A DNA stretch of 64,000 nucleotides from Halolamina pelagica (GTDB taxonomy: Archaea > Halobacteriota > Halobacteria > Halobacteriales > Haloferacaceae), in assembly GCF_900115675.1 (NCBI RefSeq), contig NZ_FOXI01000004.1:124001-188000 (forward strand). Direction: 5' to 3'. The position numbers and the translations under genes are program-made. Positions 1 through 64,000 of this stretch are shown here, one piece after another. Below the pieces are notes generated by a model, which searched no databases, was not told where the DNA came from, and saw only the letters and a program-made list of their open reading frames with translations. Each line of letters begins with the position of its first letter. Position 1 is the first letter of the stretch.

Positions 1-870
1 GTCGATCTCCTCGCCGGTCACCATCTTCACCATCCGCGGGGAGGCGATCGCCATCGCGCTCATCCCCTCGACCATGATCGTGAAGTCCGCGAAGACGGGC
101 GTGTAGGCCGCGCCGGCGATACAGGGCCCGTAGAGCACGCAGATCTGCGGGACGTAGCCCGAGAGCATCGAGTGGTTGTAGTAGTACTTCCCGATGCCCT
201 CGCGGTTGGCGAAGAAGCCGGTCTGCTGGTCGATCCGGCCGCCCGAGGAGTCCATCAGGTAGAGCACGGGGTTCCCGGACTTGAGCGCGCGCTGCTGCAT
301 CCGGAGGAACTTCTCGACGCCGCGGCCGGCCATCGACCCCGCCTTGACGGTGAAGTCGTTGGCCATCCAGTGGACGTCACGGCCCTCGAACGTCGCCGCG
401 CCGGTGAGCAGGCCGTCGCCGGGCAGCCGGTTCCCCTCGTCGTACTCCTCGACCTCGGGGGAGTCGGGGTGCCACTCGTCGAAGGCGGCGAACTTCCCGT
501 CCTCGAACTGGATCCCGTCGGCGCCGCCCTCGCGGTCGGCGTCGCCGGGCCCGCCGTCGCCGTCGTCGCCGAACCAGAGGTCCAGTCGATCGCGGACGAA
601 CAGTTTGCCCTGGTCGGGCAGGCGCTCTTTGTACTTCTCGGGCCCGCCGTCGAGGATCTCCTCGATCTCCTCGCGGAGTTTCCCCTCGCGCTCGGTCGGT
701 CCGAGGTCGTCGTCGAGCGGGTACTCCGTCTCGGGCGGTGTGGCCGTCGCCGCCGGTTCGTCGGCGTCGCCGACCAGCACCTCGATCTCCGCGCCGAGAT
801 GTTCGGCCAGCGCCGCGGCGACCGCCGACGCTTCCTCGTCGGTCGCACCCTCGCCGATGCGCACGTGCAT
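1..870 (-). CDS. Acyl-CoA carboxylase carboxyltransferase (propionyl-CoA carboxylase beta type), 3' end outside window
   Basis: The 290 visible residues begin at the ATG at 868-870. The gene continues past the left edge, so its C-terminus is missing. It should transfer carboxyl groups from carboxybiotin to propionyl- or acetyl-CoA. After about 60 residues the chain becomes a typical carboxyltransferase N-half (KLREEIEEILDGG, then MDSSGGRIDQQTGFF and the GPCIAGAAYTPVF oxyanion region). The first 35 or so residues (RIGEGATDEEASAVAAALAE) instead look like an acyl-CoA carboxylase epsilon subunit, followed by an acidic Ala/Pro linker. That implies an epsilon-beta fusion. The 3-hydroxyacyl-CoA dehydrogenase gene lies just upstream on the same strand. 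Family assignment is strong; the substrate is inferred. Confidence 0.9.
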   Translation of the reverse strand, partial: MHVRIGEGATDEEASAVAAALAEHLGAEIEVLVGDADEPAATATPPETEYPLDDDLGPTEREGKLREEIEEILDGGPEKYKERLPDQGKLFVRDRLDLWFGDDGDGGPGDADREGGADGIQFEDGKFAAFDEWHPDSPEVEEYDEGNRLPGDGLLTGAATFEGRDVHWMANDFTVKAGSMAGRGVEKFLRMQQRALKSGNPVLYLMDSSGGRIDQQTGFFANREGIGKYYYNHSMLSGYVPQICVLYGPCIAGAAYTPVFADFTIMVEGMSAMAIASPRMVKMVTGEEID

Positions 871-894
871 AGGGGGGTGGTCGGCCGAGCGGGG

Positions 895-899
895 CAAAA
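895..899 (-). terminator. Oligo-T tract after the 3-hydroxyacyl-CoA dehydrogenase gene
   Basis: Read on the minus strand, this is a run of five T preceding a C-run, about 50 bases past the dehydrogenase stop and before the carboxylase start. Archaeal RNA polymerase terminates at such U-tracts. It is short, so the call is weak. Confidence 0.3.
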
Positions 900-948
900 A
901 GGGTCCGAAGCGCGATCGGTCGCGTGGGCCGCCGCCCGCCGCCGTCGG

Positions 949-1815
949 CTACTCGTCGCCGTACTCGTAGAAGCCGCGGCCGGTCTTCTTCCCGAGGTCG
1001 CCGGCCTCGACCTTCCGCTTCAGCAGGTACGCCGGCGTGTACCGGTCGCCCAGTTCCTCGTGGAGCGTCTCGGTGGCGTGCAGACACACGTCGAGGCCGA
1101 TGTGGTCAGCGAGTTCCAGCGGACCCATGGGGACGTTCGTGCCCAGGGTCATCCCGCGGTCGATGTCCTCCTTCTCGGCGACGCCCTCGTCGAACGCGCG
1201 GATCCCCTCGTTGATCCAGGGCATCAGGATGCGGTTGGTGACGAACCCCGGCTTGTCGTCGGACTCCCAGGTCTCCTTCCCCAGGTCCTCGGCGAACGCG
1301 TGCGCGAGGTCCGTCGCCCCGTCGCTCGTTCGCTCGCCGGTGACGACCTCGACGCCGTCCATGATCGGGACGGGGTTCATGAAGTGGAGGCCGACCACGG
1401 CGTCGGCGCGCTCGGTCGCGCTCGCGATCGTGGTGATCGAGAGCGTCGACGTGTTGGTCGCGAGCAGCGCCTCGTCGTGGAGGGTCTCGTCAAGATCCGC
1501 GAAGATCGACTGCTTGAGCTCCATCTCCTCGGGCGCGGCCTCGACGACGATCTCGGCGCCCGCGAGGTCGTCGAGCTCGGTCGTCCCCGTGATGCGGTCT
1601 TTCGCGGCCGCAGCCTCCTCCTCCGAGAGCGCGTCCCGGTCGACCAGCCGCGAGAGCGAGCCGTCGATGGTGTCGAACCCGCTGTCGAGGAACGACTGCT
1701 TGATGTCCCGCATCACCACGTCGTAGCCCGCCGTCGCGGCGACCTGTGCGATGCCTGCGCCCATCGTACCCGCGCCGACGACGCCCACCGTCTCCACGTC
1801 CTCCAGTGCGTACAT
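949..1815 (-). CDS. hbd: 3-hydroxyacyl-CoA dehydrogenase (3-hydroxybutyryl-CoA dehydrogenase type)
   Basis: This 288-residue enzyme oxidises L-3-hydroxyacyl-CoA with NAD in beta-oxidation or C4-acyl-CoA metabolism. It has the N-terminal dinucleotide fold GAGTMGAGIAQ (residues 14-24), the active-site segment HFMNPVPIMDGVEVV, and the C-terminal helical domain ending GRGFYEYGDE. The frame stays open upstream to 1911, but the ATG at 1815 places the Rossmann motif at the usual distance from the N-terminus; the extra 32 residues are Arg/Pro-rich and unlike the family. It is probably co-regulated with the downstream acyl-CoA carboxylase gene. Confidence 0.92.
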   Translation of the reverse strand: MYALEDVETVGVVGAGTMGAGIAQVAATAGYDVVMRDIKQSFLDSGFDTIDGSLSRLVDRDALSEEEAAAAKDRITGTTELDDLAGAEIVVEAAPEEMELKQSIFADLDETLHDEALLATNTSTLSITTIASATERADAVVGLHFMNPVPIMDGVEVVTGERTSDGATDLAHAFAEDLGKETWESDDKPGFVTNRILMPWINEGIRAFDEGVAEKEDIDRGMTLGTNVPMGPLELADHIGLDVCLHATETLHEELGDRYTPAYLLKRKVEAGDLGKKTGRGFYEYGDE

Positions 1816-1981
1816 GGACGGCGTTCGGCCCGGGACCACCGTAAGCGTAGCGACAACCGCCGGACGACGGCGACACCCCGGTGAACGGCCAAAAACCGAA
1901 CGCTCAGCCACTCTACGTCCGTGTGATCACCATCGTTTCGCACAAACCTTGAAGTATCTTTGGTTCGCAGAACAGGGTAAC

Positions 1982-2755
1982 GTGACCCGCCTGTTGGAGC
2001 ATCTGATGGTCGACGTCGACGACGTGGAGCGTCGGTCGGTCGACGCGCCGACCGACCTGAAGTTCGTCGGCCCGGCCACGGCTGACGCCGTCGAGGCGGC
2101 GGCGTTCTCCGCCCAGGCCATCGCCGACAAGGAGGTCTCCTACCGGATGCTGCTGGAAGCGGGGGTCAACGCCGGGGTGGCGGCGAAGATCCGCCGGCAC
2201 CACTCGCTGGCGTGGTCGTTCGACAACGACGGCGACCTGGACCGCCGGTCCGAGCAGGTGCGGGGGCTCCAGGAGGACGAAGCCGCCTGGGTCGCCTCCA
2301 GCCACGACGAGGAAACGGGGCCCGCCGACGATTCGGCCGACGCCCGCCCCGATCCGACACCGGGCGAGGAGAGCGACGCCGACGAGGCGGCGTGGGTCGA
2401 GGCCTCGACACGGGCCGCCGAGTCGTCGACGGATGACTCGGCCGAGTCCGACGACGCCGTGGACGAGGAGACCGCGTGGGTCGCCGACGCCACCAGCGAC
2501 GACGCCTCGGCGACCGCGGACGGGAGCGGGGACCCGCTGGCGGCCGAGGCGGCGTGGCGCGAGCGGTCGAAGCCGACGCCGTTGACCGACCTCTCGGGGG
2601 TCGGCGAGAGCTACGCCGACCGACTCGCGGAGGCGGGCGTCACCTCGGTGCGCTCGCTCGCGACCGCCAGTCCCGAACTGCTGTCGGACGTGACCGGTAT
2701 CGCCGAGGAGCGACTCCGACGCTGGCACCGCGAGGCCAGCGAGAAGGCCGACTGA
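1982..2755 (+). CDS. Helix-hairpin-helix protein with an acidic linker carrying AAW repeats
   Basis: A protein of about 257 residues with no recognised enzyme domain. The N-terminal part (LKFVGPATADAVEAA, then VNAGVAAKIRRHHSL) and the C-terminal part (TDLSGVGESYADRL, then VTGIAEERLRRWH) each look like helix-hairpin-helix folds that bind DNA or mediate nucleoprotein contacts. Between them lies an Asp/Glu/Ser-rich linker with four spaced copies of an (E/D)AAW or ETAW motif. The start is uncertain: a GTG at 1982 and an ATG at 2006 are both possible, because the preceding in-frame codons have no canonical start. It resembles a haloarchaeal DUF7409-type protein (name from memory). It lies divergent from the dehydrogenase gene. 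Confidence 0.7.
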   Translation: MTRLLEHLMVDVDDVERRSVDAPTDLKFVGPATADAVEAAAFSAQAIADKEVSYRMLLEAGVNAGVAAKIRRHHSLAWSFDNDGDLDRRSEQVRGLQEDEAAWVASSHDEETGPADDSADARPDPTPGEESDADEAAWVEASTRAAESSTDDSAESDDAVDEETAWVADATSDDASATADGSGDPLAAEAAWRERSKPTPLTDLSGVGESYADRLAEAGVTSVRSLATASPELLSDVTGIAEERLRRWHREASEKAD

Positions 2756-2813
2756 CGTGGGGGTCGCCGATCACCCGTTCGTATCGCGGAGCTGCAACGT
2801 CTGACGCGACGAA

Positions 2814-2823
2814 GCCTTTATGC
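2814..2823 (+). promoter_or_regulatory. TATA-like box upstream of the CHAT gene
   Basis: CCTTTATGCT stands out in GC-rich flanks. It lies 25-30 bases before the ATG at 2845, so a transcript would start at or near that short upstream frame, 60 bases before the CHAT start. Confidence 0.45.
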
Positions 2824-2844
2824 TCACAGAATCAGCACCGATAG

Positions 2845-2886
2845 ATGGATGACGGGTTCCGGGGCGGCGGTCCGACGGGCCGGTAG
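2845..2886 (+). other. Possible 13-codon upstream reading frame
   Basis: The ATG at 2845 opens MDDGFRGGGPTGR and stops at 2884-2886, 18 bases before the CHAT start and in the same reading frame. It sits where a leaderless transcript from the TATA-like box would begin. It could be a leader peptide, or chance. Coding is not established. Confidence 0.25.
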
Positions 2887-2904
2887 TTCGGTGGTGGGCC
2901 GCCG

Positions 2905-4998
2905 ATGAGCATCGACATCGCGACCCGCGGGACCTCGCTCCACGTGACGGACAGCATCGAGCAGCGCCAGTGCGTGCTGCGGATGCCCGAACCCGCCGCG
3001 ACCGAGTCGATCGACGGCGATCGGTTCTACTTCCCCGTCGACGCCGCCGCGCGGATCGACACCCGGAGCGTGACCCTCGGGAGCTACGTCGCGACGTTCG
3101 TCCGGGACGGCGACGGCGACGTGGTCGCCCAGATGGACCGGACGGACGAACTCAGCCTCGATCCGGGCGAGTACCTGATCGAACTCGAGCAGCCGGTGAA
3201 GCTGTACGTCCGGATCGAGGGATCGCTCACGGTCGAAACCAACGGCATGACGACGACGGTGAGTACGGGGGGCGACCTGTTCGTCGCCGGGCGCTCGCGG
3301 CACAACCACCCGGCGGGGACGATCACGACGACCGAGGACCCCCGCGAGATGATGCGCGCCGTCTCGGCGATGTCGTCGTCGCTGAAGACCACCTCCGTCG
3401 AGCGGTCCTACCCGACGCTGCGTGGCCACCCGCCGGAGATCGAACTCGGCGACGAACTCGCCGTCCCGGACGGGATGGCCGCGGCCGACGCGGGCGTCCG
3501 GATCGAGGTGCCGCCGCAGCTGCGGTTCGTCTATCCGGTCGCGCCGTTGGCGTTCTACCTCGGCGCCGAGGTAGTACCCGGGAACGTCCCCCGACTCGTC
3601 GGCGAGGCGGGGTTCAGCTACCGACTCGACGGCCCCGACGGGTTCGAGGCGACCGTCGCCGAGACGCTGAAGCAGACGCTGCTGTTCGACTGCGTCGCCC
3701 GGACCGAGGGGTTCTACGCCGTCGATCTCGCCGAGCGCGAGGACGTCGATGCGGCGGTCGACCTCGACTGGGCCGACCTGTACGGGCGCTCGCTCTCGGC
3801 GCGACTGGACGCGTACCTCTCGATCCCCTACGACCGGATCGCGGACTGCGTCCCGGAGTGGAAGACGGCGGGCTACGTCGCGCCCGACCCGGAGAACGCC
3901 GAACTGCTGCCGTACCTGATCGACGATCTCGCGACGATCAAGACGCCGGCGGGCGAGCCGACGACGGCCGAGCAGGTCCAGACCGACTCGTTGTTCGACT
4001 TCGCGCGCGCCGCCGACTCGGCGCCGAGCACGGACGCGATCACGGGCCCGACCAGAAGCGCCACGCGCGCTACGGGCCGGGCACAGGCGCCCCAGGGGCC
4101 GCTCCCGGACCTCGTCGAACCGGAGCCGACCGGCGCGTTCGAGACGGTCTGGGCCGACGACGGCGTCCCAGTCGGGGCGACGAAGGCGTCGATCGACGGC
4201 TACCGGAACGGGCTCGAACACACGCCCTCCGAGGAGATCGGCGTCACCGTCGTGGTCAACGACGAGGGGATGACCGAGGAGGGCGACGTGGCCCAGGAGG
4301 TGTACGGCGACGACGCGGAGTTCCCCTTCGACCTCCGGGTGTACCGCAATCTGACGACGGATCGGCTCAAGGCCGTCTTGGAGACCGAGCGGGAGTTCCT
4401 CCACTACGTCGGTCACATCGAGGCCGACGGGTTCGAGTGTACAGACGGCCGACTCGACGCTCGCGACCTCGACTTCGTCGGCGTCGACGCGTTCTTCCTC
4501 AACGGCTGTGCCTCCTACGACCAGGGGATGGGGCTACTGGAGAACGGTGCAACAGGCGGCGTCGTCACGCTGACGGAGGTGGTAAACAGTGGCGCCACGC
4601 GGGTCGGGAAGGCCATGGTGAAGCTGTTGAATCACGGGTTCTCGCTCAACGCTGCCCTATCGGTCGCGAGCCAGCAGTCGTTCGTGGGGGGCCAGTATTC
4701 CGTAGTTGGAAACGGGAACTTAGATGTGGTTCAGGGGGACGGGCTCGGTGGGATCATCACCGAAATCAGTAGTTCTGGCGATGGGCTTGAGGTGGTGGTG
4801 CACATATATCCAGATGACGACGTAACCGCGGGTGCGATGGCATCGCCCACGATCGGTTCGGACATTCGACAACACCTCGTTCCCGGGACGCTCGGTCCAG
4901 TCTACTACACGGATACAGAGAAACTCCGTGAGGACGTGGAAGGCGACCTAATCAAGTACGACGGGGAGATCGACTGGTCATCGAACATCGACCTCTGA
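2905..4998 (+). CDS. CHAT-domain (caspase-like) protease
   Basis: A 697-residue protein. The C-terminal third fits a CHAT cysteine protease: LHYVGH with the candidate catalytic His at residue 504, FFLNGCASYDQG with the candidate Cys at 535, then the glycine-rich GATGGVVTLTEVV strand and the GFSLNAALSVASQQ helix that closes CHAT folds. The first 400 residues are a beta-rich region (FPVDAAARIDTRSVTL, ELEQPVKLYVRIEG) without a family I can name, perhaps a sensor. No signal peptide or membrane segment is seen. The last 400 bases are less GC-rich than the rest. The gene converges on a 42-residue membrane peptide gene, a neighbour I recall beside haloarchaeal CHAT genes. The protease assignment is strong; substrate and role are unknown. 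Confidence 0.82.
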   Translation: MSIDIATRGTSLHVTDSIEQRQCVLRMPEPAATESIDGDRFYFPVDAAARIDTRSVTLGSYVATFVRDGDGDVVAQMDRTDELSLDPGEYLIELEQPVKLYVRIEGSLTVETNGMTTTVSTGGDLFVAGRSRHNHPAGTITTTEDPREMMRAVSAMSSSLKTTSVERSYPTLRGHPPEIELGDELAVPDGMAAADAGVRIEVPPQLRFVYPVAPLAFYLGAEVVPGNVPRLVGEAGFSYRLDGPDGFEATVAETLKQTLLFDCVARTEGFYAVDLAEREDVDAAVDLDWADLYGRSLSARLDAYLSIPYDRIADCVPEWKTAGYVAPDPENAELLPYLIDDLATIKTPAGEPTTAEQVQTDSLFDFARAADSAPSTDAITGPTRSATRATGRAQAPQGPLPDLVEPEPTGAFETVWADDGVPVGATKASIDGYRNGLEHTPSEEIGVTVVVNDEGMTEEGDVAQEVYGDDAEFPFDLRVYRNLTTDRLKAVLETEREFLHYVGHIEADGFECTDGRLDARDLDFVGVDAFFLNGCASYDQGMGLLENGATGGVVTLTEVVNSGATRVGKAMVKLLNHGFSLNAALSVASQQSFVGGQYSVVGNGNLDVVQGDGLGGIITEISSSGDGLEVVVHIYPDDDVTAGAMASPTIGSDIRQHLVPGTLGPVYYTDTEKLREDVEGDLIKYDGEIDWSSNIDL

Positions 4999-5026
4999 GA
5001 AACTCTGCGTAACAATCGCCGAAACC

Positions 5027-5155
5027 TTACGGACCGCACGTCACAACTGCGGAGTCGGCGGCAACACTCCCCGCCTGCGAGAGGAACAGCATCATCGTGA
5101 ACAGGACGCCCATCATCTTCGGGTTGTCGGCCAGGAACGACTTGAGTTCGGACAT
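5027..5155 (-). CDS. 42-residue membrane peptide (DUF7503-like) paired with the CHAT protease
   Basis: A very small protein: a charged N-terminus (MSELKSFLADNPKMMG), one hydrophobic stretch (VLFTMMLFLSQAG), then a small-residue tail ending VTCGP. It resembles the DUF7503 family of haloarchaeal mini-proteins (name from memory). The ATG at 5155 is supported by a clear TATA box 24-30 bases upstream, expected for a leaderless mRNA. The upstream in-frame extension lacks such support. It ends 29 bases from the end of the CHAT gene on the other strand. Insertion into a membrane is likely; being a CHAT substrate or effector is a hypothesis. Confidence 0.72.
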   Translation of the reverse strand: MSELKSFLADNPKMMGVLFTMMLFLSQAGSVAADSAVVTCGP

Positions 5156-5178
5156 TACACTCCATGCGAACAGTTCGC

Positions 5179-5185
5179 TATATAA
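5179..5185 (-). promoter_or_regulatory. TATA box of the membrane-peptide gene
   Basis: TTATATA on the minus strand is placed 24-30 bases before the ATG at 5155 in an AT-rich pocket, the spacing of a haloarchaeal promoter driving a leaderless transcript. Confidence 0.65.
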
Positions 5186-5290
5186 GTGGATAGATATTAC
5201 CCGGTTTGATTCTAGGCCATCATAAACGATACGTGAGTGAAAACGGCGGAAGGAAACCCGGGCTGTGCCCCTTGGTCGGGACACGACCAC

Positions 5291-5500
5291 TCAATCGAGA
5301 TACCCCAAGTTCTCGAGTTGTTCCGCGATCTCCTCGAACTCGGCTTCGGTGAGTTCCCCGCGCTCCTGGTGTTTGATCACGATGCTGCGGAGCAGGAACC
5401 GAACGAGGTCGCTCGTGCTCGAGAAGCTGGTCCCCTCGATCGTCTCGTCGACGCGGTCGGCGAGTTCGGTGGGGATCGAGACGGTGGTGTAGTCGGTCAT
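5291..5500 (-). CDS. Ribbon-helix-helix (CopG/Arc-like) DNA-binding protein
   Basis: A 69-residue protein with a ribbon-helix-helix pattern: the beta strand YTTVSIPTELADRVDE (residues 4-19), then TSDLVRFLLRSIVIKH forming the second helix, and an acidic C-terminal helix. Such proteins dimerise and bind DNA through the paired strands, often as autorepressors or antitoxins. It lies upstream of the membrane-peptide gene on the same strand, 135 bases away, with a separate promoter between them, and downstream of aglJ. Its target is unknown; control of the peptide gene is possible but unproven. Confidence 0.8.
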   Translation of the reverse strand: MTDYTTVSIPTELADRVDETIEGTSFSSTSDLVRFLLRSIVIKHQERGELTEAEFEEIAEQLENLGYLD

Positions 5501-5562
5501 ACCCGGTAGTCAGTCGGCGGCGCGGAAAAACACGCCGGCCCGCTGTGGCGTCGATGGTCCCG

Positions 5563-6486
5563 TCAGTCGTCCGCGTCGGCGAGGGTCTCGATCCGGTTGA
5601 GCTGTTCGCGGTGGAGGGTGAGAATCAGGTCCGAGAGGACGCCGAACATCAGGAGCTGGACGCCGAGCAGGATCCCCGCGGCGCCCGCGAGCGCCCAGAC
5701 CTCGTGCGGGACGCCGTAGACGAACCACTCGACGGCGACGTACACCGCGATCAGCGAGCCGGCGACGCCGGAGGCGACGCCGACGCTCCCGAAGTAGAAC
5801 AGCGGGTTGCTTGTCTTCGCCCGGCGGAACAGTTCGAGGAAGATGATCCCGCCGTCCCGAACCGGATGCAGGTTCGTGTTCGACCCCGCGGGGCGTTCGA
5901 GATACGTGATGGGCACGATCGTGGTCGGGATCCCCTGTTTCGCACACTCGACGGCCATCTCGGTCTCGATACCGAACCCCTCGGCCGAGAGGCGAAGGCG
6001 CTCGAACGACGCGCGGCTGAACGCCCGGTAGCCGCTGAGGATGTCCGTGAACTCCTCGCGGTGGATCGTCCCGAACAGCCAGTTGATGAGTGTGTTCCCG
6101 ATCCGGTTCAGGCGCGTCATCGCGCCCTCTTCCATGTCGGCGAACCGGTCGCCGATGACGTGATCGTACCCCTCGTCGAGCGGCGCGAGCATGGCGTCGG
6201 CGTCCTCGGGTCGGTACGTGCCGTCGCCGTCGGCCATCAGGACGTACTCCCGGTCGATGTGCTCGCGGACGGCCTCGCGGATCGCTTGGCCCTTGCCCGA
6301 GTCGGACTGAGTCTCCACGCGCGCGTCGTGCTCGCGAGCGATCCCGCGAGTGCCGTCCTCTGAGTCCCCGTCGATCACGAGTACGTCGTCGAACCCCTGC
6401 TCGCGGAAGTCGTCGACGACGTCGCCGATGGTGGCCGCCTCGTTGTAGGTCGGGAGGAGGACGGTGACCTGCTCGCGCTCGGGCAT
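5563..6486 (-). CDS. aglJ: Family 2 glycosyltransferase, AglJ-like, starts the dolichyl-phosphate glycan
   Basis: A 307-residue protein resembling haloarchaeal AglJ, which loads the first hexose onto dolichyl phosphate on the cytoplasmic face for N-glycosylation. Visible features are VLLPTYNEAATIGDV (residues 9-23), the metal/sugar-nucleotide motif ADGDGTY (about 85-91), ILSGYRAFSR, and two C-terminal membrane segments (about 225-285) ending in a cytosolic tail. Length fits AglJ. It heads the glycan locus whose oligosaccharyltransferase gene, aglB, lies near 25-28.6 kb. Related dolichyl-phosphate-mannose synthases share these motifs, so the exact sugar is inferred. Confidence 0.85.
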   Translation of the reverse strand: MPEREQVTVLLPTYNEAATIGDVVDDFREQGFDDVLVIDGDSEDGTRGIAREHDARVETQSDSGKGQAIREAVREHIDREYVLMADGDGTYRPEDADAMLAPLDEGYDHVIGDRFADMEEGAMTRLNRIGNTLINWLFGTIHREEFTDILSGYRAFSRASFERLRLSAEGFGIETEMAVECAKQGIPTTIVPITYLERPAGSNTNLHPVRDGGIIFLELFRRAKTSNPLFYFGSVGVASGVAGSLIAVYVAVEWFVYGVPHEVWALAGAAGILLGVQLLMFGVLSDLILTLHREQLNRIETLADADD

Positions 6487-6612
6487 CTCGTTTTCGTGTG
6501 GTGAGGGGTGGAGTGAAAAGGCTTCTACTTGTGGTAGGGACAGCGAAACAACGCTAACAAGAATAGTCGGCCTGTCCGACTGTTCTCCGGTGCCGGCCGC
6601 GGGTACCGGTAG

Positions 6613-7569
6613 TCAGCGATCGACGACAGACTGCGGGAGCACCGCCGAAACCAACCCTCGCAATCGGTTCTTCTGTTCGTAGTCAAGCACTCGGCCGCTC
6701 TTTGTCGAGCAGACGTCGAGAAGCGTTCGGAGCATGTCCCCACTCGTGATGTCCGGTATCGCTCCCGACTCCCGAAGTTCTCTCCGCACTGGCTGCGAAA
6801 ACACCCTCGCAAGGTTGCGTCGGTCACCGTAATGGATCACGGAGACGTTCGACGGGACGGATAGCCGACCTCCAAGGGGGTAGTTCGTCCGTTCGTCCAG
6901 CTCCTGCACCTCGTTTCGAGCTGTCGCGACCGACAGTGATAGTTGGTCGATGAAGAACTCGTCACGGGAGACGGGAAGCTCGTCGTCGTAGTACATCTCC
7001 TTCGTGTATCTCAGCCACCGTTCGGGGAGTGACCTGTCGGTCGTGATCGTTACACCACTGTTCCAGTAGGGCGGTACCGCCCGTCCGTCGATAGCCGCCT
7101 CAACGTACTCACCCCGGTCGGGAATGGATAGTCCGAAACGTTCGTACAGCTGCTTCCAGTCGCCCATCGAGTCCTGCGACCCCCAGTACTGAGCACCAAC
7201 ATCGACCGGTCGAAGCCACACGTCTCCCCCTTGTTGAACCCTGAGACGGTCCAACAACAGCGTATCCGTGTCCATGGCGACGAGGTACTCGGTTTCACTC
7301 CGCTCCTCTGCAGCGACGAACGCACCGAGCAGCGCCGAGATGGGGTACTCCGAGATTGGTATCTCCCCCCAGACGACGCTCCCAGCCGATCGGTACGTGG
7401 CTAGTGCGTCACCTGAGACCTCGCCCCTGGACGCCCTTGGAATAAAAACGACGACGTTCGCGTCTGGCGCGTAGCGTTTGATCGACCGAACCAACAGAAC
7501 AGCCTGCCGCTCCAACTCACCGCTGTCGGCAGTTATCGCGAAGGTCGCGTTCTCGTTTAGGTCGATCAT
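6613..7569 (-). CDS. Putative glycosyltransferase (GT-A fold, GT8-like)
   Basis: A 318-residue protein without membrane segments. It opens with a strand-turn pattern (ATFAITADSGELERQAVLLVRSIKR shortened here to its first residues, ATFAITADSG) typical of GT-A enzymes acting on nucleotide sugars. AMDTDTLLL at about 98-106 supplies the DxD metal motif, and PPYWNSGVTI resembles the acceptor-side NSG motif of GT8 enzymes. It is probably a sugar transferase of the N-glycan or capsule-like polymer made here. It follows the sulfatase-fold gene by 14 bases, so the two are likely co-transcribed. Donor and acceptor cannot be told. Confidence 0.65.
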   Translation of the reverse strand: MIDLNENATFAITADSGELERQAVLLVRSIKRYAPDANVVVFIPRASRGEVSGDALATYRSAGSVVWGEIPISEYPISALLGAFVAAEERSETEYLVAMDTDTLLLDRLRVQQGGDVWLRPVDVGAQYWGSQDSMGDWKQLYERFGLSIPDRGEYVEAAIDGRAVPPYWNSGVTITTDRSLPERWLRYTKEMYYDDELPVSRDEFFIDQLSLSVATARNEVQELDERTNYPLGGRLSVPSNVSVIHYGDRRNLARVFSQPVRRELRESGAIPDITSGDMLRTLLDVCSTKSGRVLDYEQKNRLRGLVSAVLPQSVVDR

Positions 7570-7583
7570 GCGTATGGATCGAC

Positions 7584-8519
7584 TTACTCCAGATATCCCA
7601 GATCGCGGAGACGCTCCGTCTGATCCCCTTCCAACTGCTTCGAGTTGACGGCCGGTTCGTGTGTTCCGCTATCCCGAGCAGTCGTCTCGTACCACGGAAC
7701 GACTCGAAGTTCGTCGATGGCGATGCCGCGTGGATGGCCGTATATCCCGTACTCGCCCATTGCCTCCCCGTGATCCGCGGTGATAACCACCTTCTCCGCA
7801 TCGACGTTGTCGAGGAGGAGAGCGACTTCGTCGAGGATCATCCTGAGTTCGTCCATATAGGCCTCACGAGCTCTCTCTTCCTCGATCTCTCCCTCTTCGA
7901 CACGCTTCCACACCGATTTGTCGACCGCGTCTCCCCACTCCGCAGCCGACGACCCCTCCTGTAGCTCCGGATGCGTGGTAAACGGCTCGTGTGGTTGCAT
8001 ATAGTGGACGATTGCTCTGTCGGGATCGTGTTCCCGGAAGAGCGATACGGTTCGGTCGGTTATCGGTCTCGGGGGGATCGTGCCGACCGCTTCGTCCCAC
8101 GTATGCTTCCAGACCTCCTCAAGGCGCTCGAACTCCGCCCCGTCGAGTGCGGTTTCGGAAAACGGGTTCCCCGTGACGAGCGTCGTTCTCGACATCTCCC
8201 CTGAATACTTCTCACGGAAGTTGTTCTCCATCCAGGACAACGAGTAGCTCCCGACTGACTCGAACGTTCCTGGCGTGTCGAGGAAGGGGTACTCGTCAGC
8301 TACCTCGGAGAGGGCATCCGCTCGACAGGCGTCGAGAACTATCAGCAGGTCCCAGTTCCGTTCGAACACGTGCTCCCCGCCGGCGGCCTGTCCCGAAACG
8401 GAGTACCACCACCGGAAGGACGCTTCTCTCGCGAAGGAAGTTCCACGACGTAGCGTTTCACGAACGCCGTGCTCTCTGGCGTATCGGACAGTGTTTACTA
8501 GTAACTCAGAGGCTCCCAT
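7584..8519 (-). CDS. Sulfatase/alkaline-phosphatase-fold enzyme
   Basis: A 311-residue protein of the alkaline phosphatase superfamily: LLIVLDACRADAL (D63 probably a metal ligand), HYMQPHEPFTTH, and VVITADHGEAMGEYG, the C-terminal metal site. Members cleave or transfer sulfate or phosphate esters. The short form found in haloarchaeal glycan loci is often annotated only as sulfatase-like. The usual CxPxR sulfatase active site is not seen, so phosphate-group transfer onto a glycan or lipid is as likely as sulfate removal. It sits between glycosyltransferase genes. A TATA-like box lies about 40 bases upstream. Confidence 0.7.
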   Translation of the reverse strand: MGASELLVNTVRYAREHGVRETLRRGTSFAREASFRWWYSVSGQAAGGEHVFERNWDLLIVLDACRADALSEVADEYPFLDTPGTFESVGSYSLSWMENNFREKYSGEMSRTTLVTGNPFSETALDGAEFERLEEVWKHTWDEAVGTIPPRPITDRTVSLFREHDPDRAIVHYMQPHEPFTTHPELQEGSSAAEWGDAVDKSVWKRVEEGEIEEERAREAYMDELRMILDEVALLLDNVDAEKVVITADHGEAMGEYGIYGHPRGIAIDELRVVPWYETTARDSGTHEPAVNSKQLEGDQTERLRDLGYLE

Positions 8520-8554
8520 ATGCTAGCTACTTGTTCGAAGGTGGTCGGATTGGC

Positions 8555-8560
8555 TTATAA
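8555..8560 (-). promoter_or_regulatory. TATA-like box before the sulfatase-fold gene
   Basis: TTATAA within ACCTTATAAGCC on the minus strand is 36-41 bases before the ATG at 8519, which would give a short leader of about ten bases. Confidence 0.4.
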
Positions 8561-8628
8561 GGTTACTCCTCTCCACGATCACGCGGACTTTTCGCGTGAA
8601 TCGGTGGGGGTCGTCGGGCGCCGATAGC

Positions 8629-9774
8629 CTACTGATCGAACGCCTCCCGCAACTCTTCGTCGATCGACCACGTGCCGTCGCCCTTCCCACTCAGTAGTAG
8701 CACGCTCGCGCGGACGAGTGAGAACTGTGTGTCGAGAATCGAATAGACCGGCTGTACGGAACCGAGGCGCTCTCTCGACCCGAGCAGGACGAACGATCCG
8801 AGCACCAGCGGCGTGATGGCTCCGAGCGGACCCGCGAGACCGAACGATATCGCGACCGTTCCGACGACTGATGTGGCAAGCAGCCAGGGGGTGACGATCA
8901 TGAACCACCAGTTGAAGGGTAGTACCGCCCGCCCGTACCCTCCGAAGCGGCCGAGCATACCCCGTTGGCGCCAGAGGAGCCGAAGCAGGCCCATCGCCCG
9001 CCTGTCTTTCTGTTGCCGGCGCTTCGTGAACTCGGAGTGGGCTGCTTCCTTGTACTCGATCTCGGGGTCGAAAACCACTCTCCCCCCGTTTTTCCTGATC
9101 TTCAGGGCCAACTCGGTGTCGTCGGCGATCGAATCGCTGTCGATCGGAACGATGGCATCGTTCCGGAACGCGGAGAACGGGCCGTGGAAGATGAACGTCG
9201 AATCGATGTGGGACTCGAGCGTCTGGATCCTGGCTTGGATGTCACGATATCCACGCTCGACCTCGCTACCGCCCAGAACCTCCGCGTTTCGACCCGTTAC
9301 CGCATCGACGGACGGGTCGGAGAGGTTCGCCGTCGCTTCCCGCAACGCGCCCGGCGCGACCCGGGAGTCACAGTCGGTCTTCACGACGACCTCGTTGCTC
9401 GCGGCTTCGTAAGCCTCGTTGAGCGCGACGGCGAGACCACGGCGTTCCTCCTCGCGTATCAGCGTGAGCTCCGGATCGCTCCGTTCGTCGAAGAACTCCC
9501 GGATGAGCTCCGGCGTCGTGTCCTCACTGGAGTCGACGACCACCAGCTCCACCTTCTCCATCGGGTAGTCGAGGTCGAGAACGTCCTCGAGCTTCGAAAC
9601 GACGATATCCTCCTCGTTGTACGTTGGGAGAACGATACTGACCGTCGGTTCCCACGACTCCTTCTCGATCGGCGAGCCCTCCGGACGTTTCACCGCGTAC
9701 AGTGCCAGATAGGCCAAGTACGGTAGTCCGGTAAGCGCCAAGAGCTTACCGACGTATCTGCCGAGCCAATTCAT
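8629..9774 (-). CDS. Membrane family 2 glycosyltransferase (polymerising-synthase type)
   Basis: A 381-residue protein. The N-terminal membrane helix (LLALTGLPYLAYLALYAV) is followed by a GT2 domain: SIVLPTYNEEDIV, VVVDSSEDTTP, KTDCDSRV as the DxD region, and the later SIADDTELALKIRKNGG acceptor segment. A QRGMLG motif recalls the QxxRW site of hyaluronan/cellulose-synthase-like enzymes. Two or three C-terminal membrane helices follow. The start at 9774 (MNWLGRY) puts the helix at the N-terminus; an open frame upstream to 9900 is Arg-rich and unlikely to be translated. It is likely part of surface-polysaccharide assembly. Confidence 0.8.
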   Translation of the reverse strand: MNWLGRYVGKLLALTGLPYLAYLALYAVKRPEGSPIEKESWEPTVSIVLPTYNEEDIVVSKLEDVLDLDYPMEKVELVVVDSSEDTTPELIREFFDERSDPELTLIREEERRGLAVALNEAYEAASNEVVVKTDCDSRVAPGALREATANLSDPSVDAVTGRNAEVLGGSEVERGYRDIQARIQTLESHIDSTFIFHGPFSAFRNDAIVPIDSDSIADDTELALKIRKNGGRVVFDPEIEYKEAAHSEFTKRRQQKDRRAMGLLRLLWRQRGMLGRFGGYGRAVLPFNWWFMIVTPWLLATSVVGTVAISFGLAGPLGAITPLVLGSFVLLGSRERLGSVQPVYSILDTQFSLVRASVLLLSGKGDGTWSIDEELREAFDQ

Positions 9775-9818
9775 GGGCGTTCTTCTCCGCCCCCGTTGAA
9801 AAACACCCGCGGTTGGAT

Positions 9819-11216
9819 CTACGCTTCGGGTTCCCCGTCGAGGAACTCGGAGACGGAGTTCGCGAACTGAGCGACGTTTCGTGGGGAACTGTCCCCCCAA
9901 ACGCCGGGGTAGCTTCCTTCGACGATGGCGGACGCGACTTCGAGTACTTCCTCGTCGGACAGACCCTCCGAGTTCACTGCCGCGTACAGGTCCCCCTCCA
10001 CGTCGTCGATGTCGTCGACGTCGTGTACGTACTCCGAGTCGGCATAGAACCCGCGTCCGAAGGCGACGACCGGTTTCCCGAACATCAGCGATTCGAAACC
10101 GACAGTGTTGTTAAGCGTCACGACGGCGCCCGCGTTCTCGATGATCTCCCTGGAGTTGAGAGTGTGATCGATCGCGGTAGCGACCCGAGAAATCTTCCGT
10201 GGGAACGGCAGCGGAAGCTCACCGATTCGCCGTGGGTGGTCCTTGACGACGAGTTTGTACCCGTGTGGAAGCGATCGAGCGACGTACTCGATCAACCACA
10301 GTTGATTGTAGTACGCGTTCGCACGATACGTGACACGGGACTCCCGGAAGTACTGGATCGGGAAGTAGACGAAGTTCTCCTCCTCAATCACCTTCCGAGA
10401 CTCACGCTCGTCCAAATACTCCCGAGCGAAGTACTTCGCCTTCAGGTCTCCGACTGCCGACCGCCGTAACCACCCGACTGTCGGGCCGAGAAGGTCTCCG
10501 CGATAGTTCCGGATCGCTTGGACCTTCTGTGCGATCTGATCCAGGAGACTCTTTGAGGAGGAACCGATCTGCTCTCGTTCCCCGGTAATCTCCTCGACGA
10601 ACGCTTCTGCTTCCTTGCGCTGTCCGGAGGAGAGTTCGTCGTAGGACACGTCGTCGAACGCATTCCACGAGAGGGTGTCGTCTCCGTGGAGCGAACACAT
10701 CCCCGCCTTCGGTGAGAACCCACGACAGACCACGGGTAACCCGTGATGCATTGCGACGCGATTGAGACACTGGCGGAATATCTCGCCACCTTGGTTCTGT
10801 ACGGGAATATAGCCCTTCTCGGAGTATAGCGAATCCAGTTTGTCGAGCCATCTGTGGAGGCGATCAACGTACTCGTCGTACGGAATTTCGTTGTTTGGGA
10901 GGTAGAAGGTGTAGTTCGGGGAGACGTAGTCGTAGTCGTACGCCATATCGGGGAATACGAAGTTCCGAGACGACCGAACACCGTACTTCGACAGTAGCTC
11001 GTCCAACTCCGTGCTCGGGGTGTGGTTCTCGGCCGTCTCTAAGACGGCCTCCGCCGGGAACACGCGTTCTGCTTCTCCCTTCACGTAGTCGTTTTTCGGG
11101 AGGACGACGCAGTCACGGTCTGCGTCGGTGAACTCGTCGTACAATCCGCGGACGAACTCCGTGTTGTTGAACGAGACGAGAGGGATGATGAGATCGCGAG
11201 AACTACGGTCGCTCAT
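9819..11216 (-). CDS. Capsule-polysaccharide-type glycosyltransferase (KpsS/LipB-like)
   Basis: A 465-residue protein. Its C-terminal half matches the Capsule_synth (Pfam PF05159) pattern: FVYFPIQYFRES, YKLVVKDHPRRIG, and VVTLNNTVGFESLMFGKPV followed by VAFGRGFY, the conserved loop of these GT-B enzymes. In bacteria KpsS/KpsC enzymes add Kdo to a lipid anchor for capsule export. Here the natural donor could be the CMP-nonulosonate predicted from the adjacent module, which is an inference. The N-terminal half is less conserved and Asp/Tyr-rich. It is the first gene of the minus-strand glycan run, with its own AT-rich promoter. Confidence 0.7.
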   Translation of the reverse strand: MSDRSSRDLIIPLVSFNNTEFVRGLYDEFTDADRDCVVLPKNDYVKGEAERVFPAEAVLETAENHTPSTELDELLSKYGVRSSRNFVFPDMAYDYDYVSPNYTFYLPNNEIPYDEYVDRLHRWLDKLDSLYSEKGYIPVQNQGGEIFRQCLNRVAMHHGLPVVCRGFSPKAGMCSLHGDDTLSWNAFDDVSYDELSSGQRKEAEAFVEEITGEREQIGSSSKSLLDQIAQKVQAIRNYRGDLLGPTVGWLRRSAVGDLKAKYFAREYLDERESRKVIEEENFVYFPIQYFRESRVTYRANAYYNQLWLIEYVARSLPHGYKLVVKDHPRRIGELPLPFPRKISRVATAIDHTLNSREIIENAGAVVTLNNTVGFESLMFGKPVVAFGRGFYADSEYVHDVDDIDDVEGDLYAAVNSEGLSDEEVLEVASAIVEGSYPGVWGDSSPRNVAQFANSVSEFLDGEPEA

Positions 11217-11236
11217 GGTCTGATGGTCTCTCAGTT

Positions 11237-11244
11237 TTATTAAA
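11237..11244 (-). promoter_or_regulatory. TATA box of the capsule-type transferase gene
   Basis: TTTTAATAAAA on the minus strand lies about 21-30 bases before the ATG at 11216, fitting a leaderless transcript. Confidence 0.55.
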
Positions 11245-11355
11245 AGCGTTTTGAACGATCACAGTCTTAGTCGGGGAGACTGTTTCCGGGAGCAATGGAA
11301 CTGCCCGAGGGTGGCCAAGCACTCCGCCTCGATTTCTACACTCTTGGATTGTTCT

Positions 11356-11371
11356 CAAATGATATCATTTG
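11356..11371. promoter_or_regulatory. Perfect 16-bp palindrome, candidate operator
   Basis: CAAATGATATCATTTG is identical to its reverse complement. It lies between divergent promoters, 112 bases from one TATA box and about 140 from the other. It could be a binding site for a dimeric regulator; no regulator gene is adjacent. Confidence 0.45.
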
Positions 11372-11513
11372 TCTGTGGCGAAACGTCGTCGATAAGTCCA
11401 CTCGTTCAACAGCACCAACAGAAGTAAGCACGAACACTACACGCCGATAACGCCTGGATACTACCGCTTCAATGAGCTTTGTCGACGCATCACAGCTCGT
11501 GATGAACGACTAC

Positions 11514-11519
11514 TATATG
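11514..11519 (+). promoter_or_regulatory. TATA box of the nonulosonate plus-strand operon
   Basis: TATATG inside ACTACTATATGG is centred about 26 bases before the ATG at 11542, the spacing of a leaderless haloarchaeal promoter. Confidence 0.6.
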
Positions 11520-11541
11520 GAGCCGAATAGTAGCTACTGGC

Positions 11542-12192
11542 ATGAACGTCGTTGCAAGCATCCAAGCACGGTTGGGCTCAACGAGACTTCCCGGAAAGGT
11601 GCTGTATCCCCTCGGTGAAAAGCGGATACTGGAGCGGTGCATCGATCGCGCAAAACAGGCCGACTCGATCGACAAGGTCGTCGTTGCTGTTGGTGACCGG
11701 CCAGAGAACGATGCGTTACGTGAGTTCTGTGACCGCTACAATGTTAGCTACTCCGTCGGACCCGAGGATGATTTACTCTCGCGTCACCTTTCAGTATCGA
11801 AAGAGACAGATTGTGATATACTCGTACGAATTACTGCGGACTGTCCTTTCCTGCCAAGCCAGGAGATCGACCGCGTCGTCAATGAGCATTCATCAAACGA
11901 TAGCCGATACACCACTAACGTGACCGATCAAATGCCGATCGGCACCGCTGTCGACGCGATAAACCCTGATGTGCTTGAAGAGTTAGACGAACTCGGAGAA
12001 ACACACCCTGTGAAGCGCCCCCGATCTGATACCGACGAGTGGAAGACGACCTTCACGAGCAACGAATCGTGGTCTTCTGTCCCGGATGTCGATCTAGCCG
12101 TCGACACACCGAATGACTACTGGACGCTAGTTGACGCGCTGGATGCTGTCGGGGACGACTTCTCCGAAGTCGCGGACTGGATTTCCGAATAA
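11542..12192 (+). CDS. pseF: Cytidylyltransferase, PseF/SpsF-like (CMP-nonulosonate synthetase)
   Basis: A 216-residue protein of the CMP-Kdo/acylneuraminate cytidylyltransferase family. It has the nucleotide-binding start ASIQARLGSTRLPGKVL (residues 5-21) and VRITADCPFLPSQEID in the centre, the conserved metal-binding region, then VDLAVDTPNDYWTLV near the end. It should activate a finished nonulosonic acid with CTP. It is slightly shorter than many PseF proteins. It is the first gene of a four-gene plus-strand operon (PseF, FAA-hydrolase family, PseG, formyltransferase). Codon use is visibly less GC-rich than flanking housekeeping genes, suggesting transfer. SpsF proteins of other glycans look similar, so context decides the name. 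Confidence 0.72.
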   Translation: MNVVASIQARLGSTRLPGKVLYPLGEKRILERCIDRAKQADSIDKVVVAVGDRPENDALREFCDRYNVSYSVGPEDDLLSRHLSVSKETDCDILVRITADCPFLPSQEIDRVVNEHSSNDSRYTTNVTDQMPIGTAVDAINPDVLEELDELGETHPVKRPRSDTDEWKTTFTSNESWSSVPDVDLAVDTPNDYWTLVDALDAVGDDFSEVADWISE

Positions 12193-12227
12193 GTACCTAT
12201 ATATTCTGCCCAAATCAAGCGAACGGT

Positions 12228-12881
12228 ATGACTCTCACAAGGGACAGCATCGGTAAATTCGTCGCACTTGGTGGGACCTTTATGACTCATCAGGAAGAGA
12301 AGGAGCGGACGTACCGCTGGCCGGATCTGTGGGTCGTTCCCGATGAGGCGATCATCAACGAGAACGAGCCCATCCGAATCCCCGAGCGAGTCGAGAAAAT
12401 AAAGCCTGGAGCCGAGATTTCAGCTGTCATCGGTGACAAAATCTACGAGGCCGACGATGCCGAAGCATGGGAGGCAATCAAGGGGTTCACTATCTCCAAC
12501 GACGTAACCGCTTCCGGGGATTGGCCCGGTTGGTCCGACCCCGACCATGGAATGGTGACTGGGGTCGGTTATAAGCTCCTCCCAACGTTCTCACCGATTC
12601 TGAGCGACTACGTGGAAAAGAAGGATAGCCTGGAGTACGATGACCTCTCCGTCGAAGTTCGGGTTGACGATAAGGTCGCCGTGTCTGGATCAACGTCTGA
12701 GATGGCTTTCTCGATCGCCGAGATGGTTTCGTTCGCCAGCAACGTTTGTAAACTCCACGAGGGCGATGTCGTCGCTCTGGGTGATCCGGGGAACCCGACC
12801 CACAATCTCGACGACGCGGACTCAGTCAGCTGCTCCATCGAAGGGGTCGGTGAACTAACGAACCCTATCGAACGCGTATAA
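12228..12881 (+). CDS. Fumarylacetoacetate-hydrolase-family protein in the nonulosonate operon
   Basis: A 217-residue protein matching the FAH fold: WPDLWVVPDEAIINENEPI, AEISAVIGDKIYEADDAEAW, FTISNDVTASG, and the C-terminal EGDVVALGDPG with ISNP-like ending ELTNPIERV. FAH enzymes hydrolyse or decarboxylate beta-diketo acids and acylpyruvates with a divalent metal. The metal-binding Glu/Asp set is not obvious beyond E and D in these motifs. The usual nonulosonate pathways need no such enzyme. It might act on the 2-keto acid end of the sugar or on an acyl donor; this is speculative. It lies 35 bases after pseF and 7 before pseG, so co-transcription is likely. Confidence 0.7.
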   Translation: MTLTRDSIGKFVALGGTFMTHQEEKERTYRWPDLWVVPDEAIINENEPIRIPERVEKIKPGAEISAVIGDKIYEADDAEAWEAIKGFTISNDVTASGDWPGWSDPDHGMVTGVGYKLLPTFSPILSDYVEKKDSLEYDDLSVEVRVDDKVAVSGSTSEMAFSIAEMVSFASNVCKLHEGDVVALGDPGNPTHNLDDADSVSCSIEGVGELTNPIERV

Positions 12882-12888
12882 CGGTCGG

Positions 12889-13905
12889 ATGCATGCCGTA
12901 ATACGGGCTGACGGTAGCGATACGATCGGTTATGGACACCTAGCCCGTACAAGTGCTTTAGCCGAAATCCTACTTGAGAGGGGTCATCGGGTGAGTTACG
13001 CCACTACGACCCCCGAATCAGCAGAAAGGATGTGTCCGCAAGATGTCGGACTGATTCCTCTATCTGACAGAACCAGTCCTGCTGAGCTCCTGGATTGGAT
13101 CGGTGAGAACGATCCCGATTTCGCTTTCGTGGATGCGTATCCCGTTGACACAAACTACCAATCACTACTCCGTGAAAGGATACCGCTTGCTGTGCTACAA
13201 GACGATGCGCAACAAGCGGTTTGTGCAGACGTTCTGATAAATGGGAACCTGTATGCGGAGGAATTGGAATACGACATCGTCGGTGATGAACCGATACGAT
13301 GTCTCGGCCCGAAGTACCTCCCGGTCCGGAGTTCGATCTCCTCGCTCGCACAGAAACTTCCAGCTTGGCGTCAACCGCCGCAAAAAGCAGTCATCACCTT
13401 CGGAGGAAGCGATATCAAGAACTTAACCCCGCGCACGGTCAGGGCTTTCGATGGGACCGATATCAGTATTACTGCCGTTGTCGGTCCCGGTTCTTCCAAC
13501 GAGAGATCAGTACGGGACGCTGCATCCGCGGTCGACACCGAGGTCACAGTACTTCGCGATCCGACTGACTTTGGCCAGATCCTCTTCGATGCTGACCTCG
13601 CGGTGAGCGCCTGTGGCAGTACCATCTACGAACTGCTCGCACTAGGAACCCCTACCGTCTCGATTCCAGTCGTCGACAACCAACGATTGATCGCCGAATC
13701 GCTGCGAGAACGAGAACTAGCGATCGTTCTCGACGAGGATCGGAAACAGTCTGATATTCGATCGGCAATACACAGGAGTATCAAACACCCGGATCTGAGA
13801 ACAAAACATAGATGCGGCGGGAGAGAAACTGTCGACGGACGCGGAGCCCTCCGAATCTGCAACAGAACGCTTTCACTAGTAGAGCAGGAACGGTGGAGTC
13901 AATGA
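12889..13905 (+). CDS. pseG: PseG-like UDP-sugar hydrolase
   Basis: A 338-residue GT-B-like protein. The N-terminus IRADGSDTIGYGHLARTSALA is the PseG signature, including the catalytic-type His in GYGH (residues 14-17). VITFGGSDIKNLTPR and AVSACGSTIYELLALGTPT match the C-terminal UDP-binding half. PseG removes UDP from the 2,4-diamino-2,4,6-trideoxyhexose before condensation with phosphoenolpyruvate. The stop overlaps the next start as ATGA, implying translational coupling with the formyltransferase gene. Low GC relative to neighbours. The stereochemistry of its substrate cannot be read from sequence. Confidence 0.82.
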   Translation: MHAVIRADGSDTIGYGHLARTSALAEILLERGHRVSYATTTPESAERMCPQDVGLIPLSDRTSPAELLDWIGENDPDFAFVDAYPVDTNYQSLLRERIPLAVLQDDAQQAVCADVLINGNLYAEELEYDIVGDEPIRCLGPKYLPVRSSISSLAQKLPAWRQPPQKAVITFGGSDIKNLTPRTVRAFDGTDISITAVVGPGSSNERSVRDAASAVDTEVTVLRDPTDFGQILFDADLAVSACGSTIYELLALGTPTVSIPVVDNQRLIAESLRERELAIVLDEDRKQSDIRSAIHRSIKHPDLRTKHRCGGRETVDGRGALRICNRTLSLVEQERWSQ

Positions 13906-14579
13906 GCGACGACACTGAGATCGTCTTCCTTGGCATCAACGACGCCGGTATGAGGGTGTACAACTGGCTCTGTGACCGTAATGGGGTGTTCGTCCGTTCA
14001 CTTCTCACGACCCGGGAGCAACTATCCTCCGTTCGAGAGACCCAACCGGAGTTCGTGGTCTCCTGCGGGTACAGCCACATCGTCCCGGACGATATCCTGT
14101 CGATCCCATCGGGTGGCTGTCTCAACCTCCATCCGGGGTATCTACCGTACAACAGGGGAGCCAACCCCAACGTCTGGAGCATAGTCGACGATACCCCCGC
14201 CGGGGCAACGCTGCACTACATGGACGAATCTCTGGACACCGGGGATATCGTCGCCCGAAAGGGGGTATCGACCGACTTCGCGGACACCGGAAAGAGCCTC
14301 CACCAGCGACTGGAAGACGCGCAGGTGGAACTGTTCAAGCAGCATTGGCCGGAGATCGAAGCCGGAGAGGAGTCTGTCACCGCACAGCCGGAGGAGGGGA
14401 CGTACCATCGGACCGACGACTTCGAGGAACTCTGTGAGCTGAACCCCGACGAGGAGATGCGGGTCGAAGAACTACTGAACCGGTTGCGCGCGCTGACGTT
14501 TCCCCCGTACGACAACGCCTTCATCGAGTTGGAGGGGGAGCGGTTCTACGTCGACGTCGAAATTGAGCGGGCGGAGTAG
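13902..14579 (+). CDS. Sugar N-formyltransferase-like protein
   Basis: A 225-residue protein of the methionyl-tRNA formyltransferase fold, shorter than true Fmt. Motifs are NLHPGYLPYNRGANPN with the catalytic-type Asn/His, and YMDESLDTGDIVARK with the Asp, in the order used by 10-formyl-tetrahydrofolate enzymes acting on amino sugars. It probably formylates the amine that PseC installs. No PseH-type acetyltransferase is seen in the module, so this gene may replace it, giving an N-formyl rather than N-acetyl group. The ATG at 13902 overlaps the pseG stop. It ends at 14579, touching the end of the convergent pseI gene at 14580. Confidence 0.75.
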   Translation: MSDDTEIVFLGINDAGMRVYNWLCDRNGVFVRSLLTTREQLSSVRETQPEFVVSCGYSHIVPDDILSIPSGGCLNLHPGYLPYNRGANPNVWSIVDDTPAGATLHYMDESLDTGDIVARKGVSTDFADTGKSLHQRLEDAQVELFKQHWPEIEAGEESVTAQPEEGTYHRTDDFEELCELNPDEEMRVEELLNRLRALTFPPYDNAFIELEGERFYVDVEIERAE

Positions 14580-15629
14580 CTACCGCTCCACGTCCTCCCA
14601 GTCGACACCCTTTCCTTCGGGAATCCGCCGGTCCGCGACAGTGCCGAGGAGTTCATCGTAGAACTTGGGATGCAGTCCGGACTCACGTTCACCCGGTCTG
14701 AGTACAGCCACGTTGTCCTCGGTGATCTCGGTCCCCGCAGTGATCTCCTCGACGGCGTGGATGCTTCTGCGTGCCTTTTCGAACAGCTCCTCCTCGACGT
14801 CGAGGACACGCTTCTCACCCGTCCCTAGCGCGGACTCGGTGGCACGGATCGCGCTCACCATCTGGTCGAGTTCGTCCGGCTCCAACGCGAACTGGTGGTC
14901 AGGACCCTCCATCGTCTTGTCGAGGGTGAAGTGTTTCTCCACCACGCTCGCGCCGAGGGCCACCGCTGCCGCCGGTGCCACGGTCGGATCGAGCGTGTGG
15001 TCGGAGAGTCCCGCCGGCACGTCGAACTCGCTCCGGAGGGTTTCGATCACTCGAACGTTGACATCCTCTATCGGGGTGGGGTAGGCAGCAACGCACTGTA
15101 GCAGCGCCAACTCTTCACAGCCGGCCTCCCGAAGCACGCCGACCGACTCCCGAATCTCGCCCATCTCGTGGGCTCCCGTGGACATGATCACGGGCTTATC
15201 GCTCTCTGCCAGATGTCGGAGGAAGGGGTGGTGGCTGCTGGTGTAGCTGGCGACTTTCCAAGCGGGTACGTACTCCGAGAGCTCCTCCGCCGACCGCTCG
15301 TCAAAGGGAGTCGACATGAAGTAGAGATCTCGGCTCCGACAGTACTCGTGGAGTTCGGGGATCCACTCGTAGGGCATCTCCATCGACTCGATGATGTCGT
15401 AGATCCTGCGTTCGTCGTCCAGGTATTCGACCTCCCCGCTGTCCTCCACGTAGAGGTCGTCGGCACGGAACGTCTGGAACTTCACCGCATCGGCGCCGGC
15501 GTCCGCCGCGGCATCGATGAGTTCCTTCGCGAGTTCGAGATCGCCGTTGTGGTTCGATCCCGCCTCGGCGATGACGAACGTCGGAGAGTCGTCACCGATC
15601 TCGTGATCTCCGATAGTACAATCGCTCAT
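14580..15629 (-). CDS. pseI: NeuB-family nonulosonic acid synthase (PseI-like)
   Basis: A 349-residue synthase that condenses a 6-carbon amino sugar with phosphoenolpyruvate. It has the TIM-barrel motifs FVIAEAGSNHNGDLELAKEL, DAVKFQTFRADDLY, PAWKVASY, PVIMSTGA and GLSDHTLDPTVAPAA, and VVEKHFTLDKTMEGPDHQFA, which identify NeuB/PseI/LegI. The C-terminal 60 residues form an antifreeze-like SAF domain (AVEEITAGTEITEDNVAVLRPG begins it). The start at 15629 gives a normal N-terminus. It is the last gene of a four-gene minus-strand operon. PseI versus LegI cannot be settled by eye; the companion genes favour the Pse route. Confidence 0.87.
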   Translation of the reverse strand: MSDCTIGDHEIGDDSPTFVIAEAGSNHNGDLELAKELIDAAADAGADAVKFQTFRADDLYVEDSGEVEYLDDERRIYDIIESMEMPYEWIPELHEYCRSRDLYFMSTPFDERSAEELSEYVPAWKVASYTSSHHPFLRHLAESDKPVIMSTGAHEMGEIRESVGVLREAGCEELALLQCVAAYPTPIEDVNVRVIETLRSEFDVPAGLSDHTLDPTVAPAAAVALGASVVEKHFTLDKTMEGPDHQFALEPDELDQMVSAIRATESALGTGEKRVLDVEEELFEKARRSIHAVEEITAGTEITEDNVAVLRPGERESGLHPKFYDELLGTVADRRIPEGKGVDWEDVER

Positions 15630-15663
15630 GCCCTGGCAAGGGCCAGCGACAGAATAAAAGCAC

Positions 15664-16854
15664 CTACTCTCCAACGTAGCGGTGAAGCCGCCGGATTCCG
15701 GCTATCACGTCTTCGACGTCGCCGTCACTCATCTCCGGGAACAACGGGAGACTCACCACCCCATCGTACACCGACTCCGCCTCCGGGAACATCCCGCGTT
15801 CGTACCCGTACTCCTCTTGGAAGAACGGGTGATAGTGAAGTGGCACGTAGTGAACTTGGACCCCGATGTTCTCCGCGTGCATCGCGTTCACGAACTCCTT
15901 CCGGCTACAGCCGAACCGCTCGTCTATCTCGACCGCGTAGAGATGGTAGAACGGGTCCGCTTCTTCCGTAGCCGGGGGTGTGTGGATGCCGGCCATATCC
16001 CCGAACGCGTCGTCGTACTCGGCGATGATCTCGTTACGTCGGGATTTGAACTCGGACAACCGATCGAGCTGTGAGAGTCCCAGCGCCGCCTGCATATCCG
16101 TGATGTTGTAGTTGTACCCCTCACCTTCGACGACTTGGTACCACGGTTCGCCCTCGTGGCCTTCGGGGGCGTAGTCCATATCGAACGATCGGAGGCGGCG
16201 CAATCGATCGGCGAGGTCGCCGTCGTCGGTGACGACCATGCCTCCCTCTCCCGTCGTGATGTTCTTGACGGGGTGAAAGCTGAACACCCCCATGTCCCGT
16301 TGTGCGCCGAGACCTTCCCCTCGCCACGTCCCGCCGAACCCGTGGCAGGCGTCCCAGACGACCGTTAGGTCGTGATCGTCGGCGACTTCCAGCAGCCCCT
16401 CGATGTCGGCCGGATGCCCACCGTAGTGCATCGGGATCAGTCCCTGGGTGTCTTCCGTGATCCGCTCCCGAACAGCATCGGGATCGAGCCCTCTCGTTTC
16501 GGGGTCGATGTCCGCGAACACCGGCTCGGCACCCGTGTAGGTCGCGGCGTGGGCGGTCGACGCGAACGTGAGTGGTGTTGTCACGACCTCGTCTCCTTTC
16601 CCCCAACCTGCTGCTCGGCCCGCGAGGTGGAGAGCAGTCGTCCCCGATGTCGTCGCGACCGCGTGATCGACGCCGACAACGTTTGCAACCCTATCCTCGA
16701 ATCGCTCGACTGTCGGCCCGCGGGTTATGTAGTCTCCGTCAAGCGCGTCAGAAACAGCGGTCTTGTCCTGTTGCCGGATCTGTTGGCCGCCGTACCCCAG
16801 TAGTTCCTCACGGACCGGTTCGCCGCCGTACTTCGCTGGCGTACCGTCAGACAT
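15664..16854 (-). CDS. pseC: PseC-like UDP-sugar 4-aminotransferase (DegT family)
   Basis: A 396-residue PLP enzyme. Motifs are YGGQQIRQQDKTAVSDAL, DYITRGPTVERFE, SGTTALHLA, DEVVTTPLTFASTAHA, WDACHGFGG (Asp to the PLP ring) and FSFHPVKNITTGEGG, whose Lys should bind PLP. LNITDMQAALGLSQ-type segment YNITDMQAALGLSQL follows. The overall pattern is closer to PseC than to other DegT proteins I know. It should convert a 4-keto-6-deoxy sugar nucleotide to the 4-amino sugar. It starts 8 bases inside the upstream epimerase gene and ends 34 bases before pseI. Confidence 0.83.
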   Translation of the reverse strand: MSDGTPAKYGGEPVREELLGYGGQQIRQQDKTAVSDALDGDYITRGPTVERFEDRVANVVGVDHAVATTSGTTALHLAGRAAGWGKGDEVVTTPLTFASTAHAATYTGAEPVFADIDPETRGLDPDAVRERITEDTQGLIPMHYGGHPADIEGLLEVADDHDLTVVWDACHGFGGTWRGEGLGAQRDMGVFSFHPVKNITTGEGGMVVTDDGDLADRLRRLRSFDMDYAPEGHEGEPWYQVVEGEGYNYNITDMQAALGLSQLDRLSEFKSRRNEIIAEYDDAFGDMAGIHTPPATEEADPFYHLYAVEIDERFGCSRKEFVNAMHAENIGVQVHYVPLHYHPFFQEEYGYERGMFPEAESVYDGVVSLPLFPEMSDGDVEDVIAGIRRLHRYVGE

Positions 16855-17797
16855 CTTCCTGCTCCTGCATCCACTCCCGAAGTCGCTCTATACCTTCCTC
16901 GAGGGAGACTTCGGGCTCCCAGCCCAGCAACTCCTCCGCCTTGCTCTGATCGCACCGGAGTTTCTGGACCTCACTCTGGGGGTGGTGATGCTCGACGTGT
17001 GTGATCTCCGTCCCCTCACTGGCGATTGACTCCGCGAGTTCGTTGATCGAAATGTCGACCCCTGTTCCTGCGTTGATTACTTGACCGACTGCTGCATCGC
17101 TGAAGGTCGCCTCCACGATGAAGCGGGCACAGTCGGTCGCGTAGAGCAGGTCTCGAGTCTGCGTGCCGTCGCCGTATATCTTCAGCGTATCTCCGCGGAT
17201 ATCCCGATCGGTGAAGATGGACACCACACCGCCAGCCATCCCAGTCTGCTGGAACGGTCCGTACGTATTGAACGGCCGGAGGATCGTCACCGGCAGGTCG
17301 TAGCCGTGGTAGTACGATTCGGCCATGTTCTCGGCTGCCAGCTTCGACCCCGCGTACGGGGATGCCGGCTTTACGGGATGGTCCTCGTCGATCCCGCTAT
17401 CGGAGTCGACCATGTCGTACACCATACACGTGCCGACGAGTCCGAGCCGAGTGTCCGTCTTTCGACACTCCTCGAGCACGTTCTGTGTCCCCACGACGTT
17501 CGTCTCGAAGTGTGACTCCGGATCGTCGAGGCTCTCTTGGACGTCGATCTCGGCCGCGAGGTGGAAGCACGCGTCCACGTCGTCGTGGATGGCCGACTCG
17601 ACCACCGACGCGTTCCGCACGTCACCCTCCACCAGCTCGAAGTCGGGGTCGTCCGCGAAGGCGGCGACGTTCCGCTTACTTCCGTTAGAGAGATCGTCGA
17701 TCCCGGTGACGGAGTAGCCACGCTCCAACAGTTCGCGGACGACCCAACGGCCGATGAACCCCGCTGCCCCCGTTACGACGACCGAACCGCCAGTCAT
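16847..17797 (-). CDS. NAD-dependent nucleotide-sugar epimerase/dehydratase
   Basis: A 316-residue extended short-chain dehydrogenase: VVVTGAAGFIGRWVV (NAD-binding, residues 6-20), CFHLAAEIDV, and SPYAGSKLAAE with the catalytic YxxxK, then ILRPFNTYGPFQQ and the nucleotide-binding GDGTQTRDLLY. It belongs to the GalE/RmlB/LegB group. In this operon it may epimerise or dehydrate a UDP- or GDP-sugar feeding the nonulosonate or its neighbour residue. The true start is the ATG at 17797, which overlaps the pseB stop as ATGA. An open frame further upstream runs antisense through pseB and is not translated protein. Confidence 0.83.
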   Translation of the reverse strand: MTGGSVVVTGAAGFIGRWVVRELLERGYSVTGIDDLSNGSKRNVAAFADDPDFELVEGDVRNASVVESAIHDDVDACFHLAAEIDVQESLDDPESHFETNVVGTQNVLEECRKTDTRLGLVGTCMVYDMVDSDSGIDEDHPVKPASPYAGSKLAAENMAESYYHGYDLPVTILRPFNTYGPFQQTGMAGGVVSIFTDRDIRGDTLKIYGDGTQTRDLLYATDCARFIVEATFSDAAVGQVINAGTGVDISINELAESIASEGTEITHVEHHHPQSEVQKLRCDQSKAEELLGWEPEVSLEEGIERLREWMQEQEDV

Positions 17798-18822
17798 GCG
17801 TCCACCTCGAGCACATCGTTCTCGTCGAGAACTGACTCGATCTCGCTTTCCGTGAGCTTCTCCGCAGCCCCCGAGGAACGCACAACTGAATCCGTCGGAG
17901 AGTAGCCGTCGATCCCCTCGTGGGTCAAGTAGCCGTTGTTCCCCTTCGTCTCGGGGACGACGGCGTACGTCGACGACCCTTCGAGGGTACGCTGTGCCTC
18001 GCGCTCGGTCAGTGTCTCTTCGTGGATCGTCTCGCCGATTCGTTTCCCGATGTACTTCCGCTCGATCTCGTCCGGGTCGTGGCCGTACTTCGGTGCGAGT
18101 GACTCGATCATCACTTCGGCCAGGTCCTCGATCCCAATCGCATCCATCTTGTGGACGAACACCTCTCCTCCCTTCGTCTTCTCGATAGCTTCGATAACGA
18201 GGTCGCCCAACTGCTCCCAAGTCAGGAAGAAGCGAGTCATCCGCTCGTCGGTGATCGTTACCGGGCCGCCGTCGCGGATCTGCTCACGGAAGAGAGGGAT
18301 AACGGACTGGGAGGAGTTGATGACGTTCCCGAACCGGACCGACGCGAGCTTTATTCCCGGTCGCCCCTTGTACTTGTTCCCTGCCGTGATCAGCTTCTCG
18401 CCGAGGAGTTTGGTCGTCCCCATCGTGTTCGCGGGGTCGACGGCTTTGTCGCTACTCGTGAAGACGACCCGTTCGACGCCCGCGTCGATCGCCGTGTCGA
18501 CGACGTTCTGAAGCCCGAGGACGTTCGTCTTGACGGCTTCGAACGGGTTGTACTCGGAGATGTCGACGTGTTTCATCGCAGCCGTGTGTACGACGATGTC
18601 GATACCGTTGAACGCGCGGCTGAGACGGTCCTTATCACGAACGTCGCCCGTCAGGAACCGGCACCGTTCGTCGTCGAGCGATCGCTTGAGGCTCGCGATG
18701 TTCGCCTCGTTGTTGTCGAACACCCGAACCACGTTGGGATCTTCCTCGAGTAGCCGCTCGACGAGGTAGCTCCCGACCGATCCGGCACCGCCAGTGACTA
18801 ACACATCGTTTCCTTGTATCAT
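17794..18822 (-). CDS. pseB: PseB-like UDP-GlcNAc 4,6-dehydratase (CapD/FlaA1 family)
   Basis: A 342-residue member of the polysaccharide-biosynthesis SDR family (PF02719). Motifs are VLVTGGAGSVGSYLVERLL (7-25), HTAAMKHVDISEYNPFEAV, FTSSDKAVDPANTMGTTKLL carrying the catalytic-type Thr/Ser, Asp, Lys and the MGTTK site in place of YGATK, and VRFGNVINSSQSVIPLF. The first-step PseB enzymes convert UDP-GlcNAc to the 4-keto-6-deoxy-altro sugar with inversion at C5. It is the first gene of the minus-strand operon. The Tyr of the classic YxxxK is Met here (MGTTK), as in several PseB/CapD relatives lacking the Tyr, and should be checked by alignment. Confidence 0.82.
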   Translation of the reverse strand: MIQGNDVLVTGGAGSVGSYLVERLLEEDPNVVRVFDNNEANIASLKRSLDDERCRFLTGDVRDKDRLSRAFNGIDIVVHTAAMKHVDISEYNPFEAVKTNVLGLQNVVDTAIDAGVERVVFTSSDKAVDPANTMGTTKLLGEKLITAGNKYKGRPGIKLASVRFGNVINSSQSVIPLFREQIRDGGPVTITDERMTRFFLTWEQLGDLVIEAIEKTKGGEVFVHKMDAIGIEDLAEVMIESLAPKYGHDPDEIERKYIGKRIGETIHEETLTEREAQRTLEGSSTYAVVPETKGNNGYLTHEGIDGYSPTDSVVRSSGAAEKLTESEIESVLDENDVLEVDA

Positions 18823-19007
18823 CTGTCTGTATGAGTTTGAGAACGGTAGGCCGAGCCGTTACTCCAAGTTCTCACGTCGCCATTATGAACGCTACGACTG
18901 CCCAGCAGAGACCGCACCGTGACTCCCATCGGAAAGCGTCTGTCGGTCCACCGGCTTCGATTGCCCTTCGACAAGGACTAGGCGCCGGAGTATCCAGTTG
19001 CTCTCGA

Positions 19008-20549
19008 ATGGCGGTAAACCTCGACGATGCGTTCGAGAAACTGTTCAAAGGGGGTGGGATACTCTTCTTTGGCCTCGTCGTCGAGCTCGGGGTCTCCTTC
19101 CTCGCGAAAGCACTCATCGCCCGGTATCTGGGACCGTCCAACTACGGCGCCGTTTCGCTGGGAATCACGATGCTCGCCCTCCTTTCGACGCTGTCGCTTC
19201 TCGGACTCAACACCGGGGTCGGCAGATACCTCCCCCGGTTCGATGACGAGTCCGACCGCCGAGGCGTGATGTGGTCGGCGTTCCAGATCGTCCTCCCTGT
19301 TTCGGTGTTGGTGGGGGTGATCGTCGCCGTCTCGGCGGAGCCGATCGCCACGTACGCGTTCCATAACCCCTCGATCGTCCCGATCATTCGAACGTTCGGC
19401 CTCACGGTCCCGTTCGCGGCGTTGATGAAACTCTCCGTCGGTGGCATTCAGGGGGTCCAGTTGGCGAGACCGAAGGTCATCGTCAACAACTTCACGCCGC
19501 CGATAACACGGTTCACCGCCGTGGCCATCGCCCTCGTAGTCGGTGCGGGTGCCGTCGGCATCGCGACAGCGTACGCGCTCGCGTACGTCGCGGCCGCGCT
19601 GGTCGGCTTGTACTTCGTAGTTCGAAAGACCCCGATGTTTTCGAGCGTGAAACCGACATCGATGCACCGTGAACTCCTCTCGTTTTCGGCCCCGCTCATC
19701 GTGAGCAGCGCCATGGGGTTCGTCCTGACGGATCTGGACACCTTCATGCTCGGGTACTTTGCGACGACGAACGCGGTCGGGGTTTACAACGTCATATACC
19801 CGCTCGCTCACCTTCTGATGGCCGCCTTGACGGCGTTCGGCTTCCTCTTCGTCCCGGTGATATCCCGGCTGGACGCCGAAGGCGAGACGGAGGACATGAA
19901 ACGAGTTTATCAAGTCGTGACGAAGTGGATCTTCATGGCCACGCTGCCCGCGTTCCTGGTCATCGCGCTGTTCCCCGAACTCACCATCTCGATGACGTTC
20001 GGGAACGAGTACCGCGTCGGTGCAACCGCGCTGTCGATCCTCTCCATCGCCTTCTTCTCGCATTCGATCGCCGGACCGAACGCGAACGTCCTCACGTCCA
20101 TCGGGCGGACCCGCGCGATCATGTGGGACAACATCGTCGTCGCGGTCGTCAACACGATCCTGAACCTCCTACTCATACCGCGCTACGGCTTCCTCGGAGC
20201 CGGGATCGCGACCGCCGCATCGTATCTCCTACTGAACTTTCTCTACTCCCTGCAGCTCTACCGCGAAACGGGGATCCACCCGTTCTCGTCGGGGCTCGTC
20301 CGCCCCGGTCTCATGGGGGGAGGCCTCGTCGCGGTCGTCGCTTGGGTCACTCGAACGTACTTCACCGTCACCATCCCGGTGCTCGTTGCGATGTTCCTCG
20401 TGTTCCTCTCCGCGTACGGGGTCGTCATCCTCCGCTTTGGCGGCGTCGAGGAGGAGGAGGTCACCCTCGTGCTGAGCTTCGAGGAGCAGTTCGGGATCGA
20501 CTTGGGACCGTTCAAGACGATCGCGAAAGCCCTGATCAAGGACCGGTGA
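19008..20549 (+). CDS. Lipid-linked oligosaccharide flippase (Wzx/MATE family, AglR-like)
   Basis: A 513-residue membrane protein with about 12-14 hydrophobic segments and the polysaccharide-flippase signature at the N-terminus (GGGILFFGLVVELGVSFLAKALIARYLGPSNYG read in parts; YLGPSNYGAVSLG is the key piece). The start at 19008 (MAVNLDDAFEK) is chosen because the 59 residues encoded upstream are polar, non-conserved and contain no membrane signal. It probably moves the dolichyl-phosphate glycan across the membrane for AglB. A soluble tail of about 30 residues ends in KALIKDR. It is convergent with glmS. Confidence 0.83.
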   Translation: MAVNLDDAFEKLFKGGGILFFGLVVELGVSFLAKALIARYLGPSNYGAVSLGITMLALLSTLSLLGLNTGVGRYLPRFDDESDRRGVMWSAFQIVLPVSVLVGVIVAVSAEPIATYAFHNPSIVPIIRTFGLTVPFAALMKLSVGGIQGVQLARPKVIVNNFTPPITRFTAVAIALVVGAGAVGIATAYALAYVAAALVGLYFVVRKTPMFSSVKPTSMHRELLSFSAPLIVSSAMGFVLTDLDTFMLGYFATTNAVGVYNVIYPLAHLLMAALTAFGFLFVPVISRLDAEGETEDMKRVYQVVTKWIFMATLPAFLVIALFPELTISMTFGNEYRVGATALSILSIAFFSHSIAGPNANVLTSIGRTRAIMWDNIVVAVVNTILNLLLIPRYGFLGAGIATAASYLLLNFLYSLQLYRETGIHPFSSGLVRPGLMGGGLVAVVAWVTRTYFTVTIPVLVAMFLVFLSAYGVVILRFGGVEEEEVTLVLSFEEQFGIDLGPFKTIAKALIKDR

Positions 20550-20580
20550 GCGTTCACCCGTGGCGGGCCACGATGGACCG

Positions 20581-20608
20581 GAACTGTTCAGGGAGGCCCG
20601 AACAGTTC
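20581..20608. terminator. Perfect inverted repeat between convergent genes
   Basis: GAACTGTTC and GAACAGTTC form 9-base perfect arms with a 10-base spacer, between the flippase stop (20549) and the glmS stop (20694). It is positioned to act as a bidirectional 3'-end hairpin. No long T-tract follows, so a termination role is uncertain. Confidence 0.35.
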
Positions 20609-20693
20609 GACCGGCAGTCCCGAGCACCGACGTGACGACGGTTGGTCCCGCGTCAAAGCGCGGATTCCCGATTCAACCACCTGCCGGTGCGGA

Positions 20694-22513
20694 TCACTCG
20701 ACGGTGACGCTCTTCGCCAGGTTCCGGGGCTTGTCGATACTCCGCCCCTTCAGGTCGGCCACATGGTAACTGAACAGCTGGAAGTACACGTTCGCCACCA
20801 GCGGTTCCATCTCCCCCAACTCCGGTACCGGGAACGACTCGTCGACGAACTTGCTTGCATCCCGATGATCGTCGGAGACGGCACCCAACACGGGCGCCCC
20901 ACGGGACTCGACCTCCTTGACGTTGTTCAGCGTCTCCTCGGCGTTCGACCCCGCCGTCAGAACCGCCAGTACCGGCGTATTCGGCGTCACTAACGCCAAC
21001 GGACCGTGTTTGAGTTCGCCCGCTGGGAACCCCTCTGCGTGGTCGTAGCTGATCCCCTTCAGCTTCAGCGCGCCCTCCAGCGCGACCGGGGCACCGAGCC
21101 ATCGACCGAGGAAGAAGAACGCATCACCGTCGGCGTACGTCACCGGGGCCTCCCGGACCTCGGCCTCAGCGTCCAAGGCCTGCTGGACGGCCCCAGGGAG
21201 GCCGCGAACGTCTTCCAGCAGGCTCCGCGCCTCCGAAGGGGAGATCACGTCGCGTCGTCGACCGACGTGGACCGCGAGGAGCGCCATCGTCGCCACCTGT
21301 GAGCAGAACGTCTTGGTGGCGGCGACGCCGATCTCGGGACCGGCACGGATGAACACCGTGTCGTCGGCCTCGCGCGTGATCGTGCTCCCGAGGGTGTTCG
21401 TGACTGCGAGCGTCCGCGCGCCCGCGAGATCCGCTTTTCGAAGTGCGGAGAGCGTGTCCGCGGTCTCACCGCTCTGCGTGACCGCGACCACGAGCGTCCG
21501 CCACGGGCCCGGCCGCTGCCGAACTCGTACTCCGAGGCGATTTCGACCGACGTGCGCACGTCGGCGTGGGCCTCGAACAGTTCCGCGGCGTACAGCCCGG
21601 CGTGGTAGGACGTGCCAGCAGCGACAAACTGGATCTCATCCACCGACTGGAGGTACTCGGTCGGGAGGTCGACTTCGAGATCCACTTCGCCTTTCATCTC
21701 GTCGACGCGACCCGACAGGGCCTGCCGGAGCGCCTGTGGCTGCTCGTGGATCTCTTTGAGCATGTAGTGGTCGTAGCCACCCTTCTCGGCGGCTTCGGCC
21801 TCCCACTCGATCTCCTCGACTTCGCGGTCGACGACCTCGCCATCCTCGTAGGTGGTGGTCCCGTCGTCGGTGACGTGAACCACGTCGCCGTCCTGCACGT
21901 AGCTCACCCGCCGCGGGTGCTCGAGAAACGCCGTCACGTCGCTCGCGAGGAACGTACCGTGCTCGGCCGGCCCGTCCACGAGCGGACTGTCCTTGCGTGC
22001 GGCGACGATACCCTCGTGCCCGTCCGCGACGACGCAGATCGCGAAACTCCCCGAAAGCTCCTCGACGACGTGCTCGACCGCCTCGACGAGCGACTCGTCG
22101 GCGGCCAGCCGCTCCTCGACCAGATGGGGGACGACCTCGGTGTCGGTTTCGCTGGTGAACGTGTGACCCCGATCTTCGAGTTCGGTCTTCAGCGTATCGC
22201 AGTTCTCGATGATCCCGTTGTGAACGACCGCGACCTCCCCCGACTCGTCGGTGTGGGGATGCGCGTTCGCGTTCGTCGGCTCGCCGTGGGTTGACCACCG
22301 TGTGTGCCCGATCCCACCGGTTGCCGGGGCGTCGGCCGGGAGCACCTCGCGGAGCGCCGAGAGTTCGCCCGCCCGCTTGTACACGTCGAGACCGTTCTCG
22401 TTCTGGAGCGCGATCCCCGCGGAGTCGTAGCCGCGGTACTCCAGGTTCACCAGCCCCTCGGTCAGGATCGGGAGCGCCTGTTCCTCGCCGAAGTAGCCGA
22501 TGATGCCACACAT
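20694..22513 (-). pseudogene. glmS: Glutamine:fructose-6-phosphate aminotransferase, broken by a one-base frameshift
   Basis: Together the two frames encode a normal-length GlmS of about 606 residues. The N-terminal glutaminase domain starts MCGIIGYFGEE with Cys2 as nucleophile, then HTRWSTHGEPTN and HNGIIEN. Two SIS domains follow (VAAGTSYHAGLYAAELF; AVTQSGETADTLSALRKAD) and the end is PRNLAKSVTVE. The frame breaks near 21508-21510. Restoring one base in a short C-run (plus strand) rejoins EYEFGSGR to GPWRTLVVAVTQSG without loss. GlmS makes glucosamine-6-phosphate for UDP-GlcNAc, needed by the nonulosonate and N-glycan genes here. An assembly error is a strong alternative to true gene death, since the enzyme is usually essential for amino-sugar supply. 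Confidence 0.85.
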
Positions 22514-22515
22514 GG

Positions 22516-23667
22516 TTAGCCCCGCCGCACCTCCGTTCCGTCCTCGATCCGCCCGTCGACCGCGGTGCCGATCCCCACGGTCGTATCGTTGCCCAGTACC
22601 GTCCCTGGCGCGAGCGTCGCTCCGCCGCCGACGGTCGCATTGTCGCCGACGACACCGCCGAGTCGGACGCCCTCGTGGATCGTCCCCACGACGACGTCCG
22701 TCTCCCCGCCGGCGACGGTCGTGTTGGCCTCGATCGTCGCGTTCTCGCCCACGACGCAATCACTCACCACGGCGCCGTCACCGATCGTGGCGTCGGACAA
22801 CACGACCGCGTTCGAGACGACCGCGTTCGCGCCGATCTCGACGTTGTCCCCGAGCGACGTGCCGGGGAGCACCCGTGCACCGGGCCGGACCCGAACGTCC
22901 GAACCCAGCGCGACCGGCTCCACGACGGTCGACTGGTCGTGGACGCCGACGCTTTCGGCCGTCGTTGCCGCGAACCGATCGAGCGAGCGGGCGTTGACCG
23001 ACAGCAGGTGCCAGAGGTGAGATACGTCGAGCCAGAGCCCGTCGAACGGCACCGCACGGAGCGTCTCCGCCTCCTGGATCGCCGCGGTGACCGCGAGCTC
23101 ACCGTCGGAGTCGACCGACTCGAGCAGCTCGAACACCGACGGGTCGAAGCCGTACACTCCTGCGTTGATGAACTCCGTCGCAACCGTTCGGGCCGGCGGC
23201 TTCTCGGTGATCGACAGGACTTCCCTGCCGTCGAGTTCGACGACGCCGTAGTTCTCGGGTCGTTCGGCCCGCGTGATCGCCATCATGGGTCCGTCCCGGC
23301 CGCGGTGCTCGTCGACGACCGCCGAGATCGCGTCGGGTTCGACGATCCGGTCGCCGTTCAGCGCGATGAACTCCTCGTCGACCTGGTCTCGGGCCTGCAA
23401 CACCGCGTGCCCTGTGCCGAGCTGTTTGTGCTGGACCGAGTACTCGATGTCGACGTTCCACGCGTCGCCGTCGCCGAAGTAGTTCTGAATCCGCTCGCGC
23501 TTGTAGCCGACGACGAACAAGAACTCGTCAATCCCCGCTTGGCGACACGCGTCGATCACGTGTTCGAGTAGTGGTCGGTTCCCGATCGGCAGCATCGGTT
23601 TGGGGCGGGTTCGGGTCAGCGGCCGGAGCTGCGTCCCCTCACCAGCCGCGAGCACGATCGCCTTCAT
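22516..23667 (-). CDS. Bifunctional sugar-1-phosphate nucleotidyltransferase/acyltransferase (GlmU-like)
   Basis: A 383-residue protein. The N-terminal nucleotidyltransferase starts AIVLAAGEGTQLRPLTRTRPKPMLP (read as GEGTQLRPLTRTRPKP), with GTGHAVLQA and ALNGDRIV following. After residue 240 comes a left-handed beta-helix of hexapeptide repeats (GDNVEIGANAVVSNAVVLSD is a sample), as in archaeal enzymes combining glucosamine-1-phosphate acetylation with UDP-GlcNAc formation. It ends two bases before glmS, so the two belong to one operon with the next gene upstream. Uridylyl versus thymidylyl use cannot be read directly; the glmS neighbour favours UDP-GlcNAc synthesis. Confidence 0.83.
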   Translation of the reverse strand: MKAIVLAAGEGTQLRPLTRTRPKPMLPIGNRPLLEHVIDACRQAGIDEFLFVVGYKRERIQNYFGDGDAWNVDIEYSVQHKQLGTGHAVLQARDQVDEEFIALNGDRIVEPDAISAVVDEHRGRDGPMMAITRAERPENYGVVELDGREVLSITEKPPARTVATEFINAGVYGFDPSVFELLESVDSDGELAVTAAIQEAETLRAVPFDGLWLDVSHLWHLLSVNARSLDRFAATTAESVGVHDQSTVVEPVALGSDVRVRPGARVLPGTSLGDNVEIGANAVVSNAVVLSDATIGDGAVVSDCVVGENATIEANTTVAGGETDVVVGTIHEGVRLGGVVGDNATVGGGATLAPGTVLGNDTTVGIGTAVDGRIEDGTEVRRG

Positions 23668-23691
23668 GGTCGTCCCTGTGTGTGCATGGTG

Positions 23692-24887
23692 TTAGTACTC
23701 CGTGTGGATGTCTCGCGTTACTGTCTCACCCGGTCCGGTACGAGCGTCGGAATCGAGTTTCACGCTGGCGTTGAGGGTGGTGTCGATCCCGGTCTTCGCG
23801 CCGTCGCCGCCGACGACACCGAACTTCCGGCGGCCGGTGTCCGTCGACTCCCCTTTCACCCTGAGTTGGACGGTCCCGTCGTCGTGTCTGAGGTTGGCGA
23901 CGACAGTGCCGGCACCGAAGTTCACGTCGCGCCCCAACACCGAGTCGCCCACGTAGGAGAGGTGACCGATCGTGGCGCCCTCCATCAGCACCGAGTTCTT
24001 CACCTCGACCGCGTGGCCGACCTTCGCGTCCGGGCCAACCACGCTCTTGCCCCTGACGTACGGTTCGGGCCGACGCTCGCCCCCGAACGGATCAGCGTCG
24101 GTCCCTCGACGATCACGCCCGACTCGACGGTCGCTCCGTCCTCGACGACAACCGGTCCCGAGAGCTCCGCGTCGGGGCTCACGTCGCCGTCGACCCGTCG
24201 ATCGATCCCGTCGAGGAACCACTCGTTGGCTTCGAGCAGTTCCCACGGTCGGCCGACGCCGAGCCAGAAGCCGACGTCGACGGCGGTCAGGTCGAACGCG
24301 TCGACGACGCGTGCGAGCACGTCGGTGATCTCGTGTTCGCCCCGCTCGCTTTCGGGTACGTCGAGCCACTCGCGTGCCGTCGCCGGGAACGCGTACGCAC
24401 CGACGTTGACCCGGTTCGACGGCGGGTCGTTGGGCTTCTCGACCACGTCGGTCACGACGCCGTCTTCGACGTCCATGACGCCGAACGGCCGGGGATCGTC
24501 GACTTCGTGGGCGCCGACGGCCGGTGCCGCGTCGTACAGCCTCTCGAGCGACGCGGAATCGTACAGGCCGTCGCCGTTGAGAACCGCGAACGGCTCGTCG
24601 TCGAGTCGTTCCTTCGCCGCGCGGACGGCGTCGGCGGTTCCGCGCTGGTGCCTTTGGACGGCGTACTCGACGGGGACGCCGGCGTACTCCGTCCCGAACC
24701 ACTCCCGAACGGCGTCGGCTTCGTAGCTGACGACGAACACGAGCCGTGAGGCATCGGCCTCGACGGCCGCATCGGCTGTGTGGGCTACTAGCGGCCTGTC
24801 ACCGACCGGGAGCATCGGTTTGGGGCGACGCGCCGTAAGTGGCTGCATCCGCGTCCCTTCGCCGGCGGCGAGGATAACTGTCTGCAT
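23692..24887 (-). pseudogene. Second GlmU-like nucleotidyltransferase/acyltransferase, broken by a one-base frameshift
   Basis: The reading frame opens at 24887 with TVILAAGEGTRMQPLTARRP and runs through the nucleotidyltransferase domain (RGTADAVRAAKERL, AVLNGDGLYD, GEHEITDVLARVV) into the hexapeptide-repeat domain. It then shifts near 24061-24062. The other frame supplies YVRGKSVVGPDAKVGHAVEV and the rest to the stop at 23692. Adding one base gives GPNAYVRGKS and a full protein of about 398 residues. The downstream half matches archaeal UDP-GlcNAc synthases (GHLSYVGDSVLG, GAGTVVANLRHDDG, then FGVVGGDGAKTGID). A sequencing slip is possible, but it is the second single-base deletion within 2.6 kb. 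Confidence 0.8.
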
Positions 24888-25194
24888 CAGTTCGTCTCCG
24901 AACCCGGCTCTTCTGTTGTGTCGTCTCTGGGGCTGGTCTCCCAGGACACGGATGGTACGCCGGTAGCCGTCCCCCGGATCGACCTCCCTTCCGGAACGTC
25001 GTCGATGGCGAATCCTCGACCATGCCCGTCGTTGCACAGCCTGACTGAATAGCGTAGCGTTCACGAGACACGACGGAAGACCAGCCGAGACGAGAGCAAT
25101 GGATCGGACAGTCGCCCCCCTTCGACCGAAGTAGGGAGGCGACTTCCTCCTCGAATACACAAACCTTATCCCCGTTTTGCTACGATTCACGCCA
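24888..25194. promoter_or_regulatory. Divergent promoter region upstream of aglB
   Basis: This gap of 307 bases has no credible gene. Its right end carries an AT-rich box (CTTATC at 25165-25170) about 27 bases before the aglB ATG. No clear TATA is visible for the minus-strand operon on the left. Confidence 0.45.
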
Positions 25195-28100
25195 ATGAGT
25201 TCGCGCAGCGAAAGTGACGACTTACTCCAGTCACTCCGCCGTACGGCAACTGACTGGTATCACGTCCCCGCGCTCCTCCTCGCGATGGCGTGGATGTTCT
25301 GGGTGCGGATGCAGAACTACTCGAACTTCCTCCGAAACGGGGAGGTATACTTCTCCGGTAACGACGCCTGGTACCACCTCCGGGAGACGAACTACATCGT
25401 CCGGAACTTCCCGTCCTCCATGCCGTACGACATCTGGACCGGTTTCCCGATCGGGAACTTCGTCGGCCAGTTCGGGACCCTCTACGACCAACTGATCGCA
25501 CTCGTCGCTCTCGTCATCGGCCTCGGTTCCCCGACCGACACCCTCATCGCCAAGACCCTCCTCGTCGCACCGGCAGTGTTCGGTGCGCTGGCCGTCATCC
25601 CTGTCTACTTCATCGGCAAACGCTTCAGCAGCCGTATCGGGGGGCTGTTCGGTGTCTTCCTTCTCGCACTCCTGCCCGGGCTGTTCCTCCAGCGGACGCT
25701 CGTCGGGGCCGCCGACCACAACGCGGCCGAGCCGTTCTTCATGGGGCTGGCGATGGCCGGGATGTTCGGTGCCGTCGCGGCCGCCCAGCGCACCACTCCC
25801 GTTTGGGAGGTGGTCCGCGAGGAGCTGTTCGAATCCCGTGAGATCGATACGCTCCGGGAGCCGCTCGCGTGGTCGCTCGCCGCCGGGTTCCTCTTCGGGC
25901 TGTTCATCTGGACGTGGCCGCCCGCTGTGTTCCTCGTCGGGATCGTCGGCCTGTTCCTGGTCGTGAACGTCACCACGGACGTCGTTCACAGCAACACACC
26001 GGAGCCGGTTTCGTTCGCGGTGGCCGTGTCGATGCTCGTCACCGCGCTGATGAGCCTTCTCGCGATCGATACGTTCGGCTTCTCGACGAACGTGCTCTCG
26101 CTCCTCCAACCGCTCGCAGCTCTCGCGGTCGCTGGGGCCGCGGTAGGCCTCTCTTGGCTCGCGCGCTTCTGGGAAGGGGAGGAGCGTCCTGCCTCCCAGT
26201 TCCCGGCTGTCGTCGCGGGGCTCGGGATCGTCGGTGTCGCTCTCGTCGCGTTGCTCTTGGGGAGCGCTTACGACCTCGTCGCCTCCAACCTCCTCCGGAT
26301 CGTCGGCTTCAGCGCCGACGCCGCCACCCGAACCATCTCCGAGGCTCAGCCGTTCATCAGCCCGACCTCGATCCAGCAGTACGGGCTCAACTCCGCCTCC
26401 GAGCGCGTCGTGATGGAGTACGGGATCACGTTCTTCACCGCGGTCCTTGGTGTCGTGCTCATGCACGCTCGGCCCCTGCTCCGGAAGGGGACCCAGCGCG
26501 CCTACACCTACCTCGGCGGGAGCCTCGTGATCACCGCGCTGATCTTCCTGACGCCGCTGCCGAGCGTCGTCGGCGGCGCCGTCGGCATTGACCAGCAGGT
26601 GCTCGGCCTCCTGATCGTCGCCGTGCTCCTCGCCGGCGCGCCGCTGGTCGCCGAGTACGAGGCGACCGACCTGCTGTTCGTGGTCTGGGCCGCGTTCCTC
26701 ACCTCGATGGCGTTCACCCAAATCCGCTTCAACTACTACCTCGCGGTCGTCGTCGTCGTCGCGAACGCGTACCTGTTCGCGCGCGTGCTCGACTACATCG
26801 ACGTCGACGCCGCGCTCGCGGCGGCCGACCTCGAGGCCCGCACGATCGGGTTCGCGACGGTCCCGGTCGTGTTCGGGCTGCTCCTGCTCGACCAGACGCT
26901 CGCGGCGATCGTCGTCGCCGCAGCCGTCCTGGTCTCGGCGATCATGTTCGTCGATGAACTCGAGGGTCACCAAGTGCTCACCATCGCCGCCGTCCTCCTG
27001 CTCGTCGCCGCGCCGGTCCTCGCGGTCCCGGTCACGCTCGGCGGCTCGGCCCAGAGTGGCGGGACGCAGACGGCCACCTCGGTCCAGACCGGCAACAGCA
27101 CCGGTCCGGGCGCGGTACTCGCGTGGGAAGGGACGTTCGACTGGATGCAGAACAACACGCCCGAGGAGGGGAACCTCGGCGGCGCCGGTAACGCCGACCG
27201 GATGGAGTACTACGGCGCCTACGAGCGGACTGACGACTTCGAGTACCCCGAGGGTGCCTACGGCGTGATGTCCTGGTGGGACTACGGCCACTGGATCACC
27301 ACCCAGAGCGAGCGGATCCCGAACGCCAACCCGTTCCAGCAGGGCGCGACCAACGCGGCGAACTACCTCCTCGCGCCCAACGAGAGCCAGGCCCAGGCGG
27401 TTCTCGACCGCCGCGCCCAACCGGGTGAGGAGACCCGCTACGTCATGGTCGACTACCAGATGGCCTCGGTCACCTCGAAGTTCAGCGCGCCGGTGACGTT
27501 CTACGACGACGAGAACGTCTCCTACGGCGACTTCGCGGAGCGCGTGTACAGCCTCCAGGAGACCGAGCGCGGCACGTTCGTCGACAGGAGCTCGCAGGTG
27601 TACGAGCAGCGCTACTACGACAGCCTGATGGTGCGGCTCTACCGCTACCACGGCTCCGCACAGGAGGCCCAGCCGATCGTCGTCGACTGGGAGACCCGCG
27701 AACTGACTGCCGCCGACGGCAGCACGGTCGAGGTCCGGACCGTCGGCGACAACGAGTCGATGGTCAAGCGCTTCCCCAACATGACCGCGGCCGAGGAGTA
27801 CGTCGAGGAGGACGGCAGCGCCCAGATCGGCGGGGTCGGGCCGTTCCCGAGCGAGGACGTGCCCGCGCTGGAGCACTACCGGCTGGCGAAGGCCAGCGAG
27901 GCACAGAACCGGAACTTCCAGCTGAACGACCGGCGCCAGGCCGCGATGGCGGGCGACCAGCTCTACGGGCTGATCTATCAGTCCACGAGTACGACGCCCT
28001 CGTGGGTGAAGACGTTCGAGAAGGTGCCCGGCGCGACCGTCGAGGGCTCCGGGGCGCCCGCGAACACCGAGGTGACCGCCTCGGTCGAGATGCGGATGCC

Positions 28101-28590
28101 GAGTTCGGACGGGACGTTCGTCTACACGCAGCACGCCGAGACGAACGCGGACGGCGAGTTCACGCTGACGCTGCCGTACTCGACGACGGGCTACGACGAG
28201 TTCGGCCCGGAGAACGGCTACACGAACGTGAGCGTCCGCGCGAACGGGAGCTACACGGTCACGACGCCGTCGACGACCAACGAGTCCGGCTACGCGATCC
28301 AGTACGGACAGGAGTTCAACCTCTCGGAGGGGAAGGTGCTGGGCGTCGACGAGGAGCCCAAGCAGATCACCCTCGAGGAGCGCACGCAGGCGCCGGAGGG
28401 CGCCCAGAACGGCTCCGACGCCGGCGGGAACGACACCAACACCAGCAGCCTGACCGCGCCTGACTCGTTCACCGCGGACTCGACGGACGGCAGCGGTGAG
28501 TTCTCGGCGGACGCCGGGAGCGTGGACGGGCCGACGACGAACGAGCTCTCGACTGACGCGCTCGGACCGGCTGCTCGCGTGACGAACTGA
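25195..28590 (+). CDS. aglB: Oligosaccharyltransferase AglB (STT3 family)
   Basis: A 1131-residue protein that moves the lipid-linked glycan onto Asn of exported proteins at the outer face. There are about 13 N-terminal membrane segments. The first extracellular loop carries SGNDAWYHLRETNY, whose Asp57 belongs to the metal site; GAADHNAAEPF is the second acidic motif. The peptide-binding WWDYGHW lies at about 694-700. A large Asp/Glu-rich exterior domain ends in a carbohydrate-binding-like beta region and a Thr/Ser-rich tail. The ATG at 25195 is preferred over one six codons earlier because of promoter spacing. The stop overlaps the next start, coupling it to DUF368. Confidence 0.95.
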   Translation: MSSRSESDDLLQSLRRTATDWYHVPALLLAMAWMFWVRMQNYSNFLRNGEVYFSGNDAWYHLRETNYIVRNFPSSMPYDIWTGFPIGNFVGQFGTLYDQLIALVALVIGLGSPTDTLIAKTLLVAPAVFGALAVIPVYFIGKRFSSRIGGLFGVFLLALLPGLFLQRTLVGAADHNAAEPFFMGLAMAGMFGAVAAAQRTTPVWEVVREELFESREIDTLREPLAWSLAAGFLFGLFIWTWPPAVFLVGIVGLFLVVNVTTDVVHSNTPEPVSFAVAVSMLVTALMSLLAIDTFGFSTNVLSLLQPLAALAVAGAAVGLSWLARFWEGEERPASQFPAVVAGLGIVGVALVALLLGSAYDLVASNLLRIVGFSADAATRTISEAQPFISPTSIQQYGLNSASERVVMEYGITFFTAVLGVVLMHARPLLRKGTQRAYTYLGGSLVITALIFLTPLPSVVGGAVGIDQQVLGLLIVAVLLAGAPLVAEYEATDLLFVVWAAFLTSMAFTQIRFNYYLAVVVVVANAYLFARVLDYIDVDAALAAADLEARTIGFATVPVVFGLLLLDQTLAAIVVAAAVLVSAIMFVDELEGHQVLTIAAVLLLVAAPVLAVPVTLGGSAQSGGTQTATSVQTGNSTGPGAVLAWEGTFDWMQNNTPEEGNLGGAGNADRMEYYGAYERTDDFEYPEGAYGVMSWWDYGHWITTQSERIPNANPFQQGATNAANYLLAPNESQAQAVLDRRAQPGEETRYVMVDYQMASVTSKFSAPVTFYDDENVSYGDFAERVYSLQETERGTFVDRSSQVYEQRYYDSLMVRLYRYHGSAQEAQPIVVDWETRELTAADGSTVEVRTVGDNESMVKRFPNMTAAEEYVEEDGSAQIGGVGPFPSEDVPALEHYRLAKASEAQNRNFQLNDRRQAAMAGDQLYGLIYQSTSTTPSWVKTFEKVPGATVEGSGAPANTEVTASVEMRMPSSDGTFVYTQHAETNADGEFTLTLPYSTTGYDEFGPENGYTNVSVRANGSYTVTTPSTTNESGYAIQYGQEFNLSEGKVLGVDEEPKQITLEERTQAPEGAQNGSDAGGNDTNTSSLTAPDSFTADSTDGSGEFSADAGSVDGPTTNELSTDALGPAARVTN

Positions 28591-29534
28591 TGCGCGGACG
28601 GGAGTCCCTGGGCGTCTACCTCCGCGGGATCGTGATGGGCGCCGCCGACGCGGTGCCCGGCGTCTCGGGGGGGACCATCGCGCTGCTGACCGGCATCTAC
28701 CCCCGGTTGATCGCCGCCATCACCGCCGTCGAACCGGACCGACTGCTCAACATCGCGGCGGCGCCGCTGCCGGCCCGCCGGGCCGACGCCGTCGACGCGT
28801 TCCGAGAGATCGACGGGTCCTTTCTCGCCGCGCTGGGGCTGGGGATCGCGACCGCGCTCGTCACCGTCTCGCGCGTGCTCGAGCACGCGATGGCCGCCTA
28901 CCCCGCGGCGACGTTCGGCGGGTTCTTCGGCTTCATCGGCGCCTCCGCGTGGCTGCTACGCGGCGAGATGCGGTTCGACACCCGCGACCAGCAGGCCGCC
29001 GCAGTTGCCGGGTTCGCCGTTGCCTTCCTGCTCTCCGGGCAGGCGGAGGGGGCGCTGGGACACAGCCCCGTCGTGACTTTCCTCGCCGGGACGGTGGCAG
29101 TGAGTGCGATGATTCTCCCGGGGGTCTCGGGATCGCTACTCCTGCTCCTGCTGGGGCAGTACGCCTACATGATCGATCACCTGAATGCGTTCATCGATGC
29201 GCTCCTCGCAGTCGCACGTGGCGGCACAGTTGCGCTCCCGCCGGGGACGCCGACAATCGTCACGTTCCTCGCGGGCGCGGTCGTCGGCCTGTTTACGGTC
29301 GCACACGCGGTCCGGTGGGCGCTCGACCGCGGGAGGGCGGCAACGATGACGTTCCTCGTCGCGCTGGTCGTCGGCGCGCTCCGGGCGCCGGTCGTCCAGA
29401 CTGGCCAGCGACTCGAGGCCGGATGGTCCCCGGCAGCGATCGGCCTGTTCGCCGTCGCGGCGGTCGTCGGCGCCGCCGTCGTCATCGGGATCGAGTGGGC
29501 GACGAGCGGGGAGATGGTGACGCCAGACGCGTAG
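28590..29534 (+). CDS. DUF368 membrane protein, probable polyprenyl-phosphate transporter
   Basis: A 314-residue integral membrane protein with about eight to ten helices. The N-terminal signature is GAADAVPGVSGGTIALLTGIY, with a second internal copy MILPGVSGSLLLLLLGQY, the inverted-repeat pair typical of DUF368. Bacterial members have been shown to return undecaprenyl phosphate to the cytoplasmic face. Here the natural cargo would be dolichyl phosphate released by AglB. The start overlaps the aglB stop by one base (TGATG). A truncated second copy of its last 90 codons lies at 30.4-30.7 kb. Confidence 0.88.
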   Translation: MRGRESLGVYLRGIVMGAADAVPGVSGGTIALLTGIYPRLIAAITAVEPDRLLNIAAAPLPARRADAVDAFREIDGSFLAALGLGIATALVTVSRVLEHAMAAYPAATFGGFFGFIGASAWLLRGEMRFDTRDQQAAAVAGFAVAFLLSGQAEGALGHSPVVTFLAGTVAVSAMILPGVSGSLLLLLLGQYAYMIDHLNAFIDALLAVARGGTVALPPGTPTIVTFLAGAVVGLFTVAHAVRWALDRGRAATMTFLVALVVGALRAPVVQTGQRLEAGWSPAAIGLFAVAAVVGAAVVIGIEWATSGEMVTPDA

Positions 29535-30394
29535 GCGTCCCCGCATCGCGGGAAGTGCTTGGCCCAAGCGATTGCTGGTGCGGGTGTTTCGGTGCCTACC
29601 GCCACAGCAACGGCCACCGTCCCTCCGAGTGTGGCCTGTGCGCCACACAGCGGTGACGGCGGCTGGTGCAGCGAACTACAGAGCTGGGCACATCCGCAAC
29701 AACCGCCTTGGCGGCACAGCGTACAAGCCACGCGCAGCGCCGCTCCAGCGATGCCGTGGTGTCCCCGTGAGAATCACGGTGTGAGGGAACTGGTCAGCCG
29801 CCATCGCACGACGACCTACTGGCTGGCCGCCATCGCGCTCCGTCCGACTGTCTTCCGGCACACCGCCTGCAGCCCGCTGTCTGGTGATGCTGTCGTCGTG
29901 TGACTGCTCCCGCACTGGCGATTCAGCGAGTCAGGACTGGGCGTCGACGACCGAGCACCGCTCAAGCCACGCATGCCCATCGACGAGTAGGAGACCGGAG
30001 ATGATCCACGCTGTTTCAGCCTCGCTGTGCCCGGCGCATAGTGACGAATTGCCAGCAGTTACGGGTCTGTAGTTCGTCCAGTGTCGAACTCGTAGACGCG
30101 GCGCCGTGTCGGCCGGCAGTGGTCCGATCGCGATCGCTGCCCTCTTTGACTGGTCGCTACGCGGCCCGGCGGTTGGCTTTCAGTCTCGCCGCTGGAGTGG
30201 TTCACTCTGCTCACTCGCTGCTCCGGTATTCATCACGACGCAGACTGCCTACAGCTGTCTCGAACGGGTGTTTTCCGGACTGATGACCGTCTGTAGTTTC
30301 TTTAGGGGACGTCGAACGAGAGCGCGACAACGTGGGACGGCCGGTTCAGGGTTGACGAGGAACCCGCTGACTGTCGGTCCAGCCTCATCGCGAT
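29535..30394. other. Gene-poor, decayed stretch
   Basis: About 860 bases with no complete gene that I can support. Frames in it are short or lack starts. Composition is less strongly GC-biased at third positions than in genes on either side. It separates an intact DUF368 gene from a truncated second copy, consistent with duplication and decay or loss of inserted DNA. Confidence 0.55.
29931..30180 (-). pseudogene. Possible remnant of a protein-coding gene, no start codon
   Basis: An 82-codon stretch is open between two stops on the minus strand with no ATG, GTG or convincing start. Its C-terminal part (AGHSEAETAWIISGLLLVDG, then HAWLERCSVVDAQS) looks protein-like, but I recognise no family. 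It may be the 3' end of a decayed gene, or chance. Confidence 0.2.
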
Positions 30395-30664
30395 CATCAC
30401 CTCCTTGCGGGCGACGTCTTCGGGCTGTTCACCGGCTCCCACGGCGTAAAGTGGACACTCGCGCTTCGCCGGGCGGCGACGATGACGTTCCTCGTCGCAT
30501 TGGTCGTCGGCGCGCTCCGGGCGCCGGTGGTGCAGACGGCGACGCGCCTCGAAGCCGGCTGGACCCCGACTGCGCTCGGTAGCTTCGCCGCGGCAGCGGT
30601 CGTCGTCGCCGCCGTGGTCGTCGCCGCCGACTGGGCCGCTGGCGGCGAGGCGATCGACATCTGA
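30395..30664 (+). pseudogene. 5'-truncated second DUF368 copy
   Basis: The last 85 or so codons of a DUF368 gene are readable in one frame: LAGDVFGLFTGSHGVKWTLA, then ATMTFLVALVVGALRAPVVQ, TRLEAGWTPTALG and a stop at 30662-30664. The intact neighbour has the aligned segments LAGAVVGLFTVAHAV, ATMTFLVALVVGALRAPVVQ and QRLEAGWSPAAIG. Identity is near complete in the middle and diverged at both ends, so this is an old tandem paralogue or partial duplicate rather than a recent copy. The N-terminal two thirds, including both PGVSG motifs, are gone. Confidence 0.75.
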
Positions 30665-30735
30665 GTGGCACCCGTTGCGGCGCCCCGCCAGCGCGTCTCA
30701 ACAAGGCTTAATCCCCGCGGCCAGTTGCGTGGCGT

Positions 30736-32664
30736 ATGAGCGAAATCACGGTCGTGCTGCCGGACGGGTCGGAGCTCTCCGTCCCCGAGGACGCCACGGT
30801 CGAGGACGCCGCCTACGAGATCGGTCCCGGGCTCGGGGACGACACCGTCGCGGGCGTCGTCGACGGCGAACTCGTCGCCAAGGAGGACCAACTCCACGAC
30901 GGCGCTCGGCTCGAAATCGTTACCGACCAGTCCGACGAGTACCTGGACGTGCTGCGTCACTCCGCGGCCCACGTGTTCGCGCAGGCGCTGCAGCGCATCC
31001 ATCCCGAGGCGAAGCTCACCATCGGCCCTTCGACCGACGACGGGTTCTACTACGACGTGACGAACGTCGACCTCGACGACGACGACCTCGACGCCATCGA
31101 GGCGGAGATGGCGGAGATCATCGAGGCCGACTACGAGATCGAGCGGCTCGAACGCTCCCGGGAGGAGGCGTTCGAGCAGTACGCGGACAACCGGTTCAAA
31201 CGCGAGATCCTCGAGGAGGAGGCCGGCGACGCCGAGACGGTCAGCTTCTACCGCCAGGACGGCTGGGAGGACCTCTGTCAGGGCCCACACGTCGAATCCA
31301 CCGGGGAGATCGGCGCCGTCGAACTGCTCAACATCTCCTCGGCGTACTGGCGCGGCGACGAGGAGAACGAGTCGCTCACCCGAGTCTACGGCACGGCCTT
31401 CGAGTCCGAGTCCGACCTCGAGGAGTACCTCGAGATGCTCGACGAGGCCGAGGAGCGCGACCACCGCCGCATCGGCAAGGAGATGGACCTGTTCTCCGTG
31501 CCGGACCACTCGCCGGGCTGTGTCCACTTCCACCCGCCGGGGATGACCATCCGACGGGAACTCGAGGAGTACATCCGGGAGAAGAACGACGAGCTCGGCT
31601 ACGACGAGGTGTGGACGCCCGAACTCAACAAGGCCGAACTCTGGAAGCCCACGGGCCACTACGACAACTTCACCGAGAACGGCGAGATGTTCAACTGGGA
31701 GCAGGACGACACCGAGTACGGCCTGAAGCCGATGAACTGCGCGAACCACGCGCACGTGTTCGACACGTCGAGCCACTCCTACCGCGACCTCCCGATCCGG
31801 CTCTCGGAGTTCGGCACCTGCTACCGCAACGAGCAGTCCGGCGAGCTCTCGGGGATGCTCCGCGTGCGCGGGTTCACGCAGGACGACGGCCACGCGTTCA
31901 TCCGTCCCGACCAGATCGAGCAGGAGATCCGGAGCACCCTCGGCGTCGTCAAGGAGATTTACGAGGACTTCGGCTTCGACATCGGCTACAAGCTCGAGAC
32001 CCAGGGCGACAACGCGGTCGGCTCCGACGAGATGTGGGACGACGCCACCGAGTCGCTGGAGGCCGCGCTCTCGGGTGAGGGGCTCGACTACGAGATCGAG
32101 GCCGGCGAAGCCGCCTTCTACGGGCCGAAGATCGCCATCGACGCCGAGGACGCAATCGGGCGCCAGTGGACCGTCGGCACCGTCCAACTCGACTTCAACA
32201 TCCCGCGCCGGCTCGAACTCACCTACGTTGGCGAGGACAACGACGAGCACTACCCCGTGATGGTCCACCGCGCGCTGCTGGGCTCCTTCGAGCGGTTCAT
32301 GGGGGTCCTGATCGAGCACTTCAAGGGCCGGTTCCCGCTCTGGCTCGCGCCCGAGCAGGTGCGCATCCTGCCCGTCTCCGACGACGCGCTGGGCTACGCC
32401 CACCGCGTGAAGAACGACCTCGACGACTTCCGCGTCGAGGTGGAGGACCGCGACTGGACCGTCGGCCGGAAGATCCGCGAGGCCCACGACGACCGCGTGC
32501 CCTACATGATCATCGTCGGGAGTGACGAGGAGGAGGCCGGCACCATCTCGGTCCGCGACCGCTACGAGCGCGAGGCCGACGACATCGACCCCGAGGCGTT
32601 CCGCGAGTACCTCGAAGCCGAGCGTGAGGAGAAGCGCCTCGAGCCGGACTTCCTCGAGGAGTAA
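30736..32664 (+). CDS. thrS: Threonyl-tRNA synthetase
   Basis: A 642-residue class II aminoacyl-tRNA synthetase of the full bacterial-like layout. It has a TGS domain (residues 1-65), an editing domain with [11 protein letters not shown] and its Zn-type His pair, the catalytic core ([29 protein letters not shown] with the zinc Cys; [19 protein letters not shown]; the motif 3 region [15 protein letters not shown]), and a C-terminal anticodon-binding domain ([18 protein letters not shown]). The ATG at 30736 follows a short gap after the truncated DUF368. It is convergent with a 49-residue membrane protein, three bases or fewer apart. All key motifs appear intact. Confidence 0.97.
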
Positions 32665-32814
32665 CTAGAGCAGCGCGTTCACGAACCCGACGAGCGCGCC
32701 GACGATCAGCGTGATCGCGAGGAGGATCGCGACCCACTTCCGCCCGTTGCCGCGGAACGTCGGCGTCTCCGCCGGGAACAGCGGCGAGAGCCCGCCCCGC
32801 GATCCGTCGCTCAT
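32665..32814 (-). CDS. 49-residue single-pass membrane protein
   Basis: A small protein starting MSDGSRGGLSPLFPAETPTF with one C-terminal hydrophobic helix (WVAILLAITLIVGALVGFV) ending NALL. It is coded immediately beside the thrS stop, on the other strand, with no gap. Good haloarchaeal codon use and an ATG followed by a clean transmembrane pattern support it being real. Topology is probably N-terminus in the cytoplasm. I recognise no family or function. Confidence 0.6.
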   Translation of the reverse strand: MSDGSRGGLSPLFPAETPTFRGNGRKWVAILLAITLIVGALVGFVNALL

Positions 32815-32902
32815 ACCCCACCTTCTCGCGCTGCGGGCATCAACCCTCGCCGCATCGACCGCTTCCCCCGCCTTTTAGCAGTCTCACGCCGAACCCCCAC
32901 GT

Positions 32903-34090
32903 ATGTCCGACGCACCCGACGTGGGAGAGCTCTCACCGCCGAACCGCACGCTGATGGGTCCCGGCCCCAGCGACGTGCACCCGCGCGTGCTGCGCGCGAT
33001 GTCGACGCCGCTGGTGGGCCACCTCGACCCCTCGTTCGTCGAACTGATGGACGAGGTGCAGGAGCTGCTGCGCTACACGTTCCGCACCGACAACGAGTGG
33101 ACGATCCCCGTCTCCGGGACCGGCTCGGCGGCGATGGAGGCCGCGATCGGCAACGTCGTCGAACCGGGCGACACGATGCTCGTCCCGACCAACGGCTACT
33201 TCGGCGGGCGGATGGCCGAGATGGCCGAGCGCGCGGGCGGCGACGTCGTCGAGGTCGACGCGCCGTGGGGCGAGCCCCTCGACCCCGACGACGTGGCCGC
33301 GGCGTTCGACGCCCACGACGTCGACGTGTTCGGCTTCGTCCACGCCGAGACCTCGACGGGCGTGCTCCAGCCCGAGGTGCCCGCGCTCACCAGCATCGCG
33401 CACGACCACGACGCGCTGGTGATCGCCGACACCGTCACCTCGATCGGCGGCGTCGAACTCCGCGTCGACGAGTGGGACGTCGACGTTGCCTACGCGGGCC
33501 CGCAGAAGTGCCTCTCCTGCCCGCCGGGGGCGTCGCCGCTGACGCTGAACGACGAGGCGATGGAGAAGGTGCTGAACCGTGAGGCGGACGCCCGATCGTG
33601 GTACCTCGACCTCTCGCTGCTGGAGGGGTACTGGGGCGAGGAGCGCGCGTACCACCACACGGCGCCGATCACCAACGTCTACGCGATCCGCGAGGCGCTC
33701 CGACTGGTCGCCGAGGAGGACATCGAGGAACGTTGGGCGCGCCACCGACGCGTCGCGGGCGCACTGAAGGCCGGGCTCGAGGCGATGGGGCTGGAGATGA
33801 ACGCACCGGAAGAGTACTGGCTGCCGAGTCTGAACGCCGTCCGCGTGCCCGACGGCGTCGACGACGGCGAGGTCATCGACTACCTGCTCGACGCGTACGA
33901 CCTCGAGATCGCCTCCGGACTGGGCGATCTGGAGGGCGACATCTGGCGCATCGGCTGCATGGGCTACTCCGCGAACCCGAAGAACGTCTCGCTGGTCGTG
34001 AGCGCGCTCGGCGACGCGCTCGCTCGGCAGGGCGTCGACGTGGACGTTGGCGCGGCCGTCGAGGCGACGGCCCGGGAACTCGAGCAGTAA
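32903..34090 (+). CDS. Class V aminotransferase (alanine-glyoxylate/serine-pyruvate type)
   Basis: A 395-residue PLP enzyme. Landmarks are LMGPGPSDVHPRVLRAM at the N-terminus, SGTGSAAMEAAIGN, VHAETSTGVLQPEVP, VIADTVTSIGGVEL with the PLP Asp, and AYAGPQKCLSCPPG, whose Lys forms the Schiff base. SNLNAVRVPDG-type SLNAVRVPDGVDD and WRIGCMGYSANPKNV close the C-terminal domain. Such enzymes move amino groups between alanine or serine and glyoxylate or pyruvate; purine-degradation variants (PucG) look similar. It appears to be a single-gene unit. Confidence 0.88.
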   Translation: MSDAPDVGELSPPNRTLMGPGPSDVHPRVLRAMSTPLVGHLDPSFVELMDEVQELLRYTFRTDNEWTIPVSGTGSAAMEAAIGNVVEPGDTMLVPTNGYFGGRMAEMAERAGGDVVEVDAPWGEPLDPDDVAAAFDAHDVDVFGFVHAETSTGVLQPEVPALTSIAHDHDALVIADTVTSIGGVELRVDEWDVDVAYAGPQKCLSCPPGASPLTLNDEAMEKVLNREADARSWYLDLSLLEGYWGEERAYHHTAPITNVYAIREALRLVAEEDIEERWARHRRVAGALKAGLEAMGLEMNAPEEYWLPSLNAVRVPDGVDDGEVIDYLLDAYDLEIASGLGDLEGDIWRIGCMGYSANPKNVSLVVSALGDALARQGVDVDVGAAVEATARELEQ

Positions 34091-34216
34091 CGGCGGACGC
34101 TCCTCGTTTTCCGCGGTAGTTCTCGGCTGCTGCCTCCTGCGTGGCTCGGTCACTCGTGACCCCCGTCGCCGGCGATTTTTCAACGAGCTGTGTCCTGTGA
34201 GGCGTTACCACAAGAT

Positions 34217-34226
34217 TTACTCGTAA
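34217..34226. promoter_or_regulatory. Short inverted repeat in the ABC-operon promoter
   Basis: TTACTCGTAA (TTAC/GTAA arms, 2-base spacer) overlaps the TATA-like GATTTAC about 30 bases before the substrate-binding-protein start. A bound regulator here would block transcription initiation. The repeat is short, so chance is possible. Confidence 0.35.
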
Positions 34227-34247
34227 GTGTGTATACGTTCGTCACAT

Positions 34248-35534
34248 ATGTCCTCGGACATGAACGGAGACGGGCTCTCGCGGCGTACTGTGCTCGCGTC
34301 CGCCGCCGCGGCGGGTGCGACGGGACTGGCCGGCTGTAGCAGCCTCACGGGTGGCGGCGGCGACGAGCCGGAGAACCCGATCGAACTGCTGCACGCGTGG
34401 TCCTCGGGCGACGGCAACGCCGCCGTCGCCGCCCTCATCGAGGGGTTCCAGGAGGCGCACCCCGACGTGGAGTTCGCCGAGGAGCCGGTCAACGGCGCCG
34501 CGCGTAGCAACCTCGACAACGTCATCTCGAACCGACTGCAGGCCAACGACCCGCCGAGCACGTTCCAGACGTGGCCGGGCGCGACCCTGGAGAAGTTCGG
34601 CGAGGCCTACGCCGACATCGAGGGCGAGGTCTGGACCGACGACCTCAAGGAGAACTACCTGCCGGGCCCCAAGGAGCAGGCCAAGCTCGACGGGACGTAC
34701 GTGACGGTCCCGCTCAACATCCACCGTATCAACAACCTGTTCTACAACACGGCGGTGCTCGAGGAGGCCGGCGTCGATCCCGAATCGCTCTCCTCGCCCG
34801 CCGACGTGGTCGACGCGTGTGCGGCCGTCGCCGAGAACACCGACGCCGTGCCGTTCGCCCAGCAGACCAGCGGCTCGTGGTCGACGATCCAGCTCTGGGA
34901 GACCGTGCTGCTCGCCCAGGCCGGCATCGACGGCTACGAGGCGTTCATACAGGGGGAGGGCGACGTGGATCAGGTCCGGAGCGCACTCGAGAACGTCGTC
35001 GAACTCAGCGAGTACTACCCGAGTGACTCCTCCTCGATCAGCTTCACGGAGGCGAACACGATGGTGATGGAGGGCGACGCCGCGTTCATCCACCAGGGCG
35101 ACTGGGCGGCGGGCGCCTACAGCGGCGACGACGAGTTCAACTACGGCGAGGACTGGGGACAGGTCACCTACCCCGGCTCCGAGGGGAGCTACCTGCTCAA
35201 CATGGACTCGTTCCCGTACTTCGACAACAACCCGTCGCCCGAGGCGACGAAGACGTTCCTCAGCTACTGCGGCACCACGGACGCGCAGGTCCGCTTCAAC
35301 CGCGAGAAGGGGTCGATCCCGCCCCGGAAGGACGCCGACGTGTCCGAGCTCAACACGTTCCAGCAGGACCAGTACGACGACTTCACGAGCGCGGACAGCC
35401 AGCCGCCGTCGATCCAGCACGGCCTGGCCGTCTCGACCGGGATCAAGACGAACATCACCAGTGCTTTCAGTGGCTTCCTCGAGGATTACGACGCCGACGC
35501 GACCGCAGAGGCGCTCGTCGGCGCCTTCGAGTAA
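34248..35534 (+). CDS. Sugar ABC transporter substrate-binding lipoprotein, Tat-exported
   Basis: A 428-residue extracellular solute-binding protein (family 1). The N-terminus has a Tat signal (SRRTVLASAAAAG, Arg12-Arg13) and a lipobox LAGC with Cys30, so the mature protein is a lipid-anchored binder outside the cell. The body follows the maltose/glucose-binding fold: IELLHAWSSGDGNAAVAALI, VPLNIHRINNLFYNTAVLEE, FIHQGDWAAGAY. It is the first gene of a four-gene importer operon followed by sugar catabolic genes, so glucose or a related sugar is likely. An ATG four codons later is also possible; both keep the twin Arg. Confidence 0.92.
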   Translation: MSSDMNGDGLSRRTVLASAAAAGATGLAGCSSLTGGGGDEPENPIELLHAWSSGDGNAAVAALIEGFQEAHPDVEFAEEPVNGAARSNLDNVISNRLQANDPPSTFQTWPGATLEKFGEAYADIEGEVWTDDLKENYLPGPKEQAKLDGTYVTVPLNIHRINNLFYNTAVLEEAGVDPESLSSPADVVDACAAVAENTDAVPFAQQTSGSWSTIQLWETVLLAQAGIDGYEAFIQGEGDVDQVRSALENVVELSEYYPSDSSSISFTEANTMVMEGDAAFIHQGDWAAGAYSGDDEFNYGEDWGQVTYPGSEGSYLLNMDSFPYFDNNPSPEATKTFLSYCGTTDAQVRFNREKGSIPPRKDADVSELNTFQQDQYDDFTSADSQPPSIQHGLAVSTGIKTNITSAFSGFLEDYDADATAEALVGAFE

Positions 35535-35555
35535 CGACCCCCTGGAAGCACAGTT

Positions 35556-36599
35556 ATGCGTAACCCGATAGCCACACTCCGCAACCGCTGGTCCGACAGC
35601 GACGCCCGAACCGACGGCGGCGAGCCCGCCTCGGAGCGGTCGTTCCTCGACCGGGACTCCGTTCGGTCGGCCCCGTTCTGGGTCCCCCCGTTCCTGCTGG
35701 TCGGACTGTTCGTGTACGGCGCCGTCGTCTGGAACTTCTTCCTCTCGCTGACCGACTTCTCCGGGATCGGCGAGCCGGACTACTCCGATCTGGACGTCGA
35801 GAACTACTTCGTCGCCTTCTCGGATCCCGTCGACGGGTTCCTGTCGATGTTCGGGATGGGCGGGGAAGTCAGCGGCGGGACGCCGGCGTGGTCGGATCTG
35901 ACCGTCGATCCCGTCTGGAACTCGCTGGGCAACACGCTGGCCTTGATGATCGGGTTCTCGGCGGTCTGTCTCGCGCTCGGCCTGCTGCTCGCGATCCTCG
36001 TCGACCGCGGGATCCGGTTCGAGAACACGTTCCGGACGATCTACCTGCTGCCGATGAGCCTCTCGTTCGTCGTCACGGCGAAGTTCTGGCTCTACATGTA
36101 CAACCCACAGACCGGACTGATCAACATCGCCCTCGGCGTGTTCGGCATCGGTCCGGTCCAGATCGTCCAGAACCCCGACCTCAAGCTCGGCGCCGTCGCG
36201 TTCGCGCTGATCTGGCAGTTCAGCGGCTACGCGATGATCGTCTACCTCGCGGCGCTGCGCGGCATCCCGTCGAGCCACTTCGAGGCCGCGCGCGTCGACG
36301 GCGCGAGCACGATCAAGATGTACTGGCGCGTGATCGTCCCCCAGCTCCGGACGGCGACGGTGAGCGCGCTGGTGGTCATCACCGTCTTCGCGCTCAAGGC
36401 GTTCGACTTCCTGTTCTCGATGTACGGCGGCTACCAGCCGGGGCCGTCGGCGGACATCCTCGCGACGCGGATGGTCAGGGAGGCGTACGCCAACCAGAAC
36501 TGGGCGTACGGCTCGACGATCGCCGTCATCCTGTTCGTGATGGCGCTGTGTATCGTCGCGCCGTACATCTACTCGCAGTACCGGCGGGGTGAGCTATGA
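35556..36599 (+). CDS. Sugar ABC transporter permease (MalF/UgpA type)
   Basis: A 347-residue membrane protein with six helices and the inner-membrane EAA motif for contact with the ATPase (GIPSSHFEAARVDGASTIKMYW trimmed: FEAARVDGASTIKMYW). Helices start after a polar N-terminus of about 35 residues. It starts 21 bases after the binding-protein gene, and its TGA overlaps the next ATG (ATGA). It forms the channel with the second permease. Confidence 0.92.
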   Translation: MRNPIATLRNRWSDSDARTDGGEPASERSFLDRDSVRSAPFWVPPFLLVGLFVYGAVVWNFFLSLTDFSGIGEPDYSDLDVENYFVAFSDPVDGFLSMFGMGGEVSGGTPAWSDLTVDPVWNSLGNTLALMIGFSAVCLALGLLLAILVDRGIRFENTFRTIYLLPMSLSFVVTAKFWLYMYNPQTGLINIALGVFGIGPVQIVQNPDLKLGAVAFALIWQFSGYAMIVYLAALRGIPSSHFEAARVDGASTIKMYWRVIVPQLRTATVSALVVITVFALKAFDFLFSMYGGYQPGPSADILATRMVREAYANQNWAYGSTIAVILFVMALCIVAPYIYSQYRRGEL

Positions 36600-37495
36600 G
36601 CACCGCCGACACCGACGCCCGGCTCAAGCGGCTCGCCCTGTACGCGGTGCTGATCGCGATGGCCGGGTTCTACCTCCTGCCCATCCTGACGGGGCTGTTC
36701 ACGTCGATCACCAGCCCCGAGAGCTACACGGGGCAGTCGCCGTTCCTGCCGCCGATGGAGCCGCTGCTCCCGGAGACGGGCTCGTTCTCCCTGCAGCCGT
36801 GGGGGAACGCGTTCGACGGGCTCGCACGCGGGTTGACGAACAGCTTCATCCTGGTGATCCCCGCGACGATCCTCTCGGGGCTGTTCGGGAGCATGGCCGC
36901 CTACGGGCTGACGAACGTCGACTGGCGCGGACAGGTCGGGATCTACGCCCTGTTCGTCGCCGGGATCTTCATCCCGTACCAGGCGGTGCTGGTGCCGCTG
37001 ACGCAGTTCTGGTACAACGTGGTGCCGCTACAGTCGCTGTTCGCCCCGTTGGCCGGGCTCCCGCTGGTCCAGGCGTACCACTGGAAGCTGGTGGCGCTGA
37101 TCGTCACCCACACCGCCTACGGGATCCCGATCTGTACGCTGCTGTTCCGTGCACACTACAAGAAACTCTCCGACGAGATGATCGAGGCCGCCCGGCTCGA
37201 CGGCGCCTCGGTGTCGACGATCTACCGCCGGATCGTGCTGCCGCTCTCGATCCCGATGTTCGCGGTGGTGTTCATCTACCAGTTCACCCAGATCTGGAAC
37301 GATCTGCTCTTCGCGCTGACGATCGTCCAGTTCGGCGACGCCTCCGTCGTCACGCAGGAGCTGGTGGGGATCGGCGTCTCGCAGGCGGGGACGAACTTCC
37401 CGCTGCGGATGGCGGCGGCACTGCTGGCGGCGCTCCCGACGCTCGTGGTCTACGTCCTGTTCGGCGACAAGTTCGCCGAGGGGGTGACCGCATGA
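36596..37495 (+). CDS. Sugar ABC transporter permease (MalG/UgpE type)
   Basis: A 299-residue permease with six membrane helices. The EAA loop is MIEAARLDGASVSTIYRRIV. It ends with the GDKFAEG motif typical of MalG-type proteins. Translationally coupled to the first permease by a 4-base overlap; the ATPase gene follows after 31 bases. A 15-codon frame (MSVAERFRGDSLWQN) begins at its stop and overlaps the ATPase start, probably without meaning. Confidence 0.92.
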   Translation: MSTADTDARLKRLALYAVLIAMAGFYLLPILTGLFTSITSPESYTGQSPFLPPMEPLLPETGSFSLQPWGNAFDGLARGLTNSFILVIPATILSGLFGSMAAYGLTNVDWRGQVGIYALFVAGIFIPYQAVLVPLTQFWYNVVPLQSLFAPLAGLPLVQAYHWKLVALIVTHTAYGIPICTLLFRAHYKKLSDEMIEAARLDGASVSTIYRRIVLPLSIPMFAVVFIYQFTQIWNDLLFALTIVQFGDASVVTQELVGIGVSQAGTNFPLRMAAALLAALPTLVVYVLFGDKFAEGVTA

Positions 37496-37526
37496 GCGTC
37501 GCGGAACGGTTCAGAGGTGATTCACT

Positions 37527-38675
37527 ATGGCAGAACTAACGCTCGATTCGGTAACGAAGGTGTTCAACGACGGGGGGAGCGACGAGGTCGTCGCCGTCGA
37601 CGACCTGTCGATGGGGATCGAGGACGGCGAGTTCCTCGTGCTCGTCGGCCCATCGGGCTGTGGCAAGTCGACGACGCTGCGCATGATCGCCGGGCTCGAG
37701 ACCGTCACCGACGGCGAGATCCGGCTGGGCGAGCGGACGATCAACGACAGCTCGCCCGCGGACCGGGACATCGCGATGGTGTTCCAGTCCTACGCGCTCT
37801 ACCCCCACATGACCGTCCGGGAGAACATGCGCTTCGGGCTCGAGGAATCCACCGACATGCCCGACGACGAGATCCGGTCGAAAGTCGAGGGGACGGCCGC
37901 GATGATGGGCATCGAGGACCTGCTCGACCGCAAGCCCTCGGAGCTCTCCGGCGGCCAGCAGCAGCGCGTCGCGCTCGGGCGGGCGATCGTACGCGACCCG
38001 TCGGCGTTCCTGATGGACGAACCGCTCTCGAACCTCGACGCCAAGCTCCGGGCGACGATGCGGACCGAGCTCCAGCGGCTCCAGGCCGACCTCGGCGTGA
38101 CGACGGTGTACGTCACCCACGACCAGACCGAGGCGATGACGATGGGCGACCGCATCGCCGTGCTCGACGACGGCGTGCTCCAGCAGGTCGGGACGCCGCT
38201 GGAGTGCTACCACACGCCGAACAACCGCTTCGTCGCCGGCTTCATCGGCGAGCCGTCGATGAACTTCTTCCCGACGGCCCGGTCGGGCGACACGCTCTCG
38301 GCCGAGCAGTTCACCTACCCGCTGCCCGAGGCGGTCGCGTCCTCGCTGGGCGACGCGACCGAGGTCACGCTCGGCGTGCGCCCGGAGGACGTGGAGGTGC
38401 GGCCGGCGGTCGACGACCTCGGCGACCACGACTTCGCGTGTGTCGTCGACGTCGTCGAACCGGTCGGCGAGTCGAACAACGTCTACCTCCGCTTCGCCGA
38501 CGCACCCGAGGGCGAGACGTTCATCGCGACGATCAGCGGGATGCGGAACGTCGCCGCGGGCGACCGCGTGGGCGCCACGATCCCGCCGTCGGCGATCCAC
38601 CTGTTCGACGACCGGACCGGTGCGGCGCTGCGCAACCGGTCGCTCGCGGACGTCGACGGCGTCACGTCGACCTGA
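37527..38675 (+). CDS. Sugar ABC transporter ATPase (MalK/UgpC type)
   Basis: A 382-residue ATPase powering the importer. It has the Walker A GPSGCGKST (41-49), signature LSGGQQQR (140-147), Walker B FLMDEPL (161-167), and switch His in VTHDQTEAMTMGD. The C-terminal 150 residues form the MalK-type OB/TOBE domain (GVRPEDVEVRPAVDD), where regulation by proteins or sugars occurs. This type serves carbohydrate importers in general, so the substrate depends on the binding protein. Confidence 0.94.
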   Translation: MAELTLDSVTKVFNDGGSDEVVAVDDLSMGIEDGEFLVLVGPSGCGKSTTLRMIAGLETVTDGEIRLGERTINDSSPADRDIAMVFQSYALYPHMTVRENMRFGLEESTDMPDDEIRSKVEGTAAMMGIEDLLDRKPSELSGGQQQRVALGRAIVRDPSAFLMDEPLSNLDAKLRATMRTELQRLQADLGVTTVYVTHDQTEAMTMGDRIAVLDDGVLQQVGTPLECYHTPNNRFVAGFIGEPSMNFFPTARSGDTLSAEQFTYPLPEAVASSLGDATEVTLGVRPEDVEVRPAVDDLGDHDFACVVDVVEPVGESNNVYLRFADAPEGETFIATISGMRNVAAGDRVGATIPPSAIHLFDDRTGAALRNRSLADVDGVTST

Positions 38676-38691
38676 GGCGGCGCTCCTCCTT

Positions 38692-39141
38692 TCAGGGTTC
38701 CCGGATGTACGTCACCGGACAGTTCGCGTTGAGCAGGATCTCCTGTGCGGTCGACCCGAAGACCGCTTTCCCCGTGGGCGAGCGGCCGCGCCCGCCGACG
38801 ATCAGCAAGTCGGCGTCGAACTCCCCGGCGAGCCCGAGCACCTCGTCGCTGGTGTCGCCGACGGCGCCGTGCCACGCGTAGTCGACGCCGGCCTCGTCCA
38901 GGATCGTCCCGACCTCCCGGATCGTCGCGTGGCGCTTGGCGACCATGCCGGGGGAGACCGCCGCGGCGGGGTCGAAGTCGAGTTGGCGTTTGACGGCCTC
39001 GTACTGCTCCTCCGAGAACACGTGGACGAGGTGGACCGTCGCACCCGCCGGTTCCGCGATGTCGATTGCCGTCTCCGCGATCGACGCGACCCGCTCCTCG
39101 TTGTCGTCGCCGATCGCGACGACGACCGTTTCGAGACTCAT
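38692..39141 (-). CDS. Universal stress protein (UspA family)
   Basis: A 149-residue UspA-fold protein with VVVAIGDDNEERVASIAETA at the N-terminus and the ATP-binding GGRGRSPTGKAVFGSTAQEI pattern (G-x-G then GST) at the C-terminus, followed by CPVTYI. It is presumably a nucleotide-binding stress or energy sensor. It is convergent with the ABC ATPase gene, 16 bases apart. Confidence 0.9.
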   Translation of the reverse strand: MSLETVVVAIGDDNEERVASIAETAIDIAEPAGATVHLVHVFSEEQYEAVKRQLDFDPAAAVSPGMVAKRHATIREVGTILDEAGVDYAWHGAVGDTSDEVLGLAGEFDADLLIVGGRGRSPTGKAVFGSTAQEILLNANCPVTYIREP

Positions 39142-39193
39142 AGGTGACGCTCACTGCCGCCGGCCACATAACCGCTCGGGCGGCCTCGGCCGG

Positions 39194-40297
39194 TCACTGG
39201 CCTACCGCGACCCACTCGCCCCGCTCGTCGCTGGCCTGGATCGCGTCGAGGACCCGCTGGACCGCCAACCCGTCGGCGAAACCCGGGCTGTAACTCGTAC
39301 CGTCGGCGACCGCCGAGAGGAAGGCGTCGTTCTCGTGGACGAACGTGTGCTCCCAGCCGAGCACGTGCCCGGGCGGCCACCAGTGGTCGAGGAACGGGTC
39401 GTCGGTTTCGGTCACGAGGACGGTCTCGAAGCCGCGGTTCTCCGACCCCAGCACCTCGAGTTCGTTGAGCCGTTCGAGCGAGAACCGAACGGCGCCCTCG
39501 GTACCCTCGACCTCGATCGTGTGGTCGTTCTTCCGGCCGGGCGCGACCCGGGAGGCTTCGAGGGTCCCCGCGGCGCCGTTGTCGAACCGAACCTGCGCGC
39601 CGTAGGCGTCGTCGACGGTGACCGGCTCGGTCCCCGTGCCGTCGGCAGCGGGGCGCTCGTCGACGAACGTGGTGGTCTGCCCGCTCACTCGCTCGATTTC
39701 GCCGACGAGGAAGCGTGCGAGGTCGACCGTGTGGGCACCCAGATCGCCCAGCGCGCCGCTGCCGGCCCGCTCGGCGTCGGTTCGCCAACTCGCGGGTGCG
39801 TCGGGATCGACCAGCCAGTCCTGCAGGTATCGCCCGCGGAACTGCCGGATCTCGCCGAGTTCGCCCGCCTCGATCAGCTCCTTCGCGTACTGGATCGCCG
39901 GCACGTAGCGGTAGTTGAACCCCACCCCCGTGGGGACGCCGGCGTCGGCGGCCGCCGTCGCCATCCGCTCGGCCGCGGAAAGGGTCGGCGCCAGGGGCTT
40001 CTCACACAGTACCGGCGTCCCCGCTTCCAGTGCGGTGATCGTGGGCTCCGGATGGACGTCGTTCGGACCGAGGTTGTAGAAGGCGTCCACCTCGTCCACC
40101 ACCTCGCGCCAGTCCGTCGCCGTCCGGGCGAAGCCGAGTCGGTCGGCCGCCTCGGCGAGCGCCGCCTCGTCGCGGCCGATCAGCACGTCGCGTTCGACCG
40201 CCGGCGCGTCGTCGACGAACATCGGCAGCCGCGCGAACGCGTTCGCGTGGGCTTCCCCCATGAAGCCGTAGCCAAGCATCCCGACCGAGAGCGTCAC
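39194..40297 (-). CDS. Gfo/Idh/MocA-family sugar dehydrogenase
   Basis: A 367-residue NAD(P)-dependent oxidoreductase. VGMLGYGFMGEAHANAF (residues 5-21) is the Rossmann motif; TPVLCEKPLAPTLSAAERM carries the conserved EKP with the catalytic Lys. GVGFNYRYVPAIQYAKELI and DLGAHTVDLARFL (catalytic-type His) follow. It probably oxidises a sugar or inositol-like ring for the pathway around it. It is divergent from the ROK kinase gene; the shared gap has an inverted repeat that could control both. The exact substrate is unknown. Confidence 0.9.
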   Translation of the reverse strand: MTLSVGMLGYGFMGEAHANAFARLPMFVDDAPAVERDVLIGRDEAALAEAADRLGFARTATDWREVVDEVDAFYNLGPNDVHPEPTITALEAGTPVLCEKPLAPTLSAAERMATAAADAGVPTGVGFNYRYVPAIQYAKELIEAGELGEIRQFRGRYLQDWLVDPDAPASWRTDAERAGSGALGDLGAHTVDLARFLVGEIERVSGQTTTFVDERPAADGTGTEPVTVDDAYGAQVRFDNGAAGTLEASRVAPGRKNDHTIEVEGTEGAVRFSLERLNELEVLGSENRGFETVLVTETDDPFLDHWWPPGHVLGWEHTFVHENDAFLSAVADGTSYSPGFADGLAVQRVLDAIQASDERGEWVAVGQ

Positions 40298-40419
40298 GTC
40301 GGTACCTCCACGGTCGTCGTCGTCGGCGGGATCCCCTCCGGAAATCGGCGCGGGCGAATCGCGCGGTGACTCGAACGCAGCATGCCGGCGTCAGTCATAC
40401 CACACCGTCGCGACGGACG

Positions 40420-40438
40420 CGTAAGAAATTTACTTACG
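40420..40438. promoter_or_regulatory. Inverted repeat between dehydrogenase and kinase genes
   Basis: CGTAAG and CTTACG are perfect 6-base arms around AAATTTA. The AT-rich site stands out in a GC-rich divergent gap, 70-90 bases before the kinase ATG and 120 bases before the dehydrogenase start. It is a candidate operator or promoter core. Confidence 0.45.
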
Positions 40439-40509
40439 TTCGAAAGAATAGTTCACAGCATGCGCCCGCACCGAGTCCCGACGCCTGTCTCCTGTCCGGC
40501 GGTGCCGAC

Positions 40510-41472
40510 ATGACCGCGTGGTACGTCGGCGTCGACCTCGGTGCGAGCAACATCAAGGCGGTCGTCGGCCAGGAGAGCGGCAGCGTCGTCAGCCGCGCGC
40601 GCCGCCGGACCCCGCCTGGGCCGGACGGCGACGCGGTCGCCGAGGCCCTGGTCGCGGCGACGCGCGCGGCGCTGGACGACGCGGGCGTCGCCCCCGAGGC
40701 GGTCGTCCGCTGTGGCGTCGCGTCGATCGGCCCGCTGGACAAGGCCGCGGGCGAACTCGGCCGGTCGGCCAACCTCGGTCCCGGGATCGACCGCGTCCCG
40801 CTGACCGATCCGCTGGCCGACCTGCTCGGCGCGGAGGTGACGGTGCTCAACGACGCCAACGCGGGCGTCGTCGGCGAGCGGTTCTACGCCGACCGGACCC
40901 CCGACGACATGGCCTACCTCACCATCTCCTCGGGCATCGGCGCCGGCGTCGCCGTCGACGGCCGCGTGCTCTCGGGCTGGGACGGCAACGCCGCGGAGGT
41001 CGGCCACAACACCGTCGAGATCGGCGGGCTCACCTGCGGCTGCGGCGCCGACGGCCACTGGGAGGCGTACTGCTCGGGGGCGAACATTCCCCGCCACGCG
41101 CGCCACGTCCACGAGACGGAGGGGGTTCCGACGGACCTGTCGCTCGACGAGATCGACGCGAAGGACGTGTTCGAGGCGGCGGACGACCCCCTCGCCGGGC
41201 GGGTGATCGAGCGGATGCAGGCGTACAACGCGGCCGGCGTCGCGGACCTGGTCCACGCGTACGCGCCGCTGGTGGTGTACGTCGGCGGCGCAGTCGCCCG
41301 GAACAACCCCGAGCAGGTGGTGGAGCCGGTCCGCGAGCGCCTGCCGGAGCTGGTGATGACTAACGTCCCGGAGGTCCGGCTCACGTCGCTGGGCGACGAG
41401 GCGACCGTTCGCGGCGCGCTGGCGGCCGCGATCACCGCCGGCGCGAACGACCGCTCGCAGGTCCGCCCCTAG
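40510..41472 (+). CDS. ROK-family sugar kinase
   Basis: A 320-residue ROK kinase: WYVGVDLGASNIKAVV (ATP phosphate loop, residues 4-19), TVLNDANAGVVGERF with the catalytic Asp, and TISSGIGAGVAVDGRVLSG. The zinc-site motif reads CGCGADGHWEAYCSG, where the usual second half GCxE has His for Cys. Glucose or another hexose would be phosphorylated with ATP. The ATG at 40510 gives a normal N-terminus; codons upstream lack similarity. It ends overlapping the TrmB gene by four bases on the opposite strand. Confidence 0.88.
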   Translation: MTAWYVGVDLGASNIKAVVGQESGSVVSRARRRTPPGPDGDAVAEALVAATRAALDDAGVAPEAVVRCGVASIGPLDKAAGELGRSANLGPGIDRVPLTDPLADLLGAEVTVLNDANAGVVGERFYADRTPDDMAYLTISSGIGAGVAVDGRVLSGWDGNAAEVGHNTVEIGGLTCGCGADGHWEAYCSGANIPRHARHVHETEGVPTDLSLDEIDAKDVFEAADDPLAGRVIERMQAYNAAGVADLVHAYAPLVVYVGGAVARNNPEQVVEPVRERLPELVMTNVPEVRLTSLGDEATVRGALAAAITAGANDRSQVRP

Positions 41473-42503
41473 GCGCGCTCGATCTCGATCTCGTGGGCTT
41501 CGACGTCCTCCAGCGCCGCGACGCGGCCGCCGACGCGTACGGGCCCGTCGTCGGTCTCGACGGTGAAGGCGGCGATCGACTCCTCGTCGTTGAGCGTCGT
41601 GTCGACGACCTCGCCGGACACGTCCCTGGGTTCGCCCGTCAGCACGTCCCGGCCTTCGACGCTCGCCCGGAGCGGCCCGGAGAGCGCCTGTAGCTCCTCG
41701 ACACAGCGCCGGAGCGACGCGTAGCGCCGCGGAAGCTCCCGCTCGGGCGTCACTGCGAGCGTCTCCCCCGAGGCCCAGAGCACCGTCGAGACGAACCCGG
41801 AGACCAGGAAGCCGAGTTCGGAGCGGTTGAACACGACGCCGTAGCGCTCCTCGCCGCCGTGGAGCGCCTCGCGGGTCGCGTACAGCGAGAACTGGCCGTC
41901 GGCGACCGCCGCGACCGGCGTCGTGACGCCGCGGCGCGAACGGACCGTCGTCGCCACGTCCGTGTACTCGTACGCGTCGGCGTCGGGCACCTCGGCGGTC
42001 GGCGAGACCAGCAGTTCGATCGTGACGCCGGCCTCGCGTTTCGCCCGGAGTGCGGACTCGAACTCCGCGAGCAGGTCTGGCGTCAGCGACAGCAGCAGTT
42101 CGTACTCCGCGGACTCGACGATCTCCCGCAGGTAGCGCTCGATGGTCGCGGGCGACTTGATGAGCGTGACCGCCTCGGCGTCGCGGGCCGGCGCCGTGTA
42201 GCGCTGTTCGAGCCCGCTGACGAGGTCGTCCAGCGACGACCTGACGCCGCCGAACGCCTCCTCGGGGTCGACGGCGAGCACCTTCATCGGCCGGGACTCC
42301 TGGAGTTCGACGAAGCCGTGCTCCGCGAGGCTCCGAACGGTGTCGTACACCCGGGGTTGGGGGATGTCGGTCCGCTCGGCGATCTCGGTGGCGGAGAGCC
42401 GGCCGTGTTCGAGCACGGCCAGGTACGCCTCGATCTCGTACTCGCCGAAGTCGAACGTCTCCCCGACCCGCTCGAGCGCCACGCGCAGGTCGTCGTCGTG
42501 CAT
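41469..42503 (-). CDS. trmB: TrmB-family sugar-sensing transcription regulator
   Basis: A 344-residue regulator. The N-terminal winged helix (FGEYEIEAYLAVLEHGRLSA, TDIPQPRVYDTVRSLAEHGF) is followed by the coiled-coil-like hinge and the sugar-binding C-terminal domain (YELLLSLTPDLLAEFESALR, VEGRDVLTGEPRDVSGEVVD) typical of TrmB. In Halobacterium TrmB controls gluconeogenesis and sugar catabolism by glucose-sensitive DNA binding. It sits between the kinase and aldolase genes it likely regulates. The divergent gap to the aldolase holds a candidate operator. Confidence 0.92.
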   Translation of the reverse strand: MHDDDLRVALERVGETFDFGEYEIEAYLAVLEHGRLSATEIAERTDIPQPRVYDTVRSLAEHGFVELQESRPMKVLAVDPEEAFGGVRSSLDDLVSGLEQRYTAPARDAEAVTLIKSPATIERYLREIVESAEYELLLSLTPDLLAEFESALRAKREAGVTIELLVSPTAEVPDADAYEYTDVATTVRSRRGVTTPVAAVADGQFSLYATREALHGGEERYGVVFNRSELGFLVSGFVSTVLWASGETLAVTPERELPRRYASLRRCVEELQALSGPLRASVEGRDVLTGEPRDVSGEVVDTTLNDEESIAAFTVETDDGPVRVGGRVAALEDVEAHEIEIERA

Positions 42504-42561
42504 ACTCCGGGGATGCCCGCCCGGTCACATAAACACCGTCCGTCCGTCCCGCCGCCGGACG

Positions 42562-42578
42562 GTGAAATAAACGTTCAC
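42562..42578. promoter_or_regulatory. Inverted repeat in the trmB-aldolase gap
   Basis: GTGAA and TTCAC arms flank ATAAACG in the 132-base divergent gap between trmB and the aldolase gene. It lies about 59 bases before the trmB ATG and is AT-rich relative to surroundings. Possible site for autoregulation. Confidence 0.4.
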
Positions 42579-42635
42579 TCGCGTCCGAATACCCGTCCCG
42601 GTAGTTCCAAGAGACCCGCGCCCCTGTCGCCGGCT

Positions 42636-43547
42636 ATGTCCGCACCCGACCCCGGCTCGGCCGACCCGCTCTCGCTGCACGGCGTCGTCCCGCCGACGGT
42701 GACCGCGTTCGACGACGACGGCGGTCTCGACGCCGAGACGACCGCCGCCCACGCCCGCTTCGTCGTCGACCGCGGCGTCCACGGCGTGTTCCCGCTGGGG
42801 ACCAACGGCGAGTTCGCCCTCCTCGGGCCCGAGGAGCGCGACGAAGTCGTCCACGCCGTCGTCGACGAAGTGGGTGAGGAGGTGCCGGTGATCGCCGGCG
42901 TCGGCGAACCCGCGACCCGCCGGACGGTCGAGCGCGCACGGGCCGCCGAGCGCGCGGGCGTCGACGGCGTCGTCGCTGTCACGCCGTATTACTACCCGCT
43001 CGACGGCGACGCGGCCGTCGAGCACTACCGAACCGTCTGTGCGGCCGTCGACTGCCCGGTGTACGTCTACCACATCCCCTCGAAGACGGGCAACGACCTC
43101 TCGCTGGAGACGCTCGACGAACTCGCCGAAATCGACAACCTCGCCGGCCTGAAGGACTCCTCGAAGGACGTGCCGTGGCTGGGCCAGGCCGTCGCCGCCC
43201 ACGACGACCTCACGTTCCTCGCCGGCTCGGACTCGCTACTGAAGCCCGGGCTGGACCTCGGCTGTACCGGGATGGTCTCGGCGGTCGCCAACGCGTTCCC
43301 CGAACTGGTGGTCGACCTCTACGAGGCCTACAACGACGGGGACCGGGAGCGCGCCGTGGAACTCCAGGAGCGAGTCTACGCGGTCCGCTCGGCAATCAAG
43401 CGCGGCCCCTACATGGCCGGCGTGAAGGAGGCACTCTCCCACCGCGGCTTCGACGCCGGCCCCCTGCGCTCCCCACTCCGCCGGATGGACGACGACGACA
43501 GCGAGGCGCTCCGGACGGAGTTGGCGGAGCTGGGGCTGTTGGAGTAA
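42636..43547 (+). CDS. DapA-family 2-keto-3-deoxy-sugar-acid aldolase
   Basis: A 303-residue TIM-barrel aldolase of the DHDPS/N-acetylneuraminate lyase class. It has GTNGEFALLGPEER, TPYYYP, YVYHIPSKTGNDLSL (Tyr145), and AGLKDSSKDV with the Schiff-base Lys173. True DapA genes sit with lysine genes; here the neighbours are a sugar-acid dehydratase and KDG kinase genes, so cleavage of KDG or KDPG is much more likely. The ATG at 42636 matches the start of the conserved region. It is separated from the dehydratase by 31 bases carrying a strong inverted repeat. Confidence 0.88.
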   Translation: MSAPDPGSADPLSLHGVVPPTVTAFDDDGGLDAETTAAHARFVVDRGVHGVFPLGTNGEFALLGPEERDEVVHAVVDEVGEEVPVIAGVGEPATRRTVERARAAERAGVDGVVAVTPYYYPLDGDAAVEHYRTVCAAVDCPVYVYHIPSKTGNDLSLETLDELAEIDNLAGLKDSSKDVPWLGQAVAAHDDLTFLAGSDSLLKPGLDLGCTGMVSAVANAFPELVVDLYEAYNDGDRERAVELQERVYAVRSAIKRGPYMAGVKEALSHRGFDAGPLRSPLRRMDDDDSEALRTELAELGLLE

Positions 43548-43552
43548 TCTTT

Positions 43553-43568
43553 TACTACGCGTGTAGTA
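43553..43568. promoter_or_regulatory. Candidate TrmB-type operator before the dehydratase gene
   Basis: TACTACGCGTGTAGTA has perfect 6-base arms TACTAC/GTAGTA around GCGT, 11-26 bases upstream of the dehydratase start and just after the aldolase stop. It also reads TACT-N7-TAGTA, close to the TACT-N7/8-GAGTA motif I recall for Halobacterium TrmB. The gene for a TrmB protein lies 1 kb away. A site this near the start would block or guide initiation. Confidence 0.55.
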
Positions 43569-43578
43569 ACCCTTCGTC

Positions 43579-44814
43579 ATGGTCGACTACTCACGGCTCC
43601 ACGACCCGAACGCGGAGTACACGATGCGGGAGCTCTCCGCCGAGACGATGGGCGCCACCGGCGAGCGCGGCGGCGGCCGGGACGTGGAGATCACCGACGT
43701 GCAGACGGCGATGGTCGACGGGAACTTCCCGTGGACGCTGGTGCGGATCTACACCGACGCCGGCGTCGCCGGCACTGGGGAGGCCTACTGGGGCGCCGGC
43801 GTCCCGGAACTGATCGAGCGCATGAAGCCGTTCCTGATCGGCGAGAACCCGCTGGACATCGACCGCCTCTACGAGCACCTGATCCAGAAGATGTCCGGCG
43901 AGGGATCGGTCGAGGGGGTCACCGTCACCGCCATCTCCGGCATCGAGGTGGCGCTGCACGACCTCGCGGGGAAGATCCTCGACCTGCCGGCGTACCAGCT
44001 ACTGGGGGGGAAGTACCGCGACGAGGTTCGAGTGTACTGTGACTGCCACACGGAGGAGGAAGCGGACCCCGAAGCCTGCGCCGACGAGGCCGAACGCGTC
44101 GTCGAGGAGCTCGGCTACGACGCGCTGAAGTTCGACCTCGACGTGCCCAGCGGCCACGAGAAGGACCGCGCGAACCGCCACCTCCGGCCGGGCGAGATCA
44201 GGCACAAGGTGGACATCGTCGAGGCCGTCACCGAGCGCGTCGAGGACCGCGCGGACGTGGCGTTCGACTGCCACTGGACGTTCTCCGGCGGCAGCGCCAA
44301 GCGCCTCGCCGAGAAGCTCGAACCGTACGACGTGTGGTGGCTCGAGGATCCCGTCCCGGCCGAGAACCTCGAGGTGCAGGCGGAGGTCACCAACTCCACG
44401 ACGACGCCGATCACCGTCGGGGAGAACCGCTACCGCGTGACCGAGCTCCGCCGACTGATCGAGGACCAGGCCGTCGACATCGTCGCGCCCGACCTGCCGA
44501 AGGTCGGCGGGATGCGCGAGACGCGGAAGATCGCCGACGTGGCCAACCAGTACTACGTCCCCGTGGCGATGCACAACGTCGCCTCGCCGATCGCCACCGT
44601 CGCGGCGGCCCACGTCGGCGCCGCGGTCCCGAACTCGCTAGCCGTCGAGTACCACTCCTACGAACTCGGCTGGTGGGAGGACCTGGTCGAGGAGGACGTG
44701 ATCGTCGACGGGACCATCGAAGTGCCCGAGAAGCCCGGCCTGGGCGTCACGCTCGACCTCGACACCGTCGAGGAACACTTGGTCGAGGGCGAGGAACTGT
44801 TCGATCCCGTATGA
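43579..44814 (+). CDS. Sugar-acid dehydratase (gluconate/xylonate type, enolase superfamily)
   Basis: A 411-residue protein of the mandelate racemase/muconate lactonizing group. Its start, [20 protein letters not shown], is very close to what I recall of Haloferax sugar-acid dehydratases. Metal ligands appear in [17 protein letters not shown] and [22 protein letters not shown] and [15 protein letters not shown] follow. It turns gluconate (or xylonate/galactonate) into a 2-keto-3-deoxy acid. The stop overlaps the KDG kinase start (ATGA). Substrate preference cannot be decided between gluconate and pentonates. Confidence 0.9.
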
Positions 44815-45791
44815 GCCTGCCCGCCTTCGACGACGCCCCGGCGCCGACGCTCGCGACGTTCGGCGAGAGCATGCTCCGGTACAGCCCCCCGGCCGGCGAA
44901 CGGCTCGAGACGACCGACGACCTCGCGGTCCACGTCGGCGGCGCCGAGAGCAACGTCGCCGTCGCCGCGGGCCGACTCGGCTGCGAGGCGGCGTGGCTCT
45001 CCAAGCTCCCGGATTCGCCGCTCGGCCGCCGGGTCGAGCGCGGGGTTCGCGAACACGGCGTCGAGCCGGCCGTCGCGACCGGCGAGGGTCGCGTGGGGAC
45101 CTACTACCTCGAACCGGGCGGGAAACCCCGGGGCACCTCTGTCGTGTACGACCGTGCGGACGCCGCGGTTCGGACGGCGACCCCCGACGAACTCGCCGTC
45201 GACAGGATCCGCGCTGCCGACGCGTTCTACACCAGCGGGATCACGCCCGCGCTCTCGGACACGCTCGCGGAGACGACCGAGGAACTGCTCGCGGCGGCGG
45301 GCGACGCCGGGGCCACGCGTGCGTTCGACCTCAACTACCGTGGGAAGCTCTGGTCCCCGGACGCGGCAGCCGAGACGCTCCGGCCGCTGTTCGACCACGT
45401 CGACGTGCTGGTCGTCGCCGCGCGGGACGCCGCGACCGTGCTGGACCGGGATGCGGAACCCGAAACGGTCGCCCGAACCCTCGCCGCCGACTACGACTGC
45501 GAACTGGTCGTCGTCACCCGGGGCGACGCTGGGGCCGTTGCGGCACACAACGGCGACATCCACGAACAGGGCGCGCTGGAGACGGAGACGGCGGATCCGG
45601 TCGGCACGGGCGACGCGTTCGTCGGCGGGCTGCTGGCCAGCCGGCTGGCTGGCGGAACGGTTCCGGAAGCGCTGGAAGTCGCCGCGGCGACGGCGGCGCT
45701 GAAGCGGACCGTCGCGGGTGACGCTGCGGTGGTGACGCCCGACGAAGTGGCCGCGGTTCTCGACGGCGCCGACGGCGGGATCGACCGCTGA
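44811..45791 (+). CDS. kdgK: 2-keto-3-deoxygluconate kinase (PfkB family)
   Basis: A 326-residue PfkB-type kinase: [37 protein letters not shown] near the N-terminus, and [18 protein letters not shown] with the catalytic Asp and anion hole near residue 265. It makes KDPG from KDG, the hallmark step of the semi-phosphorylative Entner-Doudoroff pathway. The ATG at 44811 is inside the dehydratase stop, showing translational coupling. It is convergent with gfcR. Confidence 0.92.
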
Positions 45792-45806
45792 GACGGGCGT
45801 CGACGC

Positions 45807-46427
45807 TCAGTCGCCGTCGCCCACCCGGATCACCTGCAGCAGCGAGTACACCGGGACGCCGTCGACCTCGTCGAGCCCGTGTTTGTCCGCGAGCACGCCG
45901 CAGGCGACCGGTTCGCCGCCGCGGGCGCGGACGGCGTCGATCGTCTCCTGCATCGTCGTCCCCGAGGTGATGGTGTCGTCGACGATGTAGCAGTCCCGTT
46001 CGCGCACCTCCGCGAAGTTGCGGGAGAAGCCCCCCTCGAGGTCGTCGATGCTCCCCTCCTCCCACTGGTGCTTGCGGGGCGTGTAGGTGGCGAGGTCGGT
46101 ATCCAACTCCGTCGCGACCGTCGTCGCCAGCGGGCCGCCGGCCTTCTCGACGCCGACGGTCAGGTCCACGTCCTCGCCCTTCTTCGAGAGCAGGTCCGCG
46201 AGCGCCGCGGCGACGTGGCCCAGCCGGGCGGAGTCACGGCCGACCGCAGACCAGTCGACGTGGATGTCGCCCGGCCCGCCGCTCTGGACCGGCGTGGCGC
46301 CCGCCCGCTCGACCAGCCACGAGGCGGTCTCCCGGGAGACGTTGAGTTCGTCGGCGATCTCCCCCTTCGAGAAGCCCCGGTCGGCCAGCGATCGCGCGTC
46401 CTCGATCAGGTCGTCGACGTTCTTCAT
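45807..46427 (-). CDS. gfcR: GfcR: PRTase-like transcription regulator of sugar catabolism
   Basis: A 206-residue protein. The N-terminal helix-turn-helix (DRGFSKGEIADELNVSRETA, residues 17-36) is joined to an orotate-phosphoribosyltransferase-like domain with the PRPP loop IVDDTITSGTT (148-158). In Haloferax this architecture is GfcR, an activator of glucose and fructose breakdown genes. It follows gdh with an ATGA overlap, the same gene pair I recall from Haloferax. Longer open frame upstream encodes antisense Arg-rich residues and is rejected. It likely activates gdh, kdgK and the aldolase genes. Confidence 0.93.
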   Translation of the reverse strand: MKNVDDLIEDARSLADRGFSKGEIADELNVSRETASWLVERAGATPVQSGGPGDIHVDWSAVGRDSARLGHVAAALADLLSKKGEDVDLTVGVEKAGGPLATTVATELDTDLATYTPRKHQWEEGSIDDLEGGFSRNFAEVRERDCYIVDDTITSGTTMQETIDAVRARGGEPVACGVLADKHGLDEVDGVPVYSLLQVIRVGDGD

Positions 46428-47464
46428 GGCCCGATTTCGACCGCCGTCTTGATAACGTCGCGGTCCAGCGCCGCCTCGAACTCGCGGAGGGGGTAGACGT
46501 GCTCGGTGAACGCGTCGACGACCGAGGGCGGCAGGGAGTCGAGCCACTCGACGGCCCGCTCGAAGTGGCTGTACCCGGCGTTGACCGAGCCGATCACGGC
46601 CCGGTTGCCGACGACGAGTTCGCGGTGGCGTTCGCCGAGTTCCACCGACGCCTCGTGGTCGCCCGGCACCCCCAGCAGCGCTGCGACGCCGTTGGGCGCG
46701 AGCGCCGACACCGACTCGACGGCGTGTGGCGCGTGGCCGGTCGCCTCGACGACCAGGTCCATCGGCGCGTGTGCGGCGGGGACCTCGTCGACCGGGGTCT
46801 TCCGCGAGTCGACGTACGTCGCCCCGATCTCCCGGGCCAGTTCGACCGCGGGGTCGTCGCGGTCCCGGCGACCCAGACAGTACACCTCCTCGAACCGCTC
46901 GTCGAGGACTGGCAGCGTCAGCAGGCCGAGCGACCCCGTCCCGAGCACGAGCGCGCGGTCGCGCTCCCACGTGAACGGCTCGCGGGAGGCTTCGGCCAAC
47001 TCCAGCGCCTTCGCGGTGATCGACAGCGGTTCGACGAGGAAGCCCGCGGGCGCCAGCCGCTCGGGGAGCCGAAGGAGGTACTCGCTGGGCACGGCGACGA
47101 ACTCGGCCATGAACCCGTCGGCGCCGTCGATGCCGCACTCGACGGTCGCGTTCATCGGCGCCATGTCGGGCTCGCCCCGCCGGAAGTACTCGTTGTAGTC
47201 CCCCGGCGGCCGGCGGACGGTGGGAACGACCGGCTCGCCGGCCGAAAACGCCGTCCCGTTGGGGTCGGCGACGGTGCCGACGGCCTCGTGGCCCAGCACC
47301 ATCGCCCCCTCGGTGCCGCCGTGGTTGCCACCGACGACCTCGCGGTCGGTGCCGTCGACGCCGACCCGGTCGATCCGGACCAGCACCTCACCCGGACCCG
47401 GTTCCGGCCGCGGCCGGTCGACGAGCCGCGGCGACCCGTTCTCCTCGAGTACGACTGCGTCCAT
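46424..47464 (-). CDS. gdh: Glucose 1-dehydrogenase (zinc-containing MDR family)
   Basis: A 346-residue enzyme oxidising glucose to gluconolactone with NAD(P), first step of the pathway. It matches haloarchaeal glucose dehydrogenase closely: RIDRVGVDGTDREVVGGNHG with the catalytic-metal Asp in place of Cys, LGHEAVGTV, VPTVRRPPGDYNEYF, and ALVLGTGSLGLLTLPVLD as the cofactor loop. YCLGRRDRDDP suggests NADP preference. The start at 47464 (MDAVVLEENG) is chosen over one 21 codons earlier, in a Cys/Arg-rich segment. Overlaps gfcR by ATGA. Confidence 0.93.
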   Translation of the reverse strand: MDAVVLEENGSPRLVDRPRPEPGPGEVLVRIDRVGVDGTDREVVGGNHGGTEGAMVLGHEAVGTVADPNGTAFSAGEPVVPTVRRPPGDYNEYFRRGEPDMAPMNATVECGIDGADGFMAEFVAVPSEYLLRLPERLAPAGFLVEPLSITAKALELAEASREPFTWERDRALVLGTGSLGLLTLPVLDERFEEVYCLGRRDRDDPAVELAREIGATYVDSRKTPVDEVPAAHAPMDLVVEATGHAPHAVESVSALAPNGVAALLGVPGDHEASVELGERHRELVVGNRAVIGSVNAGYSHFERAVEWLDSLPPSVVDAFTEHVYPLREFEAALDRDVIKTAVEIGP

Positions 47465-47494
47465 GTCACCTCGTACCGCACACCTGCACAAAAC

Positions 47495-47516
47495 GTTTAT
47501 CCTATAGTGAGTAAAC
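47495..47516. promoter_or_regulatory. AT-rich divergent promoter between gdh and the HAD gene
   Basis: AAACGTTTATCCTATAG followed by TGAGTAAACTTTTG forms a small AT island; GTTTA and TAAAC arms flank a 12-base spacer. It lies 10-31 bases before the HAD gene ATG and 31-52 before gdh. It could carry TATA elements for both directions and a regulator site. Confidence 0.45.
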
Positions 47517-47525
47517 TTTTGAGCC

Positions 47526-48806
47526 ATGCGAAACCGCGACCGCCCCGGCGTCGACCACCGCGATCGGCTCGATCGGCTCTACGACGAGTTCGACACCGCG
47601 TCGATCCGCTCGCTGCGTGACTTCGTGGAGTTGTTCCCGCCGGTCGACTCCACCGCGGCGCTGGAGCGGTGGGAGACCGCCCGCGCGGACTTCGAGAGCC
47701 GCAACGCCCGCGTCGCCGACGCCTTCGGCGACTCCTACGCCGAGATCGCGGGCCGCGCGACCCGAGAGACGGCGGGGCGGGCCGTCGACCTCTGGGAGCG
47801 GGAGGGGCGTGCGGTCAACGCGCTCGTCCTGGACGTGGACGAGACGCTGCGCTCGGCGGGGGGAACGGACAACGAGATCCCCCGCGAGACGCTCCACCTG
47901 CTGACCGAGCTCCACGACGCCGGCGTCCCGATCGTCATCTGTACCGGGCAGACCCTGGAGAACGTGAAGGGGTTCCTCGTGCAGGGGCTGGGCAGCGAAC
48001 TCGTGCACTCGGGCGAGCTCTCGGTGGTGTACGAGGCCGGCAACGGCGTGTTCACGCCGGGGCACGGCTCCGACACCAAGCAGCTGCTCTACGAGGAGCT
48101 CGCGCCGTCGGTCCGGCGCGTGTTCGAGCAGGTGCGCTCGAGCGCGCTCGGGGAGGCGCCGACCGCGGTCGCACGCGGCTGTCACCTGCAGGGTAACGAG
48201 TTCAGCGTCACGCTCAAACCCAACCACGAGACCGGGAGCCACGAGGCGCGGGGGGTGATCGACGAGGCGCTGCGCCACCAGATCGACTCCCTCGGGCGAG
48301 CAGTCGCCGACGAGACGGGTATCGACGGCGACGCCGACAGCGACGCAACTGGGTGGGCCCGCGCGTACTACGCCGCCGCCGACGCCGAGATCGCCGCCGT
48401 GCTCGACCGCGTCGACGCCGCGGTGCCCGAGACGACGATCCCGGAGCCGGTCCGGGAGCTGTTCGAGCGCATCGACGTGGGCTACTACGAGGCCGACGCC
48501 GCGGAGATCACGTCGCTCGAACTCGACAAGGTGGCGGGCGTGGAGGCCGCCTTCGACGTGCTCGGCATCGACGACCCCTTCGCGTTGGTGCTGGGCGACT
48601 CCAAGTCCGACCTCCGGGTGATGGAGTGGGTCGACCACCACGACGCCGGCATCCCCGGCGCGCCCGAGCACGCCTCCGAGGTGGTGCTGGACCACGTCCG
48701 GGAGGCCGACGGCCTGCTGTTCGACCGCGGCGACGCCGGGACGCCCCTCCGGACGGTGCTGGCGCTGAACCAACTCGCAGCGATCGAGAAGACGGGCCGC
48801 CGCTGA
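47526..48806 (+). CDS. HAD-superfamily hydrolase, probable sugar phosphatase
   Basis: A 426-residue protein. After about 95 residues of helical N-terminus comes ALVLDVDETLRS with nucleophile Asp103 and Asp105, then VIVICTGQTLENVKG (motif II; the Thr in TGQ) and LGDSKSDLRVMEWVDHH (motif IV). The large cap between them suggests the Cof/IIB class acting on phosphorylated sugars. It is longer than most such phosphatases because of the N-terminal extension. Divergent from gdh and probably co-regulated; substrate unknown. Confidence 0.8.
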   Translation: MRNRDRPGVDHRDRLDRLYDEFDTASIRSLRDFVELFPPVDSTAALERWETARADFESRNARVADAFGDSYAEIAGRATRETAGRAVDLWEREGRAVNALVLDVDETLRSAGGTDNEIPRETLHLLTELHDAGVPIVICTGQTLENVKGFLVQGLGSELVHSGELSVVYEAGNGVFTPGHGSDTKQLLYEELAPSVRRVFEQVRSSALGEAPTAVARGCHLQGNEFSVTLKPNHETGSHEARGVIDEALRHQIDSLGRAVADETGIDGDADSDATGWARAYYAAADAEIAAVLDRVDAAVPETTIPEPVRELFERIDVGYYEADAAEITSLELDKVAGVEAAFDVLGIDDPFALVLGDSKSDLRVMEWVDHHDAGIPGAPEHASEVVLDHVREADGLLFDRGDAGTPLRTVLALNQLAAIEKTGRR

Positions 48807-48813
48807 CCGCTCG

Positions 48814-50181
48814 TTACCACTCCGTCAGCGCGCCCCGGCCGTGGAAGTGCGTGAGCACGACCGCGAAGGTGATCGCGCCCGTCACGGCGAACGCGCCGCC
48901 GACGTAGAACACCGTCTCGATGCCGTACCGGCTCCAGAGCCACCCGGCCATCATCGGCCCGAGCACGCTGCCGGGCCGCCAGACGAGTTCGCGGATGCCG
49001 AAGCTGGCGGCGATGCCGCCCTCGTCGGCGCCCTCGTCGGCGAACAGCGCCATGCTCGCGGGTTCGCGGAACGCGTCGACGACGCCGAGCAGGCCGTTGA
49101 TGACGAGCAGCGGAACGAACGCCGGGCCGAGCTTCCCGAGCAGCGAGTAGCCCGCGCCGACCCCGGTCAGGTCGCTGAGCAGTGACGGCACGATCAGCTC
49201 GTAGCTCCCCGGGAGGCCGACTGCCGTGCCGATGGCCGGCGTGAACGGGACCGCGAGCGCGACCAGCCCGTAGGCACCGCCGCCGGCGAACACGAACAGC
49301 GACCGACCGTAGCCGTCCGAGAGCCGGCCGGTGAACGGCTGGCAGAGCATGTTCGTCAGCTTCTCGGCGACGAGGACGAAGGCGACCGCGAGCCCGGCGT
49401 AGGCCAGTCCGCCCCGGGCCGCCGAGACGCCGGCGTAGATGGCCACCCACGAGCGGACGACGGTCACCGCGACGGCGTACTGCGCGCGAAAGGAGGTCAG
49501 CGTGATGATGCGCTTGTTGAGCGCCAAGCCGGAGAAGGGGTTGCCGTACGAGCGCGTCTCGTCGGCCGGGAGGTAGAGCCAGACGCCCGCCAGGCCGAGC
49601 GCGAAGGAGACGACGATGACCGTGTAGATCGGCGTGAACCCGACGACTTGGTAGAGCCCGCCGGCGATGATCATCCCGAGGATCGACGCCAGAAAGCGCA
49701 CGGAGTTTGCCTTCCCGATGGCGTTGGCGCGCTCGCCGTGGTCGGCGAGTTCGCCGACGAGCGAGAGCGTCATCAGCCCCGAGCCGGTGACGGCGGCGCC
49801 CTGCAGCGCGCGGACGCCGATGAACGCCGTGCTGTCGGCGAAACTCGTCGCCAGCTCGATGCCGAACATCGACGCCGCGGCGACGGCGACCGCGTCGCCG
49901 ATGGGTTGGACGTTCGCGAACGCGACGTAGGCAACCACGCTCACGCTCAGCACCGCGAGCAGTACCTTCTTCTTGTCGTACCGGTCGCCCGCCCACGCCA
50001 GCGGGATCACCACGATCGTCTGTGCCAGCGTAAAGCCCGTGATGAACAGCCCGCCCATGAAGTCCGAGGCGTTGAGCACCTCGATGTAGAACGGGATCAA
50101 CAGCGCGAGCGTCGAGTAGCCGAAGCCCGTGGCGAACCGCGAGAGGTAGAGCGACCAGAACTGCAGCCGTTCCTCGTTCAC
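48814..50181 (-). CDS. MFS transporter
   Basis: A 455-residue protein with 12 membrane helices. The loop 2-3 motif is WAGDRYDKKKVLLAVLS (GDRxDKKK), repeated after helix 8 as FTGRLSDGYGRSLFVF. N-terminus MNEERLQFWSLYLSRFATGFGYSTL. It is a drug or metabolite exporter or a sugar transporter; substrate cannot be inferred. Convergent with the HAD gene, seven bases apart. Confidence 0.87.
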   Translation of the reverse strand: MNEERLQFWSLYLSRFATGFGYSTLALLIPFYIEVLNASDFMGGLFITGFTLAQTIVVIPLAWAGDRYDKKKVLLAVLSVSVVAYVAFANVQPIGDAVAVAAASMFGIELATSFADSTAFIGVRALQGAAVTGSGLMTLSLVGELADHGERANAIGKANSVRFLASILGMIIAGGLYQVVGFTPIYTVIVVSFALGLAGVWLYLPADETRSYGNPFSGLALNKRIITLTSFRAQYAVAVTVVRSWVAIYAGVSAARGGLAYAGLAVAFVLVAEKLTNMLCQPFTGRLSDGYGRSLFVFAGGGAYGLVALAVPFTPAIGTAVGLPGSYELIVPSLLSDLTGVGAGYSLLGKLGPAFVPLLVINGLLGVVDAFREPASMALFADEGADEGGIAASFGIRELVWRPGSVLGPMMAGWLWSRYGIETVFYVGGAFAVTGAITFAVVLTHFHGRGALTEW

Positions 50182-50255
50182 ACGCCGACTGCGTGTGACC
50201 CCCGAAAAGACGTTTCGTTTCGATACGCGGGACTACCGGGCGCCGGTGCTGCAGT

Positions 50256-50262
50256 AAAAAAA
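50256..50262 (-). terminator. T7 tract after the PGF-CTERM gene
   Basis: Minus-strand CCGGTTTTTTTAC lies 16 bases past the stop of the surface-protein gene, the only seven-T run I noticed in this part of the window; it fits an archaeal U-tract terminator. Confidence 0.55.
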
Positions 50263-50277
50263 CCGGTATCGGCGGCG

Positions 50278-51240
50278 TTACTCGCGGCGAGCGACGAAGC
50301 CGACGCCGATCAGTGCGATCAGGGCGGCGACGACGCCGAAGCCGGGCGCCGAGGTGGTCGTTTCGGTCGAGGTGTCAGTCGGGGTTTGGGTGCCCGTGGC
50401 CTGGGCCGTGCCCGTCCACGTCTCGTTCAGCCCCGCCTCCTCGGAGGTGATGCTGATCGTGTACTCCTCGTTCGCCTCGAAGGTGAAGAAGGAGAACTGG
50501 CCGGTCGCGCGACCGTTCCGGTTGACGGTGACCTGCGTCGTGGTCTCGGCGCCGGTGTCGTCGCCGGTACCGGAGACCAGCGAGAACGTCAGCGAGGTGC
50601 CGGGCGCGAGCGTGGTCGCGACCTGGTAGTTGACGACCTGGCCGGCGGGCGCCTCGCTCACACCGTCGAGGAAGTTGACCTTGGGTTCGACGACGCCGAA
50701 CGTGGCGGTGCGGGTGTAGTTCTCGCCGTCGGTGACAGCGTCGGTCAGCGTCGCCGACGCGGTGAAGCTGTCACCGACCTCGGCGGCTGCGGTGCCGTTG
50801 CCCTGCTGGAACGTCGTCTCGTCGAGGTCGACGGCGACGTAGACGGCGTTCTCGGTGGCGTCGACGGCGACGCCCTCGGTGTCGGCGGCGGCGTCGAGCG
50901 TCTTCGCGGACTCGTCGGTGCCGACGCTGCTCTCGGTCTGCTGGAGCGAGACCTCGAGCTCGTCGCCCAGGAGCGTGCCGTCGTCGTCGGCCTCGGCGGG
51001 CACGCCGGAAGCGTTGAGCCGGAGGACGACGACGTCGCTGGCGGCGACGATGCTGTTGGTCGGGTCGGACTGGCTGCCGGCCTCGGCGGCGGCGGAGGCG
51101 GAGGTGGTCGCCGGCGCCGTGGTCACCGTGAGGTCACCGACGGCGTCCGATCCGACCGGTGCGGTCGCGGCCGCCGCGGGGGCGACGGCTGCGAGAAGCA
51201 GTACGAACGCGAGCGAGAGCGCAGTGTACCGTGTGTTCAT
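50278..51240 (-). CDS. Secreted surface glycoprotein with PGF-CTERM anchor signal
   Basis: A 320-residue exported protein. A Sec signal (LSLAFVLLLAAVAPAAAATA) opens it. A Thr/Ser/Ala-rich beta region follows with N-glycosylation sequons NAS, NGT, NYT and NET, then a Thr-rich stalk (TQTPTDTSTETTT) and the C-terminal PGFGVVAALIALIGVGFVAR-type PGF-CTERM, cut and lipid-linked by archaeosortase A. The middle (FFTFEANEEYTISITSEE) resembles the BGTF surface domain of haloarchaeal S-layer proteins, but this is a weak match. AglB of this window is the probable glycosyltransferase. A T7 tract follows. Confidence 0.87.
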   Translation of the reverse strand: MNTRYTALSLAFVLLLAAVAPAAAATAPVGSDAVGDLTVTTAPATTSASAAAEAGSQSDPTNSIVAASDVVVLRLNASGVPAEADDDGTLLGDELEVSLQQTESSVGTDESAKTLDAAADTEGVAVDATENAVYVAVDLDETTFQQGNGTAAAEVGDSFTASATLTDAVTDGENYTRTATFGVVEPKVNFLDGVSEAPAGQVVNYQVATTLAPGTSLTFSLVSGTGDDTGAETTTQVTVNRNGRATGQFSFFTFEANEEYTISITSEEAGLNETWTGTAQATGTQTPTDTSTETTTSAPGFGVVAALIALIGVGFVARRE

Positions 51241-51490
51241 GGTTGGGTGGGGCCCAGCCCCGCTCGCCGAGACGGGTGTCCGGGTGCGTCAGCGGACGCT
51301 GTGGGGTGCGACGCCGTACGGAGGGCGAGCGGGGCGGAGCCGGACCGAGTAAATCGGCCGCTGTCCCCTGATTCGTGAGGACGAACTAAACGGTTCCCTT
51401 CCGGACGCCGTCTGGTAGGCGTTAACTGGACTGTATCGGCAGGTTTTGCCGAGCCAGTAGTTTCACGGCGCCGCCGGCCGACCCGTCCCC

Positions 51491-53014
51491 ATGACGATCT
51501 TCTGGCATCGCCGCGACCTGCGGGCGAGTGACAACCGGGGGCTGGCGGCGGCCGCCGCCGACGGCGACACGGTGCCGGTGTTCGTCTTCGACGACGCCGT
51601 CCTCGACCACGCCGGCGACGCGCGGGTCCGGTTCATGCTCGACTCGCTCGCGGAACTCCGTGAGGCGTACCGCGAGCGCGGGAGCGACCTCGTCGTCGCC
51701 CGGGGGGACCCAGCCGAACTGCTCCCCGCGCTGGCGGCGGCCGTCGACGCCGAGGCGGTCCACTGGAACGCTGACTACTCCGGACTGGCACAGGAGCGCG
51801 ACGCGCGGGTCGAGGACGCGCTCGCCGACGCCGGCGTCGCCGCCGAGACCCACCACGACGCGGTGCTCCACGAACCCGGGACGATCCGCACCAACGCGGG
51901 GGAGCCGTACTCGGTGTACACGTACTTCTGGAAGAAGTGGCGCGACCGCGAGAAGCCCGACCCGTTCCCGGCGCCCGACAGCGGTGACCTCGCGGACGGC
52001 GACGCGCTCGCGGCGGGCGAGCTCGCCGACGCCCTCGCGGGCGAGTTCGACATCGACGACGCGCTCCGTTCGGACCTGCCGTCGATCGAGGACCTCGGCT
52101 TCGGGGAGCCGGAGGCCGACGTGCAAGCCGGCGGAACCGCGGCCGCACACGACCGCCTCGAGAGCTTCCGTGACGAGCCCGTCTTCAGCTACGAGGCCGA
52201 TCGCGAGTACCCCGCCCGGGCGGGGAGCTCCCGGCTCTCCCCGCACCTCAAGTTCGGGACGATCGGCATCCGGACGGTGTACGAGGCGACCGAGGCGGCG
52301 ATGGCCGACGCGAGAGAGCGGGACGAGCGGACCGACGACGACTCCGAAACGGAGGACGACGAACTGGGGCCCGCCGCATCGAGCGTCGAGACGTTCCAGT
52401 CCCAACTGGCCTGGCGGGAGTTCTACGCACAGGTGCTCTACTTCAACCCCGAGGTCGTCTCACAGAACTACAAGGAGTACGAGGAGCCGATCCAGTGGCG
52501 CGACGATCCCGAGGAACTCGCGGCGTGGAAGGCCGGCGAGACCGGCTACCCCATCGTCGACGCCGGGATGCGCCAGCTCCGCGACGAGGCGTGGATGCAC
52601 AACCGCGTGCGCATGATCGTCGCCTCGTTCCTCACGAAGGACCTGCTGATCGACTGGCGCGCGGGGTACGACCACTTCCGGGAACACCTCGCGGACCACG
52701 ACACCGCCAACGACACCGGCGGCTGGCAGTGGGCGGCGTCGACGGGCACCGACGCCCAGCCCTACTTCCGGATCTTCAACCCGGCCACGCAGGGCGAGCG
52801 CTACGACCCGGACGCCGAGTACATCCGGGAGTACGTGCCGGAGCTCCGGGGCGTCGACGCCGACGCGATCCACGACTGGCCGGACCTGACCGACGAGGAG
52901 CGTACCGAACTCGCGCCCGACTACGCCGACCCCATCGTCGACCACGGCGAGCGCCGGGAGCAGGCGCTGGCGATGTACAAGCGAGCGAGGGGGGAGGAGC
53001 CGGACGAGGCCTAA
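51491..53014 (+). CDS. phr: Deoxyribodipyrimidine photolyase (cryptochrome/photolyase family)
   Basis: A 507-residue flavoprotein repairing UV pyrimidine dimers with blue light. It has the Rossmann antenna domain (IFWHRRDLRASDNRGL, residues 3-18) and the FAD domain: GSSRLSPHLKFGTIGIRTV, LAWREFYAQVL, YPIVDAGMRQLRDEAWMHNR, and WQWAASTGTDAQPYFRIFNP near the end, all diagnostic of class I CPD photolyases. An acidic insertion (residues 280-295) is a halophilic trait. It lies divergent from the PGF-CTERM gene. Confidence 0.95.
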   Translation: MTIFWHRRDLRASDNRGLAAAAADGDTVPVFVFDDAVLDHAGDARVRFMLDSLAELREAYRERGSDLVVARGDPAELLPALAAAVDAEAVHWNADYSGLAQERDARVEDALADAGVAAETHHDAVLHEPGTIRTNAGEPYSVYTYFWKKWRDREKPDPFPAPDSGDLADGDALAAGELADALAGEFDIDDALRSDLPSIEDLGFGEPEADVQAGGTAAAHDRLESFRDEPVFSYEADREYPARAGSSRLSPHLKFGTIGIRTVYEATEAAMADARERDERTDDDSETEDDELGPAASSVETFQSQLAWREFYAQVLYFNPEVVSQNYKEYEEPIQWRDDPEELAAWKAGETGYPIVDAGMRQLRDEAWMHNRVRMIVASFLTKDLLIDWRAGYDHFREHLADHDTANDTGGWQWAASTGTDAQPYFRIFNPATQGERYDPDAEYIREYVPELRGVDADAIHDWPDLTDEERTELAPDYADPIVDHGERREQALAMYKRARGEEPDEA

Positions 53015-53093
53015 CGGTTCTCACATCGCCACGGCATCACGCTTCCTGCAGCGACCTGTCGGTCGCTGCCGGGCGCGCGCCGAGGCTGGCTCG

Positions 53094-53237
53094 CTACCCG
53101 TGCGTTGCGGTATCCGTCGTCCCCAGGATCGTCTCGCAGTGGGGGCACTGCCAGATCACCGGTTCGCCCCAGTCGGCGTCGATGAACGCGCGCTCTAACT
53201 TCCGCACCTCCCGCTCGCAGGACGGACAGTTGGTCAT
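53094..53237 (-). CDS. 47-residue mini zinc-ribbon protein
   Basis: A short protein MTNCPSCEREVRKLERAFID followed by ADWGEPVIWQCPHCETILG. Two CxxC knuckles (Cys4/7 and Cys31/34) 24 residues apart form a likely zinc ribbon. ATG at 53237; a good stop. Real small haloarchaeal proteins of this kind are common. It sits between photolyase and the DJ-1 gene on the opposite strand. Function unknown, perhaps protein or nucleic-acid binding. Confidence 0.7.
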   Translation of the reverse strand: MTNCPSCEREVRKLERAFIDADWGEPVIWQCPHCETILGTTDTATHG

Positions 53238-53336
53238 AGTTCGGCTCCCGGCGCCCCGGGATTAACCGTTTCCCTCGCGGAACCGGATCCCCCCGCCGCC
53301 GTCGGGCTTTTGCTCGCCGGGCGCCCACTGGGTGGT

Positions 53337-53954
53337 ATGACCACACGCATCGACGTGCTGCTGTACGACGGCTTCGACGAACTCGACGCCGTCGGCCCCT
53401 TCGAGGTGTTCCAGAACGCCGCGCGTGCCGGCGCCGACTGCACCGTCTCGCTGGTCACTGCCGATCCGCGGGACCGCGTCACCGCGAGCCACGGCCTCGA
53501 CGTGGGCGTCGACGGGACGCTCGCGGACCCGGACGAGGCCGCGGCGCCGGCCCTGCTCGTGGTGCCGGGCGGTGGCTGGTCCGGCGGCGAGGGTGGCGTC
53601 CGCCGGGAGTACGACGCCGGCGACCTCCCACCGAGAATCGCGGCCCACCACGACGCTGGCGCGACGATCACGTCGGTCTGTACCGGCGCGATGCTGCTCG
53701 AACGCGCCGGCCTCCTCGGCGACGGCCCCGCCGTCACCCACCAGTCGGCGGTCGGGGACCTCCGGGCGGCCGGCGTCGAGGTGCCCGACGCGCGCGTCGT
53801 CGACACCAGCGACGTCGTGACCGCCGGCGGGGTCACCAGCGGGATCGACCTGGCGCTGTACCTCGTGGAGCGGGAGTTCGGCGCCGACGTGGCCGACAGC
53901 GTGGCGACGACGCTTGAGTACGAGCGCCGCGGGGACGTGCTCGTCGATCGTTAA
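53337..53954 (+). CDS. DJ-1/PfpI-family protein
   Basis: A 205-residue class I glutamine-amidotransferase-like protein: IDVLLYDGFDELDAVGPFEVF (N-terminal strand-loop, shortened: LLYDGFDELDAVGPFEV), LLVVPGGGW, and TSVCTGAMLLERAGLLG, where the Cys of the VCTG elbow is the nucleophile. SAVGDLRAAGVEVPDARVV and TSGIDLALYLVER complete the fold. Members act as chaperones, deglycases or proteases; this type resembles ThiJ/isonitrile-hydratase-like enzymes. Its stop overlaps the next gene, on the opposite strand, by four bases. Confidence 0.87.
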   Translation: MTTRIDVLLYDGFDELDAVGPFEVFQNAARAGADCTVSLVTADPRDRVTASHGLDVGVDGTLADPDEAAAPALLVVPGGGWSGGEGGVRREYDAGDLPPRIAAHHDAGATITSVCTGAMLLERAGLLGDGPAVTHQSAVGDLRAAGVEVPDARVVDTSDVVTAGGVTSGIDLALYLVEREFGADVADSVATTLEYERRGDVLVDR

Positions 53955-55138
53955 GTCCGCGCGATGGCGACCCAGACGGCGGCGGCCGCGGCGGTCGTGA
54001 GGACGGCGAGGCCGGTCCAGCCCGCGTCGTACCCGACGGTCTCGGCGACCGTCCCGAACAGCGGCGGCGCCACGAGGCCGCCGGCGTTGAGCGCGCTCTG
54101 CCCGCCGGCGGTGGCCGCGCCGACCTCGTCGTCGTCGACCAGCGCGGTCATGGTCGCGTAGTAGACGCCGGGGAAGCCGAGCATGGACACGCCGAGGAAG
54201 CCGAACGCCAGCCACGTCGCAGTCTGGCCGTCGGCGACGACGACGGCCAGAAAGCCCGCGCCGGCGACTGCGGCCTGCGCGGCGAGGACGAGCGCCGGCC
54301 CGCGGGTGGGTCGACCCGGGATGCGGTCCGCCAGTTCCCCGCCCGCGAGCCGGCCCAGACTGCCCGTTACCTGCACGGTCGCGAGCACGGCGCCGCCGAC
54401 GCCAGCGGTGGCGGCGACGGTGTCGGTGACGTGCGGGACCGCGTAGCTGGTGGTCGTGAACACCGCGGCGCCGAGGAAGAACCCGGAGACGAGCAGCCCG
54501 CGGTAGGCGCGGTCGTCAAGCAGCGAGCGCACGTCGGGCACCGAGAGCGACCCACTGGCGGGCATCCCCTCGTACCGCAACGCGGTGACGACGGCGACGA
54601 CCACGGCGAGGCCCGCACCGGCCAGAAAGGCGGCCTGCCAGTCGAACCGGACGGGCCCCAACACGGTCGCGGCGTCGGTCGTCGCCATCCACGTGACCAG
54701 GAGTGCCGCGGCGGCGCTGCCCGCGGTGACGCCGACCTGCTTGACGTTCATCGCCAGTGCCTCCCGACCGGGGGGCGCGACGTTGACCGCCGCCCGGTTG
54801 GTCGCGGGCATCGCCGTCGCGTACGCGAACCCCACGAACAACAGCGCCACGAGCAGGATCGGGAAGGTGGGGGCGACGGCGACGAACGCCATCCCCGCCG
54901 CGAGCGCGAGCAGGCCGTACACCAGCAGGGGCCGCTCGCCGAACGCGTCGGTGGCCGCGCCGGTCCCGAACAGCAGCGCGGTGTACCCCAGCATCACCGC
55001 CGTCACGGTCAATCCCGTGACGCCGAGCGAGACGCCGAACCCCTCGCGGACGAACGCGGTGGCGGCGAACACCGTGTAGAAACAGAGGCTGGCGGTGAAC
55101 TGCCAGCCCGAGACGAGTGAGACGCCGCGCCAGCCCAT
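53951..55138 (-). CDS. MFS transporter
   Basis: A 395-residue protein with 12 membrane helices, Ala/Val-rich throughout, and the MFS loop motif GAATDAFGERPLLVYGLL. The N-terminus chosen is MGWRGVSLVSGWQF at 55138; codons upstream are polar and lack similarity. PGREALAMNVKQVGVTAGS resembles nitrate/cyanate or sugar MFS proteins, but the substrate is unknown. Convergent with the DJ-1 gene and divergent from sod. Confidence 0.87.
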   Translation of the reverse strand: MGWRGVSLVSGWQFTASLCFYTVFAATAFVREGFGVSLGVTGLTVTAVMLGYTALLFGTGAATDAFGERPLLVYGLLALAAGMAFVAVAPTFPILLVALLFVGFAYATAMPATNRAAVNVAPPGREALAMNVKQVGVTAGSAAAALLVTWMATTDAATVLGPVRFDWQAAFLAGAGLAVVVAVVTALRYEGMPASGSLSVPDVRSLLDDRAYRGLLVSGFFLGAAVFTTTSYAVPHVTDTVAATAGVGGAVLATVQVTGSLGRLAGGELADRIPGRPTRGPALVLAAQAAVAGAGFLAVVVADGQTATWLAFGFLGVSMLGFPGVYYATMTALVDDDEVGAATAGGQSALNAGGLVAPPLFGTVAETVGYDAGWTGLAVLTTAAAAAVWVAIART

Positions 55139-55245
55139 ATCGACCCTGTGGTGCAGCCACGTAAGTGCGTGCCCGTTGCGGCACGGTCCGCTAGCCTCAC
55201 GTCGCTGAGCCCGTCTCTGCGGCCTGTTAACACACGTTTCCTCAA

Positions 55246-55253
55246 GATTTAAC
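55246..55253 (+). promoter_or_regulatory. TATA-like box of the sod gene
   Basis: GATTTAAC lies about 38-45 bases before the ATG at 55291. A GGTGA ribosome-binding-like sequence 8 bases before the ATG fits a leadered transcript. Confidence 0.45.
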
Positions 55254-55290
55254 ATGAACCGCAACCCAACAAACGAGTGGTGATTCACTG

Positions 55291-55893
55291 ATGACCCAGT
55301 ACGAACTACCGCCGCTCCCGTACGACTACGACGCGCTGGAACCGCACATCTCCGAGCAGGTGCTGACGTGGCATCACGACACCCACCATCAGGGCTACGT
55401 CAACGGCTGGAACAGCGCCGAGGAGACGCTGGCCGAGAACCGCGAGAACGGCGAGTTCGGCTCGTCGCCGGGCGCGATCGGCGACGTGACCCACAACGGG
55501 TCGGGCCACATCCTCCACGACCTGTTCTGGCAGTCGATGAGCCCCGAGGGCGGCGACGAACCGTCCGGCTCCCTCCGAGACCGCATCGCCGAGGACTTCG
55601 GCTCCTACGACGCCTGGAAGGGCGAGTTCGAGGCCGCGGCCGGCGCCGCCGGCGGCTGGGCGCTCCTCGTCTACGACTCCTACAGCAACCAGCTCCGCAA
55701 CGTCGTCGTCGACAAGCACGACCAGGGCGCACTCTGGGGCTCGCACCCCATCCTCGCGCTGGACGTGTGGGAGCACTCCTACTACTACGACTACGGTCCC
55801 GCCCGCGGGGACTTCGTCGACGCGTTCTTCGAGGTCGTCGACTGGGACGAGCCTGCCGCGCGGTACGAGCAGGCCGTCGAGCTGTTCGAGTAG
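55291..55893 (+). CDS. sod: Superoxide dismutase (Mn/Fe)
   Basis: A 200-residue Mn/Fe-SOD that converts superoxide to peroxide in the cytoplasm. The metal set is complete: TWHHDTHHQGYV (N-terminal His), NGSGHILHDLFW (second His), and LALDVWEHSYYYDYG (Asp and His). The GxxQ/H-type second-sphere pattern and length fit the haloarchaeal Mn enzymes. A GGTGA element precedes the ATG. Monocistronic with its own promoter. Confidence 0.96.
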   Translation: MTQYELPPLPYDYDALEPHISEQVLTWHHDTHHQGYVNGWNSAEETLAENRENGEFGSSPGAIGDVTHNGSGHILHDLFWQSMSPEGGDEPSGSLRDRIAEDFGSYDAWKGEFEAAAGAAGGWALLVYDSYSNQLRNVVVDKHDQGALWGSHPILALDVWEHSYYYDYGPARGDFVDAFFEVVDWDEPAARYEQAVELFE

Positions 55894-56026
55894 AACCGCT
55901 ACCCCCGATGGGGTAGCACGAAGCCGGAACGCGTCGCCGTCCCGATTTCTTTCGAGGCTCGCCCCGTAGTGCCGCCGTCGGCCCCGGACCGGTAGCGTTT
56001 ACGCCGCCCCGGCCGAACGCCGGCGT

Positions 56027-56341
56027 ATGCCACGCGCCAAGGAGAGCTTCGACCGGCTCCACCCGTGTGACTTCTACACGCCCGAGGAGCTACTGGTCGA
56101 GGATCGCATGTACACGGTCTACGAGATCGCTCGCCTGCTGCAGGGGCTCGAACCGGACGCCGAGATCGAGGAGGAGACCGAGTCGGTGCTGCTGGACTGG
56201 GCCATCCCGTGGGTGATGACGAACGCCGACGACCTCGTCGTCGCCGATCCGCCCGCGGAGGACGCGCCGGGCTACTACGGCCTGCGTCGACCGACCGACC
56301 TCGAGAACGAGGCCGCCTCGGAACCGACCGACTCGGAGTAG
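56027..56341 (+). CDS. Small acidic DUF5827-like protein
   Basis: A 104-residue acidic protein starting MPRAKESFDRLHPCDFYTP, with conserved-looking MYTVYEIARLLQGLEPDAEI and VLLDWAIPWVMTNADDLVV, then a polar tail. I recall a haloarchaeal family DUF5827 with this look. No catalytic or binding motif is visible. It ends 14 bases from the convergent aldolase gene. Confidence 0.7.
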   Translation: MPRAKESFDRLHPCDFYTPEELLVEDRMYTVYEIARLLQGLEPDAEIEEETESVLLDWAIPWVMTNADDLVVADPPAEDAPGYYGLRRPTDLENEAASEPTDSE

Positions 56342-56355
56342 CCCGCCGCGACCGA

Positions 56356-57147
56356 TTACTCCCGGAACTGCGACGCGTAGCGCTCGCTGGCGGATCGAGC
56401 GCCCCGTCGGAGGTAGCCGATGTCGGTTCCGGCGATGAGGTAGTCGAGGCCGCGGTCGTGCCAGGCGTCGATCTCCGCGGGACTGGTCGCGAGCGTGCCC
56501 ACGGGAACGTCCGCGGCCGCGCCCGCATCGAGCACGCGTTCGAGCGCGTCGCGGAACGCCGGGTCGTCGTACTCGCCGAAGCAGCCCAGATCCGCCGAGA
56601 GGTCGGCGGGCCCGACGAACAGCGTGTCGACGCCGTCGACGCGGGCGATCGCCTCGGCGTGTTCGACGCCGGCGGCGGACTCGACCTGGGGTAGCACCGC
56701 GACGGCGTCGTTGGCCGACGCGAAGGACTCGTCGAGGCGGGCGCCGTAGCCGTTGGCGCGACTGCCGGCGACGCCGCGGACGCCCTCGGGTGGGTAGCGT
56801 GCGGCCGAGACCAGCGCCTCGGCTTCGGCGGCGCTCTCGATCCGCGGCGCCATCACGCCCGCGGCGCCGAGATCCAACGCCCGCTTGACCTGCGTGGCGT
56901 CGTTCTCGGGGACTCGAACCACCGTGTCGGTGTCGCCCGCGGCGTCCACGGCACGGACGAGTTCGCCCGCGCTCTCGACCGACAGCGGCGTGTGTTCGGT
57001 GTCGACGACGACGAAGTCGAAGTCGAGGTCGCCGACGATCTCCGCGGCGGCGGGGGAGCCCATCGACACCCAGCTCCCGATCGGTGCGTCGCCGCCCGCG
57101 AGCTTCTCCCGGAGCGCCATCTCCTCGGTCCGTTCGTGGGTGGTCAT
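56356..57147 (-). CDS. HpcH/HpaI-family aldolase
   Basis: A 263-residue class II aldolase of the HpcH/HpaI/KDR type. It has FVVVDTEHTPLSVE (catalytic-type His), VVRVPENDATQVKRALDLGA, VMAPRIESAAEAE (metal Glu), YGARLDESFASANDAV and VDTLFVGPADLSADLG (metal Asp). Members cleave 2-keto-3-deoxy sugar acids or 4-hydroxy-2-oxo acids to pyruvate and an aldehyde. A second ATG ten codons downstream (MALREKLAGG) is a fair alternative start. No neighbours indicate the pathway. Confidence 0.87.
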   Translation of the reverse strand: MTTHERTEEMALREKLAGGDAPIGSWVSMGSPAAAEIVGDLDFDFVVVDTEHTPLSVESAGELVRAVDAAGDTDTVVRVPENDATQVKRALDLGAAGVMAPRIESAAEAEALVSAARYPPEGVRGVAGSRANGYGARLDESFASANDAVAVLPQVESAAGVEHAEAIARVDGVDTLFVGPADLSADLGCFGEYDDPAFRDALERVLDAGAAADVPVGTLATSPAEIDAWHDRGLDYLIAGTDIGYLRRGARSASERYASQFRE

Positions 57148-57228
57148 GCCTCAGGTGGCGTCCCCGACGGGCAAAAGTCGGCGGGTTCCGGCTAGTGCGG
57201 TCGCTAGCCATCTGAACTACAGGTAGAG

Positions 57229-57248
57229 TGGCCGGGGCGGGCTCGAAC
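57229..57248 (-). repeat. Partial copy of the tRNA-Met 3' end
   Basis: TGGCCGGGGCGGGCTC (plus strand, 57229-57244), then GAAC, repeats the last 16 bases of tRNA-Met (57403-57418), 174 bases away in the same orientation. Repeats of tRNA 3' ends are typical of attachment sites left by integrated elements. No integrase gene is present. Confidence 0.5.
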
Positions 57249-57251
57249 TTC

Positions 57252-57272
57252 CGGGAGAGCTTCGCTCTCCCG
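57252..57272. other. Perfect 9-base hairpin
   Basis: CGGGAGAGC and GCTCTCCCG form perfect arms around TTC directly after the partial tRNA repeat. It could be a transcript 3' hairpin or part of a decayed tRNA arm. No T-tract follows. Confidence 0.4.
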
Positions 57273-57402
57273 TATCGCCGTTCACTCCGCGATGCGCCGT
57301 TCACGGCGACCGTTCCGGGTTCTCCGCCCGCGACGGCCCGACATACGGTTCTCGGACTCCTCGTTCACTCCGTTCGCTCGTCGTCGTTTCGAACCGCGAG
57401 AA

Positions 57403-57553
57403 TGGCCGGGGCGGGCTCCGAACCCGCGATCTCCGCATGACCCAGGTCCGAGGCTCGGCGGGCCCCGTGGGCGCTGCGGATCTTCCAAGGCGTACCGCAC
57501 CGAATCTCGATACCCTATGAGTGCGGCGCTATGTCCAGCTAAGCCACCCGGCC
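57403..57553 (-). tRNA. Elongator tRNA-Met (CAU) with an intron
   Basis: The minus strand folds as a tRNA: acceptor GGCCGGG pairs with CCCGGCC plus discriminator A; D arm GCTTAGCTGGACATAGC; anticodon stem CCGCA/TGCGG with loop CTCATAA, anticodon CAT; T arm GCGGG-TTCGGAG-CCCGC. A 77-base insertion (57439-57515) lies after position 37, the canonical archaeal place. Haloferax elongator tRNA-Met has an intron of similar size at this place. No CCA is encoded. Confidence 0.88.
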
Positions 57554-57650
57554 GCACTACGGCGTAATCGTATCTCGGACTTAAACCCTCCCATCTCTCT
57601 CGACGGCGCGAGCCACGCGGATTTATGGCCTCCGGGGTGAACGCCTACCC

Positions 57651-58655
57651 ATGAGCCTGCCGGAGACCGTCACCGCACACCTCGAGGGCGAGGAGCCGGT
57701 CGCGGAGGTCGATCTGGGCGGCGAGGACCGACTGCTGGTCACGCCCACTCGGACGCTGGTTTACCGCGCCGAGGGGCTGCTCTCCGACGAGACCGTCGAG
57801 GAGTTCCCCCACGACGCCGAACGCATCACCCTCTCGACGAGCCGTCGGAAGGCCAAGCTCACCCTCGACTACGGCCTCGACGGCGAGGAGACGCTCTCGG
57901 TGCCCAAGGGGAAGTTCGGCGAGGTACTCCACCCGCTGCTAGCTGGGGTGCTCGACGCCAACGGGATCACCGACGCCGGCGAGACCGTCAAGCGCACGTT
58001 CCGCTTCTCGGAGCTCACCCTCATCGTCACCAGCAAGCGCGTGGTCAAACACATCGGCCAGGCGGTCTGGGACGAGGAGTTCGAGGAGTACCCCTTCGAG
58101 AACGTCACCGACCTCGACTTCGAGCCCGGCAACGTCGCCACGAGCGTCGTCCTCACCCACGGCGGCCGGCAGGAGCGGTTCAAGGCGCCAAACGAGGACG
58201 CCCGTGCGGTCGAGGCAGCCATCACCGACGCCCTGCTCTCCTACCACGACGTACGCGACATCGACGAACTCCGAGCGAAGTACGCCGACGAGAACGCCGC
58301 CGACGCCGACACGGCGGGGGAGTCACCGTTCGGTGACGGGCCCGACCTGTTCGACGAGGGCGAGACCCCCGTCCCCGACGCCGAACCGGAGGGATCCGCG
58401 GAGCAGGAGCAAGCGCCGGAGGAGCCCGCCCCGACGGACGACGACACCGACGGGCTCATCGAACAGGTCGAGGCGGCGACGGCCGACGCGGAGCCGACCG
58501 ACCTCGACACCGACGTGGAGACCGATCCGGACGTGGGCGACCTCGCGGCCGAGATCGACGACCTCCGGGGCGTGATCGAGCAGCAGCAGGCCGAACTCGA
58601 ACGCCAGAACGATCTGATCGAGCAGTTGATCGAAGAGCTCCGGCAGGGCCGGTAG
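57651..58655 (+). CDS. Haloarchaeal DUF7115-like protein with acidic, coiled-coil tail
   Basis: A 334-residue cytoplasmic protein. The first 200 residues look like two repeated PH-like or bPH domains (LLVTPTRTLVYRAEGLLSDE and, later, LTLIVTSKRVVKHIGQAVWD mark the same strand), then a long Asp/Glu/Ala/Pro-rich linker, and a C-terminal coiled coil (LRGVIEQQQAELERQNDLIE). The name DUF7115 is from memory. Function is unknown; membrane or protein contact is a guess. It is convergent with the SDR gene at 58656, immediately adjacent. Confidence 0.72.
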   Translation: MSLPETVTAHLEGEEPVAEVDLGGEDRLLVTPTRTLVYRAEGLLSDETVEEFPHDAERITLSTSRRKAKLTLDYGLDGEETLSVPKGKFGEVLHPLLAGVLDANGITDAGETVKRTFRFSELTLIVTSKRVVKHIGQAVWDEEFEEYPFENVTDLDFEPGNVATSVVLTHGGRQERFKAPNEDARAVEAAITDALLSYHDVRDIDELRAKYADENAADADTAGESPFGDGPDLFDEGETPVPDAEPEGSAEQEQAPEEPAPTDDDTDGLIEQVEAATADAEPTDLDTDVETDPDVGDLAAEIDDLRGVIEQQQAELERQNDLIEQLIEELRQGR

Positions 58656-59531
58656 TCAGTGCTCGCCACGACGGAACGCGTCGATCGCCGGTTCGTACCC
58701 CTCGTACACGGAGGGGTACGCCAGTTCGTACCCTAACTCCAGCAGCCGGTCGTTCCGACAGCGCTTCCGACTCGCCACCCGCGGCGCCGCCGACGCGGGC
58801 AGTTCCGCCAGTCGCTCCTCCACGGTCAGCTTCTCGGGTTCGGGGACGCCACAGCGCTCGGCCAGCCAGTCCGCGAACTCCCAGCGGTCGACCGGGCTAC
58901 CGTCGGTCACCAGCACCGTCTCCCCGCGGCCCACGTCCTCGGTCAGGAACCACGCCAGCGCGCCCGCGGCGTCGTCCCGGTGGACCGAGTTCCGCCAGCC
59001 GGCGGTCACCGAATCGAGGTACGATTCGACCCGGTAGCGCCCCGGGCCGTAGAGCCCGGCGAACCGGGCGACGGTGGCGGCGATATCGCTGCGATGGACG
59101 ATCGCCTCGGCCTCCGCGATCACCGCGGCTTTCGGGCGCTGGGGGGCGATCGGCGTCGACTCGTCCACCCAGTCGCCGTCGTGGTCGCCGTAGACGCCGG
59201 TCGTGGAGGTGAACAGCAGCCGATCCGGCGGCGACTCGCGGGCCGCGAACGTCGAGACCACCGCCCGGAGCCCGTCGGCGTAGAGCGCGCGCGCCTCGGC
59301 GACGCTGCCCCGGCCCGCCGAGGCCGCGAAGACGAGCGCGTCGGCGTCGGGGAGTGCGGACACGTCCCCGGGATCGGTCAGATCCCCCTGAATCGGCTCG
59401 ATGCCCGCCTCAGCCGCGGCGACGGCGCTCGACTCGGAGCGGACCACGCCGATCACGTCGTGGCCCGCGTCGCCGAGTCGGCGGCCGAGTTCGCGGCCGA
59501 CGTAGCCACAGCCGAGAACGAGAACGTCCAT
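58656..59531 (-). CDS. SDR-type NAD(P)-binding epimerase-like protein (YeeZ-like)
   Basis: A 291-residue protein with VLVLGCGYVGRELGRRLGDA (residues 3-22) as nucleotide-binding motif, LLFTSTTGVYGDHDGDWVDE, and ARFAGLYGPGRYRV. It resembles the YeeZ/atypical SDR proteins of unknown substrate, with the family's GCGYVG rather than GxxGxxG variants. The start at 59531 overlaps the stop of the upstream DUF5791-like gene by one base (TGATG), so the two are translated as a pair. Confidence 0.85.
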   Translation of the reverse strand: MDVLVLGCGYVGRELGRRLGDAGHDVIGVVRSESSAVAAAEAGIEPIQGDLTDPGDVSALPDADALVFAASAGRGSVAEARALYADGLRAVVSTFAARESPPDRLLFTSTTGVYGDHDGDWVDESTPIAPQRPKAAVIAEAEAIVHRSDIAATVARFAGLYGPGRYRVESYLDSVTAGWRNSVHRDDAAGALAWFLTEDVGRGETVLVTDGSPVDRWEFADWLAERCGVPEPEKLTVEERLAELPASAAPRVASRKRCRNDRLLELGYELAYPSVYEGYEPAIDAFRRGEH

Positions 59532-59956
59532 CAGCGACGGGCGTCGACGTACGCCTGGATCGCGGCGAACTGTTCGAGCGTGGTCGGGAGTCGCCCCTCG
59601 ACGGCCTGCTGGATCTCCTTGCCGTCGAGCTCGGTGTCGATCTCGCGGGCGATGGTGTCCACGTCGACGACGGCGGTCGTCATCCCCATCAGCACGTGAT
59701 CGCGGCTCTCCCACGCGATGCTGTCGGCGTCGGGTGCCCCGTCCGAAAGCGCGAGCACTTCACTGGCCTCCTCGAGGGTAAGTTCGGGCCGGGCTCCCGA
59801 CTGGATCGCTTCGACGGTCTCCCGGTCGAGGCCGGTGCCGCCCACGACGGTGTCGACGCCCAGGTCGGCGACGACCGACGCGAGTTCCTCGAAGTAGGCC
59901 GCGAGGAGGGCCTCGGGGGACCCCTCCTCGTCGGCCGCGACTGCGTCGTAGAGCAT
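59531..59956 (-). CDS. DUF5791-like haloarchaeal protein
   Basis: A 141-residue helical protein, MLYDAVAADEEGSPEALLAA at the start, then LTLEEASEVLALSDGAPDAD, SRDHVLMGMTTAVVDVDTI and a hydrophilic end. I recall it as DUF5791. No enzyme motif is visible; the middle resembles a helix-turn-helix-like bundle, without certainty. It precedes and overlaps the SDR gene. Upstream open frame is Arg/Pro-rich and not counted. Confidence 0.75.
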   Translation of the reverse strand: MLYDAVAADEEGSPEALLAAYFEELASVVADLGVDTVVGGTGLDRETVEAIQSGARPELTLEEASEVLALSDGAPDADSIAWESRDHVLMGMTTAVVDVDTIAREIDTELDGKEIQQAVEGRLPTTLEQFAAIQAYVDARR

Positions 59957-59990
59957 ACCTGACCTCGGCGCCCGCCGGGGAAAACCGTTG

Positions 59991-62900
59991 TTACTCCGGT
60001 TCGTCGGCGGTACAGGAGCCGTCGTCGACACCGGGGCAGGGCCAGCCGGGCGACTTCTCGTCCCGGTTGCCGTCCACGTCGCCGACGCCGGGCATCCCCG
60101 GCGGCACGACGGCCACGACCGTCGTCGCGGCCTCGAAGTCGACCCGCTCACTCCGCCCGAGCCGTTCCTGCTCGCCGTCCCCGTCGACGTCGAGCCGAGC
60201 CGCGGCGCCGTCCCGAACGTACCGAACCGTGCTCCCGGCACCGTCGGGCGCGGGAGCCCGTGCCCGGACGGTGAAGCGCTGGTACTCGCCGCGGACGGTG
60301 ACGCTCCAGCCGTTGACGGTCGCGATCCAGGTGTACGGCGGTGGCGCGACAGGCAACCCTGCCGGCAGCCGCGAGGCGCCGGTCAGCCGACGGGTCGCCG
60401 TCGCGCTGGCGTTCTCCAGGGCGCCGCTGACCCGCTTCCTTGCCGTCTCGCGAGCGGCCCGCCTGACCACCGAGGCGGTCTGGTTGGTCGTCGCCGCTGG
60501 CACGCTCGTCGCCTGCCCCTCGCTGAGCTGCCGGAGCCGGACCCGTACGCGGACGGCCGCCTCGTCGGCCGTCGCCGCGTCGACGCCCCGTGCCGTCAGC
60601 GCGCCCTCGAACGCGGCCGCGTAGCTCCCGTCGGCCATCGACTGGGCCCGGGAGCCGAGCGCCGGCCAGCGGTCCCGAGCGTCGACGACCGCTGCTCGGC
60701 AGGTGGACTGGCCGATCCCCGTCCCGTTCGTCGCGGCGTCGCAGACGGCGGCCTCTGCGCGTTCGACCGAACTCCCGACCGCCGCAGCCAACTCGGCGCG
60801 GTTCGCCGCGAGGGCGGTCGATGCCGCGGAACCACCGTCGCCACCAGCCCCGGCAGTGCGGTTCGCCGCGATCAGCGTTCCCGCGGCCGTCTCGAGGCTC
60901 ACCCTCCGGGTTCCGCCGCCCATCAGCGTGTCGACGATTCCGTCGGCCGCGTCGCCGTAGGGCACCGCCACCCAGTTGGTCGTGCGTGCGGTCAACGGGT
61001 GTGCGGACGCACCGGGCGGCACGCTCGGTTCAAGCTCGTGGTCGATCGCCCCGAGCGTGAGGTAGGCTGGCCCGCCGTCGGGCGTGAGGACGAGTCCGTC
61101 CTCGACTGCCGCGGACTGTTCGTAGCTGTCGACCCCGCTGAACGTCCTGGCCTCAGTCCGACCGAGTTCGATCAGCTTCGAGAGCCCGGCCGTCGCCCGA
61201 TCACCGAACTCGTCCCGGTAGTCGACGTTCCGGTCGCGGGCGTCGGCCGCACGCGCGTCCAGTTCCGCGAGCACGCGCTCGAGGAACGCAGCGCGGGCCG
61301 CGACGCGCGCACGGTCGGCGGCACCGTCGTAGGCTGTGGGCACGTCCAGCAGTTCCGCGCGGCGGTCCCGGAGTTCCTCGGCCAGTCTGGCTGGCGCGTT
61401 CGCGTCGCCGCTCGCGATCGCCGAGCGCGGCACAGAGACCGAGACGTTCGCCACCTCGCGGCGGAGCCCCCGGAGATCGGCGGCGATCCAGGCGTCGAGC
61501 GCGCTCGGCCGGGCCGAGGTGACGGTCCGCTGGTGAACGATGGCGCTCTTGCCGTCAGCAGCCACGGCACGCGCCGCGACGGCATCGAGGCCGCCGTTGG
61601 CCTGGAGCAGCGCGTCGGCGGCGCGCTCGCGGGCGCCTGCGAGGTTCGGCCCCCCGAGCGCGCCGCCACGCTCGAACAGCGGCTCTGTCGGCCTGTCCGG
61701 CGCTGCGTCGGCCGGCGCGTAGGCCGCAGTCACGCGTACTGCGACGCGAGCGGTCTCGGTCCACTCGGCGGTCGTCGTCCGGGTAGTCCCGTTGCGTCGC
61801 CAGCGTCGTTCGACAGTGTGGTGGATCGTTACTTTCCGAACCGTGTCGACCACGGTCTCCGCCGACTCGGCTTCCGGCTCCTGGACTGTCGTGACGACCG
61901 TTCGCTCGGTGTGTTCGCGATCGACGAGCGTCCAGTTGTCGAGTCTATGTTCCGGGGTCCGCGCGCTCGATTGCGTGAGCACTGTGACACGGAGCTCGCT
62001 CCGGACGCGGTAGCTTCCGGCCGTCGATGACTCGGAGATGGCATCGAGATACGCCCGATCGGCGGCCGCTTCCGGACCGGCGTCGATCGGCTCCGTGGTC
62101 GGCTGTTGGGGGTCGAACTCTCCGGACGCTGGATCGGTCGTGGCGCCATCGACCGCGTTCGGGTTCACGAGTGCTTTCGTCGCGGTTGCGGCGTCGCCGT
62201 GGCGGCCGCCGAGGATGTCGAGCACGCCGACCCCGACTGTCGCAACGTCGACTGCGCGGGCACCGGCGGGGTCGTGGCGCCCAAAAACCGCCCGCTGTTG
62301 GGCGAGTACGGCGGCGTTGGTCGAGAGTTCGACGTGCCGGTTGGCGAGCACGTTTCGGATCGGCGCGCCGGCGTAGCGGGCGTTGCCTCGAGCCATCGCT
62401 ACTGCGGTCAACCGCGTCGTCAGCCCGCGTGCCAGGCCTTCGCCGGCCAGGGCGTCACGGTTCAGCCGCCGTTCGTACTCGCGGGTTCGCTGGTGGAGCG
62501 CGAACACTGGCGTCTCGACGGTGAGCGTAACGTTCATCCGTCGGTGAGCGACAGTCCGCCCTTCCTCTATGGCCCGGACGGTGACGTTCCGGACGGTCAC
62601 GCGCATCGCCGCGCCGCCGTCGACGGGGACGACCTCGACCCCAGACTTCGCACGCCGAAGCGACGCTGTCGACCCGTCGACTGTGGGGAGGCCGATTCGT
62701 GCCTCGGCCGCGCCGTGCTCCCGCCTGACGCCGGAGAGCGATTCGCGAGCGGCGAGCGCGATGCGGAGTCTGAGTCCGTCGAGGAACGGTCGGGAGTCGT
62801 TGATCGCCCGCCCCGCTGCCGTGTCGGCCGGCGTCGTGACAGGCTCGCGGGCGGCGTCGTGGGCGGCATCACGGACCGCGTCGCTGAGCGCCGGCCGCGC

Positions 62901-63059
62901 GTCCCGGACCACGTCGTCCATCGCCGCCGCGGCGGGACGTTCGATCGACGGCCGTGCCCGATCAGCGACCCCCGTCGCGTACACCGAGGCGCCGAGGAGG
63001 AGCAGCACCCCGACGAGCGCGAAGGGGACCCGGCCGCGATCGTCGTCTGCCAACCTCAT
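59991..63059 (-). CDS. Very large exported, membrane-anchored protein (DUF7286-like)
   Basis: A 1022-residue protein. One N-terminal helix (VPFALVGVLLLLGASVYATG) anchors it outside the membrane; the rest is an Ala/Arg/Thr-rich exported region with many NxT/S sequons and no second obvious membrane helix. It ends in DVDGNRDEKSPGWPCPGVDD and two Cys. I recall this as DUF7286, found in haloarchaea in operons with type IV pilin-like genes and a secretion ATPase. The ATG at 63059 overlaps the preceding stop. Unusually many Arg residues for a halophile exterior protein. Confidence 0.72.
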   Translation of the reverse strand: MRLADDDRGRVPFALVGVLLLLGASVYATGVADRARPSIERPAAAAMDDVVRDARPALSDAVRDAAHDAAREPVTTPADTAAGRAINDSRPFLDGLRLRIALAARESLSGVRREHGAAEARIGLPTVDGSTASLRRAKSGVEVVPVDGGAAMRVTVRNVTVRAIEEGRTVAHRRMNVTLTVETPVFALHQRTREYERRLNRDALAGEGLARGLTTRLTAVAMARGNARYAGAPIRNVLANRHVELSTNAAVLAQQRAVFGRHDPAGARAVDVATVGVGVLDILGGRHGDAATATKALVNPNAVDGATTDPASGEFDPQQPTTEPIDAGPEAAADRAYLDAISESSTAGSYRVRSELRVTVLTQSSARTPEHRLDNWTLVDREHTERTVVTTVQEPEAESAETVVDTVRKVTIHHTVERRWRRNGTTRTTTAEWTETARVAVRVTAAYAPADAAPDRPTEPLFERGGALGGPNLAGARERAADALLQANGGLDAVAARAVAADGKSAIVHQRTVTSARPSALDAWIAADLRGLRREVANVSVSVPRSAIASGDANAPARLAEELRDRRAELLDVPTAYDGAADRARVAARAAFLERVLAELDARAADARDRNVDYRDEFGDRATAGLSKLIELGRTEARTFSGVDSYEQSAAVEDGLVLTPDGGPAYLTLGAIDHELEPSVPPGASAHPLTARTTNWVAVPYGDAADGIVDTLMGGGTRRVSLETAAGTLIAANRTAGAGGDGGSAASTALAANRAELAAAVGSSVERAEAAVCDAATNGTGIGQSTCRAAVVDARDRWPALGSRAQSMADGSYAAAFEGALTARGVDAATADEAAVRVRVRLRQLSEGQATSVPAATTNQTASVVRRAARETARKRVSGALENASATATRRLTGASRLPAGLPVAPPPYTWIATVNGWSVTVRGEYQRFTVRARAPAPDGAGSTVRYVRDGAAARLDVDGDGEQERLGRSERVDFEAATTVVAVVPPGMPGVGDVDGNRDEKSPGWPCPGVDDGSCTADEPE

Positions 63060-63904
63060 GGCGACCACGTCCGGACGGATATCTCGACGGTGTCCAGCGC
63101 GAGCAGTTCGACGGCCGCTTCCGGGCTCCCGGTTCCCTGCCGGAGGTCGCTCGCGACACGATCGGCCATCGCCGCTGCGATCTGTCTGTTGGCGGCGCGG
63201 GTGTCGCCACGTTCGACTGCTGCGCTCGTGTCGACGCCGTAGCGATCACTTACCCGCTGGTAACGGTGACGAACGAGGTCGTCGAGCGGCGCGTCGTCGG
63301 CGAGCGCAAGTCGCCCCTTCTCGGGGGGCAGGATCCCGTCGACGATCGAGTTCACAACGACGCGGGCGAGACCGGCGTACCTCTCCTCGGACGCCACTCC
63401 GGCAGTTTCGGGGGGATCGACGCCACTCGGAACGCGGATCGTCTCGGCGTGCACGTCCGCCGACTGTGGCGGCGCGTTGCCGACGGCGAACTCCCGGCCG
63501 AGGTGGGCGTCCGGGAACGGCCGCCAGCGGACGACGACCCGCGTTCGTGGCGGGAGTCGTTCGTCGACAGCCGCGCGAACCGCCGTTGCGAACCCCGTGT
63601 TGGTCCGCGTCAGCGCGTCACCGTCGACGTGGACGGTCCTGATGGCGACGTCGGCCAACAGCGACGCCAACGTCCCGTGGGCGACGCGTTCGTACTCGGA
63701 GTTCGTGTCGGGGTCGGTCGCGCCCTTCGGCGTCGGTTCGAGCGTGTACGCGACGTCCGCGGTCGTCGCCGCCAGCGTCTCCGCGACCGCATCGGCCCGG
63801 TCGGCGTGTGCCACCCCCGGCGACGCCGGCACGCTCGTCACGGTGACCGCGGCCGCACTGATCAACAGCAGACAGAGACAGGCGTCGATGGCGGCTGCCG
63901 TCAC
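63056..63904 (-). CDS. Pilus-operon protein with N-terminal membrane anchor (DUF7284-like)
   Basis: A 282-residue protein starting with GTG (VTAAAIDACLCLLLISAAAV), an N-terminal hydrophobic segment like the pseudopilin anchor, then a soluble outside domain. The GTG overlaps the upstream stop as GTGA, and its own stop overlaps the next start as ATGA, showing a tightly packed operon. I recall it as DUF7284, a partner of DUF7286. The longer frame further upstream would run into the preceding gene, so it is rejected. Confidence 0.7.
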   Translation of the reverse strand: MTAAAIDACLCLLLISAAAVTVTSVPASPGVAHADRADAVAETLAATTADVAYTLEPTPKGATDPDTNSEYERVAHGTLASLLADVAIRTVHVDGDALTRTNTGFATAVRAAVDERLPPRTRVVVRWRPFPDAHLGREFAVGNAPPQSADVHAETIRVPSGVDPPETAGVASEERYAGLARVVVNSIVDGILPPEKGRLALADDAPLDDLVRHRYQRVSDRYGVDTSAAVERGDTRAANRQIAAAMADRVASDLRQGTGSPEAAVELLALDTVEISVRTWSP

Positions 63905-64000
63905 CGGTGAACCACCACCCGGAGCCACCCTGCACGTACCCGGCCCGGCGCAGTCCGAACTGGGACGTGACGACCCGCCGTCCGGAACTCCGAGCCCGGT
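63901..64000 (-). CDS. C-terminal end of a further pilus-operon gene, cut by window edge
   Basis: About 32 codons are open from the right edge and stop at 63901-63903, where the next gene's GTG overlaps. The piece reads VRTAPGRVRAGWLRVVVHR near its end. By position it should be the DUF7285-type partner in the same operon, but so short a piece cannot prove the family. Confidence 0.45.
   Translation of the reverse strand, partial: PGSEFRTAGRHVPVRTAPGRVRAGWLRVVVHR

Follow-up and report, generated by a model that had tools for sequence, protein, structure and literature searches.

The closest described relatives of the gene discussed here encode the PopT/VCA0040 undecaprenyl-phosphate translocases of Vibrio cholerae and Staphylococcus aureus, members of the Pfam family DUF368 (PF04018). 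The same transport step has been proposed in bacteria for the UptA-type DedA proteins, which belong to another family (PF09335), and in bacterial DedA/DUF368 mutants undecaprenyl phosphate builds up on the outside (PMC12826051). An archaeal member has been expressed in V. cholerae by Sit et al., where HVO_RS12060 of Haloferax volcanii gave at least partial complementation of a delta-vca0040 mutant (PMC9876793). The oligosaccharyltransferase AglB of H. volcanii works from dolichol phosphate, the carrier on which its glycans are built (PMC3871713), and is encoded by HVO_RS12050 (PMC5131992). As these two tags are only two apart, the complementing protein is the aglB-linked DUF368 of that organism. 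In the published listing aglF, aglI, aglG and aglB carry the consecutive tags RS12035-RS12050, the published agl cluster ends at aglM (PMC5867893), and RS12055, the tag between aglB and DUF368, is presumably aglM. The proximity of aglB and DUF368 is mentioned neither in the complementation paper (PMC9876793) nor in the Haloferax cluster paper (PMC5867893). Our literature search retrieved no paper linking DUF368 to aglB and no archaeal DUF368 biochemistry or deletion, and the archaeal N-glycosylation papers examined assign no gene to the return of dolichyl phosphate to the cytoplasmic side. Synteny work on PopT by Roney and Rudner lay outside this search, leaving prior publication possible; the abstract of their study of PopT/UptA reportedly mentions syntenic analyses.

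Within the window (the whole 64,000-nucleotide stretch of Halolamina pelagica DNA that was analysed) aglB lies on the forward strand at 25195-28590 (ORF 25177/25195-28590, ATG at 25195) and encodes a 1131 aa archaeal oligosaccharyltransferase of the STT3/AglB, archaeosortase-A-associated type. The protein scored 874 bits against TIGR04154, the archaeosortase-associated AglB model (cut-off 450), and has matches to PF02516 (STT3, 85 bits), PF22627 and PF18079 covering the AglB core and AglB_L1. With the catalytic WWDYG motif it combines the STT3 domain, AglB core and WWDxG motif by which we recognised AglB. The gene that follows on the same strand (28590-29534) encodes a 314 aa PopT/VCA0040-like protein, a predicted polyprenyl-phosphate transporter. 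Its score against PF04018 was 209.6 bits, far over the gathering cut-off of 26, which bears out the family given in the original prediction. Against the NCBIfam transporter equivalogs NF052563 and NF052564 it reached 79 and 172 bits, below the cut-offs of 400, and we therefore claim only the Pfam family for it and not the equivalog name. As in PopT/VCA0040, which has PGxSGGT and PGxSG motifs, the protein consists of two homologous membrane halves with one conserved motif each, PGVSGGT at residues 23-29 and PGVSGS at residues 177-182, within which P23, G24, S26, G27 and T29 and P177, G178, S180 and G181 are invariant. The halves align to each other (hhalign probability 98.7, E 3.8e-15), indicating an internal duplication, and an AF2 model (pLDDT 93.3) predicts a helix break at each PGxSG motif. 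No relative was found among solved structures by sequence or by fold, so there is no mechanistic template. The gene is the single full-length PF04018 member of its genome, in which four DedA-domain matches are encoded elsewhere and not beside aglB. It differs from its bacterial counterparts in that the archaeal carrier is dolichyl phosphate and in being tied to aglB rather than to cell-wall functions.

The two genes overlap at 28588-28592 (forward strand) in a TGATG within the sequence gaacTGATGcgc, the aglB stop codon TGA (28588-28590) and the DUF368 start codon ATG (28590-28592) having one base, the A, in common. The overlap had been predicted, and both genes lie exactly where they were placed. 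HVO_RS12060, of the same archaeal class and family and two tags from aglB, differs in having one tag between it and aglB. It had further been claimed that the overlap gives stoichiometric production of both proteins, which does not follow from one shared base: overlaps of 1 or 4 bases occur in a minority of linked loci (13 of the 46 others, with automatic start choice) and about half of the pairs, no more, abut within 10 nt (spacing of -4 to +10 nt in 25/47, again with automatic start choice). Three of the 47 linked pairs are interrupted by an AglM-like UDP-glucose dehydrogenase gene, which shares their strand in one genome and lies on the opposite one in the other two, so that the pair is not always co-transcribed. 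A scan of the aglB/DUF368 junction for promoters and terminators, using a bacterial promoter model, returned nothing above chance.

To place the pair in a wider context we utilized an order sample of 60 genomes, 53 of which have both genes (including one with the genes split between contigs, which was resolved for the count). In 47 of the 53, spanning 12 families, the two lay side by side or were separated by a single gene, and in 6 they were unlinked; all 13 further Halobacteria with both genes were linked, giving 60 of 66 in total. The window locus is among the linked ones, DUF368 lying within one gene downstream of aglB, and the pair was also identified in Haloferax, Halorubrum, Haladaptatus, Haloglomus, Halostagnicola, Natrinema and Halorhabdus in addition to Halolamina. 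The genomes counted are related, so these figures do not represent independent events, and comparison with other neighbours together with the tree is the better guide. The next most persistent genuine neighbour of aglB, mostly a divergent glycosyltransferase, was present in 19 of the 47 loci and 6 families. The thrS and aminotransferase genes downstream of the window pair are kept within the genus only, and outside the genus synteny is lost on both sides while the pair persists. The pairing of aglB and DUF368 in Halobacteria is not due to chance, and the recurrent linkage on which the original prediction had been made to depend was thus found.

A tree of 83 DUF368 proteins from haloarchaea, with methanogen and Thermoplasmata relatives as the root, has the linked copies at its base, and a single derived paralogue clade (support 96 %) holds 13 of the 17 unlinked ones. 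The pair is therefore most simply read from the tree as ancestral in Halobacteria. Natrinema and another genome of its group carry both kinds, and the remaining four unlinked copies are scattered, one of them in Halonotius roseus alongside a linked copy. In Haladaptatus pallidirubidus the intact chromosomal copy lies 3′ of aglB, and a plasmid carries a second, broken DUF368. It is a speculative extension, and one we consider unlikely, that the two kinds divide the work, the ancestral one being dedicated to AglB and the dispersed derived clade serving AglB-independent glycosylation (low-salt glycosylation, for example), with separate recycling of the carrier pools.

Outside Halobacteria the survey gave a different picture. 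DUF368 was missing from 103 of the 124 sampled genomes of the phylum, and among the other 21 direct adjacency to aglB was not seen. Six Thermoplasmata genomes carry the block aglB-AMMECR1-amidohydrolase-DUF368-inositol monophosphatase on one strand, with two genes between aglB and DUF368, and have kept it at 38-53 % AglB identity; in other Thermoplasmata with both genes these are far apart or on different contigs. The linkage within the block is real, but we do not count it as support specific to the pair since three further genes without an obvious connection are retained as well. Three genomes of a single family have DUF368 at a distance of 12-15 kb from aglB; these were also set aside, the whole region being syntenic and hence uninformative. 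One nearly complete haloarchaeon has AglB without DUF368. As many archaea with AglB lack it, DUF368 is a common partner of AglB which is neither obligatory nor universal.

We favour, with a probability of roughly 0.7, the reading that DUF368 acts as a polyprenyl-phosphate transporter and returns the dolichyl phosphate released by AglB to the inner leaflet. Once AglB has transferred the glycan, the bare monophosphate carrier stays outside. In the proposed cycle glycan transfer by AglB would release dolichyl phosphate on the outer leaflet, DUF368 would carry it back to the inner leaflet, and glycosyltransferases there would reload it. No phosphatase would be needed before flipping as haloarchaeal AglB works from a monophosphate carrier, and the two homologous halves, each with its PGxSG motif, would allow alternate opening to either side. 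We infer dolichyl phosphate, supplied mainly by AglB, as the natural substrate, together with inward transport and co-translation of the two proteins. The prediction of a carrier-recycling partner for AglB draws on the linkage, on the family, on the carrier chemistry, which agrees with the use of dolichol phosphate by AglB in H. volcanii (PMC3871713), and on cross-kingdom activity, as the aglB-linked H. volcanii protein partly complements the V. cholerae mutant (PMC9876793 and PMC5131992); it does not extend to a universal partnership, given the 103 genomes without DUF368. In the genetically tractable H. volcanii the linkage singles out one candidate gene for the return step, just past aglM, and a bacterial carrier-recycling family would extend to dolichyl-phosphate carriers, which are common to archaea and eukaryotes. 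Each of the 24 Halobacteria in the phylum sample encodes DedA-domain proteins, so the return step may be redundant and a single DUF368 deletion may look normal. An anticorrelation of DedA and DUF368 outside Halobacteria (DedA in 6 of the 21 genomes with DUF368 vs 47 of the 103 without) was considered and rejected as too weak.

Several external reactions in H. volcanii release dolichyl phosphate, and the organism has a second, AglB-independent N-glycosylation (PMC3871713). Together with the dispersed paralogues away from aglB this would suit a general recycler of dolichyl phosphate from all extracellular glycosyl transfers (AglS-type mannosylation, AglB-independent low-salt glycosylation and others), its position next to aglB reflecting shared regulation rather than a dedicated pairing; that AglB alone stays beside DUF368 over 12 families argues however against such a role, which we regard as unlikely though the most credible of the alternatives. 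A more improbable one is that the protein moves another lipid phosphate or aids salt and pH tolerance, affecting glycosylation indirectly if at all. In V. cholerae DUF368 is important when pH and sodium are high, and the authors of that study propose a high-salt role (PMC9876793), but carrier recycling itself accounts for the bacterial phenotypes and the retention beside aglB would be left unexplained.

The direction of transport could also be reversed, with DUF368 flipping the glycan-charged carrier outwards, since the haloarchaeal outward flippase is not firmly known (PMC4335974). We give this very little credence: the substrate of bacterial DUF368 is the uncharged carrier phosphate, and a Wzx/MATE-type protein encoded in the same cluster (18831-20549), comparable with AglR and Agl15 of H. 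volcanii (PMC3871713), is a candidate for flipping the charged carrier outwards. Equally improbable in our view is a frozen arrangement of no functional meaning. The single ancestral state in Halobacteria, the lack of direct adjacency seen outside and the Thermoplasmata block, with its three additional, apparently unrelated genes, speak for such an arrangement; against it, the pair persists outside the window's genus where flanking synteny is lost, and a second archaeal lineage keeps aglB and DUF368 within two genes of each other.

The window DUF368 gene itself appears to have a composite history. The segment 28945-30400 (approximate ends), comprising the 3′ two thirds of DUF368 and the spacer, is 89-94 % identical to a genome of the same genus (G006) vs 77-83 % to two others (G002 and G005) where alignable, and both flanks are closer to G002 and G005. 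Flush with the thrS leader lies a DUF368 remnant (30393-30650, forward strand) which is 84-86 % identical to the DUF368-thrS junction of G002, G005 and G004 and only 76 % to the intact window copy; G006 carries a similar remnant. The identity switch and the profile of the remnant most simply indicate that the intact gene is a recombination chimera, with a segment from a G006-like lineage, and that what remains ahead of thrS is the displaced 3′ end of the older, resident copy. This is an addition to the original prediction, which lacked it. The remnant was also considered as the mark of an integrated element, an idea that agrees less well with the identity profile than homologous recombination does.

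Elsewhere in the window a frame change near 21500 breaks a glmS copy of the glycosylation cluster (20694-22513, reverse strand) in two, through either decay or assembly error, and an intact glmS is present at another place in the genome (C33:23456-25249). Within thrS, positions 31445-32195 are 93-96 % identical to G002 and G005 and 64-74 % to another four genomes, while identity in the two flanks is 83-92 %; the two allele types in the genus look like a partial replacement of threonyl-tRNA synthetase.
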